A DNA stretch of 39,802 bases from a virus, in IMG/VR virus record IMGVR_UViG_3300014913_000030, positions 1 through 39,802 of that record; one strand, given 5' to 3'. Shown here piece by piece: positions 1 through 39,802 of the stretch; position 1 is the stretch's first letter, and each line of letters begins with the position of its first letter. The notes under the pieces were generated by a model. It did no database searches, was not told the origin of the DNA, and worked only from the letters and a program-made list of their open reading frames with translations. The translations under genes were made by a program, and so were the position numbers.

Positions 1-300
1 CACAAGTTGGTGCCCCAGGCCGTCCGTGATCAGTACGTGGCGGACATGGCCAAGCGGTACCCGGAGGTGGACACGGAGGCCATGGTCCGCAAGGTGGAGG
101 CGTGGATGAAACGGAACGTGGCCCGCGGACGGAAACGCACTGGCCTGGGGAACTGGATCGAACGTCAGTGGATCATCACGGAAGCTGAAAAGGCCAGGGC
201 CAGGACTGGAGGCCAGGGTGGGGGGCGTGGTAGGGTGGACAGTCGCACGGCCCAGGTGGGCGGAAAGTCCACCGGGAAGTGGGAGGGGACAACCTCATGA
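1..300 (+). CDS. C-terminal end of a probable replication protein (5' partial)
   Basis: The frame is open from base 1 to the TGA at 298-300, so this is the last ~99 codons of a longer gene. The visible part is basic, has two Trp-containing helices (around WMKRN and NWIERQWI) and ends in a Gly/Arg-rich tail. This resembles the C-terminus of phage replisome organisers (DnaD-like or O-like proteins), which normally sit directly upstream of a helicase loader as here. That role is inference from context; no catalytic motif is visible. The stop overlaps the ATG of the loader (ATGA), implying translational coupling. Confidence 0.6.
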   Translation, partial: HKLVPQAVRDQYVADMAKRYPEVDTEAMVRKVEAWMKRNVARGRKRTGLGNWIERQWIITEAEKARARTGGQGGGRGRVDSRTAQVGGKSTGKWEGTTS

Positions 301-1286
301 GCCACAACAACCCGCCACACGCCACCCCGTTGACGTTCGATGAAATCCAAACCCTCCAGGCCAAGTGGCCACGGGTGATCGCCATGCTGGGTGATCGTAC
401 CAACCAGGTTTGCACTGAATACCTGGACGATCCCCAGTCGGCCTCCTGGCGCACCCATGAACTGAACGTGATGGAGGGATCAATGAAGCTGTGCGAGGGG
501 TGCTCGGGCCTCCCCGATTGCAAACAGCGGGACATCATTGACGGCCTGGAGGGTGCGGACATGGGCTCCGCGATCGTGGGCCACCTGTACGTGCCAGCCG
601 TTCACATGGGATGGATCCAGAAAACGATCCGGACGTGCAAGTATGAAAGGCTCCGGGCTCAGTCGAAGGCGCGGCCGTGGGTAGAAAAACGCCACGCTGA
701 AATGACGTTCAAGGGTTTCATTGTGACGGACGCCAACCGGGCCGCGTTCAACGCTTGCAACAAGTACGTGCGAACCCTGGATGAAAAGATCGCGGAAGGT
801 CGGGGGATCGTGTTGAGTGGTCCCACGGGTGTGGGAAAAACTCACCTGGCCTCCGCCATTTTCCAGAATGCCATGCAACGGATCCAGGTACGTGGATCGT
901 TTGTGGTGGTGCCCGCGTTCCTGGATGAAATCAGATCCAAGTACGGGGACAACCTCAACACGGAGGGCGCGTCCGCGTTCATAGCTGGTGTGGTCAACAC
1001 CAAGCTGTTGGTGTTGGACAACCTGGAGATCCGCAATGTCACCCCATGGGTGATCGATACCCTTTTCAACATCATTGATCACAGGTACCGCAACCTCCTG
1101 GCCACGATCGTGACCACGGGTTGGACCGCTGAACAAATGGCGGAGGTACTAGAAGAAAAGATCCCCTCCCGCCTGGTGCAGTTGTGCGAGTGGTTCCACG
1201 TCAATGAAGTGGACTGGCGCAAGGAGGAGGCCAGGGGGCGCAACCGCAAACGAGGGCCACGGAAGCCGGGCCCCAGCAAAAGTTAA
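297..1286 (+). CDS. DnaC/DnaI-like helicase loader (AAA+ ATPase)
   Basis: 329 residues. An N-terminal zinc knuckle with Cys66, Cys69 and Cys75 in the CxxCxGLxxC arrangement is the signature seen in DnaI-type loaders. A Walker A (GPTGVGKT, 175-182) and a Walker B-like strand (LLVLDN, Asp241) follow, then the helix and TTG-containing sensor region typical of DnaC-family AAA+ domains. The family loads the replicative DnaB helicase onto origin DNA. ATG at 297 was chosen because GGAGGGG lies at 282-288 and because it overlaps the upstream stop. A longer in-frame start at 279 would lack a ribosome-binding site. The Walker B reads D-N where D-E is more usual, as in some loaders. Confidence 0.9.
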   Translation: MSHNNPPHATPLTFDEIQTLQAKWPRVIAMLGDRTNQVCTEYLDDPQSASWRTHELNVMEGSMKLCEGCSGLPDCKQRDIIDGLEGADMGSAIVGHLYVPAVHMGWIQKTIRTCKYERLRAQSKARPWVEKRHAEMTFKGFIVTDANRAAFNACNKYVRTLDEKIAEGRGIVLSGPTGVGKTHLASAIFQNAMQRIQVRGSFVVVPAFLDEIRSKYGDNLNTEGASAFIAGVVNTKLLVLDNLEIRNVTPWVIDTLFNIIDHRYRNLLATIVTTGWTAEQMAEVLEEKIPSRLVQLCEWFHVNEVDWRKEEARGRNRKRGPRKPGPSKS

Positions 1287-1303
1287 ACGAGGAGGCACAG
1301 GAC

Positions 1304-1969
1304 ATGACAGCGAAAAAGAAAAAGGCAACCAAGGTGAAGGGGAAGGCCAAGCGGAAGCCCGCGGCCAAGGTGAAGGGGAAGGCCAAACCCAAGGCCAAGT
1401 CCAAGGGGAAGGCGGACGCCAAGGCCAAGTCCAAGGGCAAACAGCCTCCCACGGATCCCACCCCGATCGATGACAAGTCCAACGGCCCCCGCGTGGTGGC
1501 CACGGTGGTGCTGTGTTCCCAGTGTGGTGAGCCCAACCAGGTGCCCGTCAGTACCACGGCCACCGGGATCAACACCAAGTGCGCCAGGTGCGAAAACCAG
1601 ATCAGGATCAGCGGTGCCAAGCTGGCCAAGCTGCGGGTGGCGCGTGATTCGATCCGGAAGGCGGATCAGATCGCCCTCCTTCCCACCGCCCCGGGCCCAG
1701 GCGGGAAGGGGAAGGGCAAGGGGGACGGCAAACAGCGGAGCCCGGATTACCAGGTGCTCCGGTTCCGTTGCACGGCGGAACAGTGGCCCACGATCCAGAC
1801 TGCCCTGGAGGTGGCCCGCCGGATGTGCAACGAGGAGGGCAAGGATTGGAACGCCAGATCCCTGGAACTGATCTGTGGTGATTTCCTGTCCGGTGCCCCG
1901 GCGGAGGTGGTGGCCCAGGTCCAGGCGGACAAGGGCACCGCCAAGGAGGCCGCGTCCAATGTGTCCTGA
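1304..1969 (+). CDS. Lysine-rich zinc-ribbon protein, possibly DNA-binding
   Basis: 221 residues. The first ~47 residues are a low-complexity Lys/Ala/Gly tract built from repeated KGKAK and KAKSKGK units, like histone H1 or bacterial histone-like tails. A zinc ribbon follows (Cys71, Cys74, Cys93, Cys96), then a second Lys/Gly stretch (~135-142) and a folded-looking C-terminal region (~146-195) with aromatic and helical character. The basic tail suggests nucleic-acid binding, which is inference. The ribosome-binding site is GAGGAGG just upstream. The next gene has a related ribbon (CGEP followed by I/V-P) and overlaps it by 11 nt, suggesting a duplicated ribbon. Confidence 0.75.
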   Translation: MTAKKKKATKVKGKAKRKPAAKVKGKAKPKAKSKGKADAKAKSKGKQPPTDPTPIDDKSNGPRVVATVVLCSQCGEPNQVPVSTTATGINTKCARCENQIRISGAKLAKLRVARDSIRKADQIALLPTAPGPGGKGKGKGDGKQRSPDYQVLRFRCTAEQWPTIQTALEVARRMCNEEGKDWNARSLELICGDFLSGAPAEVVAQVQADKGTAKEAASNVS

Positions 1970-2675
1970 TGACAACACCCCCAACGTGGTGGAGGTCCAG
2001 TGCGCTGGTGGGTGTGGTGAGCCCATCCAGATCCCCCAGCACATGGCGGACATGATCAACCACGGCCAGGCGGAGGCTCCCAAGTGCCTCCCGTGCCTCC
2101 GGGCGGACCGGGCGGCCAAGCTGGGGCCCAGGGGGGTGACACCGCCTCCCGGGTCCAAGCCCGCCCAGGACGCCCAGGAGGTCCGTGAAGCCCCGGCAGT
2201 TCCCGGGGGTGCTGGCACACGTCCGGGCCCCGGTCCGGGCACTGTGGGCCAGCCTGGTGAGCCACAGGGACGCACCAGCCCCACCATGAAGGCACCCGGC
2301 CCGGCACCTACCCACACCACCCTGGTGGTGACCATGCGGAAGCAACACGCGGAACGCGGGAAGCGGGGGGGGCTGGGGTTTACATTCGAGCTTCACCCGT
2401 GTGCCCAGGATCGTGGTGTTCCTGAGTGGCAACACATGGCCCGGTTTGCCCGGGCGGTTGCTGCCCATGCCCGGCAGTTGGCCCCCAAGGGGAGGCGCAC
2501 TGACGTGGGCAAGGGGGAGGGCCTGGGGGTTGCGGAAGGGATCCGCCGTCAAGCGTTGGGGCTGGATCGTGTGATGCACATGGCCAAGGGTGTCATGAAG
2601 GGCGCGGGGGTGATGGACAGGCTCCACAAGTTGCGGAGGGGCAAGGAGGACAAAGGTGGCGGAGGCGGGCGGTAG
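1959..2675 (+). CDS. Zinc-ribbon protein with proline/glycine-rich linker
   Basis: 238 residues starting at ATG 1959, inside the end of the previous gene. The N-terminal ribbon (Cys15, Cys19, Cys43, Cys46) contains CGEPIQIP, close to CGEPNQVP in the upstream protein. A disordered Pro/Gly-rich linker (~60-125) leads to a helical, His/Arg-rich C-terminal region that ends in a Lys/Gly-rich tail. No enzyme motif is visible. Together with the gene before it this looks like a pair of nucleic-acid-associated zinc proteins next to the replication genes. Function unknown. Confidence 0.7.
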   Translation: MCPDDNTPNVVEVQCAGGCGEPIQIPQHMADMINHGQAEAPKCLPCLRADRAAKLGPRGVTPPPGSKPAQDAQEVREAPAVPGGAGTRPGPGPGTVGQPGEPQGRTSPTMKAPGPAPTHTTLVVTMRKQHAERGKRGGLGFTFELHPCAQDRGVPEWQHMARFARAVAAHARQLAPKGRRTDVGKGEGLGVAEGIRRQALGLDRVMHMAKGVMKGAGVMDRLHKLRRGKEDKGGGGGR

Positions 2676-3180
2676 TGATCCCGGAAGGTGGGATCAGGTG
2701 TTGAGGGATGCGGCCCAGGGGACCCCGGCCGCCCAGCGGATCCTTGATCTGATCGCGGAGGTCATGGACACGGTGGGGGCCAACACTGGTGGCGAGTGTA
2801 TGCGGGAACGGTGGCGGGATTACCAGTGCGCCTGGGAGGGGTGTGTGGACGCCCAGCGGAAGATCAAGGCGGGGCAACGTGTGGTGGTGATCGATTCCGC
2901 CAAGGAGGAACCGGAGGCCCACGTCGGGTGTGTGGTTCCATTGCCGGAACTGTGGCCCCGCGTTGCGTCCCTGTTTCCATGGGCCCGCCTGGTGCGAGTG
3001 TGGGACCAGGAGGACGGACCACCAGGGGGGCGGGCGCGGTATGCTCATGTGGTGAGCATGATCCCGATCACGCGGTTGGCGTTCACGCAATCACGGGAGG
3101 GGGATGACACCAGGCTCCAACGTGAGATCGATCAGTTCATGGACGTGATCGCACGGACAGCGGATCAGGGGGTGCAGTAA
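2656..3180 (+). CDS. Hypothetical protein
   Basis: 174 residues from GTG 2656, supported by AAGGAGGA at 2643-2650 and overlapping the previous gene by 20 nt. The N-terminal half is alpha-helical (ILDLIAEVMDTV) with Cys at two positions around CAWEGC. The C-terminal half mixes short strands and a final helix. No family is recognised. Its stop (TAA) shares one base with the next start, so it is co-translated with the downstream membrane protein. Confidence 0.7.
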   Translation: MAEAGGSDPGRWDQVLRDAAQGTPAAQRILDLIAEVMDTVGANTGGECMRERWRDYQCAWEGCVDAQRKIKAGQRVVVIDSAKEEPEAHVGCVVPLPELWPRVASLFPWARLVRVWDQEDGPPGGRARYAHVVSMIPITRLAFTQSREGDDTRLQREIDQFMDVIARTADQGVQ

Positions 3181-3461
3181 TGCCGGGCGCACTCGACGGA
3201 CCGGACGGCAACGGCAACGGAACGATCGGCCTCATGCTGGGCGGGTGCCTGTGGACGGTGCTGTGTGTGGCCGTGTTCATCGGGATCAATTCGGCCCTGG
3301 TGTGGGCCGTCACCCAGTGGGCCCAGTGGGTGGTGATGGAACCGGACGCGGAGGTGGCCCCCGTGGTGTACGCGATCGGTGGGGTGGGCCTCCTGGTGTA
3401 CCAGGGGATCACCGTTTTCTGGATCGTGCTGGGGGTCAACAAGATGATCACCAAGGATTAG
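3180..3461 (+). CDS. Small membrane protein, two transmembrane segments
   Basis: 93 residues: a Gly/Asp/Asn-rich N-terminus, then two hydrophobic segments (~17-45 and ~63-88) separated by an acidic loop (MEPDAEVA), and a short basic tail (NKMITKD). Size and topology would fit a holin, but it lies far from the lysis-type genes at 31.4-33.2 kb and next to replication genes. It is therefore better called an inner-membrane protein of unknown role. It starts in the TAATG overlap with the previous gene. Confidence 0.7.
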   Translation: MPGALDGPDGNGNGTIGLMLGGCLWTVLCVAVFIGINSALVWAVTQWAQWVVMEPDAEVAPVVYAIGGVGLLVYQGITVFWIVLGVNKMITKD

Positions 3462-3484
3462 GCCAAGCAAGAGGAGGACGCGGA

Positions 3485-3826
3485 ATGACTAAGGGACCGG
3501 AGGAGGGGCTGTGGCCGTGGGCGGACAAGTGCCCCGGATGCGATCAGCCTGGACGCCACGGGGTGAGGCTGGGGATCATGCTGGACGGGGAGGAGGTGTT
3601 CCAGGTGGATGTCAACCTGTGTGACTACCACCACCAGGAGGCCAGCGTTCAGGGTGAGAGTGAGGAACGGGACGTGGCGCGGGCGGAGGTGGAGGCGGTG
3701 CTGGGCGATCGATGGGACAACCACGCCAAGCCCGCCATGGATGCCACGATCATTTCCATGGGTGGCGATCCGCTGCCCAAGTGGGAGGAGGCCGTCATGA
3801 CGTGGCCACAGGTGAACCATGGGTGA
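3485..3826 (+). CDS. Small zinc-binding hypothetical protein
   Basis: 113 residues from ATG 3485, 6 nt after a GAGGAGGA ribosome-binding site. Cys16, Cys19, Cys46 and His49 form a likely CCCH zinc site at the N-terminus (CPGC, CDYH). An acidic helix rich in Glu/Arg follows (around EERDVARAEVEAVLGDRW). It overlaps the radical SAM gene by 8 nt and may be a partner, but nothing in the sequence shows that. Function unknown. Confidence 0.7.
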   Translation: MTKGPEEGLWPWADKCPGCDQPGRHGVRLGIMLDGEEVFQVDVNLCDYHHQEASVQGESEERDVARAEVEAVLGDRWDNHAKPAMDATIISMGGDPLPKWEEAVMTWPQVNHG

Positions 3827-4760
3827 GCGGATCCCAGGTGTGGGCAAGCGGGTGACCCTGTTCAACATGGGCATGGACAAGGGGATCAACTGTCCGGCCT
3901 TTCACACGTTGCACTGGGGGCGCGGTTGCCATTTCAGGTGTTCATACTGTTACCTCCAGCGGACGTTCCGGAGGTTGCCTGATGGCAAGGCGTTTCACGA
4001 GTACGATCCCAAGGAGGTGGCGCGTCACGTTGATCAGTGGCTCATGCAACCCCTCCTCCTTCCGGAGCCCACGGCACCCGCAACGCTGAACGCTGGGGAA
4101 CTGGTGGACAGCCTCATGGGCCATTCCAACCTGTTGCCGGGGATCGCTGCCCAGTTCACCAACCACGCCACCAACCCACACCGGAGGGTGTTGGTGTTGC
4201 TCACCAAGGGGGCCAGCGATCGAGCGTTTCAGATCCTCCAGTACGCCCAGGGCGCGGGGTCCGGGCTCATGCCGTACAGCATGGATCGGATCATCCTGTC
4301 CGCCACGCTGAACGCCCCCCAGTTTGTCCACGATCTGGAGGTGGGCACACCCCCGGTGGAACAGCGGCTGGCCATGTTGAAAAAGGTCAAGGAACGATTC
4401 CCGGAGGTGCGGATCAGGGTGAGGATCGATCCCATCCTGGGCGCATACGATCAGGGGTACCAGTGGCTGTGTGATCAGGTGCGTGACCTGGGGCCGGACC
4501 TGGTGACGCTGGGATCGTTCCGCCTGTACCCACAGGATCGTGGGTGGTTCAAGGACGCCAAGGTGTGGGCGTCCATGGGTGAGGCGGACGGGGACGGACG
4601 GCGGAGGCCGGGCAACCGCCTCCGCTGGTTTGTGGACCTGGCGGATCGCCTTGTCGGGATCCGGGTTGGACTGTGCAAGGAACCCAACAGCCTGGTGGCT
4701 GAGTGGGGCGCACGGACCGGACGCACCACGCACCATTGCAACTGTTGGGCGGGCGAATAG
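3819..4760 (+). CDS. Radical SAM protein resembling spore photoproduct lyase
   Basis: 313 residues. The CxxxCxxC cluster-binding motif is Cys37-Cys41-Cys44, followed by YCYL as in the SPL family. The context GCHFRCSYCYLQ, the central region (VRIRVRIDPILG, the barrel strands) and the C-terminal stretch CKEPNSL with a final HCNCW all fit SPL-type radical SAM proteins. SPL itself reverses the thymine dimer 5-thyminyl-5,6-dihydrothymine, using S-adenosylmethionine and a 4Fe-4S cluster. Whether this phage protein repairs DNA or modifies thymine or another substrate cannot be read from sequence. It lies upstream of a caspase-like protein, an HNH nuclease and a DNA methyltransferase, which favours a DNA-related role. 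ATG 3819 overlaps the previous gene. Confidence 0.85.
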   Translation: MGERIPGVGKRVTLFNMGMDKGINCPAFHTLHWGRGCHFRCSYCYLQRTFRRLPDGKAFHEYDPKEVARHVDQWLMQPLLLPEPTAPATLNAGELVDSLMGHSNLLPGIAAQFTNHATNPHRRVLVLLTKGASDRAFQILQYAQGAGSGLMPYSMDRIILSATLNAPQFVHDLEVGTPPVEQRLAMLKKVKERFPEVRIRVRIDPILGAYDQGYQWLCDQVRDLGPDLVTLGSFRLYPQDRGWFKDAKVWASMGEADGDGRRRPGNRLRWFVDLADRLVGIRVGLCKEPNSLVAEWGARTGRTTHHCNCWAGE

Positions 4761-4776
4761 CTCGCGGGAGGTTTCG

Positions 4777-5535
4777 ATGATCGACGCACACAACACGATC
4801 GTGTTTGCACCTGAGTTCAACAGCCACAATAAAAAGGCGGACGCCACCGGGGCCTTTCAACCGGAGGCCCGGCGGTTCATGAAACGCCACGGGATCAGTT
4901 CCGACCTGTACCACCTGATCGACAACACCGGGCGCGGGAAGCCTGGGGGCAAGCCGGGCCCCAAGGACAAGGCCCGCATGAAACGCCAGGTGCTGGAGGC
5001 GATCGATTCCGTTCTACAGGCCAACGTGGAATTGCGGGGCGTGGCGATTTTCTCGCACGGGTACCGCACCGGGATCCAGTTCGGATTCACCAACAAGGAC
5101 GCGGGGGCCCTGGCCTCCTCGATCGCGTGTGCGTCCCACCCCACTGTCCGGGTTCCGCTGTACGCCTGTGACACCGGGCGTGATGCGGATCGCAAACGGG
5201 AGGATGACCTGGAGGCATTCGGCGGGGATGGTGGTTTCGCGGACACCCTCCGGGATGCACTGTGCGTCCAGGCCGCACGGGACAACATGGTGTGGGCGCA
5301 CACCACGGCCGGGCACACCACCAGAAATCCCCACGTGCGTTTGTTCCCCGGCCTGGGATCAGAGTACGGGAACACGGGAGGGTTTTACGTGGTAGCCCGT
5401 TCCAATCGGAAGCTGTGGAACGCCTGGCGCAATGCCCTCCGCGCCAAGGGATCCACCCTCCGGTATGATTTCCCGTTCATGGAGGTGGCTGAGATCCACA
5501 GGTACCTGGCCACGCTGATCGACGGTGGCGCATGA
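4777..5535 (+). CDS. Caspase-fold-like hypothetical protein (possible clan CD His/Cys dyad)
   Basis: 252 residues from ATG 4777 with CGGGAGG upstream. A strand ending in IFSHGY (His94-Gly95) is followed about 36 residues later by a second strand ending in PLYACDTG (Cys131). This hydrophobic-strand/HG and hydrophobic-strand/AC-x-(S/T)G spacing is what clan CD cysteine peptidases (caspases, CHAT, gingipain type) show around the catalytic His and Cys. A conserved-looking HTTAGHTTRNPH segment (~175-186) follows. I infer a caspase-like fold, possibly a peptidase, from motifs only. It could also be a non-catalytic relative. It overlaps the HNH gene by ATGA. Confidence 0.6.
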   Translation: MIDAHNTIVFAPEFNSHNKKADATGAFQPEARRFMKRHGISSDLYHLIDNTGRGKPGGKPGPKDKARMKRQVLEAIDSVLQANVELRGVAIFSHGYRTGIQFGFTNKDAGALASSIACASHPTVRVPLYACDTGRDADRKREDDLEAFGGDGGFADTLRDALCVQAARDNMVWAHTTAGHTTRNPHVRLFPGLGSEYGNTGGFYVVARSNRKLWNAWRNALRAKGSTLRYDFPFMEVAEIHRYLATLIDGGA

Positions 5536-5891
5536 GCGTGAACGGTTCCGCGGAAGCCCTGGCCAGGATGGGAACGGGGATCACGTTCATGACAAAGATC
5601 CGCCCGGCACGGGATCGGGAGTACCTTGATTTTGTGAAGGTGCAACCGTGTTGCCTGTGCGGTGCGGAAGGGCACACGGACCCCCACCACTTTTTCCTCC
5701 CGGGGGACGGTGGGAAGGGACGCAAGCCCAGCGATCACCAGGTGGTCCCGCTGTGTGGTGCTGGTGCGAATAATTGCCACGGCCAGGTCCAGAGGTATCA
5801 GCACACCGCGCAACAGTACGCGGACATGGTGACCATGGGCTGGCGGTTGCTGGTGTGGTGGCTGGACGCCAAGGCGGGGGGCCTGGTGTGA
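5532..5891 (+). CDS. HNH nuclease (Ref/YbcO/DUF968-like)
   Basis: 119 residues. A beta-beta-alpha metal site is visible: Cys40/41 and Cys43 (PCCLCG), DPHHF (His52-His53), VVPLC (Cys75) and NCH (Cys82-His83). This CxxC/DPHH/PLC/CH layout matches the small phage HNH nucleases grouped with Ref, YbcO and DUF968, which cut or nick DNA, often during recombination. The start overlaps the upstream stop (ATGA at 5532). An internal ATG at 5589 would remove only the N-terminal 19 residues. It is followed by a zinc ribbon and the methyltransferase. Confidence 0.8.
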   Translation: MSVNGSAEALARMGTGITFMTKIRPARDREYLDFVKVQPCCLCGAEGHTDPHHFFLPGDGGKGRKPSDHQVVPLCGAGANNCHGQVQRYQHTAQQYADMVTMGWRLLVWWLDAKAGGLV

Positions 5892-6190
5892 CGGATCAGA
5901 TCGGACTGGGGTTTGATACCACCGCGATATACCTCCGGTGTTGGAACTGTGGCCACCAGGCCATGGGCCCCAAGGAACAGATCGGAACTGGTGAGCCCAC
6001 GGAAGCGCACCCAGTCACCCGTCATGGAAGTGGCCTGATCGATCTGTGTGAATGCGGAAGCTGTGGGGCACGTGAAGCCCGGGGGGACGCATACCTCCCC
6101 GGGGACTGGTGGCCCAAGGCGCAACAGTGGATCGACGCCCAGCGGGTTGCTGGAAAGGGTCACATAGTTGCGGACCGGAGGGCCGATTGA
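5888..6190 (+). CDS. Zinc-ribbon hypothetical protein
   Basis: 100 residues from GTG 5888, overlapping the HNH gene by GTGA. Cys18 and Cys21 (CWNCGH) pair with Cys54/56 and Cys59 (CECGSCG) to form a ribbon over nearly the whole protein, followed by a Trp-rich helix (WWPKAQQWIDAQ). It is coupled to the methyltransferase through a TTGA overlap. Function unknown; probably a nucleic-acid or protein adaptor. Confidence 0.7.
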   Translation: MTDQIGLGFDTTAIYLRCWNCGHQAMGPKEQIGTGEPTEAHPVTRHGSGLIDLCECGSCGAREARGDAYLPGDWWPKAQQWIDAQRVAGKGHIVADRRAD

Positions 6191-8220
6191 AACCGCGGGA
6201 GGTACACCTGGGTGATTGCGTCGAGGTGATGCGGTCATGGCCTGATCACAGCGTCCATGCGATCTGTTGCGATCCTCCTTACCTTTTGCGGTTCATGTCC
6301 GCGGACTGGGACACGGCGGAGGACGCCCAGGGGATGGAAGCGTGGCACCGTGCGTGGCTGGCGGAAGCGTTGCGGGTACTCTTGCCTGGTGGTCACCTGA
6401 TCGCGTTCAGCGGATCGCGGACGTTCCACAGGCTCTATTGTGCGGCGGAGGATTCCGGATTCGAGATCCGGGACACGCTGGCCTGGATGTACGGGGAAGC
6501 AATGCCCCACGGGTTGGACATCAGCAAGGCGATCGACAAGGCGGCCGGGGCGGAACGCAAGGTGATCGCCATGGGTGACAGCGGGAAGGATCGCAACGTG
6601 CTGAACGCTGCCCTCCACCCGGACACGTTCGGGGGGCGGTACTCGATCACGGAACCCGCCACGGAGGAGGCCAAGCGTTGGGACGGATGGGACACGGCGC
6701 TGAAACCAGCCTGGGAACCGATCCTCCTGGCACGTGCCCCGATACCCGGCACCATCCATGAAAACGTACTGGCGCACGGCACGGGTGGCCTGAACGTGGA
6801 CGGGTGCAGGATCGGCACCACCAAGGACGTGCCCGCGTCCGCCAAAAAGGTGGGGCGATCGGAATACACCGTGAGCCTCCCAGGTGCAGCGGAGGGAAAG
6901 GGATTCGATCCGAACACGGGACGGTGGCCAGCCAACGTGATTCTAGGACATCATGCCGGGTGCCAGGAGGAACGGTGTCACCCGGGTTGTCCCGTGGGGG
7001 AACTGGATCGGCAGAGTGGGATCAGCGTGTCCACGGGTGGGCCCGGGTTCAAGGATCGGAACGTGTACCGCGCCAGCCAGGACGGATCGCTGTCCGGCAC
7101 ACCAGGCCCTGGCACCGTCCTGGGGTACGGGGACACGGGCACCGCCTCCCGTTTTTTCTACCAGTCGAAGGCCACCAGGGCGGAGCGGTGGTTTTTTTGT
7201 GCCCAGTGCGGGGACACGTACCCAGGCGCGGATTTCAGATACCACAAGGAACATGAGGGGATCACGGTTCACCCCACCCAGAAACCGGAGGAGGTCATGT
7301 CCTGGCTGGTGAAGCTGATCACACCCAGGGAGGTGGTTGACTACGTATGCCCATCATGTGATGGTTGTGGATGTGATGCGGAAAACAACAAAGCGGTGTC
7401 AGGTGTGCGGTCAAGTGTTGATCCCGGGAAGGCGGACCACGAAATATTGCAGCGTGGCGTGTCGAGGGAAGGCGCAACGGAAGCCGCCGATCAAGTGTCA
7501 GCAATGCGGGGTGATGTTCAGGAAAAAGAGGTCAAGACCACGGAGGTATTGCTCCCAGGAATGTGCGATCGAGGCGAGACAACCAAGGCCACGGACGTGC
7601 GAGGAGTGCGGGGAGGATTTCGTTCCGACGAAAAGCACGGTCAAGAGGTTTTGTTCACGGGGGTGCGCGGCCAGGTGGACGGGAAGACGGAAGAGGAAAC
7701 AGGGTGCGATTGTGACGGCCAAGGGATACCGGATGTTGTACAGGCCGGAACACCCGATGGCCACCAAGCGGGGATACGTGATGGAACACAGGATGATCAT
7801 GGCGGATCACTTGGGACGCCTCCTCCTGTCAGGGGAGGTGGTCCATCACTTGAACGGGATTCGATCGGACAACAGGATCGAAAATCTGGCCGTGATGGCA
7901 AAACGCCAACACGATCGGAAAGCGCGGTCACCTGTGAAACCTATTCAGTGTCCTCATTGCGGGGGGATGATTCGGACCTCCGCACGTGTGCGAAGTGTGG
8001 AACCACTTTGATCAAACGAGTGCAACCCGGGATTGTGCTGGATCCTTTTATGGGAAGCGGCACCACAGGCGTGGCGGCCACGCGCCTGGATCGTGAGTGG
8101 GTGGGCGTCGAGGCCGATCCCACTTTCCGCAAGATCGCAACGGCCCGGATCGAGCGGGCCGCGTATGAACTGGAACAGGAACGGAGGCAAGGTCGCCTCC
8201 CGTTCATGGAGGGACCATGA
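6187..8220 (+). CDS. Beta-class DNA adenine/cytosine-N4 methyltransferase carrying a ~200-codon internal insertion
   Basis: 677 residues as read. Motif IV (DPPY, 29-32) is near the N-terminus and motif I (DPFMGSGTTG, from 619) at the C-terminus. This is the beta order of N4-cytosine/N6-adenine methyltransferases, which transfer a methyl group from S-adenosylmethionine to DNA. HPTQKP, which normally stands shortly before motif I, is instead separated from it by ~220 residues. The stretch between Cys388/Cys391 (CPSC) and Cys601/Cys604 (CAKC) reads as low-complexity shadow sequence and coincides with an HNH endonuclease gene in another frame. The TTG start at 6187 has GGAGGG at 6177-6182 and overlaps the upstream stop. 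Whether the enzyme tolerates the insertion is unknown. Confidence 0.85.
   Translation: MKPREVHLGDCVEVMRSWPDHSVHAICCDPPYLLRFMSADWDTAEDAQGMEAWHRAWLAEALRVLLPGGHLIAFSGSRTFHRLYCAAEDSGFEIRDTLAWMYGEAMPHGLDISKAIDKAAGAERKVIAMGDSGKDRNVLNAALHPDTFGGRYSITEPATEEAKRWDGWDTALKPAWEPILLARAPIPGTIHENVLAHGTGGLNVDGCRIGTTKDVPASAKKVGRSEYTVSLPGAAEGKGFDPNTGRWPANVILGHHAGCQEERCHPGCPVGELDRQSGISVSTGGPGFKDRNVYRASQDGSLSGTPGPGTVLGYGDTGTASRFFYQSKATRAERWFFCAQCGDTYPGADFRYHKEHEGITVHPTQKPEEVMSWLVKLITPREVVDYVCPSCDGCGCDAENNKAVSGVRSSVDPGKADHEILQRGVSREGATEAADQVSAMRGDVQEKEVKTTEVLLPGMCDRGETTKATDVRGVRGGFRSDEKHGQEVLFTGVRGQVDGKTEEETGCDCDGQGIPDVVQAGTPDGHQAGIRDGTQDDHGGSLGTPPPVRGGGPSLERDSIGQQDRKSGRDGKTPTRSESAVTCETYSVSSLRGDDSDLRTCAKCGTTLIKRVQPGIVLDPFMGSGTTGVAATRLDREWVGVEADPTFRKIATARIERAAYELEQERRQGRLPFMEGP
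7376..8011 (+). CDS. HNH homing-type endonuclease nested out of frame inside the methyltransferase gene
   Basis: About 211 residues in the second frame relative to the methyltransferase. Three Cys4 zinc fingers come first (CQVC..YCSVAC, CQQC..YCSQEC, CEECG..FCSRGC; residues ~8-97). An HNH_3-type nuclease domain follows: EHRMIMADHLGR, then GEVVHHLNGIRSDNRIENL (His157-His158, Asn160) and His179. A last CPHC pair sits near the C-terminus. The start is uncertain: ATG 7376 or 7361 lack a good ribosome-binding site, while TTG 7337 follows AGGGAGGTGG but adds residues that look like shadow. The stop is inside the resumed methyltransferase sequence. G+C of two 60-nt pieces counted by hand is ~57-58%, slightly below neighbours. 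Confidence 0.85.
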   Translation: MRKTTKRCQVCGQVLIPGRRTTKYCSVACRGKAQRKPPIKCQQCGVMFRKKRSRPRRYCSQECAIEARQPRPRTCEECGEDFVPTKSTVKRFCSRGCAARWTGRRKRKQGAIVTAKGYRMLYRPEHPMATKRGYVMEHRMIMADHLGRLLLSGEVVHHLNGIRSDNRIENLAVMAKRQHDRKARSPVKPIQCPHCGGMIRTSARVRSVEPL

Positions 8221-8573
8221 CAGCAACAACCACACACGGCCAGCAACAACAACAACTGTGGGAGGGCATGAACCCGGAGGATCCACTGGTGCGGACGTTC
8301 CGGCAGTTCCACCAGGCCAACCCCCACGTGTACACCAAGCTCCGTGAGCTTGCCCTCCAACTGAAACGGAAGGGCCGGGAGCGGTACTCGATCGTGTGGC
8401 TGTTTGAGGTGGTGCGCTGGCACACCGCGATCAACACCACGGATCAGGATTACAAACTCAACAACAACCTCCGCCCGTGGTACGCCCGCCTCCTCATGCA
8501 CCGTGAACCTGAACTGGTGGATTTTTTTCGCACCAGGTCCAGCGTGGCGGACAGGATGGAGGGATCGTCATGA
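8217..8573 (+). CDS. Conserved-looking phage hypothetical protein
   Basis: 118 residues, ATGA overlap with the methyltransferase. After a Gln-rich N-terminus (six Q in seven residues) it is mostly helical. The central segment around FEVVRWHTAI and KLNNNLRPWYARLLM looks like a compact, conserved helical domain with aromatic positions. I recognise the pattern as one seen in small phage proteins, but no function is attached to it. The tight coupling to the methyltransferase is the only hint of role. Confidence 0.7.
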   Translation: MTATTTHGQQQQQLWEGMNPEDPLVRTFRQFHQANPHVYTKLRELALQLKRKGRERYSIVWLFEVVRWHTAINTTDQDYKLNNNLRPWYARLLMHREPELVDFFRTRSSVADRMEGSS

Positions 8574-8857
8574 TGCGTGGACGGCAACAACGGCCCCAGT
8601 GGTCCGCCCTGGATTGGCTCCGCGCCCAGCGTGGACCGATCGCAGATCACCCGCTGCGGGATCCGTTCATGGCCAGGCTGATCGAACAGGCGGAGGCCAA
8701 CAGTTCCCGCCAGGTGGCCCTGTACTTCATGGCGGAAGCCAGGAGGCGCACGATCACCCGGCGGGATTCCACCCCCGCGTTCAGTGAGGCCCAGGCCAAG
8801 CGGGCCCGCAAGGCGTCCAGGTTGAAGGCCCAGGGCCTGGAGGTGATCGATGGGTGA
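8570..8857 (+). CDS. Small basic hypothetical protein
   Basis: 95 residues, starting at ATG 8570 or the adjacent ATG 8573. Strongly basic and helical (several RRR and KRARK stretches) with few hydrophobic segments, so it may bind nucleic acid. No family recognised. It overlaps genes on both sides by 4 and 8 nt. Confidence 0.65.
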   Translation: MMRGRQQRPQWSALDWLRAQRGPIADHPLRDPFMARLIEQAEANSSRQVALYFMAEARRRTITRRDSTPAFSEAQAKRARKASRLKAQGLEVIDG

Positions 8858-9086
8858 GCCCACCAAGCCATTCAAGGACGGCTGTGATGTGTGCTGGTAC
8901 CCGGAGCCCCGAACGTCCAGCGGTTCCTGGATCAATGTGTTGCCACGGACACCCAACCCACGGAAACCGGAGGAACGGATCCGGCCGTGGCGGGCGTGTA
9001 CGGCGCGGTGTGCTGATGTGCTGGAACAGCGGCGCGTGTGCCTGGATTCCGTCGAGGGCCGGGAGGTGGTGACCAATGGCCAGTGA
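8850..9086 (+). CDS. Small Cys-pair hypothetical protein
   Basis: 78 residues with Cys12-xx-Cys15 (CDVC) and Cys50-xxx-Cys54 (CTARC), a spacing that could hold one zinc ion. The middle is Pro/Arg-rich. Overlaps the previous gene by 8 nt and the next by 11 nt. Function unknown. Confidence 0.65.
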   Translation: MGEPTKPFKDGCDVCWYPEPRTSSGSWINVLPRTPNPRKPEERIRPWRACTARCADVLEQRRVCLDSVEGREVVTNGQ

Positions 9087-9312
9087 TGAAATTCAGAAAC
9101 TGCACCCGGACCCGGACGTGTCCTGCACCCTCAACAAACTGGACCACGTGCTGGCGGACTGGCTCCGCAACACCGGGGAGGAAACCACGGTGATCGTGAT
9201 CCCTCACAGCCGATCGACGCCCACCCACGTGAGCGTGGGAGGTGAACGCAAGGAGGTGATCACGATCGTGGCCGCGGCGGAACACGCCATGAGATTGCGG
9301 GGAGGTGAGTGA
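9076..9312 (+). CDS. Hypothetical protein
   Basis: 78 residues from ATG 9076, inside the end of the previous gene. It has a helix (LDHVLADWL), two beta strands (TTVIVIPHS and KEVITIVA) and a final helix, a small alpha/beta fold with no recognised family. The stop TGA shares a base with the ATG of the next gene. Confidence 0.65.
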   Translation: MASDEIQKLHPDPDVSCTLNKLDHVLADWLRNTGEETTVIVIPHSRSTPTHVSVGGERKEVITIVAAAEHAMRLRGGE

Positions 9313-9710
9313 TGGACGCGATCGAACAGTTCAACCTGTCCCTGGTCCTGATCTCGTTTATGTTCCTGGTTTTCCTGGGGTGGATCGGGTGGCTCACCAC
9401 CGATCTGAAATGGGCCAGGACGGAGGGCAAGGAAAACCGGAAACGGATCAAGGAACTGGAGGCCACGGTCACCAGGCTGGACAAGTGGGCCCACGATCCC
9501 GTGGCGCGTGACATGGACCTGGGCATGGAGGGGGCCATGCTGGATCTGATCCGATCGGGGGTGGACCACCCCGTGGTGGACCTGGAGGAATGCACGGACG
9601 CGGACGGCAAGATCCAGATCGCGTTCCATCAGGATCCCACCGCGCAAGAAATGGGCACCAGCGTGAAGTTGGGCGGGGCTGGTCCAGGTAAGGTGGGGTC
9701 CGGTGGGTAG
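9312..9710 (+). CDS. Membrane-anchored protein with coiled coil
   Basis: 132 residues from ATG 9312 with GGAGGTG at 9301-9307. A single hydrophobic segment (~9-29) is followed by a charged heptad-like helix (KENRKRIKELEATVTRL, ~38-56) and a soluble acidic C-terminal part. This looks like a type II or N-anchored inner-membrane protein. The layout resembles inner-membrane spanins, but there is no partner lipoprotein here, so I leave it unassigned. Confidence 0.65.
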   Translation: MDAIEQFNLSLVLISFMFLVFLGWIGWLTTDLKWARTEGKENRKRIKELEATVTRLDKWAHDPVARDMDLGMEGAMLDLIRSGVDHPVVDLEECTDADGKIQIAFHQDPTAQEMGTSVKLGGAGPGKVGSGG

Positions 9711-9960
9711 TGTGATCGCCAACTGGTACCACTGGCTGGAGGAACAGCCCGGGCGGTGGTTGCACATGGAGGGGTATGGTCCCCTCCTGGATCCTGGACC
9801 GGGCTGTGGTCCCCACGTGTTCACCAGGTGGCGGATCGTCGGGATGGAAAAAGCGGAACGGGCAAGAGTGGGCCTCCATGAATACACACAGGATGAGGCC
9901 AGGCAACTGATCGCGGAACTGCACCGGGCACACAAGATCCCGCACGTGCGATCCGCATGA
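9703..9960 (+). CDS. Hypothetical protein
   Basis: 85 residues from GTG 9703 (alternative GTG 9712), preceded by AAGGTGGGG. Trp-rich N-terminus (NWYHWLEEQPGRWLH) and a C-terminal helix (DEARQLIAELHRAH). No recognised domain. Overlaps both neighbours. Confidence 0.6.
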   Translation: MGSVIANWYHWLEEQPGRWLHMEGYGPLLDPGPGCGPHVFTRWRIVGMEKAERARVGLHEYTQDEARQLIAELHRAHKIPHVRSA

Positions 9961-10379
9961 GCACCAAGGAGGAAAGTGAAGTGAGCGCAACAACCAACAG
10001 CATTGAAGTAACCACGGGGAACAGGCCGATCCCCATGCCCCATGAACGCAAGGTGGTGGCATGGTTGAAGGCGGACCCCGATCGCACCCTCACCCTGGGG
10101 GTTCACCCCAGTGATAAGGACGTCCCCACCAGGTGGATCGTGATCGTGCTGGAACTGTGGAATCGTGCCAAGCATAAGCGCGGGCCCAGGCGGATCACGG
10201 AATCCAACGGGCTGGGCCTGGGGACGTTCCACCCGTACCCGTCGAAGGCACACGCACACCTGGCGGTGATCAGGATGTACACGGCGGCGGGGTTGACCAC
10301 GGAAGCAAACGAGCAACGCCACCGCCTGTTCCTGGATGTCCAGCGCCACGGGTACACGGCCATGTGGGAGGTGGCGTGA
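9957..10379 (+). CDS. Hypothetical protein
   Basis: 140 residues from ATG 9957 (ATGA overlap). An in-frame GTG at 9981 is preceded by AAGGAGGA at 9965-9972 and may be the real start, giving 132 residues. The body is mixed alpha/beta with strand TRWIVIVLELW and a C-terminal helix. No family recognised. Confidence 0.6.
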   Translation: MSTKEESEVSATTNSIEVTTGNRPIPMPHERKVVAWLKADPDRTLTLGVHPSDKDVPTRWIVIVLELWNRAKHKRGPRRITESNGLGLGTFHPYPSKAHAHLAVIRMYTAAGLTTEANEQRHRLFLDVQRHGYTAMWEVA

Positions 10380-10768
10380 TGCTGGCGGACCTGGACATGG
10401 GACGGTACACGGAAGCGGAGCGGAGGTGGGCGGTGTGGCTCATGGTGGAACCGCAACTGGTGGAGGTCGAATACACCACGGCCCTGACCAGGCCCGGGGA
10501 GGCTGATGAACGCCACGCCACGATCTGGAGGCGCAAGCTGGAGGTGGCCCCCATCCTGGCGAGTGAGATCCAGGGACGGTTCACCAAGTGGAGGATCCAG
10601 GGTGTCACCCGTGTGCTGGACCAGTACGTGGACACCAGGCGCGGGGAGGTCCAGTACCGATCCAAGGCCAAGGCGTATGACGCCCTGATCAAGATCCACG
10701 TGCGGGCCAACCGTGAGATCCAGGAAATCGAGTTGAGGCGGGACCGCGCCCTGGAGGAGGGTGGCTGA
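10379..10768 (+). CDS. Helical charged hypothetical protein
   Basis: 129 residues from ATG 10379, sharing one base with the upstream TGA and preceded by GGGAGGTGG. Almost entirely helical and rich in Arg/Glu, with a long final helix (NREIQEIELRRDRALEE) suited to coiled-coil pairing. No recognised domain. Confidence 0.65.
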   Translation: MLADLDMGRYTEAERRWAVWLMVEPQLVEVEYTTALTRPGEADERHATIWRRKLEVAPILASEIQGRFTKWRIQGVTRVLDQYVDTRRGEVQYRSKAKAYDALIKIHVRANREIQEIELRRDRALEEGG

Positions 10769-10770
10769 TC

Positions 10771-11301
10771 GTGTTCGGTCGAAGACATCCCAGGATTCAT
10801 GAGCGGGCCAAGCCCCACCGGACGCTGTACCTCCCCGCCAAGGACGGGGCCCGGTACCCGGACCCGGACCTGTGCCACTGTGAGGTGTGGTCCAGGGATG
10901 GGTACAGCGGATCCCAGTGCGGGCGCAAGTTCACCAGCACGGAGGTTCACAAGGTCAAGGTGAAAAAGGGGCCAGGCCGTCCCAGGCTGATCAAGATCCC
11001 GGTATGCAAGATCAACAGCCGTGAGTACATGATCGCCAAGGAGGAGGCCCGGGATTCCAAATGGAAACGGGACTGGGCCCGATCCCGTGCCGGGTGGGAT
11101 GTGGATTCCGCCGGGCGTGGCCTCCTGTCCATCCTGGTGCGCCTCACACCGTCCCAGGTGGCCTCCTTGCCCCCGGAGGTACAGGAGGCCAGGGAAAAGT
11201 ACACGGACGCCATGGAAGCCCAGGAGGGGCTCCGTGATGAACATGACCAGGAGGCCCAGGATGGTGACGCCATGGCCAAGTTGAAGGAGGCAACGGGATG
11301 A
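10771..11301 (+). CDS. Hypothetical protein with N-terminal Cys pairs and helical C-terminus
   Basis: 176 residues from GTG 10771, preceded by GGAGGAGGGTGG. Cys35, Cys37 and Cys50 (CHCEVW..QC) followed by Cys79 suggest a zinc site in the first half. The second half is a long charged helical region (QEAREKYTDAMEAQEGL). Function unknown. Confidence 0.65.
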   Translation: MFGRRHPRIHERAKPHRTLYLPAKDGARYPDPDLCHCEVWSRDGYSGSQCGRKFTSTEVHKVKVKKGPGRPRLIKIPVCKINSREYMIAKEEARDSKWKRDWARSRAGWDVDSAGRGLLSILVRLTPSQVASLPPEVQEAREKYTDAMEAQEGLRDEHDQEAQDGDAMAKLKEATG

Positions 11302-11576
11302 ACTGTGGGGAATTCAGGACACCGGAGGGATCGGACCTGGTGGACCAGTTGAAGGCGGCCGGGGTGGAAGTGGTCCACCTGGAGGGGCGTGACCAGTACG
11401 CCCTGGAACACGGGGGCCTCCCCGCGTACATGGTGGCGGGGGAACTGATCGAGGATCTAGCGTTCCACCTGGGCGCGGAAGGCGGGGCCCTGTTTGTCCT
11501 GGAGGTGAAACGTCCCTGGGACCGGGACAAGATCCTGGCGTGGCGGAGGGAACACGGGGGCCCGGTCCATGACTGA
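11298..11576 (+). CDS. Hypothetical protein
   Basis: 92 residues, ATGA overlap. It alternates helix and strand (LVDQLKAAGVEVVHLEG; LFVLEVKRPWDRDKI). The LEVKRP segment looks slightly like the E-x-K strand of PD-(D/E)XK folds, but no second acidic motif is clear and I do not claim nuclease activity. Confidence 0.6.
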   Translation: MNCGEFRTPEGSDLVDQLKAAGVEVVHLEGRDQYALEHGGLPAYMVAGELIEDLAFHLGAEGGALFVLEVKRPWDRDKILAWRREHGGPVHD

Positions 11577-11832
11577 TCCCTGTAAGACGTGCGGAGGCCA
11601 GCGGTGGGTGTTGGTATTCCGTCCGGCTGATGATTACTCACCCGCTGGCCTTGAATTGGAGGGGTGCCCGGATTGCAACCTGGGGGACGCCCCCGATCGT
11701 GAGCCCACACCGCCGGATGATTGGATGTCCCGGGACTGGAACCGGATCCCGCCAACGTATGTGGGGAGGTACGATTCAGAACAGTACCGCAAGGCGTGGG
11801 GCAAGGAGGCGCACTGTGGCGATCAAGGCTGA
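11569..11832 (+). CDS. Small zinc-ribbon protein
   Basis: 87 residues. Cys5-Cys8 (CKTCGG) and Cys33-Cys36 (CPDC) form a compact ribbon, followed by an acidic Pro-rich segment and a tyrosine-rich C-terminus. Coupled to neighbours by 8-nt and 17-nt overlaps. Function unknown. Confidence 0.65.
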   Translation: MTDPCKTCGGQRWVLVFRPADDYSPAGLELEGCPDCNLGDAPDREPTPPDDWMSRDWNRIPPTYVGRYDSEQYRKAWGKEAHCGDQG

Positions 11833-12397
11833 ACTGGTACCGCCGATCCCGGAAGGGGACGCGGTGATCAGTGACTGCGGAAAATATCGGTACAGGCTGG
11901 GACGCACGATCACCCAGCACCAGGGTGGACTGTTCCAGGATCATGGGGTGGACAACCTGGGCACGGTCCTGTTCATCATGCACAACCCCTCCACGGCGGA
12001 CGCCCGCCAGGATGATCCCACGATCGGGCGGTGCCAGTCATTTGCCCGGGGGTGGGGGTATGGACGCCTGGAGGTGGTCAACCTGTTTGCCTTCCGCGCC
12101 ACCAACCCCGTGGAACTGATGGTGGCCCGCAAACCGATCACGGGGGTTCAGCGGGACGTGATCGGACCGGACAACGATCAGCACATCCACAGGGCTGTGG
12201 GTGACGCGGACCTGGTGGTGTGTGCCTGGGGCAACATGAACACATCATGGAAGCAAGCCCGGGCCCGGGAGGTCCGCGCCATGGTGAAGGTGCCCCACGC
12301 CCTGGCGTTCACCCAGTCCGGGGATCCGCGCCACCCGCTGTATGTCCGCAAGTACACCCAGCCCGCACCATGGGAACCGATAGGAGGCCCCCGATGA
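11816..12397 (+). CDS. DUF1643 family protein
   Basis: 193 residues from GTG 11816 with AAGGAGG at 11803-11809. The DUF1643 pattern is clear: an N-terminal strand with CGKYRYRLGR, then LFIMHNPSTADARQDDPTI, RCQSFARGWGYG, VNLFAFRATNP, a GPDND segment and DLVVCAWG. These proteins occur in bacteria and phages and have no established activity. The NPS, D-D-T and N-F-R motifs suggest an enzyme or nucleotide-binding fold, which is inference only. ATGA overlap with the next gene. Confidence 0.85.
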   Translation: MAIKAELVPPIPEGDAVISDCGKYRYRLGRTITQHQGGLFQDHGVDNLGTVLFIMHNPSTADARQDDPTIGRCQSFARGWGYGRLEVVNLFAFRATNPVELMVARKPITGVQRDVIGPDNDQHIHRAVGDADLVVCAWGNMNTSWKQARAREVRAMVKVPHALAFTQSGDPRHPLYVRKYTQPAPWEPIGGPR

Positions 12398-12648
12398 TCA
12401 TCACCATGATCCGCCGTGATTTCATGACCCTGGTCCTTTCACCTGGATCCGATGTGGAGGCGGCCAAGGCCCTGGTGCCCCAGATAGTCCCGCCCAAGTA
12501 CGCCCAGTCTGGATTCACGGCCACGGTGGAATCAATCCAGGAACACACACCAGGGGGATTCACTGACAGCCACCCCGGGGATTTCTCACCAGGTGAAAAG
12601 GGCCTCCTGGTTGGGGTCAAGCTGGTTGCCACCTGGTCCAACGAATGA
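12394..12648 (+). CDS. Small hypothetical protein
   Basis: 84 residues from ATG 12394, with TAGGAGG at 12381-12387. Beta-rich with an N-terminal strand (IRRDFMTLVLS), a helix (VEAAKALV) and a C-terminal strand (LLVGVKLVATW). No family recognised. Overlaps the next gene by ATGA. Confidence 0.6.
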   Translation: MIITMIRRDFMTLVLSPGSDVEAAKALVPQIVPPKYAQSGFTATVESIQEHTPGGFTDSHPGDFSPGEKGLLVGVKLVATWSNE

Positions 12649-12881
12649 TCATCGTAAAGCGGGACACCATCCTGGTGGAGGTTCCCCCCATCGAACAGGT
12701 GGAGGAGGGAATCCTGGAATTCAAGATCGCCAAGGTGGTGCGGGAGGCGTACCAACGCCCCGGATGGGAAACCGTGGTGGTGGGCCGTGACCCGTACATC
12801 CCCAGCCCCCGTGAAGTGATCCCCCCAGGCGTGGCCGTGTACCAGGTCAGAGTGGAACACAGGCACGTCCGCACACCCTGA
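12645..12881 (+). CDS. Small hypothetical protein
   Basis: 78 residues, beta-rich (IIVKRDTILVEV, ETVVVGRDPYI, VAVYQVRVEHR). Last gene of a long overlapping run that begins near 5.5 kb. After its stop comes a run of nine C and a probable promoter, so a new transcription unit starts here. Confidence 0.6.
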   Translation: MIIVKRDTILVEVPPIEQVEEGILEFKIAKVVREAYQRPGWETVVVGRDPYIPSPREVIPPGVAVYQVRVEHRHVRTP

Positions 12882-12907
12882 CCACCCCCCCCCGAACACA
12901 TGACACC

Positions 12908-12937
12908 TTGAACACACGTGCCACAAGCGTGTACGGT
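12908..12937 (+). promoter_or_regulatory. Probable sigma70-like promoter
   Basis: TTGAAC (12908-12913), 18-nt spacer, TACGGT (12932-12937). It lies in a 63-nt gap between two genes. The -10 box ends only 7 nt before the GTG at 12945, so the transcript would begin at or next to the start codon, with no ribosome-binding site visible. The hexamers match consensus only moderately. Confidence 0.45.
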
Positions 12938-12944
12938 GTACCAC

Positions 12945-13649
12945 GTGGCCAGTAAGAAGAAACGCAAGCCACCAAAGCCCCGCACTCAAAAGGCGGCACA
13001 GGAAAGGCGCAAGCGGAAAGCCCGCACGGGCAAAGGCCAGGGATCCGGCCCGATCACCACGGAACAGTACCGCGCCATGTGGCGGGAGTACCAAACAGGC
13101 GTCAGTGCCGCGGAAGTGGCCAGGCGGTGCGGGTTGGCGCATGGAACCGTCCTTAAATACATAAAGGTGGGCGATCCCAAGCGTGACATGGAGGCCCTGT
13201 CCAAGCGGAGGAAACGGGTCAAGGTCAAGGCGCGTGAGATCGCGGACCATGAGGCGGTCACGTTCCGGGGGAAGGTGTACGCCCAGATCCAGGATATCGT
13301 GGCGCGGTCCGTGGACGCTGCGGAGGTGTCCATGGCGGACCTGGAGGACTACCGGGACACGTGGACCACGGTTGATCCGAAAACGGGCAAGCGGACGTTC
13401 AAGCGGGGGAAGGCCGGGGCGGGGAGGCGCAAGAGGATCGAGGGTTGGGAATCGACGGAATGGGCCCGGCACATCAAAGCGGCCAAGGCCAGCGCGGAAC
13501 TGGTGAAGACGTGGCAAGAGGTTTTCGGGGACATGATCGGATGGGGTGACACGGAGGAGGCCAACGAATTTGCCGGATGGACGGTGGATGAACTGGAAAG
13601 GTTCGCGGCCACTGGTGAGATCCCGGACAGGTTCGGGGGTGGTGACTGA
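12945..13649 (+). CDS. HTH DNA-binding protein; small terminase subunit or regulator candidate
   Basis: 234 residues from GTG 12945 (in-frame GTGs at 12918 and 12936 are alternatives). A very basic N-terminus (~1-30, KKKRKPP and ERRKRKAR) precedes a helix-turn-helix (~38-76: YQTGVSAAEVARRCGLAHGTVLKYI) of the kind found in phage small terminases, resolvases and regulators. Helical and charged segments fill the rest and the C-terminus is acidic. Small terminases have an N-terminal HTH and a helical oligomerisation core, and no other TerS candidate is visible before TerL at 19.9 kb. TerS is a reasonable but unproven guess. Confidence 0.6.
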   Translation: MASKKKRKPPKPRTQKAAQERRKRKARTGKGQGSGPITTEQYRAMWREYQTGVSAAEVARRCGLAHGTVLKYIKVGDPKRDMEALSKRRKRVKVKAREIADHEAVTFRGKVYAQIQDIVARSVDAAEVSMADLEDYRDTWTTVDPKTGKRTFKRGKAGAGRRKRIEGWESTEWARHIKAAKASAELVKTWQEVFGDMIGWGDTEEANEFAGWTVDELERFAATGEIPDRFGGGD

Positions 13650-13885
13650 TGCAACGCACCGTTGACCTGGGTGGCGGGTATACCGATCGTGGACACGCTG
13701 GCGCGTACCGGAAGGGACGCAAGGCCAGGGCGGAGGGCCTGACCCTGGATGATTGCCCGTACAGGGACAAGCGGAAGGTGGACGGGCGCGTGACCTTTTC
13801 CCGTGCGTTCCGCAAGGCGTGGGTGTACGGGTGGGATGATCGGGACCGTGAACTGGCCCGGGCCAACATCCCGCGGAGCCCTTGA
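13649..13885 (+). CDS. Rmf/CrpP-like small protein
   Basis: 78 residues, sharing one base with the upstream stop. The pattern GAYRKGRKARAEGL, CPY (Cys36), then a basic FRKAWVYGWDDRDR matches the short motif of ribosome modulation factor and the related CrpP family (G..A...G....CPY......R..W..GW). Rmf dimerises 70S ribosomes in stationary phase; CrpP has been linked to ciprofloxacin resistance. A phage copy could act on host ribosomes, but binding is not shown by the sequence. Confidence 0.65.
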   Translation: MQRTVDLGGGYTDRGHAGAYRKGRKARAEGLTLDDCPYRDKRKVDGRVTFSRAFRKAWVYGWDDRDRELARANIPRSP

Positions 13886-13910
13886 TTCCGACTGTTCACC
13901 CTGTTAAGGT
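13882..13910 (+). promoter_or_regulatory. Sigma70-like promoter
   Basis: TTGATT (13882-13887), 17-nt spacer, TAAGGT (13905-13910). The -35 overlaps the stop codon of the Rmf-like gene. Downstream lies a leader with AAAGGAGG that recurs before the MT-A70 gene. This is one member of a recurrent promoter set in the window. Confidence 0.65.
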
Positions 13911-13915
13911 TGGGG

Positions 13916-13937
13916 CCACCAGTTAAAGGAGGCAACA
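13916..13937 (+). repeat. 22-nt leader/RBS repeat, copy 1
   Basis: The bases 13916-13937 (CCACCAGTTAAAGGAGG and five more) are identical to 27471-27492. A shorter form with one A fewer (CCAGTTAAGGAGGCAA) occurs at 24258-24273. All stand directly before a start codon and two of the three follow a TTGAYY/TTGCGC promoter. The block includes a strong ribosome-binding site and GTTAA. Confidence 0.8.
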
Positions 13938-13941
13938 ACCA

Positions 13942-14115
13942 ATGGCGGAAGTAGAGATCCCGATTCGGGTTCAGTGCGACAACTGCAACAGTGACATTGA
14001 CGGAAACTGGTTGCGCGGGGTGCTGTATATAGAACCGTGTGACAAGTGCCGGGACGAGGCCAAGGGGGAAGGGTATCAAGAGGGATACGACCAGGCCGAA
14101 CAGGACAACGGTTAA
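13942..14115 (+). CDS. Short zinc-ribbon protein
   Basis: 57 residues from ATG 13942, directly after the AAAGGAGG leader. Begins MAEVEIPIRVQCDNC. Two Cys pairs (CDNC and CDKC, 24 residues apart) form a minimal ribbon, followed by an acidic helix rich in Gly/Tyr/Glu. First gene after the 13882 promoter. Function unknown. Confidence 0.75.
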   Translation: MAEVEIPIRVQCDNCNSDIDGNWLRGVLYIEPCDKCRDEAKGEGYQEGYDQAEQDNG

Positions 14116-14129
14116 GGGAGGCAACAACT

Positions 14130-14879
14130 ATGGCCGATTCGCAAAAGGATAGCACCAAGATCGAGATCACGGATCGTGGCAAGGAAATCCTGCCCGAACC
14201 CACACGGTTGAGTGGGCATTCCGTCAAGGACGTTGTTAGGGAGGCTCTCTCTGGTGGCGTGATGGGTGGGCCACACTGTGCGTGTAACCGCGTGAAGTAT
14301 TCATCAGTTCCCAGTACAGTCGGATCCGCACGGCGGGATCGCTGGGTGTGCGAGGACTGCGGGGCTGAGTTTGTCCGCCAGGAACGCCTGGACCGATCGG
14401 AGGAACTGCGGGTGAGCACAGCCACGCACCTGTCCAACACCCAGGGCGATCGAATGGAAGTACAGCGGAGGCTGTACGCCTTGGCCGATCTGATCCTGGA
14501 CCGTGACGATCCGCACCGCGTGATCCTCACAGCCCTGGGGATCGTGGTGGACATGGACGGTGATCAGCATTGCGCCAAGCTGTCCACGTTCCAGAATCCC
14601 ATGGAAAGCCCGATCGGATACGGGCCAAGTTCCATGGAGGCGGTGGTGGACATGATCAAGGGCATGGACCTGGGCCACTATGTCCTGGCCCAGATAGGGA
14701 TCACCGTGTTCAAGGATCCGCCGGACAGTGGCACCTGGGTGGCTGGGATCTCGAATCATCCTGATGGCAAGGACGTGGTGCCCATGGGGAACGGGGACAC
14801 GCCCATGGATGCGGTGCGGGCCCTCATGGCTGAACTGGTGGCGTGTGCCGATCGTGACGGATGGGGGAACCACCCATGA
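14130..14879 (+). CDS. Protein with Cys4 ribbon and two HicB-like repeat units
   Basis: 249 residues from ATG 14130, preceded by GGGAGGCAACAA. A Cys4 ribbon (Cys50, Cys52, Cys74, Cys77) is followed by two related units, ~118-180 and ~184-240. Each has a strand LGI or IGI-V, a variable hairpin (GTWVAGI in unit 2), GYG or GNG with a nearby SSMEAV or TPMDAV, and a closing helix. The pattern (strand, GTW.A, GxGdTPmeAv, helix) resembles the HicB antitoxin fold. The next gene has two more copies. Function unknown; the fold assignment is inference. Confidence 0.65.
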   Translation: MADSQKDSTKIEITDRGKEILPEPTRLSGHSVKDVVREALSGGVMGGPHCACNRVKYSSVPSTVGSARRDRWVCEDCGAEFVRQERLDRSEELRVSTATHLSNTQGDRMEVQRRLYALADLILDRDDPHRVILTALGIVVDMDGDQHCAKLSTFQNPMESPIGYGPSSMEAVVDMIKGMDLGHYVLAQIGITVFKDPPDSGTWVAGISNHPDGKDVVPMGNGDTPMDAVRALMAELVACADRDGWGNHP

Positions 14880-16363
14880 GCCATGATGTAAAGACACCTG
14901 AACAGGCCCTGGAGGCGTTGCGGTGGCACTCACAGGCTGGCCCACCGGGATCAGCACGGACGATCACCCCGGCCGGGATCGAAACGCTGGGGGTGTGTGC
15001 GGACGTGCTGGCCAAGGTGGTGGAGGAAAACAAGGCACTCCAGGGCACCACGTACTGTGCATTCTGTGGTGAGCGGTTCCCGCTGGATGGCACGGCGGCC
15101 ACGGCGGTGGCCGAACATATCAAGACGTGTCCCAAACATCCCATGCGGGAGGTGGAAGCGGACCGGAATCGCCTGGACAGCATAGCCACGCGCCAGTCCG
15201 TGGAACTGCGGGAGGCCGAACACGCCACCAGGCTGGAACGTGAAAAACTCCACAAGCTGGCGGACCTGATCCTGGAGGGTGACAAGGTATTGCCCCTCCT
15301 CCGGTCCGTGGGGATCCAGGTCAAGTCGGAGGGGGAGGGGACGTGGTGCGCCACGTATCACAACACGTTCAAGGATCCCCAGGCCAGCGCGATCGGGTAC
15401 GGGGACACACCCATGGAAGCGGCGGACGTGTTGCTGTGCCAGCTTGCGCGGGTGGACCTGGACGCACGGGCGGTGTCATGCCTGTGGCGTGAGTGGGCCA
15501 GCAACGATCACCAGTTCCCGGATCCTGAACTGATCGATTCCATGTCATGCCTGGGGATCGTGGTGGACAAGGGCCTGGGGCTGTGCGACGAGGCAACGGA
15601 CTGGGGTGATCCGGATCCTGATCCCGATCCCGATCAGTCCCCTGTCCACACGCTTGACTCGCTTGCCCATGAGGCCATGCGGGTGGCGGACCTCCTGGGG
15701 ATCACGGTGGCGCGGAAGTTGCCGCCGAATGATGGTACATGGGCGGCCACCATGCCCGGATTCGACCTGGACGGGGAAGGCAACCTGATCCCGATAGGAC
15801 AGGGCCCCACGGCTATGTGCGCTGTCCAGGCCCTGGTGGGTGAACTGGTGAGGCGGGCGCGTGGTGGCACTGTGCCGTCCGCTGTGGATCGCATACGTGC
15901 GGACGTGGCCAGGATGTACGAAAACCTGGGGCGGTCCACTGGGGACACGGAGGACAGCGTGGCGCGTTCGGTGCTGGCCCAGGTGTTGGACGTGATCGAC
16001 GGAAGCAAGCCCGGGAAGTACCGGGAGGTGGAGGGTATCCTGGAGCGGTCCTGGCGGGTGGGGCCTGGTGATGGTGGCATATCATCCGGGGCGTACGTGT
16101 CCAACGTGACGTTGAAGGATCATCACCAGGAGGGGGACGTGGGCAAGCGTGTGATCGTGCTGGTGCCCCTGGAGGATCCCGTCGAGGGTGAGCCCAGGAC
16201 GTGTGGCAACTGCGGGTTGCCGGACAAGGACCGGATCCACAGCGGGGCGCGGTGCTACACGGAAGGGGCCACGCTGGACACGGAGCCCGGGTGTGACCTG
16301 TGGGAACCGAAACCGGAGGCGTACCCGGAGGAGGGCAGGTTCGATCGCGGGTGCGAGGGGTGA
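14876..16363 (+). CDS. Large paralogue with zinc finger and two HicB-like repeat units
   Basis: 495 residues, ATGA overlap. Order: helical start; CxxC...HxxxC finger (Cys61, Cys64, His81, Cys85); coiled helix (~95-125); repeat unit 1 (~128-192, GTWCATY, GYGDTPMEAA); Asp/Pro-rich linker with DPDPDPDP (~245-253); repeat unit 2 (~268-328, GTWAATMPGF, GQGPTAMCAV); helical region; and a C-terminal Cys cluster (CGNCG..RCY..GCDLW). The repeats match those of the preceding gene, so the two arose by duplication. The MPGF segment is where HicB proteins have their D-x-PG signature. No HicA toxin is seen beside it. Confidence 0.7.
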   Translation: MSHDVKTPEQALEALRWHSQAGPPGSARTITPAGIETLGVCADVLAKVVEENKALQGTTYCAFCGERFPLDGTAATAVAEHIKTCPKHPMREVEADRNRLDSIATRQSVELREAEHATRLEREKLHKLADLILEGDKVLPLLRSVGIQVKSEGEGTWCATYHNTFKDPQASAIGYGDTPMEAADVLLCQLARVDLDARAVSCLWREWASNDHQFPDPELIDSMSCLGIVVDKGLGLCDEATDWGDPDPDPDPDQSPVHTLDSLAHEAMRVADLLGITVARKLPPNDGTWAATMPGFDLDGEGNLIPIGQGPTAMCAVQALVGELVRRARGGTVPSAVDRIRADVARMYENLGRSTGDTEDSVARSVLAQVLDVIDGSKPGKYREVEGILERSWRVGPGDGGISSGAYVSNVTLKDHHQEGDVGKRVIVLVPLEDPVEGEPRTCGNCGLPDKDRIHSGARCYTEGATLDTEPGCDLWEPKPEAYPEEGRFDRGCEG

Positions 16364-16367
16364 CGGC

Positions 16368-16721
16368 ATGAACAGCAAGGCACAGCACATCCCGGCCACC
16401 AGTTCCGTGAACGCCCTGGACGCGGTGGAGGCGATCCATGACGCGATCGCCCTCTTACAACGGAGATGCGCGGATCTTTACAAACGGAACGATCGGGCCG
16501 TCCAGGCGGGGAATAGAAATGAGGTGGTGGCCCTGTGGACTAGGATCACCAAGTGCAACAAAAAGATCGAGGCGCACACGTTCCTCCTGGAACGCATCAC
16601 GGATCCGTGTCCCACCTGTGAGGGCACAGGCGTGGCCGTGGGTGAAAAGGACAGCAAGCCCTGGACGGGGAAGTGTCCCAAGTGCGGGGGGACGGGACGT
16701 GCCAAGGACGTGAAGCCGTGA
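16368..16721 (+). CDS. DnaJ-type zinc-finger protein
   Basis: 117 residues from ATG 16368. An N-terminal helical hairpin (~15-75) is followed by two CxxCxGxG units: CPTCEGTG (81-88) and CPKCGGTG (103-110). This is half of the DnaJ cysteine-rich domain, one zinc site. No J domain is present. Such stand-alone fingers usually mediate protein contacts; the partner is unknown. Confidence 0.75.
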   Translation: MNSKAQHIPATSSVNALDAVEAIHDAIALLQRRCADLYKRNDRAVQAGNRNEVVALWTRITKCNKKIEAHTFLLERITDPCPTCEGTGVAVGEKDSKPWTGKCPKCGGTGRAKDVKP

Positions 16722-16921
16722 GCGTGGATCGGTGGGCGCGGAGGCCGGGTGAGTCCCAGGCGGACTGGGAGGCACGGTGGCACCAACAGATGGCGGAGGA
16801 CCGTGCGAGGCGTGAAGCTGATCCGCGGTACTGCCGTGACGATCCCATGGACCCCGTGGTGGAACCGCCGGACCTGGGTGACCTTGCGGACGCTGCGGAC
16901 GCCATGATGGAGGGGGACTGA
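16718..16921 (+). CDS. Small acidic hypothetical protein
   Basis: 67 residues from GTG 16718 (GTGA overlap). A Trp/Arg-rich helical first half and a very acidic C-terminus (PPDLGDLADAADAMMEGD). No recognised family. The stop shares a base with the next ATG. Confidence 0.55.
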   Translation: MSVDRWARRPGESQADWEARWHQQMAEDRARREADPRYCRDDPMDPVVEPPDLGDLADAADAMMEGD

Positions 16922-17205
16922 TGAAACTGCCGATCACATGGTCCGTGACTGCAATGTGTCCCACGTGTGGGCTCCCGGTGTGGGTGACCATGAGCGGGGC
17001 GGAGGACGGCAACAACTGGGGCCAGCCTGGTGGGGTGGTGACGTGTTCCTGTGGGTGGTCTGGTCACGTCCAGGTGGAATCCCACCATGAGGAGGGGGAC
17101 ATCCTGGCCGGGGAAGGGACGGGCACGATCAGGTACACGGCCCGGACGGTGGACCCGGTGGCGGACCCCCCGCCTCCTCCGGACACGTTCAGCGGTGGTG
17201 GCTGA
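16921..17205 (+). CDS. Zinc-ribbon protein
   Basis: 94 residues. Cys13-Cys16 (CPTCG) and Cys42-Cys44 (CSCGWSG) form a ribbon in the N-terminal half. The C-terminus is Pro/Gly-rich (PPPPPDTF). Function unknown. Confidence 0.65.
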   Translation: MKLPITWSVTAMCPTCGLPVWVTMSGAEDGNNWGQPGGVVTCSCGWSGHVQVESHHEEGDILAGEGTGTIRYTARTVDPVADPPPPPDTFSGGG

Positions 17206-17357
17206 TGGACGCCAGCGTGTGGAACGATCCGGCGGTGTCCCGTGCGGTGCATGAAACCCTCCTGGCCTGGATCCTGATGGCCCAGTTTGTGCTGGTGCCC
17301 ATGTACATCGAAGTGGGGCGGGAATTGTGGAAGGCGTGGAGGCACCGTGCCAGGTAG
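17205..17357 (+). CDS. Small single-pass membrane protein
   Basis: 50 residues from ATG 17205, sharing one base with the upstream stop. One hydrophobic segment (LLAWILMAQFVLVPMYI) and a basic tail (WKAWRHRAR), which predicts the C-terminus in the cytoplasm. The TAG overlaps the next gene by 11 nt. Function unknown. Confidence 0.6.
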   Translation: MDASVWNDPAVSRAVHETLLAWILMAQFVLVPMYIEVGRELWKAWRHRAR

Positions 17358-17721
17358 CAACGCGGGCACAGGCCAGCCCCTGACCTTGCGGTGCTACAAG
17401 TGCAAGGTCCACAGGCTGGGATCGATCCACGCCCGTGAGAGTGGGGACACCCGGTACCGTCACGGCACCAACCTGGTGGCCACTGGGAAGGTGCGGAAGC
17501 TGTGGGGCAAGGACAAAACCCACGGGGGTGTCCGGCTGATGGGATTCAAAGCCCAGTACAGGTGTGAGGACTGCGGGCACGTGGGGTGGTCCCGCCACTG
17601 TGACATGGCGCGGAGGTTGAAGCGGGCCGGGTTCAAGGTGTTGTTGAAGTGGGGCACGGAGGTGGGCGTCGAGTTTCCGGACGGGTCCGTGTTCGATGCG
17701 TCGATCGAGGAGGGGACATGA
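17347..17721 (+). CDS. Zinc-ribbon protein
   Basis: 124 residues from GTG 17347 with TGGAGG upstream. Cys16-Cys19 (CYKC) and Cys73-Cys76 (CEDCGH) hold a ribbon with a long basic insertion between the pairs. The C-terminus is a strand/turn segment (VGVEFPDGSVF). ATGA overlap with the membrane protein downstream. Function unknown. Confidence 0.65.
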   Translation: MPGSNAGTGQPLTLRCYKCKVHRLGSIHARESGDTRYRHGTNLVATGKVRKLWGKDKTHGGVRLMGFKAQYRCEDCGHVGWSRHCDMARRLKRAGFKVLLKWGTEVGVEFPDGSVFDASIEEGT

Positions 17722-18053
17722 AACGGTGGGACAAGCGGGACTGGTGGATCTTCATTCTGGTGTGTGTGGTGGGGTTCCTCCTGGTGGGCAACGTGATCAT
17801 GGACAGCAACCGGATCGCGTACCTCCAGGACCGTGTGGAATCCCTGGAGGCGGAAGCAACGGACAGGGACGGGTGGACCATGCGTGAGCGTGTGGAATCC
17901 CTGGAGGCGCGGTCCATGCGGATCGAGGAACGGATCCTGGAGGAGGAGGAGGTCCGCATGGAGGACGTGGGGGCTTGCTGGGAAGCGGTCAACGATCTGG
18001 AACGCCACGTGGGCGCACCCATCACGCTGTCACCTGGGGAACACGGGCCCTGA
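17718..18053 (+). CDS. Membrane-anchored coiled-coil protein
   Basis: 111 residues from ATG 17718. Cytoplasmic basic start (MKRWDKRDW), one membrane segment (~10-27), then a long coiled coil in which the heptad RVESLEA occurs twice (21-nt DNA repeat). The C-terminus is soluble. The architecture is like an inner-membrane spanin, but a matching outer lipoprotein is not adjacent. Scaffold or tether are equally possible. Confidence 0.65.
   Translation: MKRWDKRDWWIFILVCVVGFLLVGNVIMDSNRIAYLQDRVESLEAEATDRDGWTMRERVESLEARSMRIEERILEEEEVRMEDVGACWEAVNDLERHVGAPITLSPGEHGP
17832..17909 (+). repeat. 21-nt direct repeat encoding a coiled-coil heptad
   Basis: Bases 17832-17852 and 17889-17909 are identical (CGTGTGGAATCCCTGGAGG plus two bases) and in frame, coding RVESLEA twice at a distance of 57 nt (19 codons). 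It looks like an internal duplication that lengthened the coiled coil. Confidence 0.8.
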
Positions 18054-18871
18054 TGGACCACGATCAGTTGAAGGCGCGGATCGCCCAGCGGTTCATTGAC
18101 GCTGGGTGGTGTCCTGCACTCACGGAGGTGGACGTGGGGGACATCGGGGGCGTGGTGCCCACCCACCTGGAACACCACGTGAAAGCTGGCTGGGATTCGG
18201 GGACGGTGTGCGACAGGTACGGAGCCCGGCGGTGGAACGCGGACGTGGCGGGCACAGTGCCCGTGGTGCCGTCCAGGTTCGATCGCATGGGGCTGGCCAC
18301 CAGGTACCAGGAGGCCCGGACAAAATCCGGTGGGCGTCCACTCACGTGGCTGGTGGAGGTGAAGGTGGGGCGCGGTGATTTCCTGGGCGATCGGAAATTC
18401 ACCGCACCGCCCCGGGCTCACCTCCAGTTCCTGGCGTACCCCAAGGGCCTGGTGAAGCTGGAGGAGGTACCGGACGGGTGGGTGGGCCTGGAGGTGTGCG
18501 GGAAGGTGATCCGCAAGCGGACGCACCGTGCCAAGGTCCACCTGGTGAGCAATGACCAGGAGGCCAGGTTCCACGCCAAGCTGGCCCACCTCCTGTGGCA
18601 CCGTGAGTGGCGGGGCGTGGAGGCGGACCTGGAGGCCCAGGCCAGGAAAGATCGGAGGGCCGTGGAACATGACGCCCGGAGGGTGGGGGATATCATCATG
18701 GCCGTGGCTGAGTACATGGACCCCAAGGGCATGAGGGTGTACAGGCCACACGCCAGCCTGGTGGACGCATTGAAGGCGCACCGGATCAACCGGACGGTGC
18801 CCCGGTACTTGCTGGATCAGATCGAGCGGTTGCACAGCATACGGTCCGCTGGTACAACGGATCGTGGATAG
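18053..18871 (+). CDS. PD-(D/E)XK nuclease-like protein (MmcB-like)
   Basis: 272 residues from ATG 18053. A strand TEVDVG (~24-29) and the core strand WLVEVKVGRGDFLGDRKF (Glu102, Lys104) give an E-x-K motif followed by a D-F-x-x-D-R-K segment, as in the MmcB/VRR-like branch of PD-(D/E)XK nucleases. The next strand, LQFLAYPKGLV, and then GWVGLEVCG complete the fold. Known members act in DNA repair or degradation; no specific substrate is visible here. The C-terminal ~110 residues are helical and basic. Confidence 0.7.
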   Translation: MDHDQLKARIAQRFIDAGWCPALTEVDVGDIGGVVPTHLEHHVKAGWDSGTVCDRYGARRWNADVAGTVPVVPSRFDRMGLATRYQEARTKSGGRPLTWLVEVKVGRGDFLGDRKFTAPPRAHLQFLAYPKGLVKLEEVPDGWVGLEVCGKVIRKRTHRAKVHLVSNDQEARFHAKLAHLLWHREWRGVEADLEAQARKDRRAVEHDARRVGDIIMAVAEYMDPKGMRVYRPHASLVDALKAHRINRTVPRYLLDQIERLHSIRSAGTTDRG

Positions 18872-18914
18872 CGTGGACGCAACACCATGAACACCAAGCA
18901 ACACGGAGGATCCC

Positions 18915-19154
18915 ATGGGTGAGGAAAAAATCAGTGAAGTGATCAAGGACAAGGAGGCCCAGGTCAAGGAGGCCAGCAAGGCGCACCGCAAGGCCGCCCA
19001 GGCTTTCAAGGACGGCAAGGGCACCATGGACCGCGTGGCCACCGCCCACCGCCGCCTGGCCCGGATCACGGGTGAGGCCACGGACGCGGTGAACCGCTGG
19101 ACCAGTGAGATCATGGCCAACCACCCTGAACTGATCGAGGACGGCGGGAAGTAG
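18915..19154 (+). CDS. Small helical hypothetical protein
   Basis: 79 residues from ATG 18915 with CGGAGG upstream, in a 43-nt gap after the nuclease gene. It is one or two long charged helices (Lys/Ala/Glu-rich) with no Cys. It could be a structural or DNA-associated small protein. Last gene before the tRNA-containing gap. Confidence 0.6.
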   Translation: MGEEKISEVIKDKEAQVKEASKAHRKAAQAFKDGKGTMDRVATAHRRLARITGEATDAVNRWTSEIMANHPELIEDGGK

Positions 19155-19371
19155 TCCGGAGGGCTGATGTCCCACGGGCTTGCCCCAGTCGATCCCCTTT
19201 GCCTTTACACGCGGATCCCCGGTCCAGTTTCGGACACCAACGGGGCCGTGTTAGAGGTCACGCCCCTCCGCCACATCCAGGGGCGTGGATGTACACCACA
19301 TGATGAACATACACGGGAAGTGGTCCCACCTCCTGGATCGCTTTAACACGTCCTGGCGGATACATCCCCAT
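19155..19371. other. Non-coding region with two hairpins
   Basis: No gene is visible between 19155 and the tRNA. Two foldable elements occur. At 19217-19245, CCCCG pairs with CGGGG around an inner stem GTCC/GGAC with a 6-nt loop. At 19261-19285, CGCCCCT pairs with AGGGGCG around an 11-nt loop. Neither is followed by a T run, so neither is a standard terminator. A weak promoter-like TTGCCC-18-TTTACA lies at about 19180-19209. The region may be a transcription boundary or an untranslated RNA. Confidence 0.4.
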
Positions 19372-19444
19372 GGGGTCATGGCGCAATTGGTAGCGCACCG
19401 GGTTTTGGTTCCGGTGGTTGCAAGTTCAAGTCTTGCTGGCCCTT
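19372..19444 (+). tRNA. tRNA-Gln (anticodon TTG)
   Basis: A full cloverleaf: acceptor GGGGTCA/TGGCCCT (G:T at the first pair and one internal T:G), D stem GCGC/GCGC, anticodon stem CCGGG/TCCGG with loop TTTTGGT (anticodon TTG), T arm GCAAG-TTCAAGT-CTTGC, discriminator T. CCA is not encoded. It reads CAA codons. It lies between an unassigned gap and the HNH/TerL pair. Confidence 0.9.
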
Positions 19445-19493
19445 CCGGATTCGATAATTGGCAACCTTGTCAAATCCTGATAGCCTTCGATCG

Positions 19494-19910
19494 ATGCCAG
19501 CCAGGAAAAAGACCTGTACGGGGTGCGGCGAGTCCAAGCCCCTGTCCGCGTACAACCGGAAGGGGAAGGGCCACCAGGCCACGTGCCGGGAATGCAACAA
19601 GGCATATCTGAAACAGCATTACGCCAACAACCGGGATTACTACAGGGGCAAGGCCGCCAAGTACCGTGGACTGTTCCGCACCAAGATCGCTGAGTACAAG
19701 GCGGCCAAGGGCTGTGATCGATGCGAGGAGGATCACCCCTCTTGCCTGGAGTTCCACCATGCGAATGGACGCAAGGAGGGGAACGTGTCCAGGATGATCG
19801 ACCGTGGAAGCCAGGCCACGGTGTGGGCGGAAATTAAAAAGTGCGTGGTGCTGTGTTCCAATTGCCACAGGAAATTGCACTGGGACGCACACCGGGCGGA
19901 GGCCCTGTGA
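19494..19910 (+). CDS. HNH endonuclease next to terminase
   Basis: 138 residues from ATG 19494. An N-terminal Cys4 finger (Cys8, Cys11, Cys31, Cys34) is followed by basic helices and then the HNH site: CDRC (74-77), LEFHHANG (His88-His89), VVLCSNCHRKLHW (Cys121, Cys124, His125, His129). In many HK97-type phages an HNH protein encoded next to TerL is needed for packaging-related DNA cleavage. The GTGA overlap with TerL supports that role. A homing origin is possible because a tRNA lies just upstream. Confidence 0.85.
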   Translation: MPARKKTCTGCGESKPLSAYNRKGKGHQATCRECNKAYLKQHYANNRDYYRGKAAKYRGLFRTKIAEYKAAKGCDRCEEDHPSCLEFHHANGRKEGNVSRMIDRGSQATVWAEIKKCVVLCSNCHRKLHWDAHRAEAL

Positions 19911-21394
19911 GCACCAGCACCGATCCCAGCGTGGCCCGTGCCATGCGAATGATCCGCGCCCGCAAGGAGGCCCTCCGTATCAAGGCACAGGGGGACGCCT
20001 CCGTGATGGTGGAGGAAACCCTCCGGGATGAATCGGGCCAGTCACTGATCCAGGCTGGGTTCCACCGTGAGTGGCAAACCAACCTGGACGCCCACGATCG
20101 CCTGGTGCTGTTCGCACCCGTGGAACATGGGAAAACGATCCAGGTGATGGTGGGGCGGACCCTGTATGAACTGGGCACCAGGTTAGAGCGTGGCGAGTAC
20201 CCACGGATCCTCCTGGTGGGGCGCACACAGAAACAGGCATCCAAGCCCCTGGGCACCGTGCAAGCTCACATCGAACGGAACACGGACCTCCACCGCGTGT
20301 TCCCCCACCTGGTGCGTGAGCGTTTCGACAGGTGGACTACCTCGCACATCAGGTACCGTCCGACACGTCCCACCACCGCCAAGGATTTCACGGTGGAGGC
20401 CGTGGGTATCGGTGGGGCCGTCATGGGCGGGCGCTATGACGTGGCGATCCTGGACGACGTGCTGGACCTGGAAAACACGTGGACCCCGGATCAGCGGTCC
20501 AAGCTGATCGAGTGGTTCGATTCAACGATCCCTGGGCGCATTGTCGAGGGCGGATCGATCTGGATCATCGGGACCGCGTGGCACCCTGGTGACCTCATGC
20601 ACCAGATCGGCAAGCGTGGGGGATACGTCACCAGGCGGTACCCGGCTGAGATCCCAGGACGTGGCAAGAAAAAGGCCACCACGCTGTGGCCGTCGAGGTG
20701 GTCCCCTGAACGGTTGAAGGCACGGCGGCAGGAACTGACCCCGTACAGGTACGCCCAGCAAATGCTGTGCAAGGCCGTGAGTGATGAAACCTCCAGGTTC
20801 AACTTGGAATGGTTCACCCGGTGTATCAAACAGGGACAGGGCCTCCCCTTCCCCGCACCGCATGGGATGGAGGTCACGGTCACGGGCGTGGACCTGGGGG
20901 TGAAGCGGAAGGCCACCAACGATGAAACCGCCATGGTCACGTCCGGGGTGGACACGCTCACCCACAAGCGGCGGATCCTCAACATCATTCACGGACGCTG
21001 GCGCAAGCGGGAGATCATCGCACGGGCGGAGGCAATCTATCGCAAGTTCGGCGGGGTGTTCATGGTGGAGGACAACGCTGCCCAGAATTATCTAACCCAG
21101 GATCTTCAAGAGGACACCGCGATCCCCGTGTGGCCGTACCAGACCAGGGGCCCCAGGAAACACGATCCCGTGTTCGGGATCGAAGGGTGGGGCGTCGAGT
21201 TGGAAAACCGCAAGTGGGAATTCCCAGCGGACCGCCGGGGCCGTGTCCACGCTGCGATCCAGTTGCTGATCGATCAGGCCCTGGAATGGAAGCCCACGGA
21301 ACACACCGGGGACGTCCTCATGGCCCTGTACTTGTCCCTGGAGGGTATCCGCCGCCATGAACAGCTTGGCGGTGGCACCATTGGCGTGGGCTGA
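19907..21394 (+). CDS. Terminase large subunit (TerL)
   Basis: 495 residues from GTG 19907, preceded by GGGCGGAGG. The ATPase has a Walker A-like APVEHGKT (70-77) and Walker B AILDD (180-184). Coupling-type segments IIGTAWH (~220-226) follow. The RNase H-like nuclease shows TGVDLG (Asp329), FMVEDN (Glu389/Asp390) and a final TGDVLMAL (Asp469). This motor cuts and pumps DNA into the prohead through the portal. The length is normal for the family. The portal is ~14 kb downstream, an unusually large separation. Confidence 0.92.
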   Translation: MSTSTDPSVARAMRMIRARKEALRIKAQGDASVMVEETLRDESGQSLIQAGFHREWQTNLDAHDRLVLFAPVEHGKTIQVMVGRTLYELGTRLERGEYPRILLVGRTQKQASKPLGTVQAHIERNTDLHRVFPHLVRERFDRWTTSHIRYRPTRPTTAKDFTVEAVGIGGAVMGGRYDVAILDDVLDLENTWTPDQRSKLIEWFDSTIPGRIVEGGSIWIIGTAWHPGDLMHQIGKRGGYVTRRYPAEIPGRGKKKATTLWPSRWSPERLKARRQELTPYRYAQQMLCKAVSDETSRFNLEWFTRCIKQGQGLPFPAPHGMEVTVTGVDLGVKRKATNDETAMVTSGVDTLTHKRRILNIIHGRWRKREIIARAEAIYRKFGGVFMVEDNAAQNYLTQDLQEDTAIPVWPYQTRGPRKHDPVFGIEGWGVELENRKWEFPADRRGRVHAAIQLLIDQALEWKPTEHTGDVLMALYLSLEGIRRHEQLGGGTIGVG

Positions 21395-21403
21395 TCCCGG
21401 GGC

Positions 21404-21432
21404 TTGACCTCACAGTGTTAACCCTGTAAGTT
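21404..21432 (+). promoter_or_regulatory. Sigma70-like promoter
   Basis: TTGACC (21404-21409), 17-nt spacer, TAAGTT (21427-21432), 10 nt after the TerL stop. GTTAA lies in the spacer. It would drive the block of small genes that follows. Confidence 0.65.
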
Positions 21433-21449
21433 TTGGTTTCTTGCCTGTC

Positions 21450-21530
21450 ATGGCCCTGGGTGGTGACGGGATCGCCAATGGTGACGGGAACGCACCACCC
21501 GGGGCATGGGCAAGGGAGGGGGCTGAGTGA
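21450..21530 (+). CDS. Possible very short gene
   Basis: 26 codons from ATG 21450 to TGA 21528-21530 (MALGGDGIANG...). Its stop overlaps the GTG of the next gene (GTGA), as for real neighbours, and the start lies ~11 nt after the expected transcription start. There is no clear ribosome-binding site and the composition is low in complexity. Weak call. Confidence 0.3.
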   Translation: MALGGDGIANGDGNAPPGAWAREGAE

Positions 21531-21712
21531 ACACGGAGGCGCACATGGTTGGGACGGAGGCGGGGGACGTGGTGATGGAACTATCCCTGGTGAACCCGGA
21601 GGCGATCACCTGGGACGTGCTGGACGGTGCGATCATTGGCATGGCCACCAGGGGGCCCGGCAAGCCGGACGTGGCCGTGTATGACCGGGACAAGTGCCTT
21701 TTGGCATACTGA
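21527..21712 (+). CDS. Small hypothetical protein
   Basis: 61 residues from GTG 21527, preceded by AAGGGAGGGGG. Beta-rich with alternating hydrophobics (DVVMELSLVNPEAITWDVL, GAIIGMATRG, DVAVYDRDKCLLAY). No family recognised. One-base overlap with the next gene. Confidence 0.6.
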   Translation: MNTEAHMVGTEAGDVVMELSLVNPEAITWDVLDGAIIGMATRGPGKPDVAVYDRDKCLLAY

Positions 21713-21828
21713 TGGACCAGGGAATGGACAGGGATGCCGCACAGGACTACCTGGGGCACAACGTGGAGGGCGCGTGGGTAGGTGACCACACACCGATCAT
21801 GGTGGAGGTACTTCCCGGCAAACGATAG
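21712..21828 (+). CDS. Very small hypothetical protein
   Basis: 38 residues (begins MDQGMDRDAAQDYLG, ends VLPGKR) from ATG 21712 to TAG 21826-21828. A short helix then a strand (TPIMVEVLPG). Position in the overlapping run and in-frame length support it. Function unknown. Confidence 0.55.
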   Translation: MDQGMDRDAAQDYLGHNVEGAWVGDHTPIMVEVLPGKR

Positions 21829-21848
21829 ACGGAGGCAACATGAGCAAC

Positions 21849-21864
21849 AACCAACCAACCAACC
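21849..21864 (+). repeat. (AACC)4 tetranucleotide tract directly after a start codon
   Basis: Four perfect AACC units begin 9 nt into the reading frame opened by ATG 21840, which itself follows a good GACGGAGGCAAC ribosome-binding site. As sequenced, the ATG reads a 94-codon frame with no recognisable domain. With one unit removed it reads straight into the downstream zinc-ribbon protein. It has the form of a contingency (phase-variable) tract. Confidence 0.8.
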
Positions 21865-21963
21865 GACAAAGCGATCGATCACCATTCCCACTATCAGTGG
21901 AAGCGGGGGGAGGGCCTTCCGTTCCGGCCACCGTGTGGGCTGATCCAGTGGAAGGGCACCGCC

Positions 21964-22449
21964 GTGTGTGCGGACATCCACTGTGCCTGTGGTCACCACA
22001 GCCACCTGGATGTGGAGTTCATGTATTACGTGCGCTGTCCCAATTGCCTGACGGTGTACGCGGTGGACGATCACGTGAAGCTGATCCCGCTTCCGCCGGA
22101 CCAGCGGGCCTGGGTGGAGGCTGAGTGCGCCAACGTGATCCAGGAGGACGGGGTGGAACCCAGGTACCACGGCAACGCGGATCTGGACTGTGACCTCCGC
22201 CTCCCCGGGATCTTCCGCGCCAACCTGGTGCGGCTGTTCCAGGGGTACCGTGGGAAGCCAGCGGACCGGGCCACGATCCTGGACATGGCAACCAGGGTGG
22301 CGGGGCTGATCAGTGAGTACGCCTCCACGGAGGTGTCCATGGCCTTGGCCCAGGTGTTTGTGGCGCAACCGATCCGTGATGGACTGCGGGCCATGTTCAC
22401 CCGGGACAACATCGGGATCACGATCCACAATCCCGGGGGGAAGCCATGA
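21964..22449 (+). CDS. Zinc-ribbon protein, apparently out of frame with its start
   Basis: The given coordinates cover the part from the first in-frame start codon, GTG 21964 (161 residues; GAAGGG upstream). The frame is open back to 21844 and the upstream part looks protein-like (HHSHYQWKRGEGLPF, RPPCGLIQWKGT), leading into CADIHCACG and VRCPNC. I think the true start is ATG 21840, giving 201 residues after loss of one AACC unit or a ribosomal frameshift. The C-terminal part (YRGKPADRATILDMATRV) resembles the next gene (YQDKPLDRHVIGEVKRAL), so the two are paralogues. Function unknown. Confidence 0.65.
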   Translation: MCADIHCACGHHSHLDVEFMYYVRCPNCLTVYAVDDHVKLIPLPPDQRAWVEAECANVIQEDGVEPRYHGNADLDCDLRLPGIFRANLVRLFQGYRGKPADRATILDMATRVAGLISEYASTEVSMALAQVFVAQPIRDGLRAMFTRDNIGITIHNPGGKP

Positions 22450-22940
22450 GCGGGCGCAATCCCTTTGATCGGATCCATCCAGTGACCTGTCCGTGGTGCG
22501 GGCATGAGGTGACGATCCCCAGCAAGCGGAACGGGAGGGCTGGCCACCTGGACATGGCCCAGCATTCCAGCACGGTGTCCGCCCCGTTCCTGTTCGCACG
22601 GGCGCGGATCTTGGATCTTCACTTCACCTGTTCCGAGTGCGGGACCGTGTGGGTGGATCGCTGGACGTTCCACGGGTGCGACATCATGACGGAGGGCGAT
22701 CGGTCGAAGATCGATCCCCGCCTCCTGGACATCCCGGAGGACATCAGCCTGGGGCTGTACGATGGGATCCACGATCTGTTGTCCCCGTACCAGGACAAGC
22801 CCCTGGACCGTCACGTGATCGGGGAGGTCAAGCGGGCCCTGGTGGACGTGTTGAAGGAGGCCCTCCAGGATGTGCGGACGGACACCCAGGGGCGTGACAA
22901 CATCAGCAACCGATCGCGGGATCCCGGGGAGGTGCCGTGA
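22446..22940 (+). CDS. Zinc-ribbon protein, paralogue of the preceding gene
   Basis: 164 residues, ATGA overlap. Ribbon: Cys15-Cys18 (CPWCGH) and Cys63-Cys66 (CSECGT). The C-terminal helical part carries the Y-x-x-KP-x-DR-x-x-I pattern shared with the upstream gene. Ends in an Arg/Asp-rich tail. Function unknown. Confidence 0.7.
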   Translation: MSGRNPFDRIHPVTCPWCGHEVTIPSKRNGRAGHLDMAQHSSTVSAPFLFARARILDLHFTCSECGTVWVDRWTFHGCDIMTEGDRSKIDPRLLDIPEDISLGLYDGIHDLLSPYQDKPLDRHVIGEVKRALVDVLKEALQDVRTDTQGRDNISNRSRDPGEVP

Positions 22941-23308
22941 TGGGGCTTGTTGATCGACTGGTCACGGCCGCCCGGGGGGATTTCGAGGCGTGTTCACACT
23001 GGCCTCCCAGTGCGGACACATTCGAGTGCCGATCGGAATGCAAGTACCGCCGGACGTGCGAGGCGTACCGGGCCCTGGTCCAAGCTGGCCACGTGATCCT
23101 GGTGACGGTGTACAAGGACAAGGAGGCCATGGGCAAGGCGATCGAGGTGGAGGAGGTCAAGGCCCGGTCATTTGTCCAGGGGCATGAACGCCCCGGGATC
23201 GTGTGCCAGGAATTCAAGCCGGGCACCCCGGGGGATGGTGGGTGCCTGGGATCTGGACTGCCGGAATGCGATCACTGTGCGGACCTGGCACCGGAGGAGG
23301 ATCAATGA
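22940..23308 (+). CDS. Cysteine-rich hypothetical protein
   Basis: 122 residues from ATG 22940 (GTG 22937 also possible). Nine or more Cys: CSHW, CRSECKYRRTCEAY, CQEF, then CLGSGLPECDHC. The CxxxCxxxxxCxxx spacing could bind zinc or an iron-sulfur cluster; sequence alone does not decide. Coupled to the membrane protein downstream. Confidence 0.6.
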   Translation: MGLVDRLVTAARGDFEACSHWPPSADTFECRSECKYRRTCEAYRALVQAGHVILVTVYKDKEAMGKAIEVEEVKARSFVQGHERPGIVCQEFKPGTPGDGGCLGSGLPECDHCADLAPEEDQ

Positions 23309-23622
23309 TGGACCTGGGCATGATCGGGGCCGTGGTGGTTTTTGTCCTGGGGGTGGTGTTCGGGCTGGGCGCACCGTGGATTTTTCGCTGGGTGCGGTGG
23401 CTGGTGTCCCGTGCGTGGTCCTGGGTGTGGCTCCGGTGGGTGAGGTGGAGGCGCAAGCCCAAGGGCCCTCCCCCGCCGTATCATCACAACTGCCGCTGTG
23501 CGGTGGTGGGCGTGGACATGGCGGACGGTCCGGACAGGTCCGCGATCGTGGTGCGTGACCAGGCGGGGAAACACCACGCCCGGGTCATGGAAGCCCCCAA
23601 GCGTGGACGGAGGGACACATGA
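23305..23622 (+). CDS. Small membrane protein with Trp/Arg-rich tail
   Basis: 105 residues from ATG 23305. One hydrophobic segment (~5-28) is followed by a Trp/Arg-rich amphipathic stretch (FRWVRWLVSRAWSWVWLRW) and then GPPPPYHHNCRC. The PPYHHxCRC element resembles the PPYHHRCRS end of MuF-type head proteins (see 38341), though the rest does not. Function unknown. Confidence 0.6.
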   Translation: MMDLGMIGAVVVFVLGVVFGLGAPWIFRWVRWLVSRAWSWVWLRWVRWRRKPKGPPPPYHHNCRCAVVGVDMADGPDRSAIVVRDQAGKHHARVMEAPKRGRRDT

Positions 23623-24152
23623 GCGGGCAAACCAACCTGGACCTGGGGGACCACCCCGGGGATCTGGAGGTCACGGCCCTGACGATCCGGGAACCATGGC
23701 TGGAATTGATCCTGTCCAGCGTGAAGGACGCGGAATATCGGACGTGGAGGCCCCACACGTTCCCCAACCCGGTGCTGTTGTGTGCCGGGAAGGCGTGGGA
23801 CAAGGAGGCCCAGGAGGAATTGGCCAGGGACAGCGGGCTGGCCCCAATGCTTACCAGGGCGGAACACTGGATGGGACACGCCCGGGCCCTGTGCGTTTTC
23901 GATGAGGCCCAGCCAGCGGGTGTTGGTTGCTGGGCATGGAGGATCCACGTGGTGGTACCGCTGGCCCACCCGTTCCGTGTGCGTGGTCAACAGGGTTTTT
24001 TCCAGGTGCCTTGCAAGGTGGAACACCTGGAGGTGGATCTTTTGAAAGCGGTGGCGTACAGGCGCACGGAGGACACCCTCGTGTGTAACTGGGGCCACCG
24101 CCACGATCGGGCACGGGACAGGATCCGCAAGGTCATGGCGGGGTACCTGTGA
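23619..24152 (+). CDS. ASCH domain protein (PUA-like)
   Basis: 177 residues, ATGA overlap. The ASCH signature is clear: LTIREPWLELIL, a K-D-A-E-Y-R-T-W segment, LLCAGKAW, GHARALCVFDEAQ, and the late W-A-W-x-I and VPLAHPFRVRGQQGFFQVP. ASCH/PUA-like domains bind RNA or modified nucleotides, and one member hydrolyses N4-acetylcytidine. First of three such proteins in the window. Substrate unknown. Confidence 0.8.
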   Translation: MSGQTNLDLGDHPGDLEVTALTIREPWLELILSSVKDAEYRTWRPHTFPNPVLLCAGKAWDKEAQEELARDSGLAPMLTRAEHWMGHARALCVFDEAQPAGVGCWAWRIHVVVPLAHPFRVRGQQGFFQVPCKVEHLEVDLLKAVAYRRTEDTLVCNWGHRHDRARDRIRKVMAGYL

Positions 24153-24265
24153 TCCTGGTGATGTGCCCACACTGCCGCCGATTCATGGCGGTGCCCTTGA
24201 AATCAAGCGCGGTACACTGTCCGTGTGGTGGGTGGTTCAGCGTCCCCCACCTGTGGACCAGTTAA
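24149..24265 (+). CDS. Very small zinc-ribbon protein
   Basis: 38 residues from GTG 24149 (GTGA overlap). CPHC and CPCG pairs 18 residues apart make a minimal ribbon, with strands VPLKSSAVH and GWFSVPHL. The TAA at 24263-24265 lies in the leader GTTAAGGAGG of the next gene. Confidence 0.65.
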   Translation: MILVMCPHCRRFMAVPLKSSAVHCPCGGWFSVPHLWTS

Positions 24266-24277
24266 GGAGGCAAGCTG

Positions 24278-24559
24278 ATGGTATGTGCGATCAACGATCA
24301 GGAATGGCTGGACGGCATGGCCGCCCTGAACGATGCGGTGGAACACGGGGCGTTCAAGGGCCAGGAGGGTGAGCGGATCACCATGGCCACGCTCACGTGG
24401 TTGAAGACCCGGGCGGTGAAGGTGATCACCCTGGCCATGGAGGTGGGCAAGCTGCCGCTGGGATACCTGGAACGCTGGGCCGTGGTGGTGGGCCCGCACG
24501 TGGTGGGTGGGGATAGCGATCCCACCAGGCTGGCGATCACCCTGATCCCGGTGAAGTGA
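24278..24559 (+). CDS. Small hypothetical protein
   Basis: 93 residues from ATG 24278 after AAGGAGG. A helical N-terminus (WLDGMAALNDAVEHG), a central helix and a hydrophobic C-terminal strand pair (WAVVVGPHVVGG, LAITLIPVK). No family recognised. Confidence 0.6.
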   Translation: MVCAINDQEWLDGMAALNDAVEHGAFKGQEGERITMATLTWLKTRAVKVITLAMEVGKLPLGYLERWAVVVGPHVVGGDSDPTRLAITLIPVK

Positions 24560-24954
24560 TGGGAACGCAACTGGACAGCACGGAAACAACCTGGTGCCAC
24601 TGGTTGCTGGGCGGTGAAATGGATCGGTTCCTGGGGGTGGCCCCCACCGGGTTGCCACACCACGGGTTTGTGATCGTGGGCCTGGAGTACCTTCCGCACT
24701 ATCCCGGGATCGTGATGCGGCAGGGCCGATCGAAGTACCCCAGCGCGGACCATGCCCGGGAAGCTGTGGACCGGATCAACGTCGAGGCCGGGAACGTGTG
24801 CGGTGGGTGCGAGTGGTGGATCACGGATTGCGCTGGCCACCTGGGCGCGTGTTCCTGTCCCGTGGTGGTCCACCTCCATGATTATGATCAGCGTGTCCGC
24901 CTGTCCGTGGCACCGTGCCTGGTGCCCGTGGGATTCAAACGGAAACAATCTTGA
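24559..24954 (+). CDS. Cysteine-containing hypothetical protein
   Basis: 131 residues from ATG 24559 (GTG 24556 alternative), one-base overlap with the previous stop. A hydrophobic strand (HGFVIVGLEYL) and a Cys cluster (CGGCEWW, DCAGHLGACSC) near the C-terminus that may bind metal. No family recognised. Its stop overlaps the -35 of the next promoter. Confidence 0.6.
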   Translation: MGTQLDSTETTWCHWLLGGEMDRFLGVAPTGLPHHGFVIVGLEYLPHYPGIVMRQGRSKYPSADHAREAVDRINVEAGNVCGGCEWWITDCAGHLGACSCPVVVHLHDYDQRVRLSVAPCLVPVGFKRKQS

Positions 24955-24979
24955 TCCCTGGTGTTGCCTGTGTTAAGGG
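24951..24979 (+). promoter_or_regulatory. Sigma70-like promoter
   Basis: TTGATC (24951-24956), 17-nt spacer ending CTGTGT, TAAGGG (24974-24979), in the 76-nt gap before the 25031 gene. Same TGTG-preceded -10 type as at 27460, 30221 and 34099, though the -10 lacks the final T. Confidence 0.5.
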
Positions 24980-25030
24980 TGTAAGTGCCTGGGACTGAAT
25001 CCCGGGCGCAACAACCACGTGGAGGCAACC

Positions 25031-25858
25031 ATGACAGGCAAGGCAATGGCAACCCTGACGATCGCCCAGGCCATGGCGATCATTGATCACAGCGTCCAGG
25101 AGGCCCTGGAACACCTGGGGCGGTACCTGTGGCACGTGCTGGAAAGGCACCAGTCCAAGGCGGTGCTGGCCATGCGGTCCACGATCGGCATGACCCCGGC
25201 CCAGGTGGCCAAGGTGAGGGGGGACGGGGACGGCCCCAAGCCGTGGTCCACCAACGCGCCCTCCCGGATGTACGAGGCCATGAGGCGGATCGCGGAAGGG
25301 ATACGCCAGGAGGGATCCGCCCGTGCGGCCAGCGCGGGTGTGGATCCTCACCTCACTGATGTGAGGTTGACCCGGCTGGGGATCATGGTGGTGGCCATGT
25401 CCAAGCTGGAGGTGGGTAACTACAAGGGCCACGGTAATGACGTGCCCCCCGCTGTCATGCTGGTGAAGGCGGCCACCGCCCTCCGCCGTTGCTTGCTGGC
25501 GATCGTGAACTGCCCGGACATGATCGACGTGCCGGACCGGGAGGGGTTTGTGGTTCAGGGCATGATCGATGTGGACACCCCGCGCAAGGATCTGGTGGAT
25601 GGGTCCAAGGCGTGGGTGGTGCGGACAGGTGCGATCATGGAAGCGTGGGACGCCTTGCACAACATGGCGGAGGTGATCGACAGTGAGGATCCATCAGATA
25701 GCCACTATGCCCAGGCCAACGCGGCGCGGGCGTATTTCGCGGCGCTGATCGGACTGTGGCCCGCGCTGGTGTCCCCCCACCTGGAGGTGAAGCGGGCACC
25801 GCTGGCGGAAGCCCAGGACGCCATGGACGGCACGGCGCGTGGTGATGTCGAGGCATGA
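25031..25858 (+). CDS. Helical hypothetical protein
   Basis: 275 residues from ATG 25031 with GTGGAGGCAACC upstream. Nearly all helix, with Ala/Met/Val-rich amphipathic segments and no Cys cluster. No family recognised. First gene of the unit driven by the 24951 promoter. It could be structural, but that is only a guess from composition. Confidence 0.65.
   Translation: MTGKAMATLTIAQAMAIIDHSVQEALEHLGRYLWHVLERHQSKAVLAMRSTIGMTPAQVAKVRGDGDGPKPWSTNAPSRMYEAMRRIAEGIRQEGSARAASAGVDPHLTDVRLTRLGIMVVAMSKLEVGNYKGHGNDVPPAVMLVKAATALRRCLLAIVNCPDMIDVPDREGFVVQGMIDVDTPRKDLVDGSKAWVVRTGAIMEAWDALHNMAEVIDSEDPSDSHYAQANAARAYFAALIGLWPALVSPHLEVKRAPLAEAQDAMDGTARGDVEA
25350..25367 (+). repeat. Perfect inverted repeat inside a gene
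   Basis: ACCTCAC-TGAT-GTGAGGT: 7-bp arms with a 4-nt loop, in the middle of the 25031 gene. It is the strongest small palindrome I noticed in the accessory block. It may be chance, a protein-binding site or a processing hairpin. Confidence 0.5.
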
Positions 25859-26087
25859 CCACCCAGCCCCGGAGGCCATGTTCACGGACGTGGCGGTGGC
25901 CAGCGTGGGGGCGCAACGGATCGCGGCGTGGCGTGTGCTGAACAGGTGGGAGGGTGTGCCCCTCGACGTGTTGCGGACGTGGGCACGGTCCGCACGGTCG
26001 AAGGGCCTGGAGGCCATGGCTGGGATTTTCGATCGCCACGTGGTGATGTACACGTGCCTGGATGACCTGGGCGTGGGGCGTGGCTGA
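25845..26087 (+). CDS. Small hypothetical protein
   Basis: 80 residues from ATG 25845. In-frame GTGs at 25839/25842 and an ATG at 25878 (with GGAGG very close) are alternatives. Helical, with WRVLNRWEGVPLDVLRTWA in the centre. The frame is the only one open long enough after the upstream gene. No family recognised. Confidence 0.55.
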   Translation: MSRHDHPAPEAMFTDVAVASVGAQRIAAWRVLNRWEGVPLDVLRTWARSARSKGLEAMAGIFDRHVVMYTCLDDLGVGRG

Positions 26088-26289
26088 GTGCGTCCACCGT
26101 TGGAAAGAAACCGGGAGGCGGTTCAGGCTTTTGACCTTGGACAGCGTGGACGATCAGGGCGTGGGCCACAGGTACAAGTGGGAAGACGCCCGGAGGATGG
26201 TGTGCGAGGTGTGCCAGGCGGTGCGCGTCGAGTTTATGCGGGAGGGGGCCTGGTACCACTCGCACACCGTGAGAAAAACGGCCCCATAG
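26062..26289 (+). CDS. Zinc-ribbon protein whose stop lies inside a tRNA gene
   Basis: 75 residues from ATG 26062 (GTG 26080 alternative). CVHRW and CEVCQ enclose a basic loop, a one-zinc ribbon. The TAG at 26287-26289 is within tRNA-Glu (T8-A9-G10), a 10-nt overlap, so tRNA processing would cut this mRNA. Function unknown. Confidence 0.6.
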   Translation: MTWAWGVAECVHRWKETGRRFRLLTLDSVDDQGVGHRYKWEDARRMVCEVCQAVRVEFMREGAWYHSHTVRKTAP

Positions 26290-26351
26290 ATCAGTGGTTA
26301 GATCACTGGCCTTTCAAGCCAGCAACACGGGTTCAAATCCCGTTGGGGTCA
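26280..26351 (+). tRNA. tRNA-Glu (anticodon TTC)
   Basis: Cloverleaf: acceptor GGCCCCA/TGGGGTC, D stem GATC/GATC, anticodon stem CTGGC/GCCAG with loop CTTTCAA (anticodon TTC), T arm ACGGG-TTCAAAT-CCCGT, discriminator A. CCA is not encoded. Reads GAA, a codon used often in this window. Confidence 0.92.
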
Positions 26352-26365
26352 CTGGAGGTACTGAC

Positions 26366-27160
26366 ATGAGCAACAACACACGGCCGTGGTGGGCCACACC
26401 GATCACCATGGACCATGAGAAACCGATCGGACGCAACGCGGACGGCCAGCCCGTGCGGAAGCTGTGGCCTCCACCTGGTGAGTGGTACGGGCCCGGGTCC
26501 AACTATGGACAGCACCAGATCCGGCACTGGGACGATCCGGTGGCGGGCGCGTGGGCGGAACTGGCGCGGAGGCTGGACGCCATGGGCATGGTGATCGTGG
26601 ATAGCCGGGACGTGCCGGACCACATCGCCCGCAACCTCCGGGCGTCCATGCCGGGCGCGATCCTGAGTGTGACCACCACGGACCTGGTGAACCTCATGGA
26701 TCCCGTGGCCATGTTCCGCCCCATGGATCGTTTTCCGGGTGACGACGATCCCGATCCCGCCGTGGCTGTGTTCATGGCGGAGGTGGCCCGCCAGGTTGCG
26801 ATCCGCTGGTGGGCGTTCCCCAGGTCCGTGCGGTCCGTCCATGTGAGGCTGTCCACGGACGTGGGCAAGTGGATCGTGATGGGGGACCGGGAGGTGGACC
26901 TGGAATGCCTGATGATTCACCACCACCCGGAGGTGGGGTACCACAGCACGTTCAGCCGGGCACGGATCCTCCTGGACGTGATGCGGGATGAACTGGAGGC
27001 CGGGGCCGCGTTCCTGGGGAACTGGGGCACGGGCCTGATCCATGAACTGACGGACTGGGCCGTGGACAACGGCGGGAGGCCGTGGCAACCGTGTGTGGAA
27101 TCCCGGCGGGACATGGAAGCGGAGGACCGCGGGTACAAGGAGGTGAGCCGTGAAGGCTGA
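26366..27160 (+). CDS. Hypothetical protein
   Basis: 264 residues from ATG 26366, with TGGAGGT 3 nt after the tRNA. N-terminal Pro/Trp-rich part (WWATPITMDHE, WPPPGEWYGPG), then an alpha/beta region with strands GMVIVDSRDV and GAILSVTTTDLV and a His-rich stretch (MIHHHPEVGYH). No family recognised. Confidence 0.65.
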   Translation: MSNNTRPWWATPITMDHEKPIGRNADGQPVRKLWPPPGEWYGPGSNYGQHQIRHWDDPVAGAWAELARRLDAMGMVIVDSRDVPDHIARNLRASMPGAILSVTTTDLVNLMDPVAMFRPMDRFPGDDDPDPAVAVFMAEVARQVAIRWWAFPRSVRSVHVRLSTDVGKWIVMGDREVDLECLMIHHHPEVGYHSTFSRARILLDVMRDELEAGAAFLGNWGTGLIHELTDWAVDNGGRPWQPCVESRRDMEAEDRGYKEVSREG

Positions 27161-27434
27161 AGATTATGAACAGGCCCAGGCACAGGTCACCACCCTGGCG
27201 CAACTGGTGAGGCTGATCCCGCTGGAGGACATGAAGGCCCAACAGGACCGCACGGACGCGGTGGCTCCCATGCTGGACCCCACACTGTACCGCCAGGCCC
27301 TGGACGATCCCAAGGCCGGGTGGGAAACGGTCAAGCGGTTGACCACAGCCGCCGTGGAATTCCAGCGGGAGGTCAACAAGATCCTGGAACCACTCGACGG
27401 AGGGCCACCGCTGATCGTGGACCCGGAGGCATAG
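27150..27434 (+). CDS. Small helical hypothetical protein
   Basis: 94 residues from GTG 27150 with AAGGAGG upstream. Helical, acidic, with no Cys. Ends a transcription unit; its TAG (27432-27434) is 3 nt before the next -35 box. Function unknown. Confidence 0.6.
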   Translation: MKAEDYEQAQAQVTTLAQLVRLIPLEDMKAQQDRTDAVAPMLDPTLYRQALDDPKAGWETVKRLTTAAVEFQREVNKILEPLDGGPPLIVDPEA

Positions 27435-27437
27435 GGC

Positions 27438-27465
27438 TTGCGCCCAGGGTTCACTGTGTTAACGT
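27438..27465 (+). promoter_or_regulatory. Sigma70-like promoter
   Basis: TTGCGC (27438-27443), 16-nt spacer ending CTGTGT, TAACGT (27460-27465). Directly followed by the shared leader and the MT-A70 gene. Confidence 0.6.
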
Positions 27466-27470
27466 GAGCC

Positions 27471-27492
27471 CCACCAGTTAAAGGAGGCAACA
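27471..27492 (+). repeat. 22-nt leader/RBS repeat, copy 2
   Basis: Identical to 13916-13937. It contains GTTAAAGGAGG and precedes ATG 27495 by 2 nt after its last base. It shows that the promoter-leader unit has been copied or kept under constraint at separate loci. Confidence 0.8.
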
Positions 27493-27494
27493 CC

Positions 27495-28166
27495 ATGGGA
27501 TCAACCTTTCCACCCCTCCCGGAGGGACAGTTCCAAACAATCGTGGCGGATCCGCCCTGGCGGTTCCAGGACGTGGGACAGCGGGCCGCGCCCAGCTATC
27601 GCGGGAAGCGGAAGGCGGGCAAACATTATGATGTACTCGACTGGGAGGACATCGCATCCCTCCCGGTGGAATCGATCGCGGCCCCGGATGCGTTCCTGTT
27701 CCTGTGGATCCCGGAAGCCATGCGGGAAACGATCTGGCATGACCATGACGCCATGAAGATCACGGGCCTCCACCGCCTGATCACCAAGGCTTGGGGGTTC
27801 GCGGTCACGGGCAACACCATGGTGTGGGTGAAGGGCCGCCACATCCTGGTGGACAAGGACGGCAAGGAAACCAAACTCACCAACAAGCGGAGGCCCGTGG
27901 TGGGTGCCGGGTTTGCGCCCCACGTGGGCCTTGGGCATTACCTCCGCAACGCCCATGAAACGTGCCTGGTGTGCAAGCGCGGGAAGCCCAAGCGGTTGTC
28001 CGGTGGTGTGCCCTCGATCGTTCATGCACAGCGGACGGAACACAGCGCCAAGCCGGATGAATCGTACCAGGCGATCGAGCGGTTCAGCGCGGGGCCCCGG
28101 ATCGATCTGTTCGGCCGTGACCAGCGGGACGGGTGGACGGTGTGGGGTGACCAGGTGAAGCCATGA
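27495..28166 (+). CDS. MT-A70 family DNA N6-adenine methyltransferase
   Basis: 223 residues. VADPPW (DPPW, 19-22) is the MT-A70 catalytic motif, followed by YDVLDWEDIASLPV, FLFLWIP and TGNTMVWVKG. The end (HSAKPDESYQAIERFSAGPRIDLFGR) is the characteristic H-S-x-KP and L-F-x-R region. In phages this family methylates adenine in DNA, often against restriction. It is the second methyltransferase in the window. It starts a unit with its own promoter. Confidence 0.92.
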   Translation: MGSTFPPLPEGQFQTIVADPPWRFQDVGQRAAPSYRGKRKAGKHYDVLDWEDIASLPVESIAAPDAFLFLWIPEAMRETIWHDHDAMKITGLHRLITKAWGFAVTGNTMVWVKGRHILVDKDGKETKLTNKRRPVVGAGFAPHVGLGHYLRNAHETCLVCKRGKPKRLSGGVPSIVHAQRTEHSAKPDESYQAIERFSAGPRIDLFGRDQRDGWTVWGDQVKP

Positions 28167-29200
28167 CCGTGGAGGGGCCCGGATACCAGGGAACGATCCC
28201 TCCGTCGATCACCTGTCCATACTGTGAGCGGGAGGCCGTGTACCCGGGACTGGAGGATCTGTTCAGCCAGCCTGGAACCGTCGAGGAGCCAAAGCGGATT
28301 GTGTGTCACTGTGCCCACTGTGATCTGTACTTCCGCGTGGAGGTGCCGGGCGGTCCCACCGGAGGGTGGAAGGCGATCAAGCTCCCCGAGGATGAACAGG
28401 AGGCGATCAAGCTGGACGGCCTCCCGGATCCGGACGGCGGTGTGGATGAAAGCCTGATCGAAAAGGCGGACGCGGTGATGCGGGATCTGGTTCCCAACAA
28501 TGGCTTCCTGAATGACGATCAGGCCGCCAAGTTTGCGGCATATCTGGAGGAGGGAATGCGGGAGGAATGGGAGGCTGAGTTAGCGGCGGAGGCGGGTGTT
28601 CGGGGACCATTGCGGATCCCTCTCACTGAACCCGTGCCGATCGATCACGTGTGCTGTCCCATGTGCCGTGAGCGTGGTCAGTTCCCGGAGGGGTACAGGC
28701 TCACGGTTCCTCCAGAGATCACCGGGTGGCGGACGGGTGACTGTGCGTTCCCGGACTGGGGTGACCTGGAGGGGGAGGCGCGGTTCAGTACCAACAACTG
28801 GACCTGTGGTGCCATGTCCAAGATCCGTGACATGGCGGCGGAGGTGGAGGTGTGGTCAGAGGATCAGCACGTGGCGATCCTGCCCTGGTACGATCAGCCC
28901 CTTCACCTGGTGGTGTCGTACTACAAACACCGGGGCCGGACGGAGGGCCTCCACGTGATGGAGGACGGCCACGCCCGTGTGGCCACGTACCAGGACGTGG
29001 TGGAATTCCTACACGCCACCCGGTGTGGTGAAGCCATGCGGGTGATGCGGTGCAGGGACCAGGAGGTGGAGGCCCAGTGGGAGGCCCCGCACTGTGATCG
29101 GTGTGGGCGTGTGCCCCAGGCCGGGGGCTCACCCGTGGGCGGTGCGGAGGAACTGTGGTGTGACCATTGCCGCATTCGATGGGTGGGGGGGAAGCCGTGA
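28163..29200 (+). CDS. Large multi-zinc-ribbon protein
   Basis: 345 residues, ATGA overlap with the methyltransferase. Three Cys clusters: N-terminal (Cys18, Cys21, Cys48/50, Cys53), central (CCPMC, ~165) and C-terminal (CDRCG and CDHC). An acidic helical linker (~70-140) joins them, and a beta-rich part (HVAILPWYDQPLHLVVSYY) lies after the central site. May be an adaptor for nucleic acid or for the methyltransferase. Function unknown. Confidence 0.7.
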   Translation: MTVEGPGYQGTIPPSITCPYCEREAVYPGLEDLFSQPGTVEEPKRIVCHCAHCDLYFRVEVPGGPTGGWKAIKLPEDEQEAIKLDGLPDPDGGVDESLIEKADAVMRDLVPNNGFLNDDQAAKFAAYLEEGMREEWEAELAAEAGVRGPLRIPLTEPVPIDHVCCPMCRERGQFPEGYRLTVPPEITGWRTGDCAFPDWGDLEGEARFSTNNWTCGAMSKIRDMAAEVEVWSEDQHVAILPWYDQPLHLVVSYYKHRGRTEGLHVMEDGHARVATYQDVVEFLHATRCGEAMRVMRCRDQEVEAQWEAPHCDRCGRVPQAGGSPVGGAEELWCDHCRIRWVGGKP

Positions 29201-29658
29201 GCGATCCTCCGTACTGGAACACCAAGGTGCCCGTGTCCCGTTCGATGGTGTCGATCCAGAAACTGGTGGAAAAGTTCGGGGCCCAGGAGTACGGGTTCCG
29301 CACCACGTTGAAGGGTGACAACCCCACGATCGATGTGGGGTTTGTGTACAAGGACAAGCCCGTGCGCCTCACTGTGAAGGTGCGCCAGGTTGCGGAGGTG
29401 TACCTGGACCTCCACCCCAACGCCAACCACGGGACCGTGTACGACAAGGCACCCAGGGTGGCCATGCGGATCCTCCATGATCAGATCAAGGCGATCTTGA
29501 TTGCGGTGGACTGCGGGCTGGTGGATTTTGAAACCGCGTTCATGCCCCACTTTATAACCAGGACCGGGCGCACCTTGGCGGAGGAAACGATCCCCAGGTT
29601 CGATCGGGTGCTGTCCCAGCCCAGCCTCCTCCTGGGGTCCGGGAAGGAGGGCCCATGA
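29197..29658 (+). CDS. Hypothetical protein
   Basis: 153 residues from GTG 29197 (GTGA overlap). Alpha/beta: SMVSIQKLVEKFG, then a beta hairpin (PTIDVGFVYKDKPVRLTVKVRQVAEV), then helices (VAMRILHDQIKAILIAV) with a late FETAFMPHFI. The strand-hairpin-helix order and the DKPVRLTV segment recall small phage proteins that sit beside DNA enzymes. No function is known to me. ATGA overlap with the ASCH-like gene. Confidence 0.65.
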   Translation: MSDPPYWNTKVPVSRSMVSIQKLVEKFGAQEYGFRTTLKGDNPTIDVGFVYKDKPVRLTVKVRQVAEVYLDLHPNANHGTVYDKAPRVAMRILHDQIKAILIAVDCGLVDFETAFMPHFITRTGRTLAEETIPRFDRVLSQPSLLLGSGKEGP

Positions 29659-30200
29659 TCTTTGCCCCGGAATCGATCGTGGCCATGGTGAACGGGTCCA
29701 AGATCCAGACACGGCGCGTGGCGCAACCAGGCGATCGGTATCACCTGGCCAGCGATCCCCAGCGTCCGCGGTTCCTCCAGTACGTGCGGGGCGTCCCCAC
29801 CCAGGGCTGGGACGTGTTGAAAGTCCTCCGCACCAACAAGGCCGGACGCCTGTACAGCCCGTTTTACAAGGGACAGTCCATTGCCGTGTGTCCAGGCCGT
29901 GGAAAAAAGGCTGTGGGCCGAATCCGCCTCACCAGGATCCGGCTGGTGCCAGTGGACAGGATCACCTGGAGGGATGCGAGCGGGGAAGGTGTGTACCGCC
30001 AGATACATTACCCGGACGGAATCCCCCACCATTACCGCATGGATTACAATGGGCACACCACCGTGGGGCGCACACCACCGGAGGCATTCCTTGGTGGGTT
30101 TGCTCGTGTCCACCCCAAGGGGACGCCCACCAAGTACCTGTGGGCCCTGACGTTCATTGCTTTTGGATGGGTGCCCTCCAGGATGACCTGGGCCCGTTGA
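29655..30200 (+). CDS. ASCH-like (PUA superfamily) protein
   Basis: 181 residues from ATG 29655 with GGAAGGAGGG upstream. The start MIFAPESIVAMVNGSKIQTRRV and the segment GQSIAVCPGRGKKAVGRIRLTRIRLVPV match the ASCH pattern (a G-x-K-x-x-T-R-R helix, then a strand after the GQ/VCPGRG turn), ending with ITWRDASGEG. It probably binds nucleic acid or a modified nucleoside. Second of three ASCH-like proteins here. Confidence 0.75.
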   Translation: MIFAPESIVAMVNGSKIQTRRVAQPGDRYHLASDPQRPRFLQYVRGVPTQGWDVLKVLRTNKAGRLYSPFYKGQSIAVCPGRGKKAVGRIRLTRIRLVPVDRITWRDASGEGVYRQIHYPDGIPHHYRMDYNGHTTVGRTPPEAFLGGFARVHPKGTPTKYLWALTFIAFGWVPSRMTWAR

Positions 30201-30226
30201 CCCCAACCGCAAACTGTGTTTAGACT
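30197..30226 (+). promoter_or_regulatory. Sigma70-like promoter
   Basis: TTGACC (30197-30202), 18-nt spacer ending CTGTGTT, TAGACT (30221-30226), then GTTAAC. The -35 overlaps the upstream stop codon. Good match to the recurring set. Confidence 0.65.
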
Positions 30227-30248
30227 GTTAACCCACTGGAGGTGAGTG

Positions 30249-30578
30249 ATGGCAACAACCACGCCCACGCTGGCGTCCAAGGTGCTGGCGGATCTTGCGG
30301 GACAGATCGCACTGTTCCCCAGGTGGAACCCACGGGCATTCGAGGCCCAGATCAAAGCGTTCACATGGGGGCGCACATCCATGGAACTGAAACTGTCCTG
30401 TGGATGCAAGGCCAAGGTGCCCGTGTGCCTGGTGATCGGGTGGGGACAGATCGACGGGCCCAACCCGGAGGTGTTGACCGCATCGATCGCGTGTCCCAAG
30501 TGCGGAACGAAAACAGCGGAGGTGAGCCTGTGGCCCGTGGTGCCGTCCACGGTCAAGGCGGGGAGGGATCATGAATAG
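30249..30578 (+). CDS. Small zinc-binding protein
   Basis: 109 residues from ATG 30249, 8 nt after GGAGGTGA. Helical start, then SCGCKAKVPVC (Cys51, Cys53, Cys60) and ACPKCG (Cys82, Cys85), with beta strands between. Overlaps the next gene by 8 nt. Function unknown. Confidence 0.65.
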   Translation: MATTTPTLASKVLADLAGQIALFPRWNPRAFEAQIKAFTWGRTSMELKLSCGCKAKVPVCLVIGWGQIDGPNPEVLTASIACPKCGTKTAEVSLWPVVPSTVKAGRDHE

Positions 30579-31011
30579 ACCAGGGACAGCGGGAAAACAC
30601 CTGGCGGACCTGTACCGCGGGGGGCCGCACTTCACCAACGCGGAATGGGCCCGGCGGGTGCTGGATCGCCTGACGGAAAACGCACCGTGGATCCTGGTGG
30701 ACGTGGTGCATGACAAGGAACTGGAATTCCATGTGAGCACGGGGCACGGTGCGGCCCGCGTGGTGATCGAACAGGTCCGGGATCACTTCATGCACTGGGC
30801 CGGGGAGGAACTGGGTGCCCTGGGGCTTGCCACGAAAAGCACCACCGCACAACAGGCGGTGGACTGTTGCGCCCTGTACGTTCACCGCCAGGTGGTGGAA
30901 GCTGCGGACCCCGGTGTGGGTGGTGTGTGTTTCAAGGACTGGCCCCGTGATGACTGGCCAGCGTTCCAGGCTGGGTTCATTGCTGGTGTGCAACTGGTGG
31001 GGGGCAAGTGA
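30571..31011 (+). CDS. Hypothetical protein
   Basis: 146 residues. Alpha/beta, with ENAPWILVDVVHD and strand ELEFHV, then helices, a CC pair (VDCCALYVH) and a final amphipathic helix (WPAFQAGFIAGVQLVGG). No family recognised. GTGA overlap downstream. Confidence 0.6.
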   Translation: MNRPGTAGKHLADLYRGGPHFTNAEWARRVLDRLTENAPWILVDVVHDKELEFHVSTGHGAARVVIEQVRDHFMHWAGEELGALGLATKSTTAQQAVDCCALYVHRQVVEAADPGVGGVCFKDWPRDDWPAFQAGFIAGVQLVGGK

Positions 31012-31340
31012 CCACGCGCCAGGTGCAGGTCCGGCGGAAACGGATCGAGCGGTGGATCAATCGCATGGCCAACCTGGAACCACGGTACGGTTCCCGCCAC
31101 CATGTCAAGCTGGTGGACCTTGGGACGCACCAGGCCCAGCGGACGATCTATGCCCACAACAACAACCCGGACCACCAGGTGGAGGATCTGATCGGGAAGA
31201 TCGGCCGGGGGCCGGAAGCGGATCGACTGTGGGCCATGCTGTGCGCTGTCACGGAGGACTGGCGCATGGGTGAATTGGACGTGGCCGTGGTCAAGTCCAA
31301 CCTGTGGTCCGCCGCGTATGACGCGGTGGGGGAACCTTGA
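31008..31340 (+). CDS. Small basic hypothetical protein
   Basis: 110 residues from GTG 31008. Basic start (RQVQVRRKRIERWI), a His/Asn-rich middle (TIYAHNNNPDHQ) and a Trp-containing helical end. The stop (TGA 31338-31340) lies in the TTGACA of the next promoter. Function unknown. Confidence 0.6.
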   Translation: MTTRQVQVRRKRIERWINRMANLEPRYGSRHHVKLVDLGTHQAQRTIYAHNNNPDHQVEDLIGKIGRGPEADRLWAMLCAVTEDWRMGELDVAVVKSNLWSAAYDAVGEP

Positions 31341-31367
31341 CAGGAGGGATCGGCGGTGCGGTATGAT
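31337..31367 (+). promoter_or_regulatory. Strong-looking sigma70-like promoter for the lysis-type genes
   Basis: TTGACA (31337-31342, consensus), TATGAT (31362-31367, one mismatch), spacer 19 nt, which is longer than ideal. It stands 58 nt before the ATG of the transglycosylase-like protein. The hexamers are the best in the window. Confidence 0.6.
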
Positions 31368-31424
31368 GGGAATCACCAACCAGTTGAGTTAATCCCAGCA
31401 ACAGCAAGGCAAGGAGGTGACGTG

Positions 31425-32615
31425 ATGCGGGCGGACGTGCGGGAAGTGTTGCGCGTGATCCTGTTCATGGTGGGTGTGATCGTGGTGGTTGCGATCCTGG
31501 CCCTGGTGGCTACCAAGGCGATCGGCGCGGAAGATCCCCCAGCATCCACGGACAAATCCGTGGAGGAGGAACAGTGGGATCAGTACGACAAGGCCACCAA
31601 GGGATCGGGGGCGGGGGAGGACATCCCCAGCCCGGATGACCTGGTGTTGCCGGAACCCTGGACGGAGGGGTGTACCGGGTACTGTCCATCGATCGTCAAC
31701 GGGGTGATCGCCGGATCCAAGTGGTGCCTGAATCCAAAATCCAAGTGCCACACCAGCCACCGGAACCGCTCATGGGATATCTGGACGGAGGACGGTGTGT
31801 GGATCGAGGAATCCTGTGGAGGCCAGCCTGGGATCCTGATCGCCGGAACGGTGCGGACGGAATCGGAAGGTAAGACGTTCAACCAGACCACCTCCTCCAC
31901 GGGTGAGTGTGGGAAGGCGTCGATCGACCTGGCCCACGCCCAGGCCCTGAACGTGAACGCCTGTGATCCCCACGCCAACCTGTACGCGGCCGGACACTTC
32001 CGCAACAAGCGGCTGATCAAGTTGCGTGAGCGGTTCCCGGATCTCACCATGGCCCCGCTGGAGGATCAGTGGAAGCTGGCCGGGGCTGCGGGTGCGATCG
32101 GCACCAACAAGGTGGTGAAGCTGATCGAGTGGTCCGGGGCCCTCCGGGTCAAGCCGGACGGGACGCTGAAATACAGCCACCCGTATGAACGGGTCAAGCG
32201 ATGGATGAAATGGGCACACGGGCGGTGGGTGAAGGCGCAAAAGGTATACCAGGAGGATCCCTGGGCCCTGGCCGCGGACCCGGCCCTGGAAAAGTTCCTC
32301 CACCTGTACAGCCCAGGGAGCCAGTGGTCCAGCGTGTTCGGAAAGCGTGGGGGCAAGGTGGCGTTCCGCTTTGCTCGTGTGGGGGCCCAGATTGACCTCC
32401 TCCGCGATCTTTACCTGGGGGGTATGCCCTGGGGTGAGCCTGTGATCCCAACGCGCCCAGCGGGCCTCCTGGGCTTCCCAGGGAAGGGGAAACACTGTGC
32501 CTGTGGACTGTGGCCGGAACTGGAGGACGCCAAGCCCAGCAAGGCGGACCACCAGGCCATGGTGGCCAGCATGAACGGCACGGTCCCGGTGGACCCCAGG
32601 ACGTTGAAGCCATGA
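31425..32615 (+). CDS. Membrane-anchored lytic transglycosylase-like protein
   Basis: 396 residues from ATG 31425 after AAGGAGGTGACG. One N-terminal membrane segment (~9-31) anchors a periplasmic part. The segment VRTESEG (Glu146-Ser147), SSTGECGKASID (~157-168) and DPHANLYAAGHFRNKRL (~181-197) follows the SLT/GH23 order: catalytic E-S, G-x-x-G-x-x-Q/x-I, then D-P-x-x-N. Predicted to cleave peptidoglycan. The cysteines (80-180) suggest disulfides in an oxidising compartment. Serves as endolysin or virion-independent muralytic enzyme; a role in DNA entry is an alternative. Two small membrane proteins follow. Confidence 0.7.
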   Translation: MRADVREVLRVILFMVGVIVVVAILALVATKAIGAEDPPASTDKSVEEEQWDQYDKATKGSGAGEDIPSPDDLVLPEPWTEGCTGYCPSIVNGVIAGSKWCLNPKSKCHTSHRNRSWDIWTEDGVWIEESCGGQPGILIAGTVRTESEGKTFNQTTSSTGECGKASIDLAHAQALNVNACDPHANLYAAGHFRNKRLIKLRERFPDLTMAPLEDQWKLAGAAGAIGTNKVVKLIEWSGALRVKPDGTLKYSHPYERVKRWMKWAHGRWVKAQKVYQEDPWALAADPALEKFLHLYSPGSQWSSVFGKRGGKVAFRFARVGAQIDLLRDLYLGGMPWGEPVIPTRPAGLLGFPGKGKHCACGLWPELEDAKPSKADHQAMVASMNGTVPVDPRTLKP

Positions 32616-33001
32616 CACGCTGGACGCCTCGCAACGTGGTGGTGGTGCTGGTGGTGGCGTCCCTGTGCGCCGCGCTGCCCGCGTCGATCATGTGGCGTGG
32701 TGCCCATGTGCGATCCGCCCAGGCCCAGGACGATCGCCTCCACGTGTGCGAGATCGAGCGGGACGCGGCGGAGGCGGACGTGGCCTCCGTGGAGGCCGTG
32801 TGGCCCGGACTGTTGAAGCGGTGCAAGGAATCCCGGAAGGCGGACAACGTGGACCACCAGGAACAGGTCAACACACTCACCCACCGGATCAACTGGTGCT
32901 GGCCCAGTGAATGCCAGGCCAAGCTGGTGGACTGCCGCAACGGGATGAAATCGGAGGAGGCGTGGTACCAGAAACGCCTCCGCCTGTGTGGGTGCAACTG
33001 A
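32612..33001 (+). CDS. Small membrane-anchored protein, spanin-like layout
   Basis: 129 residues, ATGA overlap. A membrane segment or signal anchor (~8-25) is followed by a charged helical domain with several Cys (CEIERD, LLKRCKES, CWPSEC, LVDCRNG, LCGC). The N-anchored helix fits an i-spanin (Rz-like) between a muralytic enzyme and another membrane protein. No o-spanin with a lipobox was found nested in it. Moderate call. Confidence 0.55.
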   Translation: MTRWTPRNVVVVLVVASLCAALPASIMWRGAHVRSAQAQDDRLHVCEIERDAAEADVASVEAVWPGLLKRCKESRKADNVDHQEQVNTLTHRINWCWPSECQAKLVDCRNGMKSEEAWYQKRLRLCGCN

Positions 33002-33213
33002 TGGACGCCCAGGCGATCGGCCAACTGGCCTGTGACGTGTTGAAGATCGGCGGAGCCGTTGTCCTGTTCCTGGGTGTTGTGCTATTTTTTCGATCGCTTG
33101 GACAGGTGGCTGGGGATCAAGTAGGGAAACGCCCCAGGCTACCACCAGCAAGGCCAGGGGGCCCAGTTAATGCGCGGAAACGATCAGTGTCCAGGGTGCC
33201 ACCACTGGGTTGA
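33001..33213 (+). CDS. Small single-pass membrane protein, holin candidate
   Basis: 70 residues from ATG 33001, one-base overlap with the preceding stop. One hydrophobic segment (~14-31, IGGAVVLFLGVVLFF) and a long basic tail (RPRLPPARPG, NARKRS). Size, charge and position beside the transglycosylase-like and spanin-like genes make it a candidate class III holin. The extended basic tail overlaps the next gene by 44 nt. Confidence 0.5.
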   Translation: MDAQAIGQLACDVLKIGGAVVLFLGVVLFFRSLGQVAGDQVGKRPRLPPARPGGPVNARKRSVSRVPPLG

Positions 33214-33595
33214 CGCCCACGGAAGGTTGGAGGCCGTGTGCGGGTGGTGTGGGTTCAGCACCACGCCCCGCCCAATCGGATCGCCAGCGGTCCACCAGCG
33301 GAGGCCGTGCAACCTCATGGACCTGGGATCCGTCCCCGGTCCTGGCGTCGAGGTTGCCCAGGCGTGGCAACGCACCGCCATGAGGTTGGAGGATCTGGAC
33401 CTGTCCCAGTTCCGGGGTGTGACGCTGGCCCAGGTGTGCCATGTCTGCACCGGGTCCGGACTGGAACCGGGATCGCGGTGGCACATCGAACGCGGGAGCC
33501 CCAGGTACAAACACCCGTGCCAGTCATGCGAGGGGCGCGGGTATCACGGTGAACGAAAACTGGAGGGGACACATGGCGCGGCGCGTACCACCTAA
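33170..33595 (+). CDS. Zinc-finger protein with DnaJ-type repeats
   Basis: 141 residues from ATG 33170. An N-terminal Cys4 site (CPGC..CGWCG) is followed by two CxxCxGxG units, CHVCTGSG and CQSCEGRG, ~35 residues apart. Same type of finger as the protein at 16368, so the phage has two of these. No J domain. Overlaps the RuvC-like gene by 23 nt. Confidence 0.7.
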   Translation: MRGNDQCPGCHHWVDAHGRLEAVCGWCGFSTTPRPIGSPAVHQRRPCNLMDLGSVPGPGVEVAQAWQRTAMRLEDLDLSQFRGVTLAQVCHVCTGSGLEPGSRWHIERGSPRYKHPCQSCEGRGYHGERKLEGTHGAARTT

Positions 33596-34079
33596 CACGA
33601 TCAGCGGGGATCCCGGCGGGGAATGTGGCCTGGTGCTGTGGAAAGATCGACGGATCCACATGGTGCAGGGGTTCAACATCAAAACCCGTCCCGGTGCCAA
33701 TGCCCTGGCGGAATGGATCAAGGACGCGATCGTGAACCATGAGGTGGGGCACCTGGTGATCGAACAGCAATACCCCAGGCCCGGCCGATCGTTCCGGTCC
33801 GTGTTCGGGTTGGCCGCGTACCGTGGCGCGGTGGAACACGAATGCCGGAAGCTGGGGATCGTGCCTGGCCGGATCAAACGCCTCCAACCCCAGGAATGGA
33901 AGGGCCCCGCGATCAGGCTGTGCGGGGCCAAGTGGAAGGACAAGGATCGGGTGATCCAGCAATACGCCCGCAACCTCCTGGACCAGTACGGGGTGGGCTT
34001 CCCGGTTCCGTGGTCCCGGGACGTTGGGGACGCGATCGTGATCGGCCACTTCCACCTCCACCGCGGGCTGTATGCTTGA
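33573..34079 (+). CDS. RuvC-like Holliday junction resolvase
   Basis: 168 residues from ATG 33573 with TGGAGGGG upstream. The RNase H fold carries the RuvC acids: ISGDPG (Asp13), VIEQQYP (Glu64) and RDVGDAIVIGH (Asp150, Asp153). RAVEH-type helix and KRLQPQEWK match the RuvC middle region (AP..VK/W). It would resolve branched replication or recombination intermediates before packaging. The length is typical. Confidence 0.85.
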   Translation: MARRVPPNTISGDPGGECGLVLWKDRRIHMVQGFNIKTRPGANALAEWIKDAIVNHEVGHLVIEQQYPRPGRSFRSVFGLAAYRGAVEHECRKLGIVPGRIKRLQPQEWKGPAIRLCGAKWKDKDRVIQQYARNLLDQYGVGFPVPWSRDVGDAIVIGHFHLHRGLYA

Positions 34080-34104
34080 CCCTCCCCTCCGCGCTGTGTA
34101 GTCT
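34076..34104 (+). promoter_or_regulatory. Sigma70-like promoter
   Basis: TTGACC (34076-34081), 17-nt spacer ending GCTGTG, TAGTCT (34099-34104). Its -35 overlaps the RuvC stop. A leader with GTTAA and AAGGAGGG leads to the lipoprotein gene. Confidence 0.7.
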
Positions 34105-34147
34105 GTCCCCGATCTCACATAGTTAACGCCCGCCAAGGAGGGAACCC

Positions 34148-34729
34148 ATGCAACGATCCGCCATGTCCCTGATCCTCATGCTCATGTCCGTGACCCTGAT
34201 CGCCTGTGGAGGTGACGGGATGCGGTCCAATATCAATGACGCCCGGATGGGGATCGGCGCGGGCGGTACCGCCTTGAAGGCCGCGGACACCGTGGTGGCG
34301 GATCTCTACAAGGACGCCCCCATGGAGGACACCCAATCGTACTGCCGAAACAAGATCGCGGGCCTGGTGTTCACCCAGGTGAAGGTGATCCTGGTCAACG
34401 CGGCGGACGTGGTGAAGCTGTGGGAGGAGGCGTGGATCATCAGTGAGGCCAACAAGGCCAAGGACGCGGACACCCCGCTGGATGAGGCCAACGTGCTGTC
34501 CAGTGAATCGGACTGGATGCGGATCGCCACGGAGGTGGCTGGTGTACTTCACGGGATGTGGGCCACCTTGAAGCTGTGGATCCCTGACAAGATCCCCACC
34601 GTGGTGGAGTACGCGGTCACGTTCCTGGTGAGCCTGTCCGGCAAGCCCGTGGTGTCCCATGAATTCGACTGGACGGACCTGGAGGGATCCGTGTGCATGG
34701 ATTACCTCCCAGGCGGAGGTGGATCATGA
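34148..34729 (+). CDS. Lipoprotein
   Basis: 193 residues from ATG 34148, with AAGGAGGG upstream. A signal peptide with basic start (MQR) and hydrophobic core (LILMLMSVTL) ends in the lipobox LIAC-GG (Cys20). The mature part is helical and acidic. Phage lipoproteins include superinfection-exclusion and o-spanin proteins; this one is too long for a typical o-spanin. First gene after a strong promoter. Function unknown. Confidence 0.75.
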   Translation: MQRSAMSLILMLMSVTLIACGGDGMRSNINDARMGIGAGGTALKAADTVVADLYKDAPMEDTQSYCRNKIAGLVFTQVKVILVNAADVVKLWEEAWIISEANKAKDADTPLDEANVLSSESDWMRIATEVAGVLHGMWATLKLWIPDKIPTVVEYAVTFLVSLSGKPVVSHEFDWTDLEGSVCMDYLPGGGGS

Positions 34730-34932
34730 GCGTGGCGGCGGATGTTGCTGAAATCGTTTTCGACGTGATCGGCGCGATCAAGGGTGACGTGGTGGACATG
34801 GTGAAAAAGGGAATGGCGGGTGAGGACATCAGCCACCACTGGGTGATGGAAAAGATCCCGGCGGAACTGCAAACCGTGGTTCAGGACAAGATCAAAACCG
34901 CCCAGCGGAAGGCGGCGGGGCTCCCCGTTTAG
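34726..34932 (+). CDS. Small helical hypothetical protein
   Basis: 68 residues, ATGA overlap with the lipoprotein, GGAGGTGG upstream. Amphipathic helices (DVAEIVFDVIGAIKG, ELQTVVQDKIKTAQRKAAG). No clear membrane segment. Function unknown. Confidence 0.6.
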   Translation: MSVAADVAEIVFDVIGAIKGDVVDMVKKGMAGEDISHHWVMEKIPAELQTVVQDKIKTAQRKAAGLPV

Positions 34933-34933
34933 C

Positions 34934-35287
34934 ATGGACGGCACATCACAGGTGGAAGCCCAGGCAATCCACGTGGCCTCCCCCATGGGGGATCTGATCG
35001 CTGCTGGTGAGAAAACCCTCCTGGTGAAAACCCACAGGTTCGATCTGGCCGGGCGTGAATTCATGCTGGCCCAGGAGGGCGCGATCCTTGGCCGGGTCAA
35101 GTTCGGGGACGCGGTGAAGGTGGAGGGGATCGGGAAGCTCGAAAGCCTCCAGGAACGCCACCGCATCATGGCCGCGGAACGTCAAAGCTGGTGGGGTGAT
35201 TCCCGCGTGTTTTGGACCTGGCCCGTGGAGGTGCTGGACAGGCCGATCCCCCCAAGCCGTACACGCTGGGCGGGGTGCAGACTCTGA
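34934..35287 (+). CDS. ASCH/PUA-like small protein
   Basis: 117 residues from ATG 34934. The pattern AIHVASPMGDLIAAGEKTLLVKT, a strand with REFMLAQEGAILGRVKFG and a late helix with WW and VFWTWPV looks like a short ASCH-type domain (LI..G.KT.LVK, then I.G.....G). It sits directly before the portal gene. Third ASCH-like protein here; similarity is weaker than for the others. Confidence 0.55.
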   Translation: MDGTSQVEAQAIHVASPMGDLIAAGEKTLLVKTHRFDLAGREFMLAQEGAILGRVKFGDAVKVEGIGKLESLQERHRIMAAERQSWWGDSRVFWTWPVEVLDRPIPPSRTRWAGCRL

Positions 35288-35331
35288 TCAGTGATGTGGT
35301 GTCCAAGGACGGCACAGGGGAGGTGGTACTC

Positions 35332-38300
35332 ATGCCCACCAAGCATGACGACGGTCTGGCCACCGGGGCCATGGTCGAAGTGGACACCGTGGAACCCGGA
35401 GGCGGATCGCTGGCTCACAGCGTGGGGGCCCTCCTCCAGGGCCAAGCTGATCGCCTGTACGGAGGCCAGCACCATGACGGCCAGGGCCCCATGCCATACG
35501 GTGGCATGGCACCAGTGGCCAAGGGTGCGGAGGACACGGTGGAAGCCACCAGTCTCCCGCCGGATGAAACCATGTATGCGGCGTTTGTCGCGGCGGGCGC
35601 ACTGGAACCTCCGATCCCTCCTGATTTCTTCATTGAAATCTTGCGCCAGTCCAACGTGTTGAAGCAATGCCTGGACGTGTACGCCACCAACGTGGACGGG
35701 TTCGGGCACCACTTCGATCCGATCCTCGATCTGGATTCCGACGACGCCACGCGCCTGGTGGATTCCATGCTGGTGGCGGAAGTGCCGGAAGGTTCCAGCC
35801 TCCCGGACGGTGAAGAGGATCGGGAGGGCCTCCTGGAGGCCAGGCTGGAACGGTACCGCCAGGACGCTGCCCTGGAACTGTCCAGGCTGGAGGGCTTTTT
35901 CGACTGGGCCGGGGAGGGCCAGTCGTTTGTCAAGCTGCGGAAGTACACCAGGCTGGATCAGGAACTGATCGGGTGGGGTGGCTGGGAAGTGTTGCGGAAC
36001 GCCAAGGGTGAGGTGTCGAAATTCGTACACGTCCCCGGGTACACGATCCGCCTGTTGCCCAAGGACAAGCAACCCACCAAGATCGTGGAAGTGCAACGGC
36101 ACGGGGCCCCGTGGGAATCAAAGGACGTCCCGGTGTGGAGGTACTTCCGGCGGTTTGTCCACTGGCAAGGTGGCGGACGCCAGGGCGGGAAGATCGTACA
36201 CTTCCGCGATTTCCTGGATCCCCGCACGGTGTCCAGGGACACGGGGCGGTACTATCCCACCGTCGAGGCCATGCACCAGGAGGAGGGCACCCACGCCCGG
36301 GCCGCCAACGAAATGATCTACTTTTCGGACGCCTCACTGGATACCCCATACGGGGAACCCAGGTGGATCGGCAACCTGCTGTCCGTCCTGGGATCGAGGT
36401 CCGCGGAGGAGGTCAATTTCCTGTTCTTTCAAAACAAGTCGATCCCTCCGCTGGTGCTCATGATCAGTGGTGGTGGCGTCACCCCTGATGACGTTGAAGC
36501 CCTGAAAACCAGGATCCGTGATGAACTGCAAGGGGGCCCGGCCAAGCATCACAAGATCCTGATCGTGACCGCGAAAACGGATCCCACCACCGGGCAACAG
36601 CCCACCCTGGAATTCAAGCCACTGACGGAAGCGATCATGAAGGAGGGCCTGTTCCTGGAGTATGACAAGGCCAACCGCTTCAAGGTGGCCCAGTCCATGC
36701 GGATCCCTCCCATCCTGATCGGGGACACCAAGGATTTCAACAGGGCGTGTTATTCGGATGACACGGAAACCTTGACCGATCGTGGGTGGAAACTACACCA
36801 TGAGATTGGACCCGATGAAAGGATCGCCGTGTACGATTCCGAATCGGAACACATCCGTTTCGTGGTGCCAGCGGAAAAGCACGTGTATGACGTGGAGGAT
36901 GAGGAATTGTTGCGGTTTCATAATCGCCACACGGATTGCTTGGTGACATCAGACCACACGATGCTGATCCAATCCGCCCAGGCCAAGGCGGAGGCGCACT
37001 GGGAATCCCAAAAGGCGGAGGAAATCCCGTACAACCGAATCAATGTCAAGCTAGCTGGCAAGTGGAAAGGTGTCGAAGGGGAATCGTTCAAGTTGCCCCA
37101 GACGGAGGGATGTGCCGCGCCGCGCGGACATGATCACGATCGGGTGGTGCCATTCGATACCTGGTTGGAATTTCTGGGTTACTGGATCAGTGAGGGTGGC
37201 CTCCTGATGACAGATCATCCAGCGGCCCCGTACCTGGTGTATGTCGATCAGAAAAAGCCGGAGGTGAGAGAACGGATCCGGGATTGCCTCGATCGCCTCG
37301 GGTGGACATACAGCGTTCAGGAAAAGCCCTGTGGTACAACCCATTTCTTGATTTCCAGCAGGTGCCTCCGTGATTGGTTGGTGCGGAATTGCGGGACGCA
37401 TTCGCATGATAAGCGTATCCCGTGGGAATACCTTGATCTCCCATTGGATCAGTTGCTGATCCTCTTCAATGCCCTCATGGATGGGGATGGTACCGTGGAT
37501 TCTCGGGAGGACAGGGACAGCGGAGCGTACTATTCCTCGTCCACGGTTTTGGCTGGCCAGGTTCAACGCCTACTGATCCAGGCCGGTTGCCGTGCAACGA
37601 TCATACCGGGGACCAGGGCGTGGAGGGTCTGTTTCTGTACAAGAGACACCACACGCCTGAATCTGATCGGGGACAAATACCAGCCCGCCTCCATGGAACG
37701 TGTGCGGTACACGGGACAAGTATACTGTTTCAGCGTTCCGGGATATGGGTTTTTTGTCACCAGGCGCAACGGCAAGGTGGCGATTCAGGGTAACACCGCG
37801 CAAGCCGCCCTCCGGTTTGCGGAAACCCAGGTGTTCAGCGGACTGCGATCGGATTTCGACTGGACGATCAACCACCTGATCATGTCCGCCCTGGGGGCGC
37901 GTTACTGGAGGTTTGCATCGAATCCGCCACCACTCACGGATCCCCTGGACGTGGTGGACATGGTGACCGCACTTTCCAAGGAGGGTGTGATCACGCCTGG
38001 GGAGGGAAGGCGTGAGCTTTCCCGCGTTGGGTTCAACCTCGACAAGATCGAAGAGCCCTGGACAAAGCGGCCCCTGGCCGTGACGTTCAGCGGTGTGGGA
38101 TTCGAGGCTGACAAGGGGGAACGCATCACCCAGGCCCAGGACACCGTGGTGTACGATCCGGAATCACCGGACCCCATGACCCCGGAACAGGCCATGGTCC
38201 AACTGGAGGCCACCATGGAGGAGGCGGTTGCCCAGGGTGACGTGCCCGGGGAAGTACTCCAGCGGTTGAACCTCCGCGCCATTCGCCAACGCCTGGTGCC

Positions 38301-38340
38301 TGGTGGTTCCGACGTGGACCAGGAGGACGGGGATCAGTGA
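35332..38340 (+). CDS. Portal protein precursor containing an intein
   Basis: 1002-residue precursor from ATG 35332, chosen because GGGGAGGTGG is 5-14 nt upstream; GTG 35275 and TTG 35212 are in-frame alternatives. The exteins give a ~653-residue portal: FFDWAGEGQSFVKL, a long beta-rich body (VPGYTIRLLPKDKQ), IVHFRDFLDP, FQNKSIPPLVLMISGG, KIL-IVT strands and, at the splice junction, DTKDFNRA-TAQAALRFAETQVF. The DxNRA-TA junction motif is typical of phage portals. Residues 473-821 are the intein. The portal ring is the DNA gate and the nucleus of capsid assembly. Confidence 0.88.
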   Translation: MPTKHDDGLATGAMVEVDTVEPGGGSLAHSVGALLQGQADRLYGGQHHDGQGPMPYGGMAPVAKGAEDTVEATSLPPDETMYAAFVAAGALEPPIPPDFFIEILRQSNVLKQCLDVYATNVDGFGHHFDPILDLDSDDATRLVDSMLVAEVPEGSSLPDGEEDREGLLEARLERYRQDAALELSRLEGFFDWAGEGQSFVKLRKYTRLDQELIGWGGWEVLRNAKGEVSKFVHVPGYTIRLLPKDKQPTKIVEVQRHGAPWESKDVPVWRYFRRFVHWQGGGRQGGKIVHFRDFLDPRTVSRDTGRYYPTVEAMHQEEGTHARAANEMIYFSDASLDTPYGEPRWIGNLLSVLGSRSAEEVNFLFFQNKSIPPLVLMISGGGVTPDDVEALKTRIRDELQGGPAKHHKILIVTAKTDPTTGQQPTLEFKPLTEAIMKEGLFLEYDKANRFKVAQSMRIPPILIGDTKDFNRACYSDDTETLTDRGWKLHHEIGPDERIAVYDSESEHIRFVVPAEKHVYDVEDEELLRFHNRHTDCLVTSDHTMLIQSAQAKAEAHWESQKAEEIPYNRINVKLAGKWKGVEGESFKLPQTEGCAAPRGHDHDRVVPFDTWLEFLGYWISEGGLLMTDHPAAPYLVYVDQKKPEVRERIRDCLDRLGWTYSVQEKPCGTTHFLISSRCLRDWLVRNCGTHSHDKRIPWEYLDLPLDQLLILFNALMDGDGTVDSREDRDSGAYYSSSTVLAGQVQRLLIQAGCRATIIPGTRAWRVCFCTRDTTRLNLIGDKYQPASMERVRYTGQVYCFSVPGYGFFVTRRNGKVAIQGNTAQAALRFAETQVFSGLRSDFDWTINHLIMSALGARYWRFASNPPPLTDPLDVVDMVTALSKEGVITPGEGRRELSRVGFNLDKIEEPWTKRPLAVTFSGVGFEADKGERITQAQDTVVYDPESPDPMTPEQAMVQLEATMEEAVAQGDVPGEVLQRLNLRAIRQRLVPGGSDVDQEDGDQ
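36748..37794 (+). mobile_element. LAGLIDADG intein in the portal gene
   Basis: 349 residues, Cys1 to Asn349, followed by Thr as +1 extein residue. Block A begins CYSDDTETLTDRGWK; block B has TSDH (67-70). The two homing endonuclease motifs are FLGYWISEG (142-150) and FNALMDGDG (240-248), and block F is VYCFSVPGYGFFV (325-337). Block G is VAIQGN. The residue before the final Asn is Gly, not the usual His. Third-position usage is more A/T-rich than the flanking portal, suggesting later arrival. The site splits the conserved NRA/TA motif, so splicing is needed for a working portal. Confidence 0.9.
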
Positions 38341-39802
38341 GTGGGCCAGATCATCACAGCCCCTGTCCGATTCCTGATCCCGGCAACTGACCTCCCAGGA
38401 CAACGGCGCAAGGCGCAAGGCTTCCGCCTCCGTGTGCGGAACGCCAAGGGTGAACAGGCGGAGGTCCGGTACATCCAGGACCGCCCCAGGCTGATGTACC
38501 TCCGCGGTGTGATTCCGGAGGGGTGCGCTGCCGATCTGGATCAGGCTGTGTACACCGTGGGCAAGCGGCGCGTGTACGTGACGATCGCCCAATACTTCAA
38601 CCTCCCTGGTGATGCGGTGTCCATGACCCTGGAACGTTTCGCCAAGGCCAAGGGCCCCGGGATCAATTCGGCGGAAGGTGCGGAGGCTTTTGTCCAGTCC
38701 ATGGCCGCGGATCTGTTGAAGGCCACGGCAACGAAAAACGAGGCCGGGCTCCGTGCGGCCATGCGGACGATCAAGAAAAACCGATCCATGTTGACCTTCG
38801 ATCAGTACGAAAAGCTGGGCATGATGATCGGCGGGAACTGGGCCAAGGCGGTGCAGGGAATTGAGAATACCACCGGGTACGTGATCGCCCTCCAGGAGGG
38901 TGGCATGGCCGCGGTGGCGGCCGCCCGCCAGGCCACGATCGAGGAGCAAGGCTGGGACAAGGCGATCAGTTTCGCGCCGAACCTGAGTGATGAAACCGCG
39001 ATCGGTGAAATGGCGGGCAATCGCGGGTTCTTTGTCAAAGACGCATACGGCCTCCGGGAGGGACGGACAGCCCGCAAGGCCCAATCCATTATGCGCCCCA
39101 TGTTGGAACAGGGACTGGGGCGTGAGGAAATGGCCACCGCCCTCCAGGCTGAACTGGGGGCGTATATCAAGCGCGGTGATCTGAATTACTGGACCACGGT
39201 TGCGGATAACCACATCACGCGGACACGCTCATGGGGCAACCTGTCCAGCATGGCGGACGCTGGCCTTGATACGTTCACGGTGGAGGCCGTGCTGGATGAG
39301 GCCACCACGGACATTTGCCGATTCATGCACGGCAAGGTGATCAGCATCCCGCAAACCCAGTCACTGATGTTGAACGCGGACGCGGCCCCCAGGCAAATGG
39401 ACAAGGTGAACCCGTTTATCAGATCCACCTCCGGACCTGGTGGCACCACCACGTTGAAGATCCCCAAGTGGGAAGGCAACAAGCAAACGTTCACCACCTT
39501 GGCCACGTCGAAGTCCACGGGATTTGGAACGCCCAACAGTACCGGGACGTGGAACGCCCAGATCCCCTCCGGTGGTTTTCCGAAAAACGGGATCGGCGCA
39601 CCGCCGTATCATCACAGGTGCCGTTCCACCATGATCCCCACTGGTGACCAGTGGCCAACCAACATTCCACGCGGGCCAGCACCCCCGAAACCGAAACCGA
39701 AAAACCCGCGGGTGAAGCGTCCCCCGAAACCGCCACCGCCTCCACCGGAGCCACCGCCCCCGAAACCCACGGAGGCCCCGAAACCGAAACCTCCGCCCGC
39801 GC
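38341..39802 (+). CDS. MuF-type head morphogenesis protein with proline-rich extension (3' partial)
   Basis: Open from GTG 38341, directly after the portal stop, to the window edge (487 codons; no stop). AGGAGG lies upstream within the portal end. After ~310 helical residues the MuF signature appears: AVLDEATTDICRFMHGKVI and, near 39600, APPYHHRCRSTMIP. These mark the SPP1 gp7 / Mu gpF family, which is packaged inside the head and helps assembly. The visible C-terminus is a disordered Pro/Lys linker (APPKPKPKNP, then PPPPPPEPPPPKP). Such a linker usually joins a further domain, which lies outside the window. Confidence 0.85.
   Translation, partial: MGQIITAPVRFLIPATDLPGQRRKAQGFRLRVRNAKGEQAEVRYIQDRPRLMYLRGVIPEGCAADLDQAVYTVGKRRVYVTIAQYFNLPGDAVSMTLERFAKAKGPGINSAEGAEAFVQSMAADLLKATATKNEAGLRAAMRTIKKNRSMLTFDQYEKLGMMIGGNWAKAVQGIENTTGYVIALQEGGMAAVAAARQATIEEQGWDKAISFAPNLSDETAIGEMAGNRGFFVKDAYGLREGRTARKAQSIMRPMLEQGLGREEMATALQAELGAYIKRGDLNYWTTVADNHITRTRSWGNLSSMADAGLDTFTVEAVLDEATTDICRFMHGKVISIPQTQSLMLNADAAPRQMDKVNPFIRSTSGPGGTTTLKIPKWEGNKQTFTTLATSKSTGFGTPNSTGTWNAQIPSGGFPKNGIGAPPYHHRCRSTMIPTGDQWPTNIPRGPAPPKPKPKNPRVKRPPKPPPPPPEPPPPKPTEAPKPKPPPA

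Follow-up and report, generated by a model that had tools for sequence, protein, structure and literature searches.

A frame break at a tetranucleotide tract separates a phage zinc-ribbon gene from its likely start

We find that the reading frame of a small phage zinc-ribbon gene is broken at a perfect tetranucleotide tract, which lies soon after the gene's likely start codon, and that the adjacent upstream gene carries a second frame break at a site that is not a tetranucleotide repeat. The explanation that we favor, at about even odds, is that both are ordinary slippage-type indel lesions in two adjacent small dispensable accessory genes, with no dedicated switch. The window, that is, the whole stretch of DNA that was analyzed, is a 39,802-base IMG/VR record of a tailed phage with a terminase gene (19841-21394) and a portal gene (35212-38340).

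Results

The zinc-ribbon frame and its missing start

The zinc-ribbon locus comprises the following features.

21831-21835, plus strand: Shine-Dalgarno sequence GGAGG, recognized in the sequence.
21840-21842, plus strand: ATG, the probable original start codon for the zinc-ribbon protein, which in the assembled sequence leads into an ORF in the wrong frame.
21844-22449, plus strand: zinc-ribbon reading frame (protein P0001), 201 codons, beginning with the one behind TGA 21841-21843 and running up to the stop; based on translation, coding signal and homologs.
21848-21864, plus strand: perfect tetranucleotide tract (CAAC)4.25, equal to (AACC)4, the frame-break site; based on TRF and the codon-usage break.
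21946-21960, plus strand: QWKGT codons, which lie before GTG 21964 and encode the zinc ribbon's first beta-strand; based on the alignment and on AlphaFold strand 31-37.
21964-21966, plus strand: GTG, the first conventional start in the zinc-ribbon frame, unlikely to be the true start as it comes after QWKGT.
22446-22940, plus strand: next gene, another zinc-ribbon-like protein, with its frame intact and its start overlapping the zinc-ribbon stop (ATGA).

ATG 21840 is preceded by GGAGG at a spacing of 4 nt, which bears out the good ribosome-binding site attributed to it in a preliminary description of this DNA. The ORF that it opens is 94 aa long, ends at 22124 and is devoid of coding signal. 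The zinc-ribbon frame remains open between TGA 21841-21843 and 22449 and is +1 relative to ATG 21840, the distance from ATG 21840 to GTG 21964 being 124 nt; upstream of GTG 21964 it contains no ATG, GTG or TTG. With 4 nt fewer, the stretch between this ATG and the stop would measure 606 nt, which corresponds to 201 aa plus a stop codon. The preliminary description had calculated that loss of one AACC unit would restore a protein of 201 residues and had stated that the zinc-ribbon frame has no good start of its own; its arithmetic was right, and the first conventional start in the frame does lie behind QWKGT.

We scored coding signal as a codon-usage log-likelihood trained on the clear genes of the window. 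The score was negative throughout the frame of ATG 21840 and positive in the zinc-ribbon frame from about 21870 onward, and from this signal the downstream coding frame is beyond doubt. When a two-frame break model was fitted to codon usage, the best break positions all fell at 21850-21864, inside the tract, in agreement with the earlier claim that the frame is lost there. The likelihood of the model was flat within the tract, gain of a 4-nt unit and gain of 1 nt being inseparable by codon usage.

The tract is far longer than chance and, minus one unit, is near chance length. It consists of a perfect run with a period of 4 nt, CAACCAACCAACCAACC, which spans 17 nt at 21848-21864 (4.2 copies by TRF) soon after ATG 21840, and no other tetranucleotide tract in the 39,802-nt window reaches 12 nt. 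For tracts of at least 16 nt, a second-order Markov model predicts 0.005-0.013 per window, and a single one was present in 904 kb of other phage DNA. A three-unit version would be 13 nt long and unremarkable, since 0.4 tracts of this length or more are expected per window. The direct repeats near the tract are all short and offer no basis for collapse in assembly; misassembly via repeats was dropped on this ground.

The QWKGT motif places the N-terminus upstream of GTG 21964

The zinc-ribbon frame matched small proteins of Bacillus phages BSP38, BSP36 and Goe20 and of Gordonia phage LitninMcQueen. A profile scan of IMG/VR led to 80 loci being kept, so that the family is present in at least 80 IMG/VR contigs. 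The invariant alignment columns are Q35, W36, K37, G38, T39, C42, C47, C49, C65 and C68, and the family pattern reads QWKGT..C....C.CG ... C..C. P0001 contains QWKGT, the four zinc-ligand cysteines and an HxD between the pairs (residues 35-39, 42, 47, 49, 54, 56, 65 and 68). It thus has the QWKGT, the CxxxxCxCG and the second CxxC pair of the QWKGT(D)VC family of BSP38, Goe20 and LitninMcQueen, but differs from that family in having A40 in place of a nearly invariant D and in carrying an extra C-terminal region of 90 residues, which is strongly helical in the predicted model and unmatched by BLAST in the relatives. In the AlphaFold model of the protein (mean pLDDT 70.5), QWKGT forms the first strand of the predicted fold.

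We next compared the position of start codons across the family. An in-frame ATG, GTG or TTG precedes QWKGT in 77 of 77 relatives with a detected motif, and a second count gave the same result for 68 of 68 distinct upstream regions. With one exception among the 77, the closest ATG is 1-45 residues ahead of QWKGT. The gene in the window is the sole member examined that lacks an in-frame start upstream of the motif, and the frame has therefore been lost between ATG 21840 and GTG 21964. Once put in frame, ATG 21840 would lie 33-34 residues before the Q of QWKGT. GTG 21964, which the preliminary description had named as the alternative start, is not the native start because the invariant QWKGT is encoded upstream of it; a start there would delete the motif and was rejected. 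From these comparisons, the true N-terminus probably lies upstream of GTG 21964, with ATG 21840 as its likely start.

The family had no PHROG match and matched Pfam only below the cut-off, and a Foldseek search of the PDB with the AlphaFold model returned nothing significant. A profile search of PDB sequences gave weak zinc-ribbon matches only, to TFE and RNA polymerase subunit P (E 0.01-1); on the basis of these, a role as a small nucleic-acid- or RNA-polymerase-binding ribbon would be a guess. The family looks phage-specific, since an exact-motif scan of cellular genome assemblies yielded just two loci. The analysis brings out a widespread and uncharacterized phage zinc-ribbon family, marked by QWKGT, for which there is no Pfam or PHROG model above threshold.

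The upstream gene is also broken

The gene that precedes the zinc-ribbon gene is split as follows.

21527-21712, plus strand: first part of the upstream gene, matching PHROG 13182 profile positions 78-116, with an early end at TGA 21710-21712.
21699-21702, plus strand: TTTT run, the likely second frame-break site; the profile match changes frame here.
21712-21828, plus strand: remainder of the upstream gene, in a frame other than that of the first part, matching PHROG 13182 positions 117-156; this frame is open from GTG 21694.

ATG 21712 and the TGA that ends the first part form a TGATG stop-start overlap (21710-21714). The break lies at or beside TTTT 21699-21702, a site without a tandem tetranucleotide. 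When the halves were joined, the resulting protein matched 38 phage records, and it matched PHROG 13182 (Bacillus phages Mater, Goe8 and others) over its length, with 30-39% identity to five phage proteins. Unlike in these relatives, the gene in the window is divided between two frames: a single frame runs through the break point in 85 of 85 related loci, one of whose alignments holds a stop. Furthermore, a scan of the whole 39.8-kb contig detected no frame breaks besides these two, which are about 150 nt apart; for independent random positions, two breaks this close would be a coincidence of about 1%.

Tract variation among relatives

We also searched for related sequences that carry the tract in other lengths. 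Comparison of 20800-24000 with the phage collection revealed no nucleotide relatives, and no close protein relatives of P0001 were found in viral or GTDB contigs, nor any of the next gene and the last gene. A pattern with exact flanks that accepted other unit numbers had no match in viral contigs, a set from which the records nearest to the window may be missing. Comparison with related phages, which the preliminary description had proposed as a check, showed that the AACC tract is not conserved at homologous loci, none of the 68 distinct relatives having it. Within the 135 nt that precede QWKGT, their longest 4-nt runs measured 6-13 nt versus 17 nt here, a weak test as the relatives are all distant.

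Discussion

Slippage-type lesions in two neighboring genes

Our preferred explanation for both breaks, held with roughly even confidence as stated above, begins with the addition of an AACC unit, or of a single base, to the short tract just after the start. The unit would have been gained through strand slippage on a tract of chance length, and translation from ATG 21840 would then go out of frame, so that the conserved zinc-ribbon protein would not be made from this start. The preceding gene would have suffered a second, independent frame break. The frameshift would be present in the real phage and would probably not have been selected as a switch.

Sequence quality

Assembly or consensus error comes second, with a substantial though smaller chance of being correct. 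Both genes would then be intact in the real phage, and the indels at 21848-21864 and 21699-21702 would stem from sequencing, amplification or assembly within a weak local region. Consistent with this, both breaks lie within 200 nt of each other with no other frame break detected in the contig, both gene families are intact in every relative examined, and the codon-usage signal is normal on either side of each break, with no decay. Two breaks at this spacing in an otherwise clean 39.8-kb contig could equally point to locally poor assembly. However, the contig shows no general tendency to indels: within other genes, all 14 homopolymers of 6-8 nt (G8, T7 and twelve runs of 6) leave the frames intact, and because of this a simple homopolymer-type sequencing error is disfavored and real slippage-type lesions are preferred over a consensus error. 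Moreover, read errors do not typically add one full 4-nt unit to a tract of 17 nt.

Phase variation

The preliminary description had read the locus as a phase-variable gene, in which slipped-strand mispairing would vary the AACC tract within the phage population, three units allowing the zinc-ribbon protein to be made and four units preventing it. Its upstream start and the loss of frame at the tract stand; the on/off switching is unsupported, the tract being unconserved among relatives and the neighboring gene being broken as well, and we regard such switching as improbable. Several properties do speak for it. Perfect 4-nt repeats lie right behind the start, and the frame is off by exactly one unit. 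The tract is at the 5' end of the coding region, its unit length is not divisible by three, the frame breaks inside it and it exceeds the length expected by chance (which the three-unit state does not), as in contingency loci; alternation between the frames was not observed. The same unit, as CCAA, is phase-variable in Haemophilus influenzae, where one glycosyltransferase locus carries 8-16 of them (PMC2651432), and a (GACGA)4 tract, cited in the same paper, switches at a high rate by a change from four units to three, so that four units are compatible with switching as far as length goes. The H. influenzae loci (hgp genes and the glycosyltransferase; PMC2651432) resemble the present one in repeat unit, in having the tract within the 5' end of an ORF and in that gain of one unit breaks the frame. 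In contrast, their tracts are longer, vary between strains and lie in conserved phase-variable genes, whereas the window offers four units, in one sequence, in a phage gene.

Against a switch stand the single tract length, known from one consensus sequence, the absence of the tract from the relatives, the chance length of the three-unit 'on' state and the break in the adjacent gene at a non-tetranucleotide site. A 2025 review of phase variation requires reversible, high-rate switching and cautions that, around the lower limit of rate, evolved loci are hard to distinguish from chance tracts (PMC11868660). A lesion or a fault of sequence quality is the more economical account because the neighboring gene is broken too, and a dedicated switch would explain only one of the two breaks. 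In a single consensus sequence, a switch sampled in its 'off' state would look identical to a lesion. If true, switching would bring an accessory gene of a phage into the class of tetranucleotide contingency loci known from bacteria. On present evidence, the locus illustrates that the neighboring gene should be checked before phase variation is called from one metagenomic consensus.

Recoding and unusual starts

A +1 shift of the ribosome or polymerase in the tract, or a start at CTG 21940, ATC 21874 or GTG 21964, is highly improbable: CTG 21940 would retain QWKGT and a GGAAGG-like sequence precedes GTG 21964, but this GGAAGG merely encodes the conserved WKG and a protein begun at GTG 21964 would lack QWKGT, with which the fold opens, CTG 21940 and ATC 21874 lack a Shine-Dalgarno sequence, of which ATG 21840 has a good one, and programmed +1 frameshifting was rejected, there being no known +1 slippery site or slippery codon pair and no stop codon in frame 0 to provoke a shift.

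Other features of the contig

Elsewhere in the window, an ORF for an HNH endonuclease (7337-8011; HNH_3, E 1.6e-12) lies wholly within a DNA methyltransferase ORF (6109-8220) in a different frame. Matches to methyltransferase lie on both sides of an insert of some 230 residues, which is open in both frames, and no Rfam intron match was found. The portal gene (1042 codons) contains an apparent intein, with the portal match at 325-511 and LAGLIDADG_3 at 751-799; its apparent junctions run from ...DFNRA/CYSDDTETLT... to ...VAIQGN/TAQAAL.... The phage also carries two tRNA genes, for Gln(TTG) at 19372-19446 and for Glu(TTC) at 26280-26352.
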